Source: Candidatus Thorarchaeota archaeon (GTDB lineage Archaea > Asgardarchaeota > Thorarchaeia > Thorarchaeales > Thorarchaeaceae). From it: a stretch of 49,939 bases of DNA. Below, in pieces: positions 1-49,939 of this stretch. The notes below the pieces were generated by a model. That model did no database searches and was not told where the DNA came from. It saw only the letters and a program-made list of their open reading frames with translations. The DNA is taken from NCBI GenBank assembly GCA_029858305.1, contig JAOUFI010000012.1, forward strand, positions 1-49,939, in the 5' to 3' direction. The position numbers were made by a program, and so were the translations under genes. The stretch's first letter is position 1, and every line of letters begins with the position of its first letter.

Positions 1-1
1 C

Positions 2-2565
<2,564 letters not shown>

Positions 2566-2595
2566 TAAGTCACATCAGAGAGACCACTGCGGAAG

Positions 2596-2604
2596 CATTA
2601 AAAC
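2596..2604 (+). promoter_or_regulatory. Possible TATA element for the L30e-nusA-S12-S7 unit
   Basis: An AT-rich box (ATTAAAACC) sits in the 97-base gap between rpoA2 and L30e, about 60 bases before the L30e ATG. It resembles an archaeal TATA element, with purine-rich sequence just upstream that could act as BRE. This is inferred from sequence only. Confidence 0.35.
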
Positions 2605-2662
2605 CTAAATCCATTAGACGCAACCTATACGGGTCCCCGACAATTATAATGAGGTCCATACA

Positions 2663-2956
2663 ATGAGCCTGAATCAACCAATAGCAAGTGCTGTAAACAC
2701 AGGAAAATGTAGAATCGGTGTAAACTCCTCAATATCCTCAATCAAGAAGGGTGAAGCTAAACTGGTAGTTGTTGCTGCTAACTGCCCGAAAGAAGAATAT
2801 GAAGATATTGAAAGATATGCCCAACTAGCTCAAATCAAAGTTCAAAGATTTGATGGAACATCATGGGATCTAGGTGAGGTTGTTGGAAAACCATTCATGG
2901 TTTCCGCTATCGCTATAATTGAGCCTGGTGATTCCAAGATTCTGAAGATGGTTTGA
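2663..2956 (+). CDS. rpl30e: Ribosomal protein L30e
   Basis: L30e is a large-subunit protein of the L7Ae/L30e RNA-binding fold, found in archaea and eukaryotes. The 97-residue product has the expected length and the family's GKCRIGVNSSISSIKKGEAKLVVVAANCP pattern of beta strand, lysine-rich loop and strand, followed by a YAQLAQIKVQRFDG strand-turn. A GAGGT ribosome site precedes the ATG. It sits between rpoA2 and nusA, the order usual in archaea. Nothing unusual was seen. Confidence 0.95.
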   Translation: MSLNQPIASAVNTGKCRIGVNSSISSIKKGEAKLVVVAANCPKEEYEDIERYAQLAQIKVQRFDGTSWDLGEVVGKPFMVSAIAIIEPGDSKILKMV

Positions 2957-2966
2957 GGCGATTTTT

Positions 2967-3401
2967 TTGACCCGTGTAAAGCTCTCAATGGATGATATGG
3001 GCTTAATCGCTCGCTTTGAACAGATTACAGGAGTTTCTGCAGTCGACATTGTCCGGGATGATGATGGGGAGCGAATCATTGTTGTTGTTCGAGCAAAGCA
3101 GCTGGGAAAAGCAATAGGGAAAGGTGGTATCAACGTTAAAGCAGCATCTGATGCTTTTGGAAGAGCTATCGATGTAGTAGAAATGGCTGATACTGCAGAA
3201 GACTTCGTAAAAAGCGCTCTTGCACCTGCTCGAGTTGAGGCTGTGAAAATCATTGAACATAGAGATGGTACTAAGGTAGCATCCGTCACTGTGAAGAGTG
3301 ATGATCGTGGTATTGCCATTGGCCGTGATGGAAGAAATGTAGCTCGTGCTCGCATCCTGGTAAAGCGACATTTTGATTTGAACAATGTAGTAATTGCTTA
3401 G
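2967..3401 (+). CDS. nusA: NusA-like transcription factor (archaeal, KH domains only)
   Basis: Archaeal NusA is a short protein made of two KH RNA-binding domains and is thought to act with RNA polymerase in elongation or termination. The 144-residue product carries two KH glycine signatures: GKAIGKGGINVK in the first domain (about residues 50-61) and GIAIGRDGRNV in the second (about 112-122). It lacks the N-terminal and S1 domains of bacterial NusA, as usual for archaea. The start is a TTG preceded by GAGGCG, ten bases after L30e ends, so it is probably co-translated with L30e and followed by S12. Confidence 0.94.
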   Translation: MTRVKLSMDDMGLIARFEQITGVSAVDIVRDDDGERIIVVVRAKQLGKAIGKGGINVKAASDAFGRAIDVVEMADTAEDFVKSALAPARVEAVKIIEHRDGTKVASVTVKSDDRGIAIGRDGRNVARARILVKRHFDLNNVVIA

Positions 3402-3488
3402 AGAGATGCTCTTGACTCATTTTTTCAGATGCATTTGATAAGCCTTTTAAGGAAATATTAGCCCGAACCGGTGACCACCAAGGAGAGT

Positions 3489-3520
3489 GCACCATACATG
3501 GTGCCTCTGCCATTAAGAGG
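3489..3520 (+). promoter_or_regulatory. Structured leader of rps12: two adjacent hairpins, one covering the SD
   Basis: Directly before the S12 start lie two small inverted repeats. GCACCA (3489-3494) pairs with TGGTGC (3499-3504) around a TACA loop. CCTCT (3504-3508) pairs with AGAGG (3516-3520), which is the S12 ribosome site, so the site can be hidden. The two stems share base 3504, so their outermost pairs compete. This looks like a translational control element, but that is inferred from complementarity only. Confidence 0.4.
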
Positions 3521-3529
3521 TTTAATAAT

Positions 3530-3973
3530 TTGACAGGTTCAAAGTCCCCAGTTGGCGAGTTCGCAGCGCGGCCTCTTGTAAGAAAGAGGAAGAAGTTCCG
3601 CTGGAAGAAGTCATCATACAAAAGCAAAGTCTTGAAGCTGAAGAGGAAGACCGATCCACTAGAGGGAGCTCCACAAGCTCGTGGAATTGTCCTTGAGAAG
3701 GTCGGAATCGAGTCAAAACAGCCCAACTCAGCCATTCGTAAAGCAGTGAGAATTCAACTATCAAGAAATGGAAAACAGGTCACAGCATTCATTCCTGGGG
3801 ACGGTGGTCTGAAGTACATTGACGAGCATGACACAGTTGTTGTGGAAGGAATTGGTGGTGCAATGGGTGGAGCAAAAGGTGACCTCCCCGGAGTCAGATG
3901 GAGAGTGACCCAAGTCAACGGTGTTTCACTAGACTCCCTCATCTACGGTAGAAAGGAGAAACCGATACGCTAG
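3530..3973 (+). CDS. rps12: Ribosomal protein S12 (uS12)
   Basis: uS12 is the small-subunit protein at the decoding centre. The 147-residue protein has the archaeal N-terminus [21 protein letters not shown] and the invariant loops [15 protein letters not shown] and the [12 protein letters not shown] segment. The length fits archaeal and eukaryotic uS12. The start is TTG, chosen because AAGAGG lies at the right distance and because no in-frame ATG exists nearby. It is separated by about 130 bases from nusA and joined to S7, the classic start of the str operon. Confidence 0.97.
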
Positions 3974-3982
3974 GTGGTTATT

Positions 3983-4630
3983 ATGTCAGAAGATTCATCT
4001 GAACCAACAATTGCCGAGAGCCGGCCTCACACACCGCCGAGTCTTCTATTATTTGGCAAGTGGGATACTACGAATGTTCAAGTGAATGATGTTGGCCTTG
4101 TTAGATACATCTCCCTAAAACAAAGCCTCATTCCTCATACCTCGGGTCGGCATGCACACAAGAGATTCCACAAGTCCAATGTACCTATTGTAGAGCGTTT
4201 TGCAAATAAGCTGTTGAATGCTGGAAAACGTAAGGAAAAGAAGACACGAACTGGACGGAACGCAGGGAAGAAATTGAAGGCACTCAATATGCTCCGTAGA
4301 GTCTTTGAAATGATTGACTATAGAACCGGTCTCAATCCTGTTCAAGTCCTTGTCACAGCTATCGAGAACGCAGCCCCTGCTGAAGAAACAACAAGAATAT
4401 CATATGGTGGGATGGCCTACCCACGTTCTGTGGATGTCGCTCCACAACGAAGAATTGATCTCGCTTTGAGATACCTCTGTGTAAGTGCAGTACGTTCATC
4501 ACACAAGAATGCTAAATCCTTTGAAGAGTGTTTAGTAGATGAGTTACTTCTAGCTTACAAGAACGATCCTGGTAGTTTCGCAGTTGCTAGGAAAGAAGAA
4601 CGTGAGCGTGTAGCTCGTTCGGCAAGGTAG
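3983..4630 (+). CDS. rps7: Ribosomal protein S7 (uS7)
   Basis: uS7 organises the head of the small ribosomal subunit. The 215-residue protein has an archaeal N-terminal extension, then the core with PIVERFANKLL, the MLRRVFEMIDYRTGLNPVQVL helix, the NAAPAEETTRISYGG segment and the C-terminal RRIDLALRYL and KEERERVARSAR. A GTG three codons earlier is possible, but the ATG at 3983 has AGGTGG at proper spacing. It follows S12 directly. EF-2 and S10, which often follow in archaeal str operons, are absent; a hairpin and unrelated genes follow instead. Confidence 0.97.
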   Translation: MSEDSSEPTIAESRPHTPPSLLLFGKWDTTNVQVNDVGLVRYISLKQSLIPHTSGRHAHKRFHKSNVPIVERFANKLLNAGKRKEKKTRTGRNAGKKLKALNMLRRVFEMIDYRTGLNPVQVLVTAIENAAPAEETTRISYGGMAYPRSVDVAPQRRIDLALRYLCVSAVRSSHKNAKSFEECLVDELLLAYKNDPGSFAVARKEERERVARSAR

Positions 4631-4643
4631 TCCCAACAAGTAT

Positions 4644-4668
4644 TTTGCACGGGAAACCCCCGTGCAAA
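4644..4668 (+). terminator. Hairpin after rps7
   Basis: TTTGCACGGG (4644-4653) is perfectly complementary to CCCGTGCAAA (4659-4668) with a five-base loop, and T-rich sequence follows about ten bases later. It closes the ribosomal protein unit and probably acts as a terminator or 3'-end stabiliser. Confidence 0.6.
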
Positions 4669-4731
4669 TTCTATAGTTCGGTTTTGTTTATCAGTTTTGA
4701 TAATTTCCAGACAACATGAGAGGAACAATAT

Positions 4732-5658
4732 ATGGTTAAGGTTTCTCTAGCATATCTAGCAATTATTGTCACTACAATATTATGGGCATCATCCTTAATC
4801 TTCGCAAAGCTAATCTTTGCTGAGGTTGGCCCAATCGTCTTTGTCGCATTACGTTATACCTTAGCAACTCCATTCCTCTTTGTCTTAGCATTTCATCGGA
4901 GAAAAAGACAAACACGTGGATCCTTGCGAGCTAACTGGAAAATTCTACTTGTGACGGGACTCAGCGGTCCGTTCATCTCTCAAGTTCTTCAATACATTGG
5001 TCTTGAAATGACGGTTGCCAGTGATGCACTTCTTTTACTGAATTTGACACCAATCTTTGCAGTTATTCTTGCTGCCCCTCTACTAGATGAGAGAATTACC
5101 CTCGATAAAATTGTTGGTCTTATTCTTGCCACACTTGGAGCTACGCTAGTAGTCATGAATGCTTCTCCCGATTTTACCACCATCACTGTAGAACGAGTAC
5201 TCGGTAACATAATTGTAATAGTTTCTACTCTCTTCTTTGCGATAAATGGTATTGCCGGTAAAGTGGCTGTTAAATCTACAAACACTGTTTCAACCACATT
5301 TTACAGCACACTCTTCTCAGTTCCTTTCATTTGGTTCACTGCAGCATTATTCGATGATGTGACTGTATTACTTACAATGAGCATTGAGGCATGGGCTATT
5401 GTGTCTTGGATTGCTGTTGTAAATACTGTAATTGCATTCATGCTCTACTATGAATCAATGAAGTATATTGAATCGTCTAGAGTCCAAATCATACTCAACC
5501 TAATTGGCGTGTGGGGAGTCATTATGTCAATCCTCGTTCTTAATGAAATAGTAACACTCTTGCAGATATTAGGGGGACTTCTTACAATTATAGGCGTAGT
5601 TATAGCACAGATTACACAGACACGTCACAAATCAGACAAAGTGGAACTTTATCAATAA
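4732..5658 (+). CDS. EamA/DMT-family membrane transporter
   Basis: The product is a 308-residue hydrophobic protein with about ten predicted membrane helices arranged as two EamA repeats, typical of the drug/metabolite transporter superfamily. Visible landmarks are the first-helix motif IIVTTILWASSLIFAKLI, the LRYTLATPFLFVLA segment, and the second-repeat ending LNEIVTLLQILGGLLTIIGVV. Members export amino acids, metabolites or drugs; the substrate cannot be read from sequence. The ATG at 4732 directly precedes the first helix. The gene sits inside the interrupted str region, with its stop immediately followed by a flavodoxin remnant. Confidence 0.88.
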   Translation: MVKVSLAYLAIIVTTILWASSLIFAKLIFAEVGPIVFVALRYTLATPFLFVLAFHRRKRQTRGSLRANWKILLVTGLSGPFISQVLQYIGLEMTVASDALLLLNLTPIFAVILAAPLLDERITLDKIVGLILATLGATLVVMNASPDFTTITVERVLGNIIVIVSTLFFAINGIAGKVAVKSTNTVSTTFYSTLFSVPFIWFTAALFDDVTVLLTMSIEAWAIVSWIAVVNTVIAFMLYYESMKYIESSRVQIILNLIGVWGVIMSILVLNEIVTLLQILGGLLTIIGVVIAQITQTRHKSDKVELYQ

Positions 5659-5662
5659 TAAC

Positions 5663-5980
5663 CTTGAGAGTCTATCGAAGCAAAGAGTAGCACTCTTTGT
5701 GGTATGTGGCGATGCAGGCAATCCTGAGAGATGTAGCGAAGCTCAGTTGCTCTGTATAGACAATATGTTGGAAAAACATCCCGGGATTTTTCCTATTTCC
5801 ACTACACTCATTGGAGGAGTATTTGACTTCAATAAGTATAACTTTGCTGTACGCACGCTCGTGAAGAAGATCGTGAGCGCCTAATTGCCACCAGGCGAAG
5901 AACTTCCTGATAAGATAGACTTTCGCGATTGGAATAAAATCCGGGACTGGATACAGCAATTACTTCGCCAGATTGATTGA
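5663..5980 (+). pseudogene. Flavodoxin-domain (HemG-like) pseudogene, 5'-truncated and with an internal stop
   Basis: The frame just after the EamA stop encodes VALFVVCGDAGNP, then PGIFPISTTLIGG, VFDFNKYNFAVRTLVKKIV, an in-frame TAA at 5882-5884, and then PPGEELPDKIDFRDWNKIRDW up to a TGA at 5978. This matches the C-terminal half of stand-alone flavodoxin-domain proteins (the menaquinone-dependent protoporphyrinogen oxidase type) on both sides of the TAA. The FMN-binding N-terminal half, including the phosphate loop, is missing. I read it as a dead gene. An alternative is a sequence error at the TAA, but that would not restore the missing N-terminus. Confidence 0.75.
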
Positions 5981-6016
5981 TATCTATGAGCCCCACAGGT
6001 GGAAGAGGGATTTAAG

Positions 6017-6502
6017 ATGATACGGAGTTACAAGGAAACCGATTGGCAACAGGTTGTCGAGATGATTGCATCCCTGAGAGTCTTTCTGTCTAAGCTAAGG
6101 TCCGAAAAGAGAAAACTAAATCTAGAAGCTGCAGCTGACGAACTACAATCGTATGTTGGGAAAAGCTATCCTGTGTTCGTTGCTGAATCACCAGATGGTC
6201 TTGCAGGTTATCTTGTATGTAAAATCGATGATGATGTAGTATGGGCTGAATCTATTTTTGTTCGACCAGAATATCGCCGGAAGGGAATTGCCTCCTCACT
6301 CTATCTTGAGGCTGAGCGACTGGCTCAGGAACTTGGAGGTGATACGGTCTTCAACTGGGTCCATCCAAACAACAATGTGAGTATATCATTTCTGAAGAAA
6401 CGTGGCTATACTGTTCTAAACCTCATAGAAGTACGTAGACCTTGGAAAGGAGAAAAACCATCTACATCGATTAAGGTTGGAGAGAATGAGTTTGACTACT
6501 GA
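6017..6502 (+). CDS. GNAT-family N-acetyltransferase
   Basis: The 161-residue protein has the GNAT fold order: an N-terminal MIRSYKETDWQQVVEMI strand-helix, a central strand pair ending in AESIFVRPEYR, the acetyl-CoA pyrophosphate loop RRKGIASSLYLEAERLA (Q/R-x-x-G-x-A type) and the C-terminal NVSISFLKKRGY. It transfers an acetyl group from acetyl-CoA to an amine; the substrate is unknown. A GTG at 5999 is possible, but the ATG at 6017 follows a GGTGGAAGAGGG purine tract at normal spacing. It is the last accessory gene before EF-1A. Confidence 0.88.
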   Translation: MIRSYKETDWQQVVEMIASLRVFLSKLRSEKRKLNLEAAADELQSYVGKSYPVFVAESPDGLAGYLVCKIDDDVVWAESIFVRPEYRRKGIASSLYLEAERLAQELGGDTVFNWVHPNNNVSISFLKKRGYTVLNLIEVRRPWKGEKPSTSIKVGENEFDY

Positions 6503-6584
6503 ATTGTAGTAACAATACAAAAGCAAGACCACTATTCGCTAGTATAGGTATAAGGCTCTCTATCCCCATGGTTAAGAGAACCTG

Positions 6585-6600
6585 TCGAAAGCGTTAAAAG
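6585..6600 (+). promoter_or_regulatory. BRE/TATA promoter of the EF-1A gene
   Basis: TCGAAAGC followed by GTTAAAAG gives the arrangement expected of an archaeal BRE plus TATA box. It lies about 75 bases before the EF-1A start, predicting a leader of roughly 50 bases. Confidence 0.5.
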
Positions 6601-6623
6601 CATCCCGCGAAGGAGCATCAAAA

Positions 6624-6648
6624 GTCTGTCCCGAATCAGTGGACAGGC
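6624..6648 (+). promoter_or_regulatory. Hairpin in EF-1A leader
   Basis: CTGTCC (6626-6631) pairs with GGACAG (6641-6646) around a nine-base loop, and the stem can be extended by two more pairs. It lies between the predicted transcription start and the ribosome site GGTGA at 6661. Function unknown; possibly a stability or control element. Confidence 0.35.
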
Positions 6649-6671
6649 CATAAACAACGTGGTGAATAAGA

Positions 6672-7973
6672 TTGAGCAAAAAAGACAAAGAGCACCTCAA
6701 TCTCGTCGTCATAGGGCACGTAGACCACGGTAAAAGCACTATGACGGGCAGATTGCTATACGAGACCGGTGCAGTAGATGAGAGAACATTCCAAGCTCAC
6801 AAGGCTGAGGCCGAGCGACTCGGTCGTCCATCCTGGGCTTGGGCTTTTGCACTTGATAGACTCAAGGAAGAGCGAGAACGAGGCCTTACAATTGATATCG
6901 CCTTCTTCAAGTTCCTTACTGACAAATATTACTACACCATTATCGACGCTCCAGGTCACAAGGACTTCATCAAGAACATGATCACTGGTGCCTCACAGGC
7001 TGATGTTGGTCTTCTTGTTGTGTCTGCAAAGCGAGGAGAGTTCGAGGCTGGGATTGGAACTGGCGGTCAGACCAAGGAACATGCATACCTTGCAATGACT
7101 CTCGGAGTACCAAGTCTTATCGTTTGTGTGAACAAAATGGATGATGAGAGTGTAAAGTACAGCGTGGACAGGTACAAAGAGATTAAGGAAGAGGTCGAAG
7201 GATTTCTAGCCAGCATCGGCTACAAGAAGGGATCTATTCCATTCATTCCAACATCAGCGCTTGACGCTGCTAACCTGAAGATTAGAACCCCCAAACTCAC
7301 ACCATGGTATGATGGGCCATGCCTGCTGGAAGCTCTTGATTTAGTTCAGCTCCCACCAAAGCCTACTGACAAACCCTTACGTGTACCTATCAACGATGTA
7401 TATTCAATCAAGGGTGTTGGTACAGTACCAGTTGGTCGTGTTGAAACTGGTATCATGACAACAGGAATGAAGATTACCTTCATGCCCCCGAACAAGACCG
7501 GTGAGGTCAAGTCCATTGAGATGCACCATGAGATACTGCCCCAAGCAGAGCCTGGCGACAACATCGGCTTCAATGTCCGTGGTGTTGAACGTAAGGATCT
7601 AGGTCGTGGGGACGTTGCTGGCCCTGCTGACAAGCCACCTACGGTTGCTGCCGATTATACCGGTCAGGTAATGGTCATTCAGCATCCAAGTGCTATCACA
7701 GTTGGATACACTCCAGTCATTCATGCACACACTGCTCAAGTAGCGTGCAGATTTGATCAGATTCTGCAGAAGCTGGACCAGCGCAGTGGACAGGTCATCC
7801 AAGAGAATCCAGACTTTGTCAAGAAAGGCGAGTCTATGATTGCCAAGCTGGTGCCTCTAAAACCAATGGTCATTGAATCCTACAAGGAGTTCCCACAACT
7901 CGGCAGGTTTGCTGTCCGTGACATGGGTATGACTGTAGCTGTTGGCATCGTTACCAAGGTCACAGCAAGGTAA
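6672..7973 (+). CDS. tuf: Translation elongation factor EF-1 alpha
   Basis: aEF1A carries aminoacyl-tRNA to the ribosome using GTP. The 433-residue protein shows all G motifs: GHVDHGKST (G1, near residue 13), the switch regions ending in DAPGHKDFIKNM (G3), NKMD (G4) and TSAL (G5). Beta-barrel domains 2 and 3 follow, with the GVGTVPVGRVETG and GYTPVIHAHTAQVACRF signatures. The start is TTG with GGTGA upstream. It is split from S12/S7 by three unrelated genes, and a strong hairpin terminator follows, so it is probably transcribed alone. Confidence 0.97.
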   Translation: MSKKDKEHLNLVVIGHVDHGKSTMTGRLLYETGAVDERTFQAHKAEAERLGRPSWAWAFALDRLKEERERGLTIDIAFFKFLTDKYYYTIIDAPGHKDFIKNMITGASQADVGLLVVSAKRGEFEAGIGTGGQTKEHAYLAMTLGVPSLIVCVNKMDDESVKYSVDRYKEIKEEVEGFLASIGYKKGSIPFIPTSALDAANLKIRTPKLTPWYDGPCLLEALDLVQLPPKPTDKPLRVPINDVYSIKGVGTVPVGRVETGIMTTGMKITFMPPNKTGEVKSIEMHHEILPQAEPGDNIGFNVRGVERKDLGRGDVAGPADKPPTVAADYTGQVMVIQHPSAITVGYTPVIHAHTAQVACRFDQILQKLDQRSGQVIQENPDFVKKGESMIAKLVPLKPMVIESYKEFPQLGRFAVRDMGMTVAVGIVTKVTAR

Positions 7974-7990
7974 GTGATTTGAATTGTATA

Positions 7991-8035
7991 GAACCGGGCC
8001 TGCAAGGCCCGTGTTCCCTCTTTCTTTTCGATTTT
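7991..8035 (+). terminator. Terminator after EF-1A
   Basis: CGGGCCT (7995-8001) pairs with AGGCCCG (8005-8011) around GCA, extended by GAAC/GTTC across a single bulged T. A T-rich tract (CCCTCTTTCTTTT) follows directly. Confidence 0.75.
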
Positions 8036-8103
8036 GTGCATTATGTCAAGATGGAAGATATTAGAAGGTTTGATGCATCAGGGAGTGGTGAAGTGGTTTT
8101 CTC

Positions 8104-8523
8104 ATGATGAATGATGATTCTTACGACCCCTACCAACAAGAATCGTTTCAGAATAGAGGAAGATGGATTGTCTTTGTAGCAGCCCTTATCTTGGGTGTTC
8201 TAGGCATCTATGGTATTATCATCAGCACACCTCTTGATATGATCTTTCTCTATACGTTTCTCTATGTTCCCATAGTAATATTCCTGCTTTATGCGACATT
8301 TAGATGGGCACAGGGTCGGTCAATTGCTCCCACTGATATTTCAGAGGATGATAGAATATTGGCTTCAATGAAGAAACATGCACTTCCAGTTGAGAGTGAT
8401 TCTCTAAGTGGCATGATTGGGTGTGACAACTGTGGAATGGATTTTGACATAAGTAATGCAACACCTGTCGAAAAGGATGTCTATCTTTGCCCATATTGCA
8501 AGACACGGCTTCATATAGAATAG
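8104..8523 (+). CDS. Membrane-anchored zinc-ribbon protein, function unknown
   Basis: The 139-residue product has two membrane helices (about residues 20-40 and 44-66, beginning WIVFVAALILGVLGIYG), then a soluble tail ending in a zinc ribbon: CDNC near residue 103 and CPYC near residue 130. A long D/E-rich linker lies between. This layout, a double membrane anchor plus cytoplasmic zinc ribbon, recurs in uncharacterised archaeal proteins. Two adjacent ATG codons (8104, 8107) are possible starts, with GGTGAAGTGG upstream. It stands alone between the EF-1A terminator and the micro-gene array. Confidence 0.75.
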   Translation: MMNDDSYDPYQQESFQNRGRWIVFVAALILGVLGIYGIIISTPLDMIFLYTFLYVPIVIFLLYATFRWAQGRSIAPTDISEDDRILASMKKHALPVESDSLSGMIGCDNCGMDFDISNATPVEKDVYLCPYCKTRLHIE

Positions 8524-8610
8524 TCCCAGATGCATTCTCTTGCTCTTGTACCAATATCTAGGTAGTCACGTCTTGTGACTTCATCTTGTGTCCCTCAGAA
8601 GTGGCTTCGC

Positions 8611-8618
8611 TATATATA
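8611..8618 (+). promoter_or_regulatory. TATA box of the micro-gene array
   Basis: TATATATA lies 33-40 bases before the first micro-gene ATG. With the usual archaeal distance to the start of transcription this predicts a leader of only about ten bases, which fits the absence of a good ribosome site in front of the first copy. Confidence 0.5.
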
Positions 8619-8650
8619 CTAATTCTGAGCAGTATTTCTTGTGAACTATT

Positions 8651-8752
8651 ATGGCTCTGACAACTAACAACCGAACTGAACGCGTGCACAAGCACAATCG
8701 CAATCCCCTCTCCACCGAGGCTGTAGCATACGCATATCTCTACAGGAGGTAA
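8651..8752 (+). CDS. Micro-gene copy 1: 33-residue basic peptide of an unnamed tandem family
   Basis: I do not recognise the family. The peptide starts MALTTNNRTERVHKHN and ends NPLSTEAVAYAYLYRR. The two following genes have the same MAL start and the same C-terminal motif S-T-[DE]-A-[LV]-x-Y-A-Y-x-Y-R-R. The N-terminal half is polar and basic; the C-terminal half could form an amphipathic helix rich in Ala and Tyr. The final AGG AGG T doubles as the ribosome site of copy 2. Synonymous changes between copies argue for real coding. No signal peptide, cysteines or membrane helix are present. Confidence 0.75.
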   Translation: MALTTNNRTERVHKHNRNPLSTEAVAYAYLYRR

Positions 8753-8759
8753 TTCAAGC

Positions 8760-8849
8760 ATGGCGCTCGCTAAGACTATTAAAATCAAGACACCCAAGGC
8801 GCTGGTTTCAACTGATGCTCTAACCTATGCTTACTTGTATCGGAGGTAA
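8760..8849 (+). CDS. Micro-gene copy 2: 29-residue peptide of the same family
   Basis: The peptide starts MALAKTIKIKTPK and ends ALVSTDALTYAYLYRR. Its ATG lies nine bases after AGGAGGT, the codons for the last two arginines of copy 1, so translation of the copies is probably coupled. Its own CGG AGG T end serves copy 3. Six lysines but no acidic residue occur before the STDAL motif. Function unknown. Confidence 0.75.
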   Translation: MALAKTIKIKTPKALVSTDALTYAYLYRR

Positions 8850-8855
8850 AACATT

Positions 8856-8945
8856 ATGGCTCTTACAAAGAATATCCAGAGAAAAGATTCAAGCAAGCTC
8901 ATCTCGACTGACGCACTAATCTACGCTTATTCCTACAGGCGGTGA
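8856..8945 (+). CDS. Micro-gene copy 3: 29-residue peptide of the same family
   Basis: The peptide starts MALTKNIQRKDSSK and ends LISTDALIYAYSYRR. The ATG lies eight bases after GGAGGT in the end of copy 2. Unlike the earlier copies it ends AGG CGG TGA and runs straight into a hairpin, so it is the last gene of the unit. A serine replaces leucine between the second and third conserved tyrosines. Function unknown. Confidence 0.75.
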   Translation: MALTKNIQRKDSSKLISTDALIYAYSYRR

Positions 8946-8978
8946 GGTAGAAGGCTACCTCTCGTCTTCTAGTTTTGT
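8944..8978 (+). terminator. Terminator of the micro-gene array
   Basis: GAGGTAG (8944-8950) pairs with CTACCTC (8955-8961) around an AAGG loop, overlapping the stop of copy 3. The pyrimidine-rich, T-rich tract TCGTCTTCTAGTTTTG follows. Confidence 0.65.
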
Positions 8979-9031
8979 ATACTTCTTTCGTCATATCAAC
9001 CTATCATGGCTAGTTTGCAATGAGAAGATGG

Positions 9032-9144
<113 letters not shown>

Positions 9145-9330
9145 ATGAGTGATTTTCTCGAAGACTGTGATTCTCTCATAAACATTGTGACAAAGATATT
9201 TTCTCAGATGGTGGAAAGTATAAGGAGTGAAATTTTTCCCTCTGCTATTGCCATATCATCACACTTTTAGTTACGCGCAATGTGCAATTTTGTATATAGA
9301 GTAGAAATAAGGAGTAAAGGAGCTAATAAT

Positions 9331-9876
9331 ATGGTACTACCAGTTGGTCCACTCATGATTGAACATCGGCTGATTGAACGTATGATATCAATCATGGGGA
9401 AAGAGATTAAGCGGATACAGAAGAATAGAGATGTAGACCCCAAATTTATCGATACTGCAGTAAACTTCATTCGAACCTATGCTGATCAGTGCCACCACGG
9501 AAAGGAAGAGAAGATTCTGTTTCGTGACCTGCAGAAAAAGAAACTCAAGCCAGACGATAAACAAATCATGGACGAACTGATTCATGAACACATACTGGGT
9601 AGAACACTCACTGGTCAACTTGTCGAAGCTAAGAGCAAGTTCATAACTGGAGAGAAAACAGCTCTTGCAACTATAATAAACCTCATGCAACAACTCGTGG
9701 ACTTCTATCCAAAGCATATTGAGAAAGAGGATAAGATCTTCTTCAAGTCAGCAATGAAATATTTCACAACTGCAGAGAAAGATGCGATGTTAGACGAAGA
9801 GTACGAGTTTGACAAGAAATTCATTCATGTGATTTACAGAAACGTCGTAGCAGAGGCTGAACAGGCGTTCAGCTAA
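9331..9876 (+). CDS. Hemerythrin-like (HHE) domain protein
   Basis: The 181-residue protein is an all-helical bundle with the diiron ligand pattern of hemerythrin-like proteins: His in LMIEHRLIERM (helix 1), DQCHHGKEE (helix 2), HEHILGR (helix 3) and YPKHIEKEDKIFF (helix 4). Such proteins bind oxygen, nitric oxide or iron, or sense them. The ATG at 9331 follows AAGGAG at good spacing; an upstream ATG at 9280 would add 17 residues with no family counterpart. The neighbours are RNA genes, so context gives no hint of partner. Confidence 0.87.
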   Translation: MVLPVGPLMIEHRLIERMISIMGKEIKRIQKNRDVDPKFIDTAVNFIRTYADQCHHGKEEKILFRDLQKKKLKPDDKQIMDELIHEHILGRTLTGQLVEAKSKFITGEKTALATIINLMQQLVDFYPKHIEKEDKIFFKSAMKYFTTAEKDAMLDEEYEFDKKFIHVIYRNVVAEAEQAFS

Positions 9877-9887
9877 ATCAGAAGAGG

Positions 9888-10203
9888 TGCGACGGCTCCT
9901 TGATTTCGAATGTCGGTAGTCGGAAGGCAAATCAGTGCATTTCTCAATGCGGCAACCTCCTGGGCTCCATCACTCTTCCTTAGGGCTGTTCCCGCCAGGG
10001 CCTGACCCAGTTCGAAAGTTTATGACAATCACAACAAACCTACGAATGCTGCTATGTCCGTGACAGACTCAAGAGACCGCACGTCAACGTCCTGCGACTG
10101 GACCTACCGATGTTCCGGTTCATCCTTAATGTTGGTTACTAGCTCCGGCTATTGCCATTACCGGTGACAGGTCGCGGCAAACGACCCAGCCCTACCCGTC
10201 GCA
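9888..10203 (-). ncRNA. ffs: SRP RNA (7S RNA)
   Basis: Read on the minus strand, the ends close as helix 1: TGCGACGG pairs perfectly with CCGTCGCA. The total of about 316 bases fits archaeal SRP RNA. The S domain carries the helix 8 signature GGTCAGG (10001-10007), a CCC-TGGC-GGG tip (9991-10000) and AACAGC (9985-9990), then CCTAAGG, close to the consensus GGUCAGG-tip-AGCAGC. The 5' part contains the Alu-domain hairpin GGTCG/CGACC. Two departures stand out: a UGGC apical loop where GGAA is usual, and AACAG where AGCAG is usual. The RNA is the targeting scaffold that binds SRP19 and SRP54. Exact ends are estimates. Confidence 0.82.
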
Positions 10204-10225
10204 ATTGGACGCTTCGAGAGTTACC

Positions 10226-10234
10226 CTAAAAACA
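10226..10234 (-). promoter_or_regulatory. TATA-like element of the SRP RNA gene
   Basis: On the minus strand TGTTTTTAG lies 23-31 bases before the predicted SRP RNA 5' end, the correct distance for an archaeal TATA box. It sits in the short gap after the aIF5B stop codon. Confidence 0.5.
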
Positions 10235-10252
10235 TTGCCGATGCTGACAGAA

Positions 10253-12034
10253 CTATATCAAAGACCCAGCAGATCGTTTGATTGTGGTAAGTTCCCCGAG
10301 TACTATCTTCTCTGCTGGGGAGAGGTCATCGACGAACTTCTTCCTTATAGCAAGTATTTGTTTGTCAGGAATATCGATATACAAAATCTCATCATCCTTT
10401 ACCTGTCTTCCTATCGTTGGACCGCGGATTGAAACTGCAACCTCCATTCCATCCGTGGCTTCTTCTATTGATACGCTACGGTCTTGTATCTGAAGAATGG
10501 TTCCAACCCTTTTGCCTAGCTCATTGATTAGTCCGGTTTTAGGTTTGATAATACCATGAACCTTGACACCAACCACTGCCGGATTATTGTGTCTAAAGAC
10601 ATAGTCTGGCATCAGTTCAATTTTACCTGGCCTGATTATCGAACTTAATGACTCTGCTTTTGCTTGTTCTCGCTTTACAATAAGCCATGCATAGTATTCA
10701 TCATATAATCGATAGATGACTTCATTCATGAATATCTCTACACCCATCTCAGCCGCAAAATCTTCTATCTCTGGTGAGATTTTTACATTGAATCCTAATA
10801 CGACCGCATTGAGTGGATCACTATCACCCGAGGCATGTCCTTCAATAATATCCCTCTTCACGATAGGGCCTACATCTGCAGCACGTACTGGTATATGTCG
10901 TTCCTGCAGGAACTGTGTCACCGCCTCAAGAGACCCTAGTGTGTCAGCTTTCAATACGATACCTGATTTGTCAGTTTTGATTCTAATTGACTTTAGCTCG
11001 TCCTTTACTTTTTGTTTTATTTCTTCAAGTTTCTCAGAATCAGTCACAGCATACACTGGTGCACCCGCTACCGCGCCTTCAATATCTGGAGCAACAATCT
11101 TGACACCAGCAGCTGCATAGACTACATCAACTTGTGAGAATTTCTCTCTTGGATCTCGAATTTCATCTAATGGTTTGGGGAGTAACAGCGCTCTAATTTT
11201 CGCTACTATTACGCCAGATAGACCGCCAATGACCACAGTATCTGTTTTTCTCAAGACACCATCATAGATGATTGTATCTAGAGTGAGACCGAGACCGGTT
11301 TCTTCTCTCACTTCAAGAATAGCGCCCTTTGCAGGACCTTTTGATATCTTGAGCCTCTCTTTCATATATTGTTGAGTGAGACCTGAGAGAACCATTAACA
11401 GTTCTGGAATTCCAGTGCCTGTTTTGGCACTTGTAGGCACTATTGCTACAGTCTTCGTGAAATCCTTTACACGATCAAACCGTTCGGACTGAATACCATT
11501 TGCAGAGAGTGCTCCCACAATCTCGTAAATTCTTCTATCAACTTCAGTCTGCACCGACATACTCTGTGCCTTGATAGATTGAGAGAGCGATAGTCCTTCT
11601 TTGTCCTTCCATCCAGGAACTTTATCCAGTTTATTCGCTGCAATGAGAAACGGTGTCTTACCAGACATAAGAATCTTCAAAGATTCATATGATTGAGTAA
11701 GAGGGCCTTCGTTTATATCAACGACAAGTATGGCAATATCCGCGATAGCTCCTCCTCGTCGTCTTAGATTCAGATATGCCTCATGTCCGGGTGTGTCGAT
11801 GAATAAAAGCCCATCAATCGTTAATTGGGTTTTAACGGTGCTGAGAAGATCTCCACAAATCGATAGAATTGTCTCGGTCGGAAAGAATGATGCTCCGATG
11901 TGTTGTGTAATTCCTGCAACCTCTCTTGCTTGAACGCCAGTTCCTCGCATCTTGTCAAGGAGAGATGTCTTCCCGTGATCGATGTGGCCAAGAACTGTTA
12001 CAATTGGTGAACGTAGTTTTTCACTATCTGTCAT
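10253..12034 (-). CDS. infB: Translation initiation factor aIF5B
   Basis: aIF5B is the GTPase that joins ribosomal subunits, homologous to eukaryotic eIF5B and bacterial IF2. The 593-residue protein has GHIDHGKTS (G1, about residue 16), the switch segment ending AGITQHIGA, DTPGHEAY (G3), NKLD (G4) and PTSAKTG (G5). Beta-barrel domain II, domain III around residues 330-450 and a C-terminal domain IV barrel follow. It lacks an intein. The ATG is preceded by GAGGTG and a leader hairpin. In many archaea it lies downstream of L24e and NDK; here NDK is on the other strand. Confidence 0.97.
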   Translation of the reverse strand: MTDSEKLRSPIVTVLGHIDHGKTSLLDKMRGTGVQAREVAGITQHIGASFFPTETILSICGDLLSTVKTQLTIDGLLFIDTPGHEAYLNLRRRGGAIADIAILVVDINEGPLTQSYESLKILMSGKTPFLIAANKLDKVPGWKDKEGLSLSQSIKAQSMSVQTEVDRRIYEIVGALSANGIQSERFDRVKDFTKTVAIVPTSAKTGTGIPELLMVLSGLTQQYMKERLKISKGPAKGAILEVREETGLGLTLDTIIYDGVLRKTDTVVIGGLSGVIVAKIRALLLPKPLDEIRDPREKFSQVDVVYAAAGVKIVAPDIEGAVAGAPVYAVTDSEKLEEIKQKVKDELKSIRIKTDKSGIVLKADTLGSLEAVTQFLQERHIPVRAADVGPIVKRDIIEGHASGDSDPLNAVVLGFNVKISPEIEDFAAEMGVEIFMNEVIYRLYDEYYAWLIVKREQAKAESLSSIIRPGKIELMPDYVFRHNNPAVVGVKVHGIIKPKTGLINELGKRVGTILQIQDRSVSIEEATDGMEVAVSIRGPTIGRQVKDDEILYIDIPDKQILAIRKKFVDDLSPAEKIVLGELTTIKRSAGSLI

Positions 12035-12044
12035 CGATACACCT

Positions 12045-12063
12045 CACAGAAGAATTGTCTGTG
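12045..12063 (-). promoter_or_regulatory. Hairpin next to the aIF5B ribosome site
   Basis: CACAGA and TCTGTG form a six-pair stem with a seven-base loop directly upstream of the GAGGTG site of aIF5B. It may affect translation; no known element was recognised. Confidence 0.3.
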
Positions 12064-12220
12064 GGCACGGTATATCCGTTATGAAAGTGTCGTTTTACAC
12101 ATTCATTTCCCGAGTTATTTTCGTCATTCTAATTGTTGCTGAATGAAATGGATTATATTCGATAATTGTTTGGCGGAATCTGTGGATACAGTTATCATGT
12201 ATCTAAAAAGGTGATATGAT

Positions 12221-12886
12221 TTGGAACAGTCCCTTGTGATTATCAAACCTGATGGTACAGCAAGAAGACGAGTGAGCTCTTTGGTGTTGCAAGCACTGCT
12301 TGACCGAGGATACAAGATTGTAGCTTTCCAAGAGATGATGGTATCTGAGTCGCTTGCCAAACTGCATTATGCGGTTCATAGCGAAAAACCATTTTTCCCT
12401 TGGCTTGTTGAGTTTATATCCTCTGCTCCCGTATTAGCCATGATTTTTGAATCTAATGGTGTCATCCAAGGTGTACGAGATGCCTTGGGCGCCACCTTTG
12501 TCCAAAAGGCTTCACCAGACTCCTTGAGAGGAAAATATGGCATCTGGGCTGGAATTAACATTGCGCACGCCTCTGATGCGCCTGAAACTGCTATCTCCGA
12601 GATTGCATTATGGACCTCCGAAGGCGGTCTTGTCGAATCACCAGAAGCTGAAACCTCTGCTCGTGCCTATATTCTGAAGTACATTAATGGTGATGCAGAT
12701 TATACAATGGCACTCCGTGAAGTCGTAAAGAACGCAATAGAAAGTCATGATAAATCTGTTAAGATTTTGAAATCACTAAAGGACCTGTTCAGTAAAGATG
12801 CGGCGGGCATCAGCAAGGATAGAACTGACAATCTTGCGAAAGTAGTGTTTGATTTCATTAAAGAAGAACTAGAAAAGGCAAAGTAG
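12221..12886 (+). CDS. ndk: Nucleoside diphosphate kinase with C-terminal extension
   Basis: NDK transfers the terminal phosphate of NTPs to NDPs through a phospho-histidine. The first 150 residues match the family: SLVIIKPDGTARR at the N-terminus, the Arg/Lys-rich RGKYG segment, and the active-site region NIAHASDAPETAISEIALW containing the catalytic His. The protein is 221 residues long, about 70 more than usual; the extra part is helical and lysine-rich, ending EELEKAK. The start is TTG with AAGGTGAT before it. The gene lies between L24e and aIF5B as in other archaea but in the opposite orientation. Confidence 0.95.
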   Translation: MEQSLVIIKPDGTARRRVSSLVLQALLDRGYKIVAFQEMMVSESLAKLHYAVHSEKPFFPWLVEFISSAPVLAMIFESNGVIQGVRDALGATFVQKASPDSLRGKYGIWAGINIAHASDAPETAISEIALWTSEGGLVESPEAETSARAYILKYINGDADYTMALREVVKNAIESHDKSVKILKSLKDLFSKDAAGISKDRTDNLAKVVFDFIKEELEKAK

Positions 12887-12892
12887 AACCAA

Positions 12893-12930
12893 AGGTGGTA
12901 TATACCACCTCTGTTTCTTTTTAGAATCTC
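12893..12930. terminator. Palindromic bidirectional terminator between ndk and rpl24e
   Basis: AGGTGGTATATACCACCT (12893-12910) is a perfect 18-base palindrome between the converging ndk and L24e genes, followed on the plus strand by CTGTTTCTTTTTAG. Confidence 0.6.
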
Positions 12931-12932
12931 AT

Positions 12933-13133
12933 TTATCGAGATACTTTACCACCTTTCTCATATCCAGCAGTCCACTTAGTATCTCTGGGCTTCATACGCC
13001 GCGCAATTCTATTGACCTTGCATTTATTGGAGCAGAACCATGAAACAGACCCGTCCTTTGTCTGCACGAACGCAACTCCTGTTCCTGGTTCAATATCCTT
13101 TCCACAAAAGCTACATCGTTGTGTGCCGACCAT
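12933..13133 (-). CDS. rpl24e: Ribosomal protein L24e
   Basis: L24e is a zinc-ribbon protein of the archaeal/eukaryotic large subunit. The 66-residue product has the CSFCGKDIEPGTG start and FCSNKCKVNRIARRMKPRD, giving the four zinc cysteines (C-x2-C ... C-x3-C). Its ATG begins one base after the S28e stop, and the AGG AGG CGT codons at the end of S28e form its ribosome site. It is the last gene of the L7Ae-S28e-L24e unit. Confidence 0.96.
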   Translation of the reverse strand: MVGTQRCSFCGKDIEPGTGVAFVQTKDGSVSWFCSNKCKVNRIARRMKPRDTKWTAGYEKGGKVSR

Positions 13134-13134
13134 C

Positions 13135-13359
13135 TCAACGCCTCCTCATCTTCCGGGCTTCACGTTCTGTTTCCCTTAAAATGAGAATGTCTCCCTCTCT
13201 CACAGGTCCCTTGACATTTCGAGTTAGGACTCGTCCTTTGTCCCGGCCATCCAAAATCTTGACACGAACTTGGGTAATCTCTCCTGTTACACCTGTTCGT
13301 CCAAGGAGTTGGATAATTTCTGCAGGAATTGACTGAGTCACTTCTTCATCTTTACTCAT
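13135..13359 (-). CDS. rps28e: Ribosomal protein S28e
   Basis: S28e is a small OB-fold protein of the 30S subunit near the mRNA exit. The 74-residue sequence contains the family pattern [29 protein letters not shown] and the C-terminal [13 protein letters not shown]. The ATG follows GGTGAT at normal spacing. It lies 19 bases after L7Ae and overlaps functionally with L24e, whose ribosome site is coded by its last arginines. Confidence 0.96.
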
Positions 13360-13378
13360 CGAAAGCCATCACCTGAAT

Positions 13379-13750
13379 CTACTTTCGGAGGCCGTTAATC
13401 TTCTCGACAATATCGTCTACTAGAGCCTTTGCTTTACCATCTACGACGATTGCGATAGCAGCAGTGGGTCTTTCGATTCCAGCTGCTTTGCCTAGGTCCA
13501 CCTTGTTCTTTACAAAGATATAGGGGGCCTTCTTATCATCACAGAGACCGGGTAGATACATGATAATCTCTTGGGGCTCAACATCTTCTGCAATGACCAC
13601 CAATCGGGCAATACCTCGCTCGATGCTCTTTGTGGCTTCGTTAATCCCCTTCTTGATTCTACCTGTGTCCTTAGCTATTTCAAGAGCCTCAAGAGCTTTC
13701 TTTTGAAGTTCTTCAGTGGGCTCCCATTCAACAAAACTTGGTTTAGGCAT
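13379..13750 (-). CDS. rpl7ae: Ribosomal protein L7Ae
   Basis: L7Ae binds kink-turns in rRNA and, in archaea, also in box C/D and H/ACA guide RNAs and RNase P. The 123-residue protein shows GRIKKGINEATKSIERG, the RNA-contacting core, then VVIAEDVEPQEI and the loop region VKNKVDLGKAAGIERPTAA. The ATG at 13750 is chosen over the one at 13756 because GAGGT lies eight bases before it. It heads the L7Ae-S28e-L24e unit. Confidence 0.96.
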   Translation of the reverse strand: MPKPSFVEWEPTEELQKKALEALEIAKDTGRIKKGINEATKSIERGIARLVVIAEDVEPQEIIMYLPGLCDDKKAPYIFVKNKVDLGKAAGIERPTAAIAIVVDGKAKALVDDIVEKINGLRK

Positions 13751-13861
13751 TACCATTTACCTCAGTTTATCTCTTCATCGGTATTTTGCGCCTGATCTTA
13801 CAGAATCAGGCTCTGCTGCGTGTCGTGTTGACTTCTTTTAAAACTGTCGAACTGTCAACAG

Positions 13862-14881
13862 TCAATAACCCAATTCTTGGCAAGCACTCAAAAGATTCGA
13901 GTCATCAACATTAAGGTGTTCTAGTACTGAGTACCGACCTCTCTTTTTCATAATCTTGACTGCATGATGAACATCATCCAAAAAAGTGGTTGGTGCATTT
14001 CCAATTTCATTGAATGATGCCGGCATCTGTCGAGATCTCATAAAGTCAAGAATCTCTCCATATCCATGTTCCGCAAAACCCGTTTCTTGGAGATAGTAGA
14101 GGCATATTGGGGTGGCGAAAGCAACCTGAAGGCCATGGAGTTCCTTAGACGTTCGGTCCATAGCATGTGATATTGCATGCTCTGTACCAGAACATGGACG
14201 TGAACTCCCAAAAATGCTCATGGCTTTGCCAGCGTCAATTTCTGCTTGGATTAAAGTCTCAATACTATCATCTCTAAGTACATTATCTAGCGCGTTCTCT
14301 ACAATTGAATAGACTTGCTTGTCGAATGCTTCATTCTTTTCTTCATACGCTAGTTTCCATTCAGCAAGACTAGCTGTCTTGCAAATGATGTCTCCTAAAC
14401 CAGCTAGTTTCAATCTTGGCGGTGCCTTCGATATTATTGAAATATCAGCTATGACAGCGAGAGGTCCCTTGCACTTCTGTGAATATTTGTAACCGTCATG
14501 GCTCACAGAAGCAACCTCACTTGCAATACCATCGTGAGAGGCAGCAGTAGGTACTGATATCCAATTCAGACCAGTCTTCCCAGCAATTAGCTTAGCAACA
14601 TCAAGACTTGCGCCGCCTCCAAATCCAATAATGACATCAATACCATCGAAATTCTGGATGGCGCTATGCGTATAGGCGTTCACCATTATCCATCTACATG
14701 TTTGTCCTATGATATCCTCAAGGTGTGAAGAATATTCAGAATGTATTAGTTCATCTGTAATGCAAAGTGGATTCGAATAATTTCTCATTATCTTTTCAAG
14801 TTCCACTAAGGCTCCTTCAGCAATTGCGACAGTAGTGGGCCCTTCACAGGACATTCGATCAGCTCTAGCCTTGCGAAGCAT
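13862..14881 (-). CDS. egsA: sn-Glycerol-1-phosphate dehydrogenase
   Basis: G1PDH reduces dihydroxyacetone phosphate to sn-glycerol-1-phosphate with NAD(P)H, making the archaeal lipid backbone. The 339-residue protein has the nucleotide-binding GFGGGASLDVAK, the PTAASHDGIASEVASV segment, and the metal-site regions GLGDIICKT, SGTEHAISHAMD and HGLQVAFATP that supply Asp and two His ligands. Length fits the family. The enzyme acts in the cytosol. The gene is transcribed away from an Arf-like GTPase and lies beside L7Ae. Its presence indicates G1P ether lipids; some Asgard groups have been reported to lack this gene. Confidence 0.95.
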   Translation of the reverse strand: MLRKARADRMSCEGPTTVAIAEGALVELEKIMRNYSNPLCITDELIHSEYSSHLEDIIGQTCRWIMVNAYTHSAIQNFDGIDVIIGFGGGASLDVAKLIAGKTGLNWISVPTAASHDGIASEVASVSHDGYKYSQKCKGPLAVIADISIISKAPPRLKLAGLGDIICKTASLAEWKLAYEEKNEAFDKQVYSIVENALDNVLRDDSIETLIQAEIDAGKAMSIFGSSRPCSGTEHAISHAMDRTSKELHGLQVAFATPICLYYLQETGFAEHGYGEILDFMRSRQMPASFNEIGNAPTTFLDDVHHAVKIMKKRGRYSVLEHLNVDDSNLLSACQELGY

Positions 14882-15039
14882 GTTTTCTTGTTAAGGGCTT
14901 CTATCGCGCCAAACAGCAGTCTATTGCACTATTCTTAAGTAGAGATTATAGAAAGCGGCAATCCAGTTAGTGAGTGTTACCTACGAAATACTCTAACCTA
15001 TACGTCATCCAGACCTTTGAATCTCGGAGTTCAACTCTC

Positions 15040-15537
15040 ATGACTGAATATGTTAAGGTTGCACTGATGGGATCCGGCTATGCAGGCAAGTCAACCATAA
15101 TCAAGCTACTCACTGACAAAGCACCCAAGCTTGAATGCAACTACCAACCAACTCCAGGTATGAACTGCGGAACCCTCACAATCGACGCAAATACGAAAGT
15201 TTCTCTTATTGAAATGGGCGGTCAGGCACACTTTGAATTTCTTTGGCCTGATTTTATGAAGGGGAGTACGATGGTCGTTGTTGTAACTGAGAGTAACCCA
15301 AAAGCTGTTCTTAAAACTCGTCAACTTCTTGAAAAGTACAAAGATCAGCTTTCAGGAACAAAGGTCATTGCAGTTGCAAATAAGCAAGACCTACCGGGCT
15401 CTATGAGACCTGAATCGGTTCAAGACCTGCTCGGTGTTCCGACATATGGCATGGTTGCAGTAGATCCAAGAGAGCGATTGAACGGATACAAACTAATTGT
15501 CAATGGACTCAGAGAAATGGTTCAAGTTGCCGCATGA
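15040..15537 (+). CDS. Arf-family small GTPase
   Basis: The 165-residue protein has the Ras-fold motifs in Arf order: MGSGYAGKST (P-loop, residues 10-19), PTPGMNCGTL in the place of Arf PTIGFN, IEMGGQAHFEFLW in the place of WDVGGQ, NKQDLPGSM (G4), and a C-terminal helix. The Arf-like NKQDLP and GGQ patterns set it apart from Rab or Ras types. The Walker B aspartate before the GGQ is a glutamate here, which is unusual. No N-terminal myristoylation glycine and no C-terminal lipid box are visible. The ATG at 15040 gives the normal Arf start; an upstream GTG at 14974 would add 22 residues. Such GTPases are abundant in Asgard archaea; its partner is unknown. Confidence 0.85.
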   Translation: MTEYVKVALMGSGYAGKSTIIKLLTDKAPKLECNYQPTPGMNCGTLTIDANTKVSLIEMGGQAHFEFLWPDFMKGSTMVVVVTESNPKAVLKTRQLLEKYKDQLSGTKVIAVANKQDLPGSMRPESVQDLLGVPTYGMVAVDPRERLNGYKLIVNGLREMVQVAA

Positions 15538-15602
15538 AGCTACATACCTGTGTGCGTGTTCACCTATTCTTTGTTCTATCTATATTAGCGTCCTAGGACA
15601 AG

Positions 15603-15613
15603 CCTTTTATGTA
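15603..15613 (+). promoter_or_regulatory. TATA-like element of the rpoD operon
   Basis: CCTTTTATGTA lies about 140 bases before the rpoD ATG and upstream of two leader hairpins. It is the best TATA candidate in this gap. Confidence 0.4.
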
Positions 15614-15632
15614 CAGAGCCAGCAGACGAACC

Positions 15633-15682
15633 CGCCCAAGGCATGGGCGAATGAGCTATCTGGTTGATTCCAACCAATTAGC
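15633..15682 (+). promoter_or_regulatory. Two hairpins in the rpoD operon leader
   Basis: CGCCC (15633-15637) pairs with GGGCG (15645-15649). A second stem pairs GCTA with TAGC (15655-15658, 15679-15682) and, across an internal loop, TGGTTG with CAACCA (15661-15666, 15671-15676) around ATTC. Such structured leaders ahead of ribosomal protein genes often bind one of the encoded proteins; here that is inferred. Confidence 0.4.
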
Positions 15683-15745
15683 GAGTCCATCCGGGAAGAA
15701 CATGTCTTTTGGGTATTGGATAAACCTCCGCGGTAAGGTGAGTTA

Positions 15746-16546
15746 ATGGAAATCACAATAATTCGCAAGCAGGATAACATCATTCACTTTCTAGCTGAAG
15801 GTATTGATGTTGCCTTCGCAAATGCACTCCGGAGAACCATGCTTACTAGATTGCCTGCAATGGCGATTGATGAAGTACTAGTTCTAGAAAACACCAGTGT
15901 CATGTATGATGAAATGCTGGCTCATAGAATGGGACTTCTCCCTCTAGTGACAGATCTTGATAGCTATAACCTCCCAGAGGACTGTGACTGTGAAGGGAAA
16001 GGTTGCAGTCTCTGTCAGTGCACACTTACTCTTGAGAAACAAGCAGGAGATGAAGTAGAGGTCGTTTATTCGCGTGATTTGACATCACAAGACCCGAAAG
16101 TTGTTCCCGCATCTGGTGATATTCCCCTAGTGAAGCTTGCTCCCCACCAACACCTAATCATTGAAGCATATGCACGTCTAGGAAAGGGTGTTGAAAATGC
16201 AAAGTTCCAACCAGTTTCAACGGTTTCATACAAGTATGTACCCATTGTCGAAGTGAATAAGGAAGAATGCAACAAATGTGGGGATTGTGTCGCTGTATGT
16301 CCCAAAAACATCCTACTTGTTGAGGGCGATACAATAGCAACACAAAACACTCTCGACTGCAGCCTTTGTGAGGCCTGTGTCGAAGTCTGCGAACCCGGAG
16401 CAATTACAATTGATTCAAAGAAGGACAGTTTTCTGTTCAAGGTCGAATCCACAGGAGCACTGACTCCTGAAAAGATTGTTGAGAAGGCAGCTGAGATTCT
16501 GAAAGAGCGAATCAGGCTGGCTTTAGATTATGCAAATTCACTATGA
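15746..16546 (+). CDS. rpoD: DNA-directed RNA polymerase subunit D (with two [4Fe-4S] motifs)
   Basis: RpoD (subunit D, Rpo3) forms the assembly platform of archaeal RNA polymerase with L, equivalent to eukaryotic RPB3. The 266-residue protein has the N-terminal dimerisation half (EGIDVAFANALRRTML, AIDEVLVLENTSVMYDE). A ferredoxin-like insertion follows with two complete cluster motifs, CNKCGDCVAVCPK and CSLCEACVEVCEPG. It finishes with the dimerisation helix. A further cysteine cluster CDCEGKGCSLCQC sits near residue 75. The ATG has AAGGTGAG before it. It starts the rpoD-L18e-L13-S9-rpoN-S2 unit. S13, S4 and S11, usually just upstream, are not here. Confidence 0.96.
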   Translation: MEITIIRKQDNIIHFLAEGIDVAFANALRRTMLTRLPAMAIDEVLVLENTSVMYDEMLAHRMGLLPLVTDLDSYNLPEDCDCEGKGCSLCQCTLTLEKQAGDEVEVVYSRDLTSQDPKVVPASGDIPLVKLAPHQHLIIEAYARLGKGVENAKFQPVSTVSYKYVPIVEVNKEECNKCGDCVAVCPKNILLVEGDTIATQNTLDCSLCEACVEVCEPGAITIDSKKDSFLFKVESTGALTPEKIVEKAAEILKERIRLALDYANSL

Positions 16547-16557
16547 GGTATGAGAGT

Positions 16558-16929
16558 ATGGAGAGATCTGTGAGAAGCGGCCCATCCGACCCTAATACAC
16601 GTGCGCTGATTAATGCGCTCAGAAAGACATCAAAGAAACACGATGTCAGGATTTGGAAGCGAGTAGCTGAGATGATTGCCCAACCTGCAAGGCAGCGTCC
16701 TGCAGTTAATATTGGCAAGATTGAACGTCATACAAGTGCTGGTGATGTTGTTGTAGTACCAGGAAAAATCTTGGGTTCTGGCATTATTACACACAAAGTA
16801 ACAGTCGCAGCATTGAATGCATCTTCGACAGCAAGATCTGCCATCGTTGAGGCTGGTGGTTCAGTTATGTCAATTGACGAATTACTTACTCAAGCCCCGA
16901 AAGGTAGAGGTATTATGATTATTGTATAG
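16558..16929 (+). CDS. rpl18e: Ribosomal protein L18e
   Basis: L18e is the archaeal/eukaryotic homologue of bacterial L15-type proteins of the large subunit. The 123-residue product has RALINALRKTSKKHDVRIWKR, the RPAVNIGKIERH segment, VVVPGKILGSG and the C-terminal APKGRGIMI. An ATG at 16543 overlaps the rpoD stop, but the ATG at 16558 lies eight bases after GAGGT and fits the family start better. It is coupled to rpoD and followed by L13. Confidence 0.94.
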   Translation: MERSVRSGPSDPNTRALINALRKTSKKHDVRIWKRVAEMIAQPARQRPAVNIGKIERHTSAGDVVVVPGKILGSGIITHKVTVAALNASSTARSAIVEAGGSVMSIDELLTQAPKGRGIMIIV

Positions 16930-16938
16930 GTGATTCTA

Positions 16939-17391
16939 ATGAGTACAGAAAATGTCAAAGTTTATGATGCTGAGAAAATGGTTGTTGGTCGACTTGGAAC
17001 TAAAGTTGCAAAGGATGCATTAATGGGTAACAATGTGGTCATTGTGAATGCGGAGAAAGCCATTATAACGGGTAATCGCAGGTCGGTGATTGAGGCATTC
17101 AAAACAAAGCGTGATATTCGGACATCATCCAATCATACTCGAGGTCCATTTCATGAACGTAGACCCGACATGATAGTTCGAAGAATGCTCCGCGGAATGC
17201 TTCCTTGGCCTAGACCAAGAGGAAAGGCTGCTTACAAACGAATTAAGGTCTATATGGGAATCCCAGAAAAATACCTGAATACTGAGAGAATAGTACTTGA
17301 TAAATCGCGTTACAGAAGCATGAAGAACAAGTTCATTCAGGTAAGTGAATTGAGCCAAGAACTTGGTTGGAGAACATCGGAGGTGGCATGA
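16939..17391 (+). CDS. rpl13: Ribosomal protein L13 (uL13)
   Basis: uL13 is a large-subunit protein. The 150-residue product shows VGRLGTKVAKDALMG, the VNAEKAIITGNR segment, the HTRGPFHERRPDMIVRRMLRG region conserved in archaea, and PRGKAAYKRIKVYMGIP. A GTG at 16930 is in frame, but the ATG at 16939 has AGGTGA at normal spacing. The stop is two bases from the S9 start. Confidence 0.95.
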   Translation: MSTENVKVYDAEKMVVGRLGTKVAKDALMGNNVVIVNAEKAIITGNRRSVIEAFKTKRDIRTSSNHTRGPFHERRPDMIVRRMLRGMLPWPRPRGKAAYKRIKVYMGIPEKYLNTERIVLDKSRYRSMKNKFIQVSELSQELGWRTSEVA

Positions 17392-17392
17392 G

Positions 17393-17791
17393 GTGAGAGT
17401 AGTAGTAAGTACTGGCAAGAGAAAGACAAGTCTTGCAAAGGCCACATTGAGGGATGGTGCTGGCCGGATGAGAATTAATGGAACACCTCTGGAAGTCCAT
17501 CAACCAGAGCTTGCAAGAATGCGAATCATGGAACCCTTGATACTTTTTGGTGAAGGCTGGAAACGTTATGACATTAAAGTGAGGGTTCGAGGAGGCGGTT
17601 TTATGAGTCAAGCAGATGCAGTTAGAATGGCTGTTGCGACCGGATTGATTCGTATGAGTCAAGACTTTGAGGCACGTTCAAAGATGATAGAACATGACAG
17701 AACAATGCTTGTTGGTGACCCGAGACGTACAGAACCCAAGAAATTCGGTGGACCATCAGCACGTTCACGATATCAAAAATCTTACAGGTGA
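17393..17791 (+). CDS. rps9: Ribosomal protein S9 (uS9)
   Basis: uS9 reaches the P site of the small subunit with its C-terminal tail. The 132-residue product starts [19 protein letters not shown], has the [18 protein letters not shown] core and ends in the invariant [10 protein letters not shown] tail. The start is GTG at 17393, one base after the L13 stop, with GGAGGT inside the end of L13 as ribosome site. Confidence 0.95.
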
Positions 17792-17801
17792 GGCGAATAC
17801 A

Positions 17802-18017
17802 ATGATAATACCAGTACGATGTTTCACTTGCGGAAAAGTAGTAGCCGACAAATACGAACAGTTCAAGCGAGAGGTCAGACAAGGTGAAGACCCCGCTGTT
17901 GTTTTGGACAATCTTGGATTGAATAGGTTCTGCTGCCGAAGAATGCTACTTGCTCAAATTGACATTATTGATAGCTTCATGGCATTTTCCACAGTCAGCC
18001 CCGCGGAGGTAAAATAA
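17802..18017 (+). CDS. rpoN: DNA-directed RNA polymerase subunit N
   Basis: RpoN (Rpo10) is the zinc-binding assembly subunit equivalent to eukaryotic RPB10. The 71-residue protein has the exact family start [19 protein letters not shown] and the second zinc half [10 protein letters not shown]. The ATG at 17802 gives the invariant N-terminus; the frame is open further upstream inside S9 but that part is not the protein. One base separates its stop from S2. Confidence 0.96.
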
Positions 18018-18018
18018 T

Positions 18019-18654
18019 ATGAGTGATATAGAAGTCACTGACTCAGATCTCTTGACACCAATGGACAAATACCTGGCTGCAGGATGTCACATTGGAACAC
18101 AAGTCAAGACACAAGACATGGAACCCTTTGTCTATAGACAGCGTCCAATTGGCCTTTACGTTCTTGATGTTCGAAAGACGGATGAGCGGATTAGACAAGT
18201 TGGCAAATTTCTCGCTCGTTTCGATCCTTCAAAGATTGTTGTTGTATCTGGTCGAGTCTATGGTAAGCGCCCTGTTGAAACCTTCGCCTATTATATTGGA
18301 GCAAATGCGTTCACAGAGCGATTTGTTCCTGGAACCTTAACAAATCCTAATATTGCAGGTCCAAGGCAATACATAGAACCTGATGTCGTTATACTAACAG
18401 ACCCTCGCACAGATCAGCAAGCGCTCAACGAAGCAGCAAAGATTGGCGTGCCAGTTATCGCTCTTTGTGATACTGACAATGCAACTACAAATGTGGACCT
18501 TGTGATACCAACAAACAACCGTGGCCGAAAGTCACTTGCTTTGGTATACTATCTTGTAACCACTCAAGTACTCAAAGAAAGAGGCGATATGCCCGAAGAC
18601 AGTGAACCAGCTTTCACTCCAGAGGATTTCGAGCCTCAAGTCCAACGCTTCTGA
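18019..18654 (+). CDS. rps2: Ribosomal protein S2 (uS2)
   Basis: uS2 is a late-binding small-subunit protein. The 211-residue product shows the archaeal motifs [20 protein letters not shown], the [18 protein letters not shown] segment, [10 protein letters not shown] and [28 protein letters not shown]. It ends the rpoD operon; the convergent gene for the small aconitase X subunit begins four bases after it. Confidence 0.96.
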
Positions 18655-18657
18655 TTT

Positions 18658-19044
18658 TTACACGATTAGAGTTACGACGCCGTTATCGGCGTCAACCTCT
18701 ATTTTTTGTCCAGTTGTAATCCTTTCAATTTCAATCTGGTCTACAGCTGGTATCTCTGATATAATACAGCCTACTGCAACTACAGGATCCATTATCTTAT
18801 TGACAATGGCTAAGGGTGCCTTTTCTGCTTTCTTTAAGGCATAAAGAACATACGAACCTACTGTAGATCCCTTTCCTGAGGGAAAAACAAGAATCTTTCC
18901 TGCTATTGATTTACCCTCTAAATGATGTCCTTTCTCTACAATCTCGCCGGTTTCAGGATCACAACCACCATAGAACGATATATCCTCTCCGGTGACGAGG
19001 GCTTCCCCAACTACCTTTCCCTTGAAGATTTTTCGACCTTGCAT
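18658..19044 (-). CDS. Phosphomevalonate dehydratase, small subunit (aconitase X swivel domain)
   Basis: Aconitase X in archaea dehydrates mevalonate 5-phosphate to trans-anhydromevalonate 5-phosphate. The 128-residue protein is the swivel domain that closes over the active site: FKGKVVGEALVTGEDISFYGG at the start, a glycine-rich PSGKGSTVGSYVLY core and the VGCIISEIPAVDQIE segment. The ATG at 19044 overlaps the stop of the large subunit (TAATG), with GGAGGCGG as ribosome site. It is the last gene of the mevalonate cluster. Confidence 0.9.
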   Translation of the reverse strand: MQGRKIFKGKVVGEALVTGEDISFYGGCDPETGEIVEKGHHLEGKSIAGKILVFPSGKGSTVGSYVLYALKKAEKAPLAIVNKIMDPVVAVGCIISEIPAVDQIEIERITTGQKIEVDADNGVVTLIV

Positions 19045-20231
19045 TATGAAACCGCCTCCTTGATACATTCTTCCACAGTTCGTATCTCTGTCTTGAACTT
19101 ATTTTTCCCACGTGCATAGTAACAGGCTTTTGCAGAATCTGTCATCAATCCTGTGAATCTACCCTTCAATGGTGCTACTGCACAACAGGCATCAGCAACA
19201 AGATATGCTCCCGCTTTCTCAATTTGGTCATAATATCCCATCTTGATAGCAAGGTCTTTCGTGGGTTTTGCTGTAGTAATCCAAACAGTCTTTCCTTCAG
19301 TTACCTTCTTCCCCTTGAGCATGTCTACAATTTTTGCGATTTCCTTGATACTGGCATGAGGACAGCCTACACTGATGAAATCTATATTGGCTTCTTTATC
19401 ATCAAGCTCGGCTCGAGCTTTGTTCAAATCCTCCTCAGTGACAATCTCGGTTTTCTCAGGAATGGGTGTCCTGTTAGGTGTTACTTTCTCCATATGGAAG
19501 ATGGCAATTCCTCCGTATGTCGCCACAGATGCGCAGAATGATTTCAATTCGTCAGTAGTAGCGTTCCCTATTCCTGTGATATAGGGGATTTGTTTGCCAG
19601 TTCTGTTTCCAATGATTTGTCCTAAAAGTCCAAATTCATCGGTGCTCATCAGGTCTGCAAGAACATCATATTTGACCTGAGCAACTCTGTTCTCATCGAG
19701 ATGGAATCCGTACTCAGCAGTCACTCCAGTGAGTGCAGCGGCAAGAGCACTAGGTCCACCTTCTCTATTAGTATATGCGCCAATGACAGAATTGGCGAAA
19801 CACACTGCAGAGGACTCAGCCCACGCAATGTGTTCGCCATAATGAGGTAAATTGCCCATGAGGTAGGGTGTACAAGTGCAGGTTGTCACCACACCCATCT
19901 TTTCAAATGCATCAACAACTCTTTGTTGATTTTCCGCAAAGTCCTCGCTTATTCCATGTTTCTTCCATTCAACCATATCCATACCAGCAGGATTTAGCGT
20001 GGTAAGTACACGAGTCTGACCGTCCTCAGCCATCTCATTGAGATACTCCAGACCTGCCTCACCAAGATTATCGTAGGAAACTCCTGCAATCTGAACGCTT
20101 GACACAGGGATCAATCGCTTGGCTCCATAAATTTCGCCAAGGGCCACAACAATCTCCATGGCTTTGCGAGTTGCCTTTCCCTGTTTACCCTTAAGCATCT
20201 TTTTCTCTTCGATTGTTAGTTCTAGGACCAT
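19044..20231 (-). CDS. Phosphomevalonate dehydratase, large subunit (aconitase X)
   Basis: The 395-residue large subunit binds an Fe-S cluster and, with the swivel subunit, makes trans-anhydromevalonate 5-phosphate. It shows the family's VQIAGVSYDNLGEAGLE start region, the CTCTPYLMGNLPHYGEHIAWAES segment with candidate cluster cysteines, SVGCPHASIKEI and a C-terminal VADACCAVAPLKG. The ATG at 20231 lies one base after the UbiD stop, with GGTGAG before it; a GTG nine bases earlier is less likely. Its place after mevalonate kinase and UbiD fixes the pathway role. Confidence 0.92.
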   Translation of the reverse strand: MVLELTIEEKKMLKGKQGKATRKAMEIVVALGEIYGAKRLIPVSSVQIAGVSYDNLGEAGLEYLNEMAEDGQTRVLTTLNPAGMDMVEWKKHGISEDFAENQQRVVDAFEKMGVVTTCTCTPYLMGNLPHYGEHIAWAESSAVCFANSVIGAYTNREGGPSALAAALTGVTAEYGFHLDENRVAQVKYDVLADLMSTDEFGLLGQIIGNRTGKQIPYITGIGNATTDELKSFCASVATYGGIAIFHMEKVTPNRTPIPEKTEIVTEEDLNKARAELDDKEANIDFISVGCPHASIKEIAKIVDMLKGKKVTEGKTVWITTAKPTKDLAIKMGYYDQIEKAGAYLVADACCAVAPLKGRFTGLMTDSAKACYYARGKNKFKTEIRTVEECIKEAVS

Positions 20232-20232
20232 C

Positions 20233-21540
20233 TTACTCACCCATGAACTTCTTCAAATCGACTTCTGGGAACTTTGCCTTGTCAAAGCTTTTACCCTTAC
20301 TCTCTAACTTCTTTGTACAGTCAAATCCGCACTTAGTGGTTAGGTTTGTTCCAGGCTCTGCGCTCGGGTCCAAGGAACTACCTGTTTCCTTGTCTTTGAT
20401 TAATAAATCCACATCCGCTTGAAAACGTGTGGCCATAGCCCATTCTCGTTCCTCATCCGAGTATATATCGATATCATCATCATAGACCCAGATGTGCTTC
20501 GCGCTCCTATGACCAGAAAAAGCTGCTTCCAATGTTTGAAGGCCATCGTCCTCATTCTTCTTTCTAATCTTAACAGCCACGTGTAACCAACTAGCCCCGC
20601 CAGGAGTGATATGCACATCAAGAACGTCAATCCCCTTGTCCTTCACTTTCCTGAATACAGTTGGTTCTCTGGGCATTCCCATCAGAATCTTGTGCTCTGA
20701 CCTTCCGGGTAGTAAGGCTTGCCAGATTGCAGTCTTCCTGTGAGTAATTTTCTTCACTTCGAAAACTGGTTCTTGCCTAACAACATCTACAGTTTCAGTA
20801 AGGTCGATGAAAGGGCCCTCACTATGCTTATCTTCAAGAGTAATCCTCCCCTCTAGCACAAACTCAGAGTCTGCAGGAATCATCAGATCAACAGTTTTGG
20901 CTTTTACTATCGAAATTTTCTGAAGTGCATTAGCAATTTCTAGCTCATCAACACCAGTTTCCACTGATGTGGCTGCTGCTACGAGAATCTCAGGTGTGTT
21001 TCCAATACAGAACGCAACATCAACTTCTCCGTTCTTCTCCAGATATTTGTGGAAATCTCTTCCTCTCACCACTCTCGCTACCATTCTGTCCTTTCCTATC
21101 TGCATGGCTCTATGAAAGTCAAGATTCTGACCATATTCAGGATCTGCAGCAACTACAACGCCAGAAGAGATGTACGGCCCTCCGTCCACCTTATTATGCA
21201 GAAGGATTGGCAGCATGTCAAGATCAACTGAGTTCTCAATAATCTCTTGGCATGGTGCCTTTTTGACTTGTTCAGGGGGGCTTCTGTTCTCTATTGCCTT
21301 GGCTAATACAGGAATAATTTGTTCTGCCTGAATTCCAAAATAGTCAGCAATTTGCATCTTGTTACAGAATAGGTTTCCAGCAACTCGAAATACACTCTCT
21401 TTCACATGCTCAAACAAGACGGGTTTTGGTTCGAGGCTTTTCAGAACACCAGCAATTTCGAGGTTTTTCGAGATTTCTTTCTTAATTGTAGAGATTTCCC
21501 CTTCTTTCTGCAGTTTTTTGATATAATTCTCAAGTATCAT
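20233..21540 (-). CDS. UbiD-family decarboxylase, probable trans-anhydromevalonate 5-phosphate decarboxylase
   Basis: UbiD enzymes use prenylated FMN for reversible decarboxylation of unsaturated acids. The 435-residue protein has the UbiD pattern KVDGGPYISSGVVVAADPE, a RMQIG-like substrate loop (FHRAMQIGKDRMVARV), the DLTETVDVVRQEPVFEV segment with the conserved acid, and HITPGGASWLHVAV. Generic UbiD could act on aromatic acids, but its position between mevalonate kinase and aconitase X points to the decarboxylation that yields isopentenyl phosphate. A UbiX-type prenyltransferase for the cofactor is not in the window. Confidence 0.88.
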   Translation of the reverse strand: MILENYIKKLQKEGEISTIKKEISKNLEIAGVLKSLEPKPVLFEHVKESVFRVAGNLFCNKMQIADYFGIQAEQIIPVLAKAIENRSPPEQVKKAPCQEIIENSVDLDMLPILLHNKVDGGPYISSGVVVAADPEYGQNLDFHRAMQIGKDRMVARVVRGRDFHKYLEKNGEVDVAFCIGNTPEILVAAATSVETGVDELEIANALQKISIVKAKTVDLMIPADSEFVLEGRITLEDKHSEGPFIDLTETVDVVRQEPVFEVKKITHRKTAIWQALLPGRSEHKILMGMPREPTVFRKVKDKGIDVLDVHITPGGASWLHVAVKIRKKNEDDGLQTLEAAFSGHRSAKHIWVYDDDIDIYSDEEREWAMATRFQADVDLLIKDKETGSSLDPSAEPGTNLTTKCGFDCTKKLESKGKSFDKAKFPEVDLKKFMGE

Positions 21541-21552
21541 TATCTTATTACC

Positions 21553-22494
21553 TCACAATCCAAATGTAGTTGTCCAGACACCTGCAGCCTTTGCACGCTC
21601 AAGGGCTTGCGCAATTTTCTTCATTGTTAACTTATCAGGTGCAAGAGCAATCATATTTCCGCCCCGACCTGTTCCAGTCATTTTGGCACCAAGTGCTCCA
21701 TTTCTTCTGGCTATCTCAACCAGATCGTCCAGCTCCGTACAGGACACTGTCATCTCCTGTAGCAGTTCGTGGTTTCTATTCATTAGATCGCCTACTCTCT
21801 GAAGATCATCATGAAGGAGCGCATCTCTTCCATCATGGACAAGTTGTTTGTATTCACTAGACAGTTTTTCAAACCAAGCAGAATTTTCGTCTCTCTTCTT
21901 CCTTACGTCTCCAACTACCTCCTTGGTACTTGCAGTAATACCAGTAGATGCAATCACCAAGTGTACCGGCTTTCTAAGTTTGAGTGTTTCAAACTTGGGT
22001 GGTCCACCATCTAGGTCTCTTGTAAACCATACGAGTCCTCCGTATGTTGAGGCTGTATTATCAATCCCAGATGGTGTTCCATGATACCCTTTCTCTCCTT
22101 CATATGCTGCTTGATTGATCTGTTCATCATCAAAACCCAGTGAATATTCATCGTTCAGAGCTCGGGCGATTGCAACAGAGCTTGCCGCACTCGCTCCTAT
22201 ACCAGAAGCGCAGACCAAGTCTCCACCCAGTTCAATTTGAAATCCCAATTCTTTCGTGTCGATATTGCAATACTTGAGTATGTTTTGAATGGAAACATTC
22301 TGCTCTCCGCTTTTCTCTTTCTTGTACCCGGGTACAGCTGGCCTTTTGTCCTTGAGCACCCATCCTGCAGTTTGTTTCCTTGTTACTTTTGCTACTGTTT
22401 CTGATGAGATTCCTGCAGCAAGTGCAGGCAATCCATAGACAACAAAATGCTCGCCAAAAAGAATTGTCTTTCCTTTGCCTGAACCGATTCCCAT
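21553..22494 (-). CDS. mvk: Mevalonate kinase
   Basis: The enzyme phosphorylates mevalonate at the 5-hydroxyl with ATP. The 313-residue GHMP kinase starts GSGKGKTILFGEHFVVYG, has the ATP loop ASGIGASAASSVAIARALN (about residue 112), the GTPSGIDNTASTYGG segment with the catalytic Asp, and the motif-3 loop GAKMTGTGRGGNM. Length fits. It is the first gene of a four-gene unit (kinase, UbiD, aconitase X large and small) with gaps of twelve bases or less or overlaps. The ATG is preceded by GTGAGAGA. Confidence 0.94.
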   Translation of the reverse strand: MGIGSGKGKTILFGEHFVVYGLPALAAGISSETVAKVTRKQTAGWVLKDKRPAVPGYKKEKSGEQNVSIQNILKYCNIDTKELGFQIELGGDLVCASGIGASAASSVAIARALNDEYSLGFDDEQINQAAYEGEKGYHGTPSGIDNTASTYGGLVWFTRDLDGGPPKFETLKLRKPVHLVIASTGITASTKEVVGDVRKKRDENSAWFEKLSSEYKQLVHDGRDALLHDDLQRVGDLMNRNHELLQEMTVSCTELDDLVEIARRNGALGAKMTGTGRGGNMIALAPDKLTMKKIAQALERAKAAGVWTTTFGL

Positions 22495-22591
22495 TCTCTC
22501 TCACCGTTCTGGCTTGTGAACGAGCCGTAGTCTTTCGGTGCTTTTGAACCCTTCCTTCGACAATAGTGTATTCTGAAATTAAAAGAAGAAA

Positions 22592-22668
22592 TGGTGGGCC
22601 GGAGGCGATTTGAACGCCCGATCCCTTGGATCCGAACCAAGAATCATACCAAACTAGACCACCGACCC
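22592..22668 (-). tRNA. tRNA-Pro(CGG), CCA encoded
   Basis: On the minus strand the acceptor GGGTCGG pairs with CCGGCCC (one T-G pair). The anticodon arm CTTGG-TTCGGAT-CCAAG gives anticodon CGG, reading CCG codons. The T arm is CGGGC-GTTCAAAT-type with the usual TTCAA. The discriminator is A at 22595, followed by an encoded CCA (22592-22594). No intron. The 5' end overlaps the last codons of the phosphoesterase gene. Confidence 0.93.
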
Positions 22669-23529
22669 ATGGTTCGAATCAGTCCCTCTTGGATTGGATT
22701 TAATCATTTCGTTAAAACGTTCTCTTAACCACCCAATACTGCCAAGAAAGAGTCCATCTATACTAAATGCCTCAGACTCGATGAGGTTTACACATGAATT
22801 ATCGAAGAACGGACCTGGTAGTTTTGAATTGGGCGAATTGATGGCAATCCCTGTCACAATCTTGTTGAAACTCGGCAAAGTGACAAGTTTTGCATACTTA
22901 TCATTAGGAATTTCTAACACCCCTAAATTCTGCCTGACGCAGTTCTTGTTCAATTTTGAGTGAAGGATGACGGGCAGAGATCCGGCATATCTCCTTCTAT
23001 TATCCCGTCCGATGTTTGAGCTTGATACAGTATGAAACCTACTCACCGAAGGATGACTATGTCCCATAACAAACAGCGAAGCATCAAGTAAATCTGGCGT
23101 GGGCCAAGCATGTCCATGAATTAGGCTCACTTTTTCTTCCTCCTTTCCAATCAAAACACCACGAACATCAGCTAATTCCACGTTTCGTGGAAGCAATGCT
23201 TCAAGATCTCCATCATGATTTCCAGGTATCACTACAGTTCTCACAACAGCCGATAAATCAGACATGAAATCGGGGATAATGTCCCAATTATATGGAATAT
23301 CTGTCATGATTGTATGTTTTACATCTCCGATAACATACAACATTTGCACATCGTGCTTTTCGACTAAAGTTTCAATTCGCTCAAGAATACTAACATGTTG
23401 TAGTGGAAAGTGAACACCTTTTTCTTCTGAAATCTCCTCCTCAAAACCTAGATGAAGGTCTGAAATTAGTAGGACTGACGCATTATCCCTACGGACTACC
23501 ATGCCTCTATCTTCAAATATTAGTTCCAT
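22654..23529 (-). CDS. Calcineurin-like metallophosphoesterase (archaeal ICC-like)
   Basis: The 291-residue protein has all binuclear-metal motifs of this superfamily: ISDLHLG (D-x-H, residue 24), VIGDVKH (GD-x-x-D/H), IPGNHDGD (GNHD), LIHGHAWP (GH) and VMGHSHPS (GHxH). Archaeal members are thought to act on nucleic acids or phosphoesters; the substrate cannot be told. The gene is unusual in that its stop codon TAG lies inside the following tRNA-Pro gene, the reading frame overlapping the first 15 bases of the tRNA. The start is ATG at 23529, divergent from the SWIM gene. Confidence 0.88.
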   Translation of the reverse strand: MELIFEDRGMVVRRDNASVLLISDLHLGFEEEISEEKGVHFPLQHVSILERIETLVEKHDVQMLYVIGDVKHTIMTDIPYNWDIIPDFMSDLSAVVRTVVIPGNHDGDLEALLPRNVELADVRGVLIGKEEEKVSLIHGHAWPTPDLLDASLFVMGHSHPSVSRFHTVSSSNIGRDNRRRYAGSLPVILHSKLNKNCVRQNLGVLEIPNDKYAKLVTLPSFNKIVTGIAINSPNSKLPGPFFDNSCVNLIESEAFSIDGLFLGSIGWLRERFNEMIKSNPRGTDSNHGSVV

Positions 23530-23583
23530 CGTTGGTTACAGTTCAATGATACAACATTTTAACCTCGTTGTATTAGACAAAGA

Positions 23584-23979
23584 ATGAATGTCATGGCTCT
23601 ATCATTAATTGAAGTGAGGAAACTCTCAGGAGAGAGCCTCACTCAAAGCGACATCGAGTATTTTCGAAACAAGTATGGAAAAAGGTTTGTCAGAGCACTT
23701 CAGGTTGTTGAGGAGAATAAGGTAACGAAGTATCTGTTTCAACCAAGCAACACCGCAACATGGATAGTAAAAGGTCGGACTCGACAGTACATGGTTATCC
23801 CCAAGATTTATTGTACCTGCAGAAGTTTCTATCAAGATGTCGTAATTTCCCGAGAAATCAGTATGTGTTATCACCTTCTGGCACAACAGATTGCGGAAAT
23901 TCGAGATTTATATCATACTATCAACTCCACAGATGTGGAACGTCGGAAGATGTATGTTGAATGGCGGCGAACAGACTGA
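23584..23979 (+). CDS. SWIM zinc-finger protein resembling Shu2/SWS1
   Basis: The 131-residue protein carries a SWIM zinc site, C-x-C-x(n)-C-x-H: IYCTCRSF near residue 77 and CYHLLAQQIAE near residue 97. Its layout is a short N-terminal helical part with YFRNKYGKRFVRALQVV, a beta hairpin KGRTRQYMVIPK, the zinc site and a C-terminal helix. It matches that of the recombination mediator Shu2/SWS1 (ZSWIM7), which works with RecA-family paralogues. Family level is clear; the SWS1 assignment is my inference. A RadB gene occurs about 14 kb away. The start ATG is close to a TTTTAACC box. Confidence 0.8.
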   Translation: MNVMALSLIEVRKLSGESLTQSDIEYFRNKYGKRFVRALQVVEENKVTKYLFQPSNTATWIVKGRTRQYMVIPKIYCTCRSFYQDVVISREISMCYHLLAQQIAEIRDLYHTINSTDVERRKMYVEWRRTD

Positions 23980-24073
23980 AAGGCTAACGATTCAATATTC
24001 GTACTGAAGATAACTTTAAAACACGCCCTCAAGTTTGGCATTTTGACTGCGCAAAGAGGTCGGATACATCAAG

Positions 24074-25159
24074 ATGAATCAGCTCAGAACGATTCCTAGA
24101 ATACTTGCATTAGCCTTAACAGTGATACTACTGTTATCGAGCTTTCAAATGACTGTTCAAGCCCAAACTGACCTTGATCCAATCGTTGTTGTTTTTGACG
24201 CTAGTCATTCTCCACAATTTGCTGCTGATAATCCACTGGGCTTAAAGTTGGTACTAGATCTTGTTAATGAATCCACGAGATACATAGTTCGTATCAATGA
24301 AGCTCCGCTTACCGACGAGGTTCTCAATGATACTGACATCTTGATAATTGCTGCTCCTGATGTAGTTTCGCCTTTCACAACCTCAGAGTTTAATGGAATC
24401 AGTGAGATGCTGGCAAATGGTAGTTCATTATTCCTTCTTGGAGACCCAGCAATTGGTCAGCAATCAACATACTGGAGCGAATCCCAGATGCAGGATCTTG
24501 GGGAGAACATTGCCATAAACAGACTGCTTGATGGTATCAATATGACTGGAGTCCGATTCAGTAACAATGAAACCCTGACTCATGATTGGTCTGATACAAT
24601 GTTTGACTATGACCATGCGCTAAATGAAAGTGTTCCTTGGCTCTTAAAACTTGATCCAACGACTTGGTCTTACAATCATCCGATTTTCAGAAACATCAAT
24701 GAGCTGTATACAATAACTGCAACTCTCAAACCTATCGGGCTAGTCAGTGGCATTGGACATGGGTATGAGAGTTCCTTTGCTCAGTACCAGATAAGCGTTA
24801 ATGGATGGGCCAATTATTCTCAACCAAATATAACAATAGACGAATATGCGTTGAGGCCACTTTCCTACTCAGCAATCAATGGGACTTTTCCAGCATGGAT
24901 ATCCGCCCTCGAATACGGTTCAAGTAGAATCGTTATCTCAGGATCTACAATAATGTTCACTGGGAAAACATTGGACCTTCAGGACTCTGAGTTGCAGTAT
25001 TTCTATGTAGGAGACAATGCAAGGCTTTTCATGAATATCATTGGCTGGTTGTCCGAGGATTTTGTGGAAACGCCGAGTGCAATTATACCGATGTTAATCA
25101 TATCCTCTGTGATTATGATTATTGGTGTAGCATTCTATCTGTTGAAGAAGATTAGGTGA
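24074..25159 (+). CDS. Secreted, membrane-anchored protein with GIFT (GldG/IFT52-like) domain
   Basis: The 361-residue protein has a signal peptide (hydrophobic 10-24, ending VQAQT), an extracellular body and one C-terminal membrane helix (about 336-357) followed by KKIR. Residues 35-125 resemble the GIFT domain of gliding protein GldG and ciliary IFT52: VVVFDASHSPQF, then LNDTDILIIAAPDVVSPFTTSEFNGISEML, then a glycine-rich strand SLFLLGDPA. Several N-x-S/T sites (e.g. NESV, NGSS, NYSQ) suggest N-glycosylation. The gene overlaps the convergent engB by eight bases. DUF4350-type is an alternative name; the function is unknown. Confidence 0.72.
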   Translation: MNQLRTIPRILALALTVILLLSSFQMTVQAQTDLDPIVVVFDASHSPQFAADNPLGLKLVLDLVNESTRYIVRINEAPLTDEVLNDTDILIIAAPDVVSPFTTSEFNGISEMLANGSSLFLLGDPAIGQQSTYWSESQMQDLGENIAINRLLDGINMTGVRFSNNETLTHDWSDTMFDYDHALNESVPWLLKLDPTTWSYNHPIFRNINELYTITATLKPIGLVSGIGHGYESSFAQYQISVNGWANYSQPNITIDEYALRPLSYSAINGTFPAWISALEYGSSRIVISGSTIMFTGKTLDLQDSELQYFYVGDNARLFMNIIGWLSEDFVETPSAIIPMLIISSVIMIIGVAFYLLKKIR

Positions 25160-25778
25160 GTGCCCACATTGGGGGTTCTAGACCTTCCTCCTTGAGAATT
25201 TCATCAATAAGGTCTCTCAAAAGTGACACTCCTTTCTTCCTCAGGGCATCAGTCATTATAACAGTAGGTTGCCTATCAATCACTGAATCTCTTAGCATCT
25301 GAACAAGAAAATCCAACTCACTCTCAACACGACTAGCCTTTAATTTATCCGCCTTATTTGCAACCACCACCACGCGGGGTGATATCTCACACAAGAACGA
25401 ATAAAATTCAACATCTATAGGTATTTCACCCCGAGAGGACCATCTGTCATGAAGTTCCCTGAACAGAGATAGATCAATGATGAGAACTGACAGTAGGATT
25501 CGGTCACTCCACTTCTCAAGCGATTGAATGATATGCTTCTTAGTTTCTTCAATTTTGGCTTTACTTTGTCCTGCCATAAAACCAAAACCCGGTATATCCA
25601 CAACTGTGAATGATCCCATCTCTATCATTTGTTCCCATCGGGTACTTCCGGGTCGCTTTCCAATTATTACCTTCTTTCCAGTCAGTGCACGAATGATACT
25701 ACTCTTTCCCACGTTGCTTCTACCTACAAATACAATCAATGATGTTGTTTCTTCACCAGTAGGGACGTGTTCTTTCAT
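25152..25778 (-). CDS. engB: EngB (YihA)-family GTPase
   Basis: EngB proteins are small GTPases linked to large-subunit assembly. The 208-residue product shows VGRSNVGKSSIIRALTG (G1), the glycine-proline GKRPGSTR switch, DIPGFGF (G3), and NKADKL (G4). An upstream ATG at 25799 is in frame, but the ATG at 25778 has AAAGGAG at normal spacing. The gene starts inside the 3' end of the Lhr helicase, which suggests coupling, and its 3' end overlaps the opposite-strand GIFT gene. Confidence 0.92.
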   Translation of the reverse strand: MKEHVPTGEETTSLIVFVGRSNVGKSSIIRALTGKKVIIGKRPGSTRWEQMIEMGSFTVVDIPGFGFMAGQSKAKIEETKKHIIQSLEKWSDRILLSVLIIDLSLFRELHDRWSSRGEIPIDVEFYSFLCEISPRVVVVANKADKLKASRVESELDFLVQMLRDSVIDRQPTVIMTDALRKKGVSLLRDLIDEILKEEGLEPPMWALT

Positions 25779-28593
25779 ACTGTAGCTCTCCTTTGGCAAT
25801 TGCTCTTAGGATATCAAGTCTTTCTGTTAGTCCGGGCTCAAGAATTCGTGATGCAGTGGTTGCACCAATACCACGCCCCGCCAATACTAGGAGCGCATTT
25901 TTTCCATACCTTGAAACAAGTTCTGCTGTAAGCACCGCTGCTTTGTACCTCTTCTCTTCACTCCTTGTAAGGGATTCTCCTCTAACACGTTTAGCAATCA
26001 ACTTTGTGAAGTCCTTTTCCGAAATTGAGAGCACCGCTATCATTTTCGAACCGCAAATAGGGCATTCAACTGTTTCCTCGAAGGTTGATATGGTTCTGAC
26101 AGAATCCCAGTGACCTTGAGCCATGCAGACCATCCTAAACTGCTTAGTTAGAAGACGTTCCTCCATCATCCGTAGTACTTCGTTCTCTTCAGTTATCTCT
26201 CCTATTACCTCAAAACGCGTCTTCTCTTCTATGATGAGTCGTGCAAGAGGTGAAGGCTTTGCAGTTTTGACCACATGGATTTTTAATTCGCCTTTAGAGA
26301 ATCTAGTAAAGACCTCTAGGGCTCGTTTCTGATCCATTTTTTCTTCGAGGACTTCACGCATAGCCTCATCGAACACTGGTGTTCCTTCGAATGATTTAAT
26401 GAGATATTTCACTGGAATTTCTTTGGATTTTGCTTCTTTTCGAATAACGTCCATCTTTCTTGCTACATGCACAAATCTTGAGGCAAAATTCTGTGTATGC
26501 TTTACTGCTAATTCTAGAATATGTGATGCCTGATTGGCCGAATACTCTCGCAACACATCAAGTAAGTGCTCCGGATTAATCTCTTCACTCGAGGTGAATA
26601 AGATTCGATATGGATCTCTTTCAACGGCCACACCAATACCAAGCCGTGTTGTTAGAAGTGAAGCGATTACAATTCCTAGGGTTTCATTAGCCCTAGTTCC
26701 AAGTGGTGCATGAAGAATGATACCCGTTCCACATATTTCGAGAATGAATTTGTCTGCAGAAGGAAGGTCACCCAAAACATCCATGGTTTCATTGATAGTT
26801 TCAATAATGTGGTTCTGAGCGTGCCCAGACACTCCATACTCATGATTAAGCCACCTCCTAAATTCTCTATCCTCTTTGGTCATAACTAAATTCCATACTT
26901 TCGCTACTTCTGTAGCCACTTCATATGGAACAGGAATCATCTCTCCCACCCACCGAGGTGCATCAATATCAATACTTGTTACTGGTGAACACATCACCTC
27001 TCCACTACTCTCATCCACACTTACAACAGTCCAAGGTCTACCTCGAATAACAAACACTGAGCCCGCCTCAACATTTGCAGTAACATAGTCCTCGTCCAGG
27101 ACTCCTATAGAGGTCCTAGTGGTAATATCCACCGCGTTGACCTGTTTAATATCAGGAATCGTACTTAATCGTTCATAATAGAACATGCGTGTTCTTGAAC
27201 TCTTAGAAATTCTTGAACCATTTATTTCCAAAAGTCTTCGTCCCGCCATGAACTGGAGAAGCGTGTCCATCTCAGAATTGGATATATCCGAAAAGGGATA
27301 CGCATTTCTCACTAATTCCTGAAGCTCAGGCCTCTCAATTTCACCAACATCCAATAAAAATCCTGAAATCTGATGTCCAAGAACGTCCCACGCTTTCATT
27401 GGGATTCTTGCGTCTTCGACCTTATTCTGCCGAGCTCTTCTGATTATCACACCTGATTCAACTATATCATCAAGATTAATTGTTGAAATTACAATCCCTT
27501 TTGAGGTGCGGCCCACTCCATGACCCGACCTTCCAACACGCTGTACTAGTCTTGAAACTTCTCTAGGGGATGAATATTGAATTACTAGATCTGCTTGCCC
27601 AATATCAATACCAAGCTCCAGACTTGATGTAGCGATTATTGCTTTTGAGCTTCCATTCTTCAGGCGATCTTCTGCAGTCAGTCGAGCATTCTTTGATAAT
27701 GACCCATGATGAACATCAAACTCAAGAGATGGTTTTAATGCTCGCATCTTAACACCAAGGACCTCTGCAAAAGACCTCGTATTGGTGAATACTAGTACTG
27801 AGTTATGAGTTTCAATCAATTGAATTATCTCTTCGAGTCTTGCAACAGAGGGCCCTGGATAGGATATCTTTCTACCAAGTGTCTTATCCCGGTCGGTTGG
27901 CAAAGGCATATCCACTTTTAGGTCCAATTTTTGATTATCATAACCCGCCCATAGCGTCTTGATGGGTTCTGCTCCACTAAGGAGTTTAGCGACCTCGTCT
28001 GGATTTCCCACTGTTGCTGAGAGCCCAATTCGTTGGATTTTCGTACTCACCAGTCGCTGCAACCGCTCAAGACCCAAACTGAGTTGCACTCCTCTTTTAC
28101 TACCAGCTAAATCATGAACTTCATCGACTACTACTGCAAAAACAGTCTTCAGATGGTACTGCAGTCTTTTTCCAGGAAGAATCGCTTGTAAAGACTCTGG
28201 CGTAGTAATTAACAGATTGGGAGGCTTGATTGCTTGTTTTCTTCTAGCATATTGTGTTGTATCACCATGTCTAACATCTACGGTGAGCCCCAAGTGCATG
28301 CATAGTTCTTCAATCCTCTTGAACACATCGCGGTTTAAAGCTCTGAGAGGAGTAATATATATGATATAGAATCCGAATAGTTCTCCTCTCTTTGACATTT
28401 GTTGTAGTTTACTAAGTAGTGGGATGATTGCTGCTTCAGTCTTCCCAGTACCAGTAGGTGCTAGAAGGAGACTGTTCATACTATCATTGAGTATGAAAGG
28501 TATTGCCTTCTCCTGAATCGGTGTAGGTTTAACTATACCCTTCGATTTGAGAAAGGCTACAATATCCTTGCTCAGTGGAGTTGGGACGCTCAT
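25753..28593 (-). CDS. lhr: Lhr-type superfamily 2 helicase
   Basis: Lhr helicases unwind DNA or DNA-RNA hybrids and are linked to repair. The 946-residue protein has a Q-like motif (KPTPIQEKAIP), Walker A LAPTGTGKTE (residue 44 on), DEVHD (motif II), SATVG (motif III), the domain 2 motifs LGIDIGQADLVIQ and RVGRSGHG, and the long winged-helix/beta-barrel Lhr core. A C-terminal zinc site CPICGSKM and a final helical domain (TTASRILEPGLTERLD) follow. The ATG overlaps the preceding small gene's stop (TGATG), and engB follows, so these genes form a unit. Confidence 0.95.
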   Translation of the reverse strand: MSVPTPLSKDIVAFLKSKGIVKPTPIQEKAIPFILNDSMNSLLLAPTGTGKTEAAIIPLLSKLQQMSKRGELFGFYIIYITPLRALNRDVFKRIEELCMHLGLTVDVRHGDTTQYARRKQAIKPPNLLITTPESLQAILPGKRLQYHLKTVFAVVVDEVHDLAGSKRGVQLSLGLERLQRLVSTKIQRIGLSATVGNPDEVAKLLSGAEPIKTLWAGYDNQKLDLKVDMPLPTDRDKTLGRKISYPGPSVARLEEIIQLIETHNSVLVFTNTRSFAEVLGVKMRALKPSLEFDVHHGSLSKNARLTAEDRLKNGSSKAIIATSSLELGIDIGQADLVIQYSSPREVSRLVQRVGRSGHGVGRTSKGIVISTINLDDIVESGVIIRRARQNKVEDARIPMKAWDVLGHQISGFLLDVGEIERPELQELVRNAYPFSDISNSEMDTLLQFMAGRRLLEINGSRISKSSRTRMFYYERLSTIPDIKQVNAVDITTRTSIGVLDEDYVTANVEAGSVFVIRGRPWTVVSVDESSGEVMCSPVTSIDIDAPRWVGEMIPVPYEVATEVAKVWNLVMTKEDREFRRWLNHEYGVSGHAQNHIIETINETMDVLGDLPSADKFILEICGTGIILHAPLGTRANETLGIVIASLLTTRLGIGVAVERDPYRILFTSSEEINPEHLLDVLREYSANQASHILELAVKHTQNFASRFVHVARKMDVIRKEAKSKEIPVKYLIKSFEGTPVFDEAMREVLEEKMDQKRALEVFTRFSKGELKIHVVKTAKPSPLARLIIEEKTRFEVIGEITEENEVLRMMEERLLTKQFRMVCMAQGHWDSVRTISTFEETVECPICGSKMIAVLSISEKDFTKLIAKRVRGESLTRSEEKRYKAAVLTAELVSRYGKNALLVLAGRGIGATTASRILEPGLTERLDILRAIAKGELQYERTRPYW

Positions 28594-28820
28594 CAGTTAG
28601 TCATCTTTCTCATTAGATGGAGGCATTCATTGATTAAGATACGGATATCGGTTCTGAGAGTGACCTCTGCTTCCTCTGATCTTCTCTCCAACATGCTAAT
28701 AATGTGGTCAATCGATTCGTTTTGATTGTCGAGGTCTTCTATTAGCTCTCTTACACTATCCAAGTTGGAAACATGTGTGGCTATGTTTTCAAAAGCAGTT
28801 TTTAGAATGGAATCAGTCAT
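28593..28820 (-). CDS. Small helical protein of unknown function
   Basis: I do not recognise it. The 75-residue product (MTDSILKTAFENIATHVSN onward) is rich in Leu, Ile, Glu and Asp with heptad-like spacing, so a coiled coil is likely. The stop TGA overlaps the Lhr ATG, indicating coupled translation with the helicase. A GTG at 28859 would extend the frame by 13 residues but overlaps the acidic-tailed peptide gene upstream; the ATG at 28820 is preferred. Confidence 0.6.
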   Translation of the reverse strand: MTDSILKTAFENIATHVSNLDSVRELIEDLDNQNESIDHIISMLERRSEEAEVTLRTDIRILINECLHLMRKMTN

Positions 28821-28839
28821 GGGGACAACTTCCCGTGAA

Positions 28840-28956
28840 CTATTCTTCCTCCTCGCCACCGTATACCATGTAGCCCATCGTTAGCAGAATCGCAAGTATC
28901 CCCATTGCCGCTAATAGGATGAACAGAATTGCAATGAAATTCTCGATGGTCTGCAT
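28840..28956 (-). CDS. 38-residue single-span membrane peptide with acidic tail
   Basis: An ATG at 28956 opens a frame starting MQTIENFIAILFILLAAM, continuing as one hydrophobic helix (about residues 7-32) and ending MVYGGEEEE. The four-glutamate end would face the cytoplasm if the N-terminus is outside. It lies 19 bases upstream of the coiled-coil gene on the same strand, so it may belong to the same unit. I know no family match. The composition and neat stop make it a likely gene despite the short length. Confidence 0.55.
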   Translation of the reverse strand: MQTIENFIAILFILLAAMGILAILLTMGYMVYGGEEEE

Positions 28957-29023
28957 TGGAATCTTGTGCTCTCGGAGTTGGTCCACTTATAACCATTGCT
29001 GAATATTGAGGATTGTATCACTC

Positions 29024-29275
29024 TCAAGTTTCAGCAGTACGTTCCTCATAGAACTTGTCTATGAAGGTCCCATAGATGTCAACGGGTTCGGTCAAGGGAT
29101 TGACTTCATCAATTGTCATTTCTATGCTGCAAGACCCGCATTTCACAGTCGCAATCAAATTATCTCGATAGAGCTCGATTTTGATGGCGGTGTTTCCGCA
29201 GGCAGGACATGGATATACATCTGGAATTCGTTTCTGTGGTCTTCGACGCACTTTCTGCCTTCGTCTTCTTCCCAT
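29024..29275 (-). CDS. Elf1-family transcription elongation factor
   Basis: Elf1/ELOF1 is a zinc-ribbon protein that binds elongating RNA polymerase near the DNA entry. The 83-residue product has the basic start MGRRRRQKVRRRPQKR, the zinc pairs CPAC and CGSC about 20 residues apart, and the terminal region LTEPVDIYGTFIDKFYEE that matches eukaryotic Elf1 LSEPVDVY-x-x-x-ID. Length equals that of human ELOF1. It lies upstream of, and is co-oriented with, the two small genes and Lhr. Confidence 0.88.
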   Translation of the reverse strand: MGRRRRQKVRRRPQKRIPDVYPCPACGNTAIKIELYRDNLIATVKCGSCSIEMTIDEVNPLTEPVDIYGTFIDKFYEERTAET

Positions 29276-29436
29276 GATAGCTCACCCTATGCCTATTTCA
29301 CACATACCAGAGCAAATGCCCCGACAGAAATAGAGCAAACTCACCCGCTCTGATGTTGATTTAAGCGTTTTGTTAAGTGTCTAAGTATTGTTATACGAAG
29401 CTTTCTTATTGGTGTATGTTTCGCCCCCGAATAGCA

Positions 29437-29670
29437 ATGCCCGACCTCTCAGAAAATGCTCGGTGTGTGCTTAAGATTCTTGAAGCAGGTGATTCCCTCA
29501 CAACCACCGAGATACTTGAATTAGCTCGTACAGAGAAGTATAGTGGTATATGCACAGACTGTGCAGGTGGCGATGCATTTGTTGCAGCCGCAAATCAGCT
29601 CGTAGAACTGAAACTGATCACAAAGAAGTTTGGCAAAGGCGGATATAGCTGGCAGCTTGCGAAGGATTGA
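29437..29670 (+). CDS. Small winged-helix-like protein
   Basis: The 77-residue product (MPDLSENARCVLKILEAGDS onward) has the helix-helix-turn-helix and wing layout of small archaeal DNA-binding proteins: TTTEILELARTEKY as a possible recognition part, and a GGYSW wing. A CTDC pair is present. Starts further upstream at 29416 or 29377 are in frame; none has a good ribosome site, and a TTTAAG box near 29358 suggests a short leader. Its stop overlaps an alternative TTG start of the next gene, so the pair is probably co-translated. Confidence 0.65.
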   Translation: MPDLSENARCVLKILEAGDSLTTTEILELARTEKYSGICTDCAGGDAFVAAANQLVELKLITKKFGKGGYSWQLAKD

Positions 29671-29675
29671 GCATC

Positions 29676-30917
29676 ATGGTCGACTGGACAAAAATCAGAA
29701 GTGACTTTCCTGCACTTCAACGTAAAATCAATAATCGATCCGTAGTGTATCTTGATAGCGCCTGTATGGCTCTAAAGCCTAAACAAGTCATAGAGGCTAT
29801 GAATGAATACTACGAGAAGTACCCTGCTTGCGCTGGACGAAGCATCCACAAATTTGGTGAAGAAGCATCTAATGCCTATTTAGCTGCTCGAAAAAAATTT
29901 GCTAAATTCTTGAATGCAAGCCACCCAGAAGAGTGTATATGGACCCGCAATGCGACAGAATCTTTGAACATTGTAGCAAGCTCGGTCAGATTGCCTAAAG
30001 GATCGAAAATTGTTACAACCTCTCTTGAGCACCATAGTGGCTCACTACCTTTTATAGAACGGGCAAAAAGAGACGGTTTATCAGTTGAAGTAATCAAAGC
30101 CCGGACGGATGGCACCTTTGATATTGAGGACTGGAAACGAACGGTTGACAACAACACAAGTTTAGTATCTGTCGTACACTCTTCTAATGTCACAGGTACC
30201 GTAGCTCCCCTGAAGGAAATCATTGAGATTGCTCATGATCGTGGTGCACTTGTTATGAGTGACGACGCTCAATATGCTCCACATCACCCTCTCGATGTAC
30301 AAGCGCTTGATGTTGATTTCTCAGCTATTTCGGCCCATAAGATGTGTGGCCCTACTGGTATGGGTGTATTATACGGTAAGCTAGAACATCTAAAATCCAT
30401 GAACATGTTCTTGTATGGTGGCGATACTGTTCGTGATGTCCATTTTGAGAACGGAAAAATCATTCCCGAATATCTCCCACCTCCTGAAAAGTTCGAGGCG
30501 GGTTTACAGAATTATGCTGGTGCAATCGGAGCTGGAGCAGCAGCTGAATATCTCTTGTCGATTGGGATGGAAGAGATTGAGAAACACGAACGCACACTCC
30601 TTGAGATTGTTGTTAAAAGGCTACTCGAAATGAATCATGTACACATTCTTGGAACTGATGACATTACTATCAAGACGGGATTAGTTACTTTCCGTGTAGA
30701 TACTATTCCATCAGCACATGATGTTGCCACTTTCCTAAATGATGAATTCAATGTAATGGTAAGATCTGGCTGGCACTGTGCTGGACCTTTTCATTATCAA
30801 ATGGGCATTGACCCTAAGAAGGGAACTGTACGTGCTAGCTTCTATCTTTACAATAATATGGAAGATGTCAATGCTTTCCTTGAGGGTCTTACAAAACTTA
30901 TTGAAATTAGCTCTTAG
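29676..30917 (+). CDS. Cysteine desulfurase-like class V aminotransferase
   Basis: The 413-residue PLP enzyme resembles SufS/CsdA: VVYLDSACMALKPKQVIEAM at the start, TRNATESLNIVASSV, SLEHHSGSLPFIERAK, the PLP lysine in SAHKMCGPTGMG (about residue 220) and a cysteine in SGWHCAGPFHY near the C-terminus, where SufS has its catalytic Cys. It probably supplies sulfur for Fe-S clusters or tRNA thiolation. No scaffold genes are beside it. The ATG at 29676 follows AAGGAT. Confidence 0.9.
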   Translation: MVDWTKIRSDFPALQRKINNRSVVYLDSACMALKPKQVIEAMNEYYEKYPACAGRSIHKFGEEASNAYLAARKKFAKFLNASHPEECIWTRNATESLNIVASSVRLPKGSKIVTTSLEHHSGSLPFIERAKRDGLSVEVIKARTDGTFDIEDWKRTVDNNTSLVSVVHSSNVTGTVAPLKEIIEIAHDRGALVMSDDAQYAPHHPLDVQALDVDFSAISAHKMCGPTGMGVLYGKLEHLKSMNMFLYGGDTVRDVHFENGKIIPEYLPPPEKFEAGLQNYAGAIGAGAAAEYLLSIGMEEIEKHERTLLEIVVKRLLEMNHVHILGTDDITIKTGLVTFRVDTIPSAHDVATFLNDEFNVMVRSGWHCAGPFHYQMGIDPKKGTVRASFYLYNNMEDVNAFLEGLTKLIEISS

Positions 30918-30954
30918 AAAAACCGGTACCAGAAATGGTACAGGCTCATCATCT

Positions 30955-32748
30955 TCAACTTATTTCCTTCTGAATTGCTCCCTTTAGCCGCTTGATTTCT
31001 TGAACCGGATCTGCGAACTCAAATCCATTGATTGAAATATCTAACGAATCTCTGAATTCCTTAACAAGGCCATACATTGCAACATATCTGCCAAGTATTT
31101 TATCAGAGGTCAGTCTGAGTGGTTCATCTTCCTTGCCCGATTTGGTGATTATTTTGTGAGCTTCCTCAGCTGTCATTCCTAGTAGTTTTTCACCAATATT
31201 CCCAAAAAGTGTGGCTTTTATCGAACCCGAACCATCATCTACTGTGATTTTATAGAGCATTCTGGGTTCAGGGTTTTTAACAGGTCCACAAGACTTACAG
31301 TTATACCCGTCTTCTGTAGTTTCGAGTTTCTTATTACAGGTTGGGCATGCTTGATAGATCACTCCTGTCTGCCCGATTCCTACTATGATGCCACAGATCT
31401 CAACATTTTTCCCTACCGTGCCATTATCAATATCTCCTATGAGCACTCTTGATGCTTGAGTTTGCACAGACTCAAAGGATACCTGAGAGAGGTCAAGCTG
31501 TTTCAATTGAGAGTCCTTAGGATTCAGTACGAGTTCAGCTTTTCGACCAACTGTAAACTCTAGCCCTCCCCTGAATCCCTCTTTCGTGTATCCATGAAGG
31601 ATTCTAATCACGTCTCCCTCTTTGACTTTAGCTATCTTATCTACATCATCTTCCCAAAAGGTCACACGAATCTTACTGGTCTGGTCTGCAATAACTACAT
31701 TCCGTACCTGTCCCTCACTACCATCTTTTTTCGTGAAGTTTCTTACATCATAGATTGTTACCGCTTTACCCTCGATATCGACATCCCACATGTTCGTTGT
31801 GAGATCTCCAATATTTTTCATACCTAGAGGAACTGAGCTGCTTGATGACCCAACTGGTGTTTCCACTGTCCTCATTTGATCCTTGAGTTTTCTTTCTATC
31901 TTTGCATTATTGCCTGCATGAATCTCAATCTCGTTTCCTTCCCGATTAGATTTAGTATATGCTCCTGTAACTCTGATTATCTCATCTGGTTGAGCATCCT
32001 CCATCTCTTCCGCTCTGTCATCCCAAAATACGAGCCTTGCTTTTCCGGTATCATCTGCAACAATCATAGACAATACTTTGCCCTCACTATTATCCTTCTT
32101 TCTTGTGAAAGTTGTTAGATTGAATACTCTCTGTACTTTGACTTTCATAGTGACATCGAAGAGTCTATCCTGAAGACCACTGATTTTCAACTCCTCTGAT
32201 ACAGGTCGTGCATCAAAATCAATGCCCATCTCTTCCGCCTCATCATCTTCTAGAGGTTGTATTGTTCCCATGCGTCCAATATTAAGCTCGATAGCATCAC
32301 CAAGCCCCATCTTGACATAAGCTCCTCTGACTTGTACAATACTACCTAGTGTGAGAATATCTTCTGAAATAGCTCGGGTCATGTCATCCCAGAGAACTAC
32401 TCTGATACTACCAGTTTCATCTCGGAGGAAGACACTTGCAACTTTTCCCTCTGTTCCGTCTGATTTCTGGAACGTTCGCACAGCACTGATGTTATCAATA
32501 ATACCTACCAGTGCGTTAACATTCTTTGTAGATTCTGTAATGTCTTCTATTCTTTGACGTGCACTTGGTGCCACTTTATGCAGGTCCACACCAAGTTCTC
32601 TGGCCACGATCATTGCGGCAGACTCATCATTAATGACTTCTGGGCCAAGTTCTTGACGCTTCTCCTGAATCATTGTCAGGATATCATTGCGTTCAAAGTC
32701 AGACCTATGCTTTAGAATTAGTTCAATCGTTTCTTCAAGCGTTAACAA
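30955..32748 (-). CDS. rpa: RPA-like single-stranded DNA-binding protein with four OB folds
   Basis: The 597-residue protein has three similar OB folds, each with a G-K-V-x-x-hydrophobic and D-x-T-G/S-x-x-R-V/L-x-F/L-W-D/E-D pattern (around residues 75-170, 195-290 and 315-410). A fourth OB fold carries a zinc ribbon (CPTC and CKSC, residue 475 on), as in the C-terminal domain of RPA70. It coats single-stranded DNA in replication and repair. An in-frame GTG at 32757 lies inside the AAGGTGA ribosome site, so the TTG at 32748 is the likelier start. It is divergent from PolD DP2 across a TTTAAA-containing gap. Confidence 0.92.
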   Translation of the reverse strand: MLTLEETIELILKHRSDFERNDILTMIQEKRQELGPEVINDESAAMIVARELGVDLHKVAPSARQRIEDITESTKNVNALVGIIDNISAVRTFQKSDGTEGKVASVFLRDETGSIRVVLWDDMTRAISEDILTLGSIVQVRGAYVKMGLGDAIELNIGRMGTIQPLEDDEAEEMGIDFDARPVSEELKISGLQDRLFDVTMKVKVQRVFNLTTFTRKKDNSEGKVLSMIVADDTGKARLVFWDDRAEEMEDAQPDEIIRVTGAYTKSNREGNEIEIHAGNNAKIERKLKDQMRTVETPVGSSSSSVPLGMKNIGDLTTNMWDVDIEGKAVTIYDVRNFTKKDGSEGQVRNVVIADQTSKIRVTFWEDDVDKIAKVKEGDVIRILHGYTKEGFRGGLEFTVGRKAELVLNPKDSQLKQLDLSQVSFESVQTQASRVLIGDIDNGTVGKNVEICGIIVGIGQTGVIYQACPTCNKKLETTEDGYNCKSCGPVKNPEPRMLYKITVDDGSGSIKATLFGNIGEKLLGMTAEEAHKIITKSGKEDEPLRLTSDKILGRYVAMYGLVKEFRDSLDISINGFEFADPVQEIKRLKGAIQKEIS

Positions 32749-32808
32749 ACAAGTCACCTTCCACTATATGTTTGGTGGCGTCTTATTATGTACTAGTCTT
32801 GTCCCGTT

Positions 32809-32817
32809 CCTTTAAAG
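32809..32817. promoter_or_regulatory. Shared TTTAAA box between rpa and polC
   Basis: CCTTTAAAG sits between the divergent rpa and DP2 genes, 52-60 bases from the former start and about 95 from the latter. Because TTTAAA is its own reverse complement it could serve either direction. Confidence 0.35.
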
Positions 32818-32908
32818 TAATCTACTCTTTTACAACGAGCTTGGAGATTTTTAGGTTGCTGAAGCGAAACATAGAATACGGAACATGATAGTTCCAATGT
32901 GACGAATT

Positions 32909-35900
32909 GTGATAGAACTCGAACATGACCTTCCAGCTCATAGTATCAGCTACAAGCAGTACTTCGATTCCTTGAATCAAGAAGTCACGAGAATATATGC
33001 TATAGCAGAGGAGGCGCGGTCAAAGGGGTTTGATCCAACCCTGCGGGTCGAGATACCTCCCGCACATGATGTTGCAGCCCGTGTTGAGGCCACATTGGAA
33101 GGTCCATTTGGTGTGGCAAAAAGAATTCGGGAATTGCAGAAGGGCAAGTCCCGAGAAGAGGTTGCATTTGCTGTTGCAAAAGAGATAGCTGAGGGAACAC
33201 TTGGCAATATCACTGAATCTGAAAAAGCTGCTGAGAAAGCGGTACGAGTTGCCTTGGCCATTCTAACAGAGAGTATCACCGCGGCCCCAATTGAGGGTAT
33301 TGCAAATGTGAAAATACGTGGCTCTGAAAAAGAAGGAAATCAGTATCTTGCGCTCTATCTTGCTGGTCCAATTCGGGCAGCTGGGGGAACCGAGGCTGCA
33401 ATGACTGTTCTTGTGGCTGATTATGTTCGACAAGTACTGAAACTTCCACCATACAAGTCGACTCCTGAAGAAACAGAACGAGCAATTGAAGAAGTAGAGC
33501 TTTATGCACGGAATGTACATCTTCAATACCCAGTTCACCCAGACCTTATCCGGTTTGCAGCAGAAAGACTTCCAATCATGCTAACTGGAGAGCCCACAGA
33601 AGAGTTTGAGGTATCAGGTAGCAGAGATTTGGACCGTATTGAAACAAATCGCGTACGCGGGGGATCTGTCCTTGTCTTGAGTGATGGAGTTGTAGGAAGG
33701 GCTACGAAGTTAGCAAAAATCGTTCACGACGCGAACATTAAGGGTTGGGAATGGTTGGATGAACTTGCTGCAAAAATGTCCAAGGCTAAAGCCCTAGAAG
33801 ATGAAGATAGTGCGGATAAGAAACTTGAACCCAAGTATGACTACTTGTCAGATGTGATTGGTGGAAGACCTGTTTTCTCTCATCCGTCCCGACCTGGTGG
33901 CTTCCGACTGAGGTATGGTCGGTCCCGAAATACAGGCTTGGCAGGAGTGGGAATTCATCCAGCTACCATGTATATCCTTGAAGAATTCCTAGCGACTGGA
34001 ACTCATATTCGTACTGAACGCCCTGGAAAGGGATCGATTGTTGCTCCCGTTGATTCCATTGAAGGTCCAATCGTACTCTTTAAGGATGGTTCTGTCACTC
34101 GATTCTCGCGTCTAGATGATGCCCGTGGTCTTGAAGGTAAAGTAAAGAAGATTCTCTTTTTGGGTGACATTCTTGTGGCATTGGGTGAGTTTCTAGAAAA
34201 TAATCACCCGCTCGTTCCCTCAGGTTATTGTGAGGAATGGTGGTCTCATGATCTCGAAAACGCAATCTCCTCAATTACAAAGATGCAGCTGACAAAAAAA
34301 CTGACCAAGTCTGGTCTTACTGCGGACGATATTAACAAGTTCATTGAATCTCCTCTTGCTCACATACCCTCTCCCACTCAAGCTTTTCATCTATCTAAGA
34401 AACTAAAGGTGCCATTGCATCCATTTTACCTCTATAGGTGGACTGTCCTCTCTGTCAATGAGCTACAAGACCTTCGTGATTGGCTGCTTGGTACAAATAT
34501 GACTGAAACAACAACCGAAGGAGAACGGATAGTCCTCCCTTCCGATAAATCTCATAAATCTCTGCTTGAAAAAGTAGGTATTCCACATAGACTTACGAAA
34601 GATAAGAAAAGAATAGTTCTGACAGATGAACCAATCGCCGTTTTAGCACAAATTGGAAACACGTCAAAGCAGCCAAAAGGGGAAACGGCTTTAGATTATC
34701 TTAACTCAGTTTCACAAGTGCAACTCAGGGACAAAAATGGTTTTTCGATTGGTGCTAGGATGGGGCGACCTGAGAAAGCTGAGGCACGGAAGATGAAACC
34801 TCCAGTTCAAGTTTTATTCCCTGTTGGTCGCTCCAAAGGTACAGAGAGAAGAATGGAAGAGGTTGCCAAAAATGTTCAGTACATCTCCACGCTAGATGCC
34901 TTCGATGAAGCTAATTACAACGGTGAGATATCACCTGAAGTTTCTGGCGTGGAAGTTGAGCTTGTAACTCGAGCCTGCCCTAATTGCGGTTTCAAAACCT
35001 ACGAGTCAAGATGCTTCAAATGCGGCAATCATACAGAAATAGAAGCACGGTGCGCGGAGGAAGGATGCGGTCGTATTATTGATTCTACAACAAATAGGTG
35101 CCCAATAAGTACACATCTTAATCCGAAGCATATGACGACAAGAACGCTCTCAGTAGATTTGAAAGCAGAACTCGACCGAGCTAAGGTCGAGGTTGGAGAG
35201 TTTGAAACACATGGACTCAGGGGAGTCCTTGGCCTCACGAATAGTAACAAAATCCCCGAGTATTTAGGAAAAGGCATTCTTCGTGCGAAACATGATGTGT
35301 ATTGTTACAGGGATGGGACAGCTCGTTTTGATGCTACAGACGCTCCACTAACACATTTTACACCGAAGGAGATTAGCGTCCCAGTCAGTCGTCTTAGAGA
35401 TTTGGGGTATGTTACAGACTATGATGGAGCACCCCTTAACTCAGAAAATCAGATTTTGGAAATCAAAGTACAGGATATCATTGTATCGGAAAAATGTGGA
35501 GACTATCTTTTACGTGTTGGAAGATTTATTGATGATTGTTTAGAAAAAATCTATGGTCTAGAAAGGCACTATAATTTCAATTCTCAAGACGATATTATAG
35601 GGCAGCTAGTTATTGGTCTCGCTCCACATACATCTGCTGGAATAATTGGTAGAATAATCGGATTCACATCTTCAAGTGTCTGCTACGCCCATCCGTATTG
35701 GCATGCTGCAAAACGAAGGAATTGTGATGGTGATGAAGATGCTTTAATCTTGGTTCTTGATGCACTCTTGAACTTCTCTAAACACTATCTACCTGCAGGT
35801 CGTGGCGGTCTAATGGATGCTCCTCTAGTTCTCTCAGTCATTTTGAATCCCAAAGAGGTTGATGACGAGAGCCATAACATGGAGGTGTGTAGACGATATC

Positions 35901-36481
35901 CCGCAAGATTCTATGATTTAGTTGCTCACGCACAACATCCTAAAGCGGTCAAAAAACTGGTTGATATTGTTGCTACCCGCCTCAATACACCAGCGCAATA
36001 TGAAGGATTCGGGTTTACACACAGCACGACCACGTTTGATATTGGACCAAGAAACTCCCGTTACAAGTTACTAAATACAATGGATGATAAGCTCGAAGCT
36101 CAACTAAGGCTTGCCACTTTGATCGATGCTGTTGACTCACACGATGTTGCTCAGAGAGTACTGTCTACTCATTTCTTCAGAGATATTCGAGGGAATCTCC
36201 GAGCCTATTCTACACAGAAATTTCGGTGCATGAAATGTAATCGAATCTACCGACGATTACCACTCTCTGGGAAATGCCTTTGTGGTGAAGCTAAATTGTC
36301 TCTTACCGTCAGACAACGGAATATCTCCAAGTATTTAGCGGTAACAGAGAAAATCATACATGACCATGGACTAGACCAGTACATGCAAGAGCGGTTGAAG
36401 CTCATTAATACTTCAATGGACTCGCTCTTTGTTTCTGAACAGACTTCCCTCACCGATTTCTTTGAAGATCACTCTGACTGA
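32909..36481 (+). CDS. polC: DNA polymerase D large subunit DP2
   Basis: DP2 is the catalytic subunit of the archaeal replicative polymerase PolD. The 1190-residue protein shows the N-terminal EIPPAHDVAARVE region, LYLAGPIRAAGGTEAAMTVL, SDVIGGRPVFSHPSRPGGFR, two zinc clusters (CPNCGFKTYESRCFKCG; CMKCNRIYRRLPLSGKCLCG), and the catalytic NCDGDEDALILVLDALLNFS with the aspartates of the two-barrel active site. No intein interrupts this motif. The start is GTG. The 3' end overlaps the CBS gene on the other strand by 13 bases. DP1 is not in the window. Confidence 0.97.
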   Translation: MIELEHDLPAHSISYKQYFDSLNQEVTRIYAIAEEARSKGFDPTLRVEIPPAHDVAARVEATLEGPFGVAKRIRELQKGKSREEVAFAVAKEIAEGTLGNITESEKAAEKAVRVALAILTESITAAPIEGIANVKIRGSEKEGNQYLALYLAGPIRAAGGTEAAMTVLVADYVRQVLKLPPYKSTPEETERAIEEVELYARNVHLQYPVHPDLIRFAAERLPIMLTGEPTEEFEVSGSRDLDRIETNRVRGGSVLVLSDGVVGRATKLAKIVHDANIKGWEWLDELAAKMSKAKALEDEDSADKKLEPKYDYLSDVIGGRPVFSHPSRPGGFRLRYGRSRNTGLAGVGIHPATMYILEEFLATGTHIRTERPGKGSIVAPVDSIEGPIVLFKDGSVTRFSRLDDARGLEGKVKKILFLGDILVALGEFLENNHPLVPSGYCEEWWSHDLENAISSITKMQLTKKLTKSGLTADDINKFIESPLAHIPSPTQAFHLSKKLKVPLHPFYLYRWTVLSVNELQDLRDWLLGTNMTETTTEGERIVLPSDKSHKSLLEKVGIPHRLTKDKKRIVLTDEPIAVLAQIGNTSKQPKGETALDYLNSVSQVQLRDKNGFSIGARMGRPEKAEARKMKPPVQVLFPVGRSKGTERRMEEVAKNVQYISTLDAFDEANYNGEISPEVSGVEVELVTRACPNCGFKTYESRCFKCGNHTEIEARCAEEGCGRIIDSTTNRCPISTHLNPKHMTTRTLSVDLKAELDRAKVEVGEFETHGLRGVLGLTNSNKIPEYLGKGILRAKHDVYCYRDGTARFDATDAPLTHFTPKEISVPVSRLRDLGYVTDYDGAPLNSENQILEIKVQDIIVSEKCGDYLLRVGRFIDDCLEKIYGLERHYNFNSQDDIIGQLVIGLAPHTSAGIIGRIIGFTSSSVCYAHPYWHAAKRRNCDGDEDALILVLDALLNFSKHYLPAGRGGLMDAPLVLSVILNPKEVDDESHNMEVCRRYPARFYDLVAHAQHPKAVKKLVDIVATRLNTPAQYEGFGFTHSTTTFDIGPRNSRYKLLNTMDDKLEAQLRLATLIDAVDSHDVAQRVLSTHFFRDIRGNLRAYSTQKFRCMKCNRIYRRLPLSGKCLCGEAKLSLTVRQRNISKYLAVTEKIIHDHGLDQYMQERLKLINTSMDSLFVSEQTSLTDFFEDHSD

Positions 36482-37326
36482 GCATCAAGTGCAAGTTTCA
36501 AGAGGTCTTTGTCCTCTATCATTCCCGTCAGATTTCCAGCAATGTTCAGAACGGGGGCCTGATCAATCTGTTCGTTACGGAATGTTCTGACAAGTTCGGA
36601 AATCGTCGATATCTCGCTTATACTGATGATGTTCTTCGTCATAACCTCAGATACTGGAACGTTTGGTAGCTTGAGCAGTTTCTTGGTAACAACTAGGAAG
36701 TCCTTTGAGGTCCAGCCCCATTCAACAGTGTTATCCTGCCCACTGAATGTTTTCGATATATTATCTTCAACAGTGACCTCCGAAAGACGAATATAATCAC
36801 TAACAGTAATCATCCCCGATACGCCACCGCTCTCATTAATTAGAACAATAGAATTCTTTCCAGCCATATCCATTATCATATATGTAAGGGGTAGTGGTGT
36901 CTGGTCCCAGACTGCAGTTATCTCTTTCGAGATAAACTCTGAAATCTCTTTTGATCCAATTTCGTCATCATTCTCAAGAACTGCTCCCAAGATATCTGGT
37001 ATGGAAATTAATCCAACAAGTTCGTCCTTTTCAACAACAGGAAGTCTTCTATAGCCCTTATCAATCATAATTTTCGTTGCTGTCTTCAAATCCGTTCTGG
37101 GACTTACGGTAATAGGGTTTCTAACCATCAGCATTACTAACTGGTTCTCATCAGCCTTTCTCAGAAGATCTGTCCTTGTCACAATCCCAACCAAGCTCTT
37201 GGTTCCTTTCTTCACAACGGGAACTCCGTTTACTTGTTTCTCTGCCATCAGCTGGAGAACATCGTCTCGAGTGCCTGGCACAGAAACGTAAATCACGTCC
37301 GATTGCATACAGTCTTTGACCATCAT
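36469..37326 (-). CDS. Four-CBS-domain protein
   Basis: The 285-residue protein consists of two Bateman modules. CBS motifs VSVPGTRDDVLQLMAEKQVNGVPVV (residues 14-38) and ITVSPRTDLKTATKIMIDKGYRRLPVV form the first; the second spans about 130-185 and 222-282 (IISISEISTISELVRTFRNEQIDQAPVL). CBS pairs bind adenosine nucleotides and sense energy state. No catalytic domain is attached. The stop overlaps DP2. The partner is unknown. Confidence 0.88.
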   Translation of the reverse strand: MMVKDCMQSDVIYVSVPGTRDDVLQLMAEKQVNGVPVVKKGTKSLVGIVTRTDLLRKADENQLVMLMVRNPITVSPRTDLKTATKIMIDKGYRRLPVVEKDELVGLISIPDILGAVLENDDEIGSKEISEFISKEITAVWDQTPLPLTYMIMDMAGKNSIVLINESGGVSGMITVSDYIRLSEVTVEDNISKTFSGQDNTVEWGWTSKDFLVVTKKLLKLPNVPVSEVMTKNIISISEISTISELVRTFRNEQIDQAPVLNIAGNLTGMIEDKDLLKLALDAQSE

Positions 37327-37477
37327 TGTTGTGATGACTCCGGTTTTGATAGAAGCTCCAAAAGATTAACAGTCCACGTAAACCTGAGGGTCTAAACCGT
37401 GATTCTGTTGGCAATATCTTATTTCTTTAGTCACCTTTTATGTCTATCCTTAGACAGTTTTTAGGTTGATACCTATT

Positions 37478-38038
37478 TTACCATGGATGTTTCTTCACTC
37501 CAAGAACATATCCTATTGCATTGCTCAACCAATGAATGAAGAAAGTTGCAGTTATTAGAATCGCAACGAATATTGGTCCTGGTTCAAAGATGGGGGCAAC
37601 AAAGATTAGAGCCATGATGATGAATCCCAATTGGTCCATGACCGGTGATGGATCTCCACTCTCAACACCTACTCTTCTTTTTATGAATGACCCTACGACA
37701 TCTCCTGTCAATGCTCCAAAAGACATCAGGATTGCCACTGGAATTTGCATGAAGAGCACATAGTCCATTTCAGGTGTCACTGTAACATACAATGCTAGAA
37801 GTGGTCGAAGATATGGTGCTATGAGGAATTGTCCCACTCCAGTCAGAGTGCCAAAAATAATTCCAACAATAAAGCCTCGTATGGTCTTTCCATTTCCCAG
37901 CAATCTACGACCGTCTCGAAAATAACGTCCTCCATCAATAGGACGCCCTCCACCTCCAAGAACCGGTGTCGCATTGGCTATCCATGCAGGAAGCCCGATC
38001 CATATTGCCAACTCAAAGAGAGCTAGTTCTTCATACAT
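37478..38038 (-). CDS. carS: CDP-archaeol synthase
   Basis: CarS transfers CMP from CTP to unsaturated archaetidic acid in the membrane, giving the precursor of polar head-group addition. The 186-residue protein has a DUF46/CarS layout: hydrophobic start, LLGNGKTIRGFIVGIIFG, and GALTGDVVGSFIKRRVG ... PVMDQLGFII with conserved Asp residues, plus about five membrane helices. An ATG at 38053 is in frame, but the one at 38038 follows GGAGTG at normal spacing. With egsA and the mevalonate cluster it forms part of the ether-lipid gene set of this window. Confidence 0.92.
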   Translation of the reverse strand: MYEELALFELAIWIGLPAWIANATPVLGGGGRPIDGGRYFRDGRRLLGNGKTIRGFIVGIIFGTLTGVGQFLIAPYLRPLLALYVTVTPEMDYVLFMQIPVAILMSFGALTGDVVGSFIKRRVGVESGDPSPVMDQLGFIIMALIFVAPIFEPGPIFVAILITATFFIHWLSNAIGYVLGVKKHPW

Positions 38039-38076
38039 TAAACAGCACTCCATATCAGCGGTTTATAATATGAATT

Positions 38077-38766
38077 TCACTCTTTCTCATTGGAAGGGTT
38101 CATCGAAAACCCGTCGTTTGTCAGATACAGTTGTCCCTCCACATTTTTCCCTTCAGGCACGAGCCGTTCCAATATCCGCGCCCCTTGTGTTCTTCCAATT
38201 TTCATCTTAATCACATAATCCGACCAATAATCCATGATGTTGCCTGCAACAGGTTCGAAATCATTAATTCCATGCATTCGTGCAGTAACCTGATTCAAGA
38301 TTAGGACTGCGATGTCGTGACTCTGAGACAGCCCCTTTAAGAGTCCTGTCTGCCGATTAAGTTCGCGATGATTTGAGTAGTTAGTCTTCTTATCCTCAAG
38401 AGCGAGACGATAATACTTAGTCAGGGTATCAACGACGATTAACTTTGTGTTGTTTCGGATGTATAACTCAAGATCCTCTAACAAAACTCCCTGTTCGCTG
38501 AATCCCTTTGGTGCTAGTATCTTGACAAGTAACTCAAGCTTCTCAAATGTCTTGCCAGTAATTTGTTGAAGTCTCTCAACAGGAGATGTGTTTTCAGAAT
38601 TGATGTAGATTGTTCCGTATTTCTGTTTGAAGAGTTCTCCAACGAATTTTAATGCAAGAGTTGTTTTTCCCGCTGCAGCCTCGCCATATATATGAGTAAT
38701 AATTCCGGTGCCGAGACCGCCATTCAATATACGGTCAAGAAGAGAAAGCCCTGACGGAAGAATCAA
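38077..38766 (-). CDS. radB: RadB, RecA-family recombinase paralogue
   Basis: RadB is a short RadA paralogue that assists recombination in archaea. The 229-residue protein is a bare RecA core: GLSLLDRILNGGLGTGIITHIYG, Walker A GEAAAGKTT (about 28-36), Walker B LIVVDTLTKYYRLAL and the loop ILNQVTARMHG. It lacks the RadA N-terminal helix-hairpin-helix domain. The start is TTG with GTGAG before it. It is divergent from the RuvC-fold gene. A KaiC-like single-domain ATPase is the alternative. Confidence 0.85.
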   Translation of the reverse strand: MILPSGLSLLDRILNGGLGTGIITHIYGEAAAGKTTLALKFVGELFKQKYGTIYINSENTSPVERLQQITGKTFEKLELLVKILAPKGFSEQGVLLEDLELYIRNNTKLIVVDTLTKYYRLALEDKKTNYSNHRELNRQTGLLKGLSQSHDIAVLILNQVTARMHGINDFEPVAGNIMDYWSDYVIKMKIGRTQGARILERLVPEGKNVEGQLYLTNDGFSMNPSNEKE

Positions 38767-38830
38767 AAACGTCTCACTACAAGACTGTCATCATCTTACA
38801 GTGATAAGCGTATCTAGAAGGATTGAATTA

Positions 38831-39601
38831 ATGAGAAGATGGGAAGCTGCCGTTGCCACCGAAAACCCTCGGATTCTCTATCAAGCGGTCCAGCTTCTCA
38901 AGAGATTAGACATTGATTTCATAATTTGTTACCCGACAGACAATCGATGTAATCAATCTCAGGTAATCATCACTGATGTTCCGGATTATTTTCAGCATCA
39001 TGAAGGGCTAGTGCTTGTTCAAGAGAACTTCGACATGGATTTTGTAAGAATTACAATAATGGCAAGACTCAGAATGATTCAGACTCCATCAAAAGCAGTC
39101 ATTGGTATAGATCCTGGAATGACATCAGGAGTCGCCCTCGTTGTTGATGGCATTGTGTTATACCAAATCTCCCTTGCTATTCCTAGTGCTGTTGTAGAAC
39201 TCTCTTGTCGTTTGATAGGTTATATCCACACGCTATTTCCCTCATGTCAAAGTATAATCAAAGTGGGAACCGGGTCAAAGCTCTACTCTACTTTACTCCT
39301 ACGCGCAATTTTTCATAAAACCCAAGAATTGGAGATAGAGCTCGTGAATGAGAAAAATACGACACTATCCGGTGGAGCCGGGTCCGATGAGTCTTCTGCA
39401 ATAATAATCGCTGGAAGAAGTGGAAGGAAAGTGATATCTTCAGACATGTTATTGGAAGTAAAGGTCGGGTACATTCGTTCTCTCAAGCAATTTGTTATTC
39501 GTTTGACAAGGGGAAAAAGAGCTCTCACTTCAAACGAGGCACGAGCTATTCTTCTTGATGAGCTAACGTTTGATGAAATAGTCGTCCAACCTATGTCATA
39601 A
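38831..39601 (+). CDS. RuvC/RNase H-fold protein of unknown role
   Basis: I do not recognise the family. The 256-residue product has an N-terminal part of about 85 residues, then AVIGIDPGMTSGVALVV (Asp about residue 94), which matches the first strand of RuvC (GIDPG). Candidate catalytic acids follow in LVNEKNT (Glu about 174) and GSDESSAIIIAG (Asp about 186), preserving the RuvC order D-E-D. The start ATG at 38831 avoids overlap with radB; an AGAAGG site lies before it. It is divergent from radB and overlaps the convergent XPD-like helicase by 11 bases. A nuclease role is inferred only. Confidence 0.6.
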   Translation: MRRWEAAVATENPRILYQAVQLLKRLDIDFIICYPTDNRCNQSQVIITDVPDYFQHHEGLVLVQENFDMDFVRITIMARLRMIQTPSKAVIGIDPGMTSGVALVVDGIVLYQISLAIPSAVVELSCRLIGYIHTLFPSCQSIIKVGTGSKLYSTLLLRAIFHKTQELEIELVNEKNTTLSGGAGSDESSAIIIAGRSGRKVISSDMLLEVKVGYIRSLKQFVIRLTRGKRALTSNEARAILLDELTFDEIVVQPMS

Positions 39602-41549
39602 AGAAGCTTTCAACCCGATGAGCAACAACCTCCGAATTATCCGGTACAACTTGGAGTGTTTCTTTAAGCCATGAAGGAATGAATCTTGATAGATAAGGTG
39701 TCGCGAACCTTTGGTCAAGCAACACAATTGCCCCCCTATCATCAAGTCGTCGTACTGGTCTACCTGCTGCCTGAATAGATCTCGTCATTGCTGGTAAAAC
39801 GTAGGCATAATCTCTCCCTTTTTGATTGAACGCTTTGTCGTAATAATTTATGAGTGCCTCCATTCTAGGAGTGGGCTTTGCATATGGTACTCCAACTACC
39901 ACAACACTCTCCATTGTAGGTCCTGGAAAGTCTCCCCCTTCAGAGTTACGTCCTCCTTGGACACCCAATAATACTGCACCTCCCCTTTCACCGCGGCTCC
40001 TGAAATCCTCAATCATTCTATCATTCTCTGTTCCTTTCATGCCTGGTCTTTCAATGAAGAGTTTTCTCTTCAAACGTTTCTCTAGTCCAGTATCAATGAG
40101 AGACCTAGCTATTGAATAGCTCGAAGTGAATATTCCTGTATTCCCAGGTGTAGAATCCGCAACTGCTAAACAATGGTCTACAATCCTATCATACATTGAG
40201 CTGTTTCTGCTCTGGAATGATGTATCTAAACCATGGACAATCAATCCTAATCTATTCTTCATAGCAAATGGACTTTGGAATGTAGTCTTGATTGTTTCAG
40301 GACCTAGACCCAACATCTCAGAGTACGCATCTAATGGTGACAATGTACCAGATACCGCCACTGAACTATGAATCATCCCTAGGATTGGCTTTGTTACAGA
40401 GGTTGGATTCAATGCAACGCGATCGAGAGACACTCGTTTTCCCCCACCACTCTCTGTTGAATTCACTAGTAGAAAAGCAAAGTCTTCTCTTTGCGCACAT
40501 CTTATCCACTCTAGAAGAAAATCTCCCACTCTATGAATAGAAGAACGAGGAAACTTACCTGCTTTAAGTAGACTTTTCTTAATCTCAGCACCGTGTTCTT
40601 TCATATGATGAAGTACTCTATCCGCTGAATCTAATCGACCAATTGAAACAACTGATTCAATAATCTCCTGAGGATTGACTATCTTCTCCTCATTTTCCCT
40701 CATAGTTGCCGTGAGTTCAAGCAATCTCCGTGTAAGAGCCCGGCAGAACTCAAAGGAGGTCAAATCCTTGTATGGTCCATCTCCAACCTCCCTTGTTGCC
40801 TGTCTTACCACTCTTATGGTCAGTGAGTCGCTTGCGGAATCTAAAGCCGTTGCAGGAACATTATGTGCCTCATCCTGAACAAGTATCATCTTTGATGGTG
40901 GTGTTCCTAGTTCGGGAATAAACACTTCAAGTATCCAAGGATCGAACACATACAAGTATGAGAGTGCCACAACATCTACAACTTTTGCCAAACGCTTTGC
41001 CATCTCATATGGGCACATTGACTTGCTTTCTGCTATTTTTACAATCTCGGGAGCTGTCAGAACCTTCCTTGGTAGATTCTCTAACAAATCCTCAGGCTCG
41101 CCTGCTTTCTTCAGTTTCTCGTAGTATGAACATCTTCCAGTTGCTTTCAGCTGCCCACAGACTTCACTAATGGGTGCGACGAGGTCAGCGTTTTCCAGTA
41201 CAAATGCATTCAAACACATATGACGTCTTCCGCGGAACGAAACACCTGATACATCCTGATTCCTTGAGATTTCTAGCATCTCTTCCATGACACGATCCAG
41301 TTGCCTATGTGTTCTTGCACAATAGAGCACCTTTCCTGAATTCTCTTTGACCCAAGGAAGGATGGCGCTCAATGTCACACACGTCTTTCCGAATCCATTT
41401 GGTGCCTCTGCGCATATATTGACTCCAGTGTAGACTGCAGATTCAATCTTCGTCATCATCTCACTTTGTCCTTGTCTGGGCAGAGGATATGGGAAGTACT
41501 CGGTATATCTAGAAGCATTATCAGTCATGGGATGCCAGAGGTTATTCAA
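39591..41549 (-). CDS. xpd: XPD/Rad3-like Fe-S helicase
   Basis: The 652-residue protein belongs to the XPD/DinG group of 5'-3' DNA helicases. It has PRQGQSEMM (Q-like), Walker A EAPNGFGKT (48-56), four cysteines in the Fe-S domain (about 112, 131, 140 and 179: RRHMCLNAF, EVCGQLKATGRCSY, SMCPYEMAK), the DEAHN box, and C-terminal motifs LGVQGGRNSEG and QAAGRPVRR. It acts in repair or transcription-linked opening. The start is TTG after AAGGT; an ATG seven codons later is possible. It overlaps the RuvC-fold gene on the other strand. Confidence 0.92.
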   Translation of the reverse strand: MNNLWHPMTDNASRYTEYFPYPLPRQGQSEMMTKIESAVYTGVNICAEAPNGFGKTCVTLSAILPWVKENSGKVLYCARTHRQLDRVMEEMLEISRNQDVSGVSFRGRRHMCLNAFVLENADLVAPISEVCGQLKATGRCSYYEKLKKAGEPEDLLENLPRKVLTAPEIVKIAESKSMCPYEMAKRLAKVVDVVALSYLYVFDPWILEVFIPELGTPPSKMILVQDEAHNVPATALDSASDSLTIRVVRQATREVGDGPYKDLTSFEFCRALTRRLLELTATMRENEEKIVNPQEIIESVVSIGRLDSADRVLHHMKEHGAEIKKSLLKAGKFPRSSIHRVGDFLLEWIRCAQREDFAFLLVNSTESGGGKRVSLDRVALNPTSVTKPILGMIHSSVAVSGTLSPLDAYSEMLGLGPETIKTTFQSPFAMKNRLGLIVHGLDTSFQSRNSSMYDRIVDHCLAVADSTPGNTGIFTSSYSIARSLIDTGLEKRLKRKLFIERPGMKGTENDRMIEDFRSRGERGGAVLLGVQGGRNSEGGDFPGPTMESVVVVGVPYAKPTPRMEALINYYDKAFNQKGRDYAYVLPAMTRSIQAAGRPVRRLDDRGAIVLLDQRFATPYLSRFIPSWLKETLQVVPDNSEVVAHRVESFFMT

Positions 41550-41630
41550 TCGTTGACCTTGATAACCATGTTGTTTCGGATTTCGGTATTGATTTAACCA
41601 AGTGACCCACTGCAGAATTTGTGACCTATC

Positions 41631-41975
41631 ATGGGACTCGATGACATATCCGAATTCTCATCAGAAACCAGTATTGGTACGATTCGTGTACGAATCCTAG
41701 ACCTTGAGAACGGGCTCCTGATTTTGATATCAGACAAAGAGCGGTTCAGGCTAGGTCTCTCTGCTGTGGCAATTCCTTCAGGTCAAGGAAGCTCAGATCC
41801 CACCTCAACAGGACTGTTCTCAATGGGTCTTGACAACGCTCTCGTACGCACTGTGACTGAGCGAGTTGCATCTTGGACCAATCGCACATGCATAATAATT
41901 ACGGGTCTCAATCAGATGAATCGTGAAATTATGCTTGAGATAGTGTCTCTTCTCAGGGACCATTTTGTGACATAA
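41631..41975 (+). CDS. Putative PAC3/PAC4-type proteasome assembly chaperone
   Basis: The 114-residue protein has a six-strand/two-helix pattern: TIRVRILDLENGLLILIS, then AVAIPSGQGSSDPTSTGLF, then DNALVRTVTERVASWTNRTCIIIT and a final helix EIMLEIVSLLRDHF. This order, and segments such as the Thr-Ser-Thr-Gly before a long helix and N-x-x-hydrophobic strand, resemble the small proteasome chaperones PAC3 and PAC4 (Pba3/Pba4). Similarity is weak and mostly structural, so the name is tentative. Its end overlaps the next gene on the other strand by 23 bases. Confidence 0.45.
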   Translation: MGLDDISEFSSETSIGTIRVRILDLENGLLILISDKERFRLGLSAVAIPSGQGSSDPTSTGLFSMGLDNALVRTVTERVASWTNRTCIIITGLNQMNREIMLEIVSLLRDHFVT

Positions 41976-42174
41976 TATTCTCAATTATTTCTTTGACCCA
42001 TTGACCAGTTTCCTCCAGTTCGTACACCTGTCTGATATATTCCTCCCAAGTCACCCCTCTATTCGCATTAACCCAAATTTCGAAGACACTCTTGAGATTA
42101 ATATGAGCTGCCTGATGGTACTCACAGAACTCTTCATCGACACTCTTGCGACCGCAGATACAGCACTCTTTCAT
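41953..42174 (-). CDS. Small zinc-finger protein
   Basis: The 73-residue product starts MKECCICGRKSVDEEFCEYHQ, giving a C-x2-C ... C-x2-H zinc site, followed by a helical TWEEYIRQVYELEETGQWVKEIIEN region. Similar short zinc proteins occur in many archaea without known function. The ATG lies five bases after the topA stop, and the GGAGG in the last topA codons is its ribosome site, so it is translated with topA. Confidence 0.7.
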   Translation of the reverse strand: MKECCICGRKSVDEEFCEYHQAAHINLKSVFEIWVNANRGVTWEEYIRQVYELEETGQWVKEIIENIMSQNGP

Positions 42175-42179
42175 GATTC

Positions 42180-44285
42180 CTAGCCTCCGATATCATCACT
42201 CTTCTTCTTACTTCTTCTATCATCTAAGGCTTTGAGATCATCCTGTCTTCCTGGGCATTTTGACCAATTGATGCAAGTTGTCCATACTCTCTTCCCAGAA
42301 GTAACTGTTATCATCCTGTATTCACAATACGGGCACGTACTATCCATGGGAGATAAAGTGCCTTTTTGGGGAAGTGGGAATGTTTGGTCACACTTTCCTC
42401 CCTTATAGTTTGAACATCCCACAAATCGTTTTCCAGACTTTGGAGACTTCACAATTCTAAGTATTCCATCATTACACTTTGGACAAGGTCCTAGTTCTTC
42501 GGTGTCTTTCCAATATCTCTGAAGTCCCTCGACTAAGGTTTCACCTATCTGATCCTCTTTGCTCTTAAACTCCGCAAGCTGCTTGAGGAGACTAGTCTTG
42601 GCTCCCCTGATGACATTCTCTCTTTTCTCCGTGCCCTCCTGAATTTTTTCCATCTCTATTTCTAGCTGTCTTGTCATTTCCGGGGAGAGCACATCCGGGA
42701 TAAACTGGCTTAATGTTTCAAATACTGCAAAACCAAGATTAGAGAGTTCGAACTTTTCACCTTGTGTATATCCTCTCGACTTCACTGAATCTACAATACT
42801 CGATCTTGTAGCTTTTGTCCCAAGATTCTCTTTCTCGAGAAGCTTGAGGAGGCTAGCAGGATTGAATCTTGCTGGACCTTGTGTATACTTATTCTCTGAA
42901 TTCACGGATGCAAGTCGGACAATATCTCCTTGGTCAATATTGGGGAGCACCTTTTCGCCAGCTTTGAAATATGGGCCATAGAACTCCGACCACCCCTGTT
43001 TCACGATTTGGAGTCCTCTTACGTATAATCTGTAACTGCCACATATGATATCAGCTCTTTGATGATTCTTAATCAATGGTTCTCCAAAGAGTGAGAGAAA
43101 CCTCCGTACAATGAGATCATAGACCTTCTTATCACTCGGAGAGAGATGTTTCGTAGGTTTCTCTCCGGTGGGATGTATTGAAGGATGCGCAGGGTCTGTC
43201 TTCTTTCCTTGAATTGGTACGAGATTCCCTTTCAGGATAGTTTTAGCCATATAGGCATAGTCTTTCATACCTCCCAATCCGGTGAGAATTCCTTTGATAT
43301 CCAAAGTGGATGGGAGCATTTCACTATTCGTTCTTGGGTATGAGATAAGAGCATCAAGATAGAGACTTTGTGCTATAGCAAGTGTTCGGCTGGGTTTGAA
43401 TCCAAAATGCCTATACGCTTCTGCTTGAAGTGAGCTTAGATTGAAGGGCGGGTGTGGTGGTTGTGTGACAGTTCGTTGATTGATAACGTCCACTACTGCG
43501 TCTTGTCCAATTAAATCATCCACTATTCGATTAGCATCTTGTTTTGATGACAATTGCTTCTTAAAATACTCCAATTCCATTTCGTTCCCTTTATGATCCC
43601 CAATAACATGAATTGTCCAGTATGGTGTCGGAACAAAGAGATTGATTTCCTTCTCTCTTTGAGCTATGAATGACAATGTTGGTCCTTGAACTCGTCCCGT
43701 TGAAATTACTTTGAACCATCCAGCTACGTTCTTGATAGCTAGTGTTAAAGCTCTGGTCATATTGATACCGTATAACCAATCTACTTCATGGCGAACATGA
43801 CCGGCTTCAATTAATGGAAAATCCAATCCGCCTCTGGTTTCATAGGCTTTTTCCAGGTCTGCATCTGTTAAAGATGAGAATAGCATTCGATGTGCTTTCA
43901 TCGGGTCAGCTTTGCATGCATATTTTAGAGTGAGATATCCAATCAGACTGCCTTCAATATCATAGTCTGTAGCAATTATGAATCCATCAACATCCTTGGA
44001 GAGTTTTTGAATTAAATTAATTATTGGCTTGATGTTGATTGCTTTTTTATCCACTTCGTACTTGGGAACCCATTTACTCTCCAGACGCGGGTAGGTCCAG
44101 CCCTTCTCAGTCTGCTGAAGCTCAAACAGATGCCCTATGGCATATACAACAACAAGTTCATCATTTTCCTTCTTACATTCATAATACACTACTTTCCCTC
44201 TCTTAATCTCCTTGGGTGACTGTGTATTATCTAGTGCTGCAGCTATTTTCTTTGCTGCTGATGGTTTTTCCGTGAGTACCATCAA
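42180..44285 (-). CDS. topA: DNA topoisomerase I (type IA)
   Basis: Type IA topoisomerases relax negative supercoils through a tyrosine-DNA bond. The 701-residue protein has the Toprim start VLTEKPSAAKKIA, the DYDIEGSLIG acidic motif, GRVQGPTLSFIAQRE, the active-site Tyr in ALISYPRTNSEM (about residue 316) and two C-terminal zinc ribbons (CPKCNDG ... GCSNYKGGKC and CPYCEYR ... CINWSKC). ATG codons at 44285-44280 are alternative starts. The small zinc-finger gene follows with coupled translation. Confidence 0.95.
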   Translation of the reverse strand: MMVLTEKPSAAKKIAAALDNTQSPKEIKRGKVVYYECKKENDELVVVYAIGHLFELQQTEKGWTYPRLESKWVPKYEVDKKAINIKPIINLIQKLSKDVDGFIIATDYDIEGSLIGYLTLKYACKADPMKAHRMLFSSLTDADLEKAYETRGGLDFPLIEAGHVRHEVDWLYGINMTRALTLAIKNVAGWFKVISTGRVQGPTLSFIAQREKEINLFVPTPYWTIHVIGDHKGNEMELEYFKKQLSSKQDANRIVDDLIGQDAVVDVINQRTVTQPPHPPFNLSSLQAEAYRHFGFKPSRTLAIAQSLYLDALISYPRTNSEMLPSTLDIKGILTGLGGMKDYAYMAKTILKGNLVPIQGKKTDPAHPSIHPTGEKPTKHLSPSDKKVYDLIVRRFLSLFGEPLIKNHQRADIICGSYRLYVRGLQIVKQGWSEFYGPYFKAGEKVLPNIDQGDIVRLASVNSENKYTQGPARFNPASLLKLLEKENLGTKATRSSIVDSVKSRGYTQGEKFELSNLGFAVFETLSQFIPDVLSPEMTRQLEIEMEKIQEGTEKRENVIRGAKTSLLKQLAEFKSKEDQIGETLVEGLQRYWKDTEELGPCPKCNDGILRIVKSPKSGKRFVGCSNYKGGKCDQTFPLPQKGTLSPMDSTCPYCEYRMITVTSGKRVWTTCINWSKCPGRQDDLKALDDRRSKKKSDDIGG

Positions 44286-44465
44286 TCGAGACAGTTATTT
44301 TCACCTCTCTCCGGTATCTTTTGTGACATAAACTTCAGAGTTTTAAATACACATTGTAATCCACTAGAACGCTGCTTTCTTTTTTCAATATTTCATTAGT
44401 ACGATGGCTGATTTCTCGATACGCTTAAAAGCAGACACAAATTCGAAACCGCTCGAGGTAAGATT

Positions 44466-44888
44466 ATGCAACCTTGGTGGCCGAGGATTATTATACGCCC
44501 TAAAGTTAGACTTACAAGGCCTAGGTTTAGAATGCCAACTAGACCTCCCGATACAGTCATTTTTGGTATCATGTTCATTGCAGTTCTGTTTGTCCTCGGA
44601 GGCAATGTTTACACTCTAGTAAGAACTCCTCCCGCGATTGCAGGTGGCTCTGGTGGAGTACCCATTCTTGTCGCTCCAAGTCTTGACTCACAGCTTGGAA
44701 TGGAAGGCGTTGTTGCGTCTGTAGTAGTCTTTGTTGGTGTAATGGGACTTGGTCTTATCTACTATGGGTCAAAATACGTATTCCAACCCGGTTATGCTAC
44801 TCGACTAATGGTTCTTGGTATCATACTGTCCGGTGTATCCTTCCTCATCTTCAGTTATCTGTGGACAATAAAGACGGGTGGACTCTAA
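44466..44888 (+). CDS. OST3/OST6-like oligosaccharyltransferase membrane subunit
   Basis: The 140-residue protein has an N-terminal basic stretch, then three to four membrane helices: VIFGIMFIAVLFVLGGNVY, ASVVVFVGVMGLGLIYYG and a last pair before YLWTIKTGGL. The arrangement R-P-P, TM, R-x-PP loop, Q-x-x-x-E start of the second helix and R before the final pair resembles the transmembrane part of OST3/OST6 (TUSC3/MAGT1), lacking the thioredoxin domain. The start has CGAGGTAAG before it. STT3 lies 3.4 kb downstream, supporting an N-glycosylation role. The assignment is an inference from topology and weak motifs. Confidence 0.6.
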   Translation: MQPWWPRIIIRPKVRLTRPRFRMPTRPPDTVIFGIMFIAVLFVLGGNVYTLVRTPPAIAGGSGGVPILVAPSLDSQLGMEGVVASVVVFVGVMGLGLIYYGSKYVFQPGYATRLMVLGIILSGVSFLIFSYLWTIKTGGL

Positions 44889-44890
44889 AC

Positions 44891-45604
44891 TTATACACCG
44901 AGTATAGTGAAGGGTATGTCAGTGTGTTCCATAAGAGAATAAATAAGATTCCTAGCAATGTCAAGTTTGATTCTCTTTCGTTCATCTGCTGGAAAATGAA
45001 ACTCATGCATGGGTTTAGACCACTTACCTACAGTATCTCCAAAGTCCATCCCTGCAAGAATAACCCTGCGTGGTGAGTAAGCAGTCACTATATGACATGC
45101 CCTGTCGCCATCCGTGAAACCTCCCCAAAGAAAGGCTCGATCTGTTGGCTCTACTTGTGTACTTCCAAGTACTGCGCCTAAACTAGGAACTATCTCCATA
45201 ATCTTGTCCATATTATCTCCATGAGCATGTACTATTGTCAAAGAATCTCTTCTTGTTGCCTCTCTTATATCATCCAAATTACCATCGAGGTCTGTGACAA
45301 GCACACTGCAATCATAGCTTAGATTGAGAAGCGCGGATACTGCGCCATCAGCTGCAACATATATCGGCTTGAACAACTTTCCAACTCCCAAGGATTGAAG
45401 GTGCGTTTCAAGCGACGGACCTGCTCCACAAATTACAACAGTCTTACCCTTGATTCTTTGTTCCAAATCTTGTAACAAAGACTTTGGGTTGACTACTTTC
45501 AATAGCTCTGTGAGTAGCCTTGTTGCTTCTCGATCCGAGGATGGATCAAGACTCAATTTATCTACGATATCAAGATAGATTGGTTGCCAATCCGTCCATC
45601 TCAT
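44891..45604 (-). CDS. mptE: 6-hydroxymethylpterin diphosphokinase, MptE type
   Basis: MptE transfers pyrophosphate from ATP to 6-hydroxymethyl-7,8-dihydropterin, replacing FolK in archaea. The 237-residue DUF115 protein has the nucleotide region TVVICGAGPSLETHL (about residue 54), VAADGAVSALL, SVLVTDLDGNLDDI and IVHAHGDNMDKI, then DGDRACHIVTA and ILAGMDFGDTVGKWSKP. Its ATG overlaps the stop of dihydropteroate synthase (ATGA), so the two pterin enzymes are made together. Confidence 0.92.
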   Translation of the reverse strand: MRWTDWQPIYLDIVDKLSLDPSSDREATRLLTELLKVVNPKSLLQDLEQRIKGKTVVICGAGPSLETHLQSLGVGKLFKPIYVAADGAVSALLNLSYDCSVLVTDLDGNLDDIREATRRDSLTIVHAHGDNMDKIMEIVPSLGAVLGSTQVEPTDRAFLWGGFTDGDRACHIVTAYSPRRVILAGMDFGDTVGKWSKPMHEFHFPADERKRIKLDIARNLIYSLMEHTDIPFTILGV

Positions 45605-46470
45605 CCCAGATCACCTGACTGGATACCATGATCTGTTTGAATACTCTTACGAATTGCCTCTCCTACACGGACCGCTATTCTTGATTCTTTGACATCATGA
45701 GTTCGTATGATGTTGGCACCATTATAGACTGCCACTGAGGTTGCAGCAATTGACCCTGTTAACCGATCCGCAGGATCTGACTGGTCTAATAGACTTCCAA
45801 TGAAGGCCTTTCTAGACACTCCCACAAGGATTGGTTGACCAAGTACAGCGAAGGCACCTAAATTATGCAATATTTCATAGTCCACATTAGATGGTTTGCC
45901 AAAGCCTATTCCCGGGTCTACAAGTATCATACCTGTATCAATTCCAGCATCACGAGCTAATGAGAGGCTTTCTCTAAGTGATTCTAATGAAGATTGAATA
46001 CTGTCACAATACGGTCTACAGTTTGCCATAAGTATGACTGGAGCGTTTCTATCTGAAGCAAGGCCTGCCATTTTAGAATCTGCTTTTAATCCAGATACAT
46101 CGTTAATCACTGTAACTCCCATGTCGAGTGCCTTCTCAGCCACCTTTGATGACATAGTATCAATCGATAGCGGTAGTTTGGTCATAGATGTGATAATATC
46201 AATCGCGTTTGTAACACGCTTGAGTTCATCGCGAGCAGTTATCTCTCGAGTATGATAAATCTCTCTCGGAGCTGTTGAGGCACCGCCTATATCGATAATG
46301 TCTGCTCCTTCTCTCTCAAATCTGGCAATAATCCGTCGCACGTCTTCTTCTTTGGCAGCAACTGTACCTTTGTAGAAGGACTCTGGTGATAGATTAATGA
46401 CACCCATAATCCTAACAGGATACTCATTCCCTATCCGAAGACCTGCAACATCAACGTAGGGCTGTTCCAA
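45601..46470 (-). CDS. folP: Dihydropteroate synthase
   Basis: DHPS condenses hydroxymethyl-dihydropterin pyrophosphate with p-aminobenzoate or a related arylamine. The 289-residue TIM-barrel protein has MGVINLSPESFYKG, GADIIDIGGASTAP, LPLSIDTMSSKVAEKAL, VINDVSGLKAD, LVDPGIGFGKPSNVDYEIL and VGVSRKAFIGSLL. The start is TTG with GAGGTGAT before it. Together with MptE it makes the pterin part of a folate or methanopterin cofactor, which would supply C1 carriers for the neighbouring glycine-cleavage proteins. Confidence 0.94.
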   Translation of the reverse strand: MEQPYVDVAGLRIGNEYPVRIMGVINLSPESFYKGTVAAKEEDVRRIIARFEREGADIIDIGGASTAPREIYHTREITARDELKRVTNAIDIITSMTKLPLSIDTMSSKVAEKALDMGVTVINDVSGLKADSKMAGLASDRNAPVILMANCRPYCDSIQSSLESLRESLSLARDAGIDTGMILVDPGIGFGKPSNVDYEILHNLGAFAVLGQPILVGVSRKAFIGSLLDQSDPADRLTGSIAATSVAVYNGANIIRTHDVKESRIAVRVGEAIRKSIQTDHGIQSGDLG

Positions 46471-46558
46471 TCGCTATCACCTCTACATGAAGTCTGTATG
46501 GAAGGAAATAAAATGTAGCTGATTTAGCCATGGACCCATCAATAATCGGGGTAATTTG

Positions 46559-47704
46559 ATGAGTGACAAGTTGGAAAGGACTCACCTCTACGATTGGCAT
46601 AAAATGCACGGTGATGTGATTCCATTTGCTGGCTGGGAGATGCCAGTAAGATATAGTGACATTAGAGATGAACATATGGCAGTTAGAGATGCAGTTGGCA
46701 TTTTTGACACTAGTCACATGTTCCGATTCTTTATCAAAGGCCCACAGGCCTCAGAATTCCTTCAAAGGATGACCACAAATAATGTGAGCAAGCTCGAAGT
46801 GAATGGTGGTCATTACACCACCTGTTTAAACGAAAATGGAGGCATTCGTGATGACCTGATGCTCTATCGGATAGATGCAGATGAATACATCTGGGTCACA
46901 AACGCAGCAAATGGACCAAAGATTAGAGAGCACTTGGTGAAACACTCCAAGTCTTTTGATGTGCAAGTTCAAGATCGGTCATCAGAGATTGCCATGATTG
47001 CAGTGCAGGGCCCAAAGGCGCTGCATCTTCTCAGTAAAATGGCAGGACGTGACCTGAATGAATATAGTCGATTCACATGCAATCCTGTCAAAATTGCAGG
47101 TTATGACACATACCTCTGTAGGACTGGGTATACAGGCGAAGATGGTGCTGAAGTGCTAATCCTAAATTGTCCCCTCACCAATGAGGGCAAGAAACGAGCA
47201 ATAGGATTCTGGGAGGCACTACTTTCACAAGGATCTGAGTTTGGTGCCACGCCATGTGGGCTTGGGGCAAGAGACTCCACTCGTCTTGAAGCAGGGCTTG
47301 TCCTATACGGTCACGAACTTGATGAGGATACTTCTCCTATTGAAGCAAGAATTCCGTATGCTGTCAAGTTCAAAGTTGAGCCGCATTACATTGGTTATGA
47401 TATCGTTAAGAGCCATAAAGAGGTGGGCGTCAAGAAAACACGCATAGGCTTTGTAATGACCGATCGTGGTATTCCACGAGAAAACTATCCTATCCTCTTG
47501 AATGGTCAAGTAATTGGTCAAACAACAAGTGGTGGCGTATCACCAATTTTGAATAATGGTATTGGCCTGGGATATGTTCCTCCAGATCTTGTCAATATAG
47601 GAGATGTGATTGAGATTGATATCAAGGGACGACATCGCAAGGCCAAGGTAACAGAGTGGCCCTTTTACGACCCTCAGAGGTATGGTGCGACTCGCACCGG
47701 ATAA
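46559..47704 (+). CDS. gcvT: Glycine cleavage system T protein (aminomethyltransferase)
   Basis: GcvT moves the methylene unit from lipoyl-bound aminomethyl to a tetrahydropterin. The 381-residue protein has YDWHKMHGDVIPFAGWEMPV, FDTSHMFRF, NENGGIRDDLMLYR, IAVQGP near residue 140, the folate-site region CRTGYTGEDGAEVL, and LGARDSTRLEAGL. The ATG at 46559 is chosen over a TTG three bases earlier. It is divergent from the pterin genes and 53 bases ahead of gcvH. GcvP is not in the window. Confidence 0.96.
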   Translation: MSDKLERTHLYDWHKMHGDVIPFAGWEMPVRYSDIRDEHMAVRDAVGIFDTSHMFRFFIKGPQASEFLQRMTTNNVSKLEVNGGHYTTCLNENGGIRDDLMLYRIDADEYIWVTNAANGPKIREHLVKHSKSFDVQVQDRSSEIAMIAVQGPKALHLLSKMAGRDLNEYSRFTCNPVKIAGYDTYLCRTGYTGEDGAEVLILNCPLTNEGKKRAIGFWEALLSQGSEFGATPCGLGARDSTRLEAGLVLYGHELDEDTSPIEARIPYAVKFKVEPHYIGYDIVKSHKEVGVKKTRIGFVMTDRGIPRENYPILLNGQVIGQTTSGGVSPILNNGIGLGYVPPDLVNIGDVIEIDIKGRHRKAKVTEWPFYDPQRYGATRTG

Positions 47705-47757
47705 CATCCAAACTGATTTAAACAGAATATAATATTCCGATATTGTTGGTGGACTAT

Positions 47758-48153
47758 ATGGGCGGCACCGAAGTCAAAGATGGACTATACTACAGTAAAG
47801 AGCATGAGTATGCTAGAGTTGAAGGTGACATTGCTGTTATCGGGATAACCGATCACGCTCAAAACGCACTGCATGAAATCACATTTGTTGAAATTTCAGA
47901 TGTTGGCACAATCCTCAAAGCAGGCGACGAATGTGGACTTGTAGAGTCCATGAAGGCATCATCAGACATCTTCACTCCTGTTAGCGGTGAGATTATTGAG
48001 GTGAATGTTGAGCTAGAGAATGCACCTGAAATTGTCAATGAAGATTGCTATGGTAAAGGCTGGATGTTCAAAATCAAGCCATCAAATCTTGCTGCGGATC
48101 TTTCAAAGCTAATGGATGCAGAAGCATACAAATCATTCATCGAGTCTGAATAG
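47758..48153 (+). CDS. gcvH: Glycine cleavage system H protein
   Basis: GcvH carries the aminomethyl group on a lipoyl-lysine. The 131-residue protein has GLYYSKEHEYARVEGDIAVIGITDHAQNAL at its start and the lipoylation site CGLVESMKASSDIFTP (Lys about residue 65), then SGEIIEVN and NEDCYGKGWMFKI. The ATG at 47758 follows GGTGG at good spacing. It is in the same unit as gcvT, with a hairpin terminator after it. Confidence 0.95.
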   Translation: MGGTEVKDGLYYSKEHEYARVEGDIAVIGITDHAQNALHEITFVEISDVGTILKAGDECGLVESMKASSDIFTPVSGEIIEVNVELENAPEIVNEDCYGKGWMFKIKPSNLAADLSKLMDAEAYKSFIESE

Positions 48154-48167
48154 AATCTGATTAGGGA

Positions 48168-48215
48168 AAACGCGGGGCGTTTCTGATAGCGTCCCACGGT
48201 CTTCTTTTCTCACTC
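48168..48215 (+). terminator. Terminator after gcvH
   Basis: AAACGC (48168-48173) pairs with GCGTTT (48177-48182) around GGG, followed about 20 bases later by a CTTCTTTTCTC pyrimidine tract. Confidence 0.45.
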
Positions 48216-48331
48216 TTGTCATAATATTATGCTTTTAGTCGTTAGGACAACTATATGATTAACAACAACCTTTTTAGCATATCACAAAATCGCTGCTGCA
48301 AGTTCGAAAGAGCACGGAGAGCGTACTCCAC

Positions 48332-49939
48332 ATGTCGTTTGGTAAAGTAAAAAGGTCCACTGGAAGATTTCTCAGACAAGTATTCCATAGACCGAAGTCG
48401 AAGATTTCACGTGGCTCAGTCATTATCATTGCAATCCTATTCATCATTTTCACAACTGCACTGTTGCTACGTTTAGAGCCTCTAATCAACTCTCAACCAA
48501 TCGTACGTGCCTTTGACCCATGGTTCCAGTTGCGGGTTACTGATTATGTGACTGAAAATGGGTTTGGTGCATTCTTCTCTTGGTATGATGACTCAACATG
48601 GGTTCCCTTTGGACGCGACATGGCTAAGACAAGCTATGTGGGAGTACCTTTCACAAGCGCATTCTTCTATTTTCTGCTTAACGGACTGGGCATCCAAGTA
48701 GATGTTCTTACAGTTTCACTAGTTCTTCCTGCATTTATGGGCGCTCTTACTGCTATTGTTGCGTTCTTTCTGGGTAGAGAGCTCTCAAATAACACAGTCG
48801 GATTGTTCACCGGCATCTTTACTGCATTCATTCCTGCCTATCTTCAGAGAACAGTTGCAGGCTTTTACGACAATGAATGTATTGGAGTATTTGCTATCGT
48901 TCTTACCACATTTTTCTTTATGAGGGGCCTAAAACGAGGTTCAATGACTGCATCTGTTGGTGCGGGACTCTCCCTCGGGTATCTGCTTGTATCTTGGGGT
49001 GCCGCAGAGTTCATGCTTGGATTACTAGCTCTCTACGCGTTCCTGATGCTTGCAATAGGCCATTATAGTAAGCGATTACTCTCAAGCTTTCTCATCACAA
49101 TCTCACTTGGACTCTTCATCGGAGGATTAATACCAAGGAATGGATTTACTGACCTGACATCCTTTACGACGCTTGCTCCTATCGGAGTTGCTGGACTCCT
49201 TGTGCTGTACGAGGTTTGGCTCCGAGTGGGACATTACCGTGAAGCCACAGCCAGTGTCATGGCTCCATATATGAAACCCATACTTCTTGGATTGGTAGCC
49301 CCTGCTGTTGGTGTTGTGTCCTACATGCTATATGTAGGAAGCAATGCTTTGACAATCACGCCATATACTTCAAACCCAATCCTTACAATTGGATCAAAGT
49401 TCCTTACTGTACTTAATCCATTTACAAGGTTAGATCAGAGAATTCTTGCCTCAGTTGCAGAACACCTTCCGAGCCCATGGGGTAGCTTCTATAACACGCT
49501 TCTGGTCTTGATCTTCTTCTTCCCACTCGGTATGTACTTCCTCTTCAAGCGAGGTCGTGATGAAGATTGGCTAATGGTTTTCTATGGTCTATTCTCTGTC
49601 TACTTTGCTGGAAGTATGATACGTCTAAGCCTGATTCTAGGTCCAGGTGTAGCAGTCTTAGCTGCTGTAGCAGCCTACAATATACTTGCACCTTACGCTA
49701 AGGTGGTAACACAACAGTCAGTGTTTGAGAGGCGTAGGTTTAGAATGAGTTCGTCGCTCACATCAGAGCACGCTCTTACTGCCTTTGCCTTCGTAGGTCT
49801 GTTACTCTCTGTCAATGTCATACTTGGTGTACAGTATGTTCAGGCACAAGTGGGTAATCCTGAGTTTGCACAGGCTCCCCTATCATCTGCAAGTCAGTCT
49901 ACAGATTGGCAGGTGGCAATGACTTATGTCAGGAATGTT
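48332..49939 (+). CDS. aglB: Oligosaccharyltransferase catalytic subunit STT3/AglB (cut by window end)
   Basis: STT3/AglB moves a lipid-linked glycan onto Asn-x-Ser/Thr on the outer face of the membrane. The frame is open for 536 codons to the window end. It has a cytoplasmic start, a first membrane helix SVIIIAILFIIFTTALLL, the first catalytic acid in AFDPWFQLR, YDNECIGVFA (matching the STT3 YDNEG region) and the external-loop motif LASVAEHLPSPWG, which corresponds to SVSE/TIxE. The WWDYG site lies beyond the window. The ATG is preceded by GGAGA. With the OST3/6-like gene nearby it suggests a multi-subunit OST. Confidence 0.93.
   Translation, partial: MSFGKVKRSTGRFLRQVFHRPKSKISRGSVIIIAILFIIFTTALLLRLEPLINSQPIVRAFDPWFQLRVTDYVTENGFGAFFSWYDDSTWVPFGRDMAKTSYVGVPFTSAFFYFLLNGLGIQVDVLTVSLVLPAFMGALTAIVAFFLGRELSNNTVGLFTGIFTAFIPAYLQRTVAGFYDNECIGVFAIVLTTFFFMRGLKRGSMTASVGAGLSLGYLLVSWGAAEFMLGLLALYAFLMLAIGHYSKRLLSSFLITISLGLFIGGLIPRNGFTDLTSFTTLAPIGVAGLLVLYEVWLRVGHYREATASVMAPYMKPILLGLVAPAVGVVSYMLYVGSNALTITPYTSNPILTIGSKFLTVLNPFTRLDQRILASVAEHLPSPWGSFYNTLLVLIFFFPLGMYFLFKRGRDEDWLMVFYGLFSVYFAGSMIRLSLILGPGVAVLAAVAAYNILAPYAKVVTQQSVFERRRFRMSSSLTSEHALTAFAFVGLLLSVNVILGVQYVQAQVGNPEFAQAPLSSASQSTDWQVAMTYVRNV

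Follow-up and report, generated by a model that had tools for sequence, protein, structure and literature searches.

Three tandem microgenes in the window analysed here, a 49,939-nucleotide stretch of a Candidatus Thorarchaeota genome, belong to what sequence comparison identifies as a large, unannotated and Thorarchaeota-specific family of short peptides. We consider it reasonably probable that these peptides act in trans, are translated in step by stop-proximal reinitiation and are part of a transcription-factor regulon that includes envelope and transport genes. The evidence for the family, the coding selection, the operon and the regulon is wholly comparative, and it is from this evidence that we infer translation and a physiological role.

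The peptide family and its distribution

The first microgene, P1 (positions 8651-8752, plus strand), encodes a peptide of 33 aa, MALTTNNRTERVHKHNRNPLSTEAVAYAYLYRR, recognized from its sequence, profile matches and dN/dS. It is followed on the same strand by a P2-type gene (8760-8849) for the 29-aa peptide MALAKTIKIKTPKALVSTDALTYAYLYRR and by a third copy, also of P1/P2 type and 29 aa (MALTKNIQRKDSSKLISTDALIYAYSYRR, 8856-8945), both assigned from sequence and profile matches. An earlier note made from the letters alone had described three frames of these lengths with common ends, and the ORFs, all intact, agree with it exactly. ORF 2 has its Shine-Dalgarno sequence in the last two P1 codons and stop (AGGAGGTAA, 8744-8752, plus strand), and ORF 3 likewise in the final codons of ORF 2 (CGGAGGTAA, 8841-8849, plus strand), as judged from the sequence and from the gap statistics given below. 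A 13-bp terminator hairpin on the plus strand (about 8937-8968) overlaps the last codons of ORF 3 and runs into a T-rich tail; its folding energy is -17.5 kcal/mol, compared with an average of -10.7 for shuffled sequences (z = -2.9), only 1/200 of which folds as well. Together with a TATA box, TATATATAC, at 8611-8619, this hairpin bears out the note's view that the microgenes have a promoter and a terminator of their own. The note had not noticed the micro-operon with P3, the dedicated operator and its regulon, the concerted evolution across loci or the restriction to Thorarchaeota, all described below.

Used alone as query, the second peptide retrieved paralogues elsewhere in the window's genome, which holds 12-13 copies in six places (13 matches to a ten-row profile, one of them weak). 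The homologues in related genomes on which the note had made its peptide family depend were found with a 27-row profile throughout the window's taxonomic family (47/47 genomes, 13/13 genera, 1-14 matches per genome), and the profile had no match in the 181 other genomes of the phylum. Some genera have just one or two recognizable copies. Because there are paralogues in the same genome and copies in all 47 family genomes, the resemblance between the ORFs is not due to chance. An IUPAC pattern for the DNA encoding the C-terminal motif T-D/E-A-x-x-Y-A-Y-x-Y-R-R-stop, scanned over 84,980 prokaryote species (257 Gb), matched 17 stretches, all from Candidatus Thorarchaeota, and the exact motif is thus a candidate diagnostic marker of this lineage. 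A phage origin was considered and rejected, since no viral contig carried the motif and tblastn against 50,697 phage records gave no match.

No significant match to 27 family members was found in Pfam, NCBIfam, PADLOC or the PDB, and those in PHROGs were insignificant, so that, for the libraries searched, the note's wording "possibly undescribed" stands. In the parts of the Asgard literature accessible to us there was no report of such a peptide family, and the titles and abstracts of work on Asgard ribosome profiling and Thorarchaeota metatranscriptomics contained nothing relevant. The examined members of this major Asgard lineage all keep one to a dozen peptide genes that are too short for the usual gene callers, under strong selection at the protein level and mostly behind a dedicated control site. 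This reveals conserved, lineage-defining biology that annotation has overlooked among the relatives of the ancestor of eukaryotes.

Coding selection, operon layout and predicted structure

For the analyses of selection and layout, 217 ORFs in 110 clusters were extracted from the fetched loci. Over 57 disjoint pairs, dN/dS in the coding frame was 0.30 (bootstrap 95% CI 0.25-0.36), with silent change per site more than threefold above replacement change, the comparison by which the note had proposed to judge its family. The other two forward frames gave 1.25 and 1.11, and the mirror of the coding frame on the reverse strand 0.36, as expected. The 13 C-terminal codons preceding the last two had a dN/dS of 0.20-0.21. 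The N-terminal part is likewise under purifying selection, at 0.41-0.42; contrary to what had been claimed, its divergence is not free, and the copies have MAL-x-x-N-N/S-R in common. Homologous loci might also have been expected to betray decay by premature stops, a check that the note had suggested, and none of the listed genome matches of the peptide profile has an internal stop. Its argument from silent sites for selection on the peptide stands for the overall dN/dS and is weakened for the final Arg codons, which are not clean evidence because they are also Shine-Dalgarno or terminator sequence: AGG-AGG-TAA forms the next Shine-Dalgarno or, in the last copy, part of the terminator stem. Final copies do retain Arg-Arg with codons that break the Shine-Dalgarno (AGGCGG, AGGCGT, AGGCGC and AGACGC), yet these overlap a hairpin. 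By these comparisons the ORFs are real protein-coding microgenes under selection at the protein level, and presumably translated.

The conserved element could instead be mainly a repeat at the RNA or DNA level, that is, a structured RNA or a mobile element with incidental ORFs, given that about 100 bp of promoter and P1 are nearly identical between loci of one genome, that many copies lie at contig ends and that terminal hairpins overlap codons. However, the frame-specific pattern, with a dN/dS of 0.30 in the coding frame only, largely refutes this account, the RNA of the ORFs folds unremarkably (z = +1.0 and +0.8), the microgenes have no Rfam match, and their loci are syntenic across genera and not mobile. 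We regard it as very improbable.

The protein-coding microgenes have a common layout, namely P1 (33-36 aa), 5-7 nt, P2 (26-32 aa), 5-6 nt, often an acidic P3 (34-40 aa) with the C-terminus D/E-E-V-L-x-L/W-E-A-T, a hairpin and a T-run. A downstream ATG ORF follows 137 ORFs, at a gap of 4-7 nt in 132 of them, and each ORF carries in its last codons the ribosome-binding site for its successor. The mean charge is +4.8 for the first ORF, +5.4 for the second and -2.3 for P3. The constraint on P3 is weaker than on P1 and P2 (dN/dS 0.44); it has no Pfam match, and its profile matched in 33/47 family genomes. A weak P3 match in one genome outside the taxonomic family (G218, E = 0.0017) was regarded as chance. 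At the window locus P3 is absent and the third P1/P2-type copy occupies its place.

Two variants of this layout were observed. In a third cluster class, comprising one locus of genome G000 (contig C32, L070) and its orthologues, the peptide ends in LYREL, LYNRG or LYRK, and the preceding divergent ORF, which ends in ...TLDSLYYEYTRTK, resembles a decayed or diverged P1. In L067 (6404-6532 in the oriented locus, contig C119), L071 (6045-6173, contig C62) and their orthologues, an extra ORF lies between P1/P2 and the MFS-linked copies; it encodes ...W-S-P-S-G-H-x-x-G-Q...P-V-T-N-V and contains TGGTCA direct repeats and the inverted TGTGACCA, and so may be an operator or internal promoter and not a peptide gene.

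The proximity of motif, stop and next ribosome-binding site also invites a reading as cis-acting leader (arrest) peptides, in which a ribosome pausing at the conserved C-terminus would cover the next Shine-Dalgarno and control the next ORF, at some loci an MFS transporter as the last ORF. The motif is no more than about 13 codons away from the stop, the next Shine-Dalgarno overlaps the last codons, and in one class of loci, seen in 9-10 genomes, an MFS start follows the last micro-ORF after only a few to about 17 nt. However, only the MFS loci place the peptides before a gene that they could regulate; in most clusters a terminator follows and no further gene, and these clusters are nevertheless retained at orthologous sites across genera. 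Moreover, the peptide ends vary (YRR, YR, FRR, TVVR or YREL), so that the distance from motif to stop is not fixed, and the N-terminal half is also constrained (dN/dS 0.42). Very short ORFs, a conserved C-terminus beside the stop and a close Shine-Dalgarno are features in common with TnaC, ErmCL and the arginine attenuator peptide, but, besides lacking a regulated downstream gene at most loci and a fixed motif-to-stop distance, the Thorarchaeota family has several concertedly evolving copies per genome. We consider control in cis by ribosome arrest improbable.

Turning to peptides that would act in trans, the AlphaFold2 model of P1 (47 rows) leaves the N-terminus without structure and places a single helix over residues 22-32, with a mean pLDDT of 82 over residues 21-30 and a pTM of 0.28. 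In 192 peptides, S-T is followed by conserved A, I/L/V, A, Y/F and R at i, i+1, i+4, i+5 and i+8, positions that share one face of the helix behind the S-T cap. The predicted element looks like a short docking helix, and its conserved face is presumably the binding surface. A tail of the HbYX type found in proteasome activators (hydrophobic-Tyr-X at the C-terminus) was rejected, as MYR or TYR ends occur in only part of the P2 copies, and most copies end in YRR, FRR or VVR.

Operator, promoter and regulon

Upstream of P1 in the window, on the plus strand, lies a palindromic operator, AGTCAC(G)TCTTGTGACT (8564-8580), with one mismatch to the family palindrome AGTCACAnnnTGTGACT and supported by cluster counts and by pattern searches of the window's genome and the family. 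It is followed by an additional operator half-site, TGTGTCC (8587-8593, plus strand; TGTGACC in most relatives), defined by its fixed spacing in aligned upstream regions and by pattern matches, and by a core promoter, GTGGCTTCGCTATATATAC (8601-8619, plus strand), which includes the TATA box and is conserved in the aligned upstream regions of several genera and recovered by pattern search. The aligned regions have in common AGTCACAnnnTGTGACT, the half-site TGTGACC, GTGGCTTCGC and the TATA box. The palindrome was present with at most 2 mismatches in 80/110 clusters, ending 70 nt before the P1 ATG in 72 of them and 69 nt before it in 8; among the remaining clusters, 15 have a GGTTTGTnnnACAAACC-like site (at most 2 mismatches), 12 have neither and 3 were too short to tell. 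The composite operator/promoter pattern was found in 32/47 genomes, with 0 in the control.

In a second cluster class, whose locus lies beside a conserved divergent gene (L068, L075, L172 and others), the palindrome GGTTTGTnnnACAAACC adjoins the TATA box; it is intact in L068 and L075 and degenerate in others. At another locus (L233, G041 C77:1214), the full operator and promoter stand at the usual 87-nt offset before an unrelated-looking 39-aa ORF (MTLVTLHHKPTRPVAWVV...), where a peptide gene may have been replaced or have decayed.

A search of the window's genome for operator plus half-site (at most 3 mismatches) returned seven promoters and one overlapping hit, against 1 in the control. The seven belong to four micro-operons, an MFS transporter gene (contig C58), a bactofilin-domain gene (C101) and a gene for a multi-pass membrane protein (C160), for which the only match was a weak one to DUF2207_C. 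All 16 genomes of the genus have the operator before the bactofilin gene (G000 C101:38916, L130, and 15 orthologues), 72-75 nt away in all but one, where the distance is 88, and 11 close orthologues of the C58 MFS gene are preceded by a degenerate operator with 2-5 mismatches. As the operator also drives these three single genes, an envelope or transport setting is likely, and this putative regulon is the best lead to function. It is not the whole story, because some loci use other upstream sequences. The conserved operator also offers a handle on the transcription factor and its regulon, and thereby makes the role of the peptides testable.

The transporters bear on one further account, in which the peptides are exported signals or antagonists, the precursor or a processed C-terminal part leaving the cell through the co-regulated MFS protein and being sensed by, or aimed at, neighbours. 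MFS genes also lie downstream of micro-operons at two locus classes, one MFS gene has the operator alone, one MFS protein matches MFS_3 ("transmembrane secretion effector"), and dispersed paralogues are many. Nevertheless, the copies seen have no hydrophobic signal segment, no maturation enzyme is conserved beside the clusters, the MFS genes do not adjoin most loci, and the copies are homogenized within genomes, the opposite of the diversification typical of signalling specificity or of an antagonists' arms race. The secreted peptide entertained by the note is accordingly unsupported by the sequences, which are charged and without a hydrophobic signal, and export is kept in play by the MFS transporters of the regulon. 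The Phr precursors of Bacillus and the arbitrium precursor AimP are likewise paralogous, 30-45 aa long and informative at the C-terminus, but the Thorarchaeota peptides have neither a secretion signal nor a paired receptor gene at each locus, and their motif is homogenized and not diversified. Nor was a modification, protease or receptor gene of RiPP or pheromone type common to all loci, the flanking families differing from locus to locus. We give the export account little credence.

Stable loci and the proposed role of the peptides

The flanking genes define about seven syntenic loci, several of them common to different genera; one, found in 17 genomes, lies beside a conserved divergent gene of winged-helix-like appearance without a Pfam match. 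In a comparison of G015 with G016, flanks matched locus for locus (0.65-0.87 among orthologous ones) and operon cores matched within each genome (0.84-0.95, against 0.78-0.82 between genomes), which indicates that the copies are stable in place but homogenized in each genome. This synteny and the pairing of the flanks led us to reject a mobile, MITE-like element. Homogenized copies at stable loci, kept across genera even where no gene lies downstream, would fit a dosage-sensitive product acting in trans.

Such a product resembles several known systems in part. Type I toxins (Ldr, Ibs, Hok) likewise come from several short ORFs per genome, both in tandem and dispersed, but they are hydrophobic membrane peptides with an antisense RNA, whereas the Thorarchaeota peptides are charged, have no visible hydrophobic stretch and are arranged in operons preceded by an operator. 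With ribosomal protein L41e and other tiny basic proteins, P1 and P2 share a basic character and a length under 40 aa; the Thorarchaeota peptides, in contrast, match no library entry or PDB chain and occur as two to three paralogues per operon at many loci, in Thorarchaeota only. Multicopy families in concerted evolution, such as rRNA genes, share dispersed copies at stable loci that are similar within a genome, but here the copies are protein-coding microgenes of an archaeon with a conserved operator. With no relative in the libraries searched and no known system that combines these features, the family appears to be of a new kind, although the biochemistry of its peptides could turn out to be of a familiar type.

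The trans-acting role that we favour would proceed as follows. A dedicated, putative transcription factor would bind AGTCACAnnnTGTGACT and the half-site upstream of the TATA box and turn on several dispersed micro-operons simultaneously. Each mRNA would be translated as P1, P2 and often the acidic P3. A ribosome finishing one ORF would restart at the Shine-Dalgarno contained in the end of that ORF, so that production of the peptides stays in step. The peptides would each combine a flexible N-terminus, basic in P1 and P2, with an S-T-capped C-terminal helix, one face of which would presumably dock on a partner macromolecule, and the peptides would serve as high-dosage accessory binders in an envelope or transport response. 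Taken alone, the envelope or transport role is somewhat short of an even chance. More tentatively still, and rather unlikely in this specific form, the peptides may be dose-dependent trans modulators of envelope and cytoskeleton assembly in Thorarchaeota, with one factor co-inducing the dispersed, concertedly evolving micro-operons (two or three helix-tailed peptides of 26-40 aa), a bactofilin-type cytoskeletal protein and MFS transporters. If true, such co-induced peptides would constitute a peptide-based layer of envelope and cytoskeleton control not described in archaea.

At the window locus, the microgenes are flanked upstream by a small membrane-protein gene, with EF-1A beyond it, and downstream by an intron-containing tRNA-Ser-like sequence, a hemerythrin-domain gene and, by its sequence, an IF-2/eIF5B-type GTPase gene. 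The tRNA-Ser(GCU)-like sequence (9030-9146, minus strand) was missed by ARAGORN and had a sub-threshold Rfam tRNA match (20.3 bits); its anticodon context is GATTGCTAATC, the D-arm region appears to contain an intron, and in a relative (L078) an additional insertion adjoins the anticodon.
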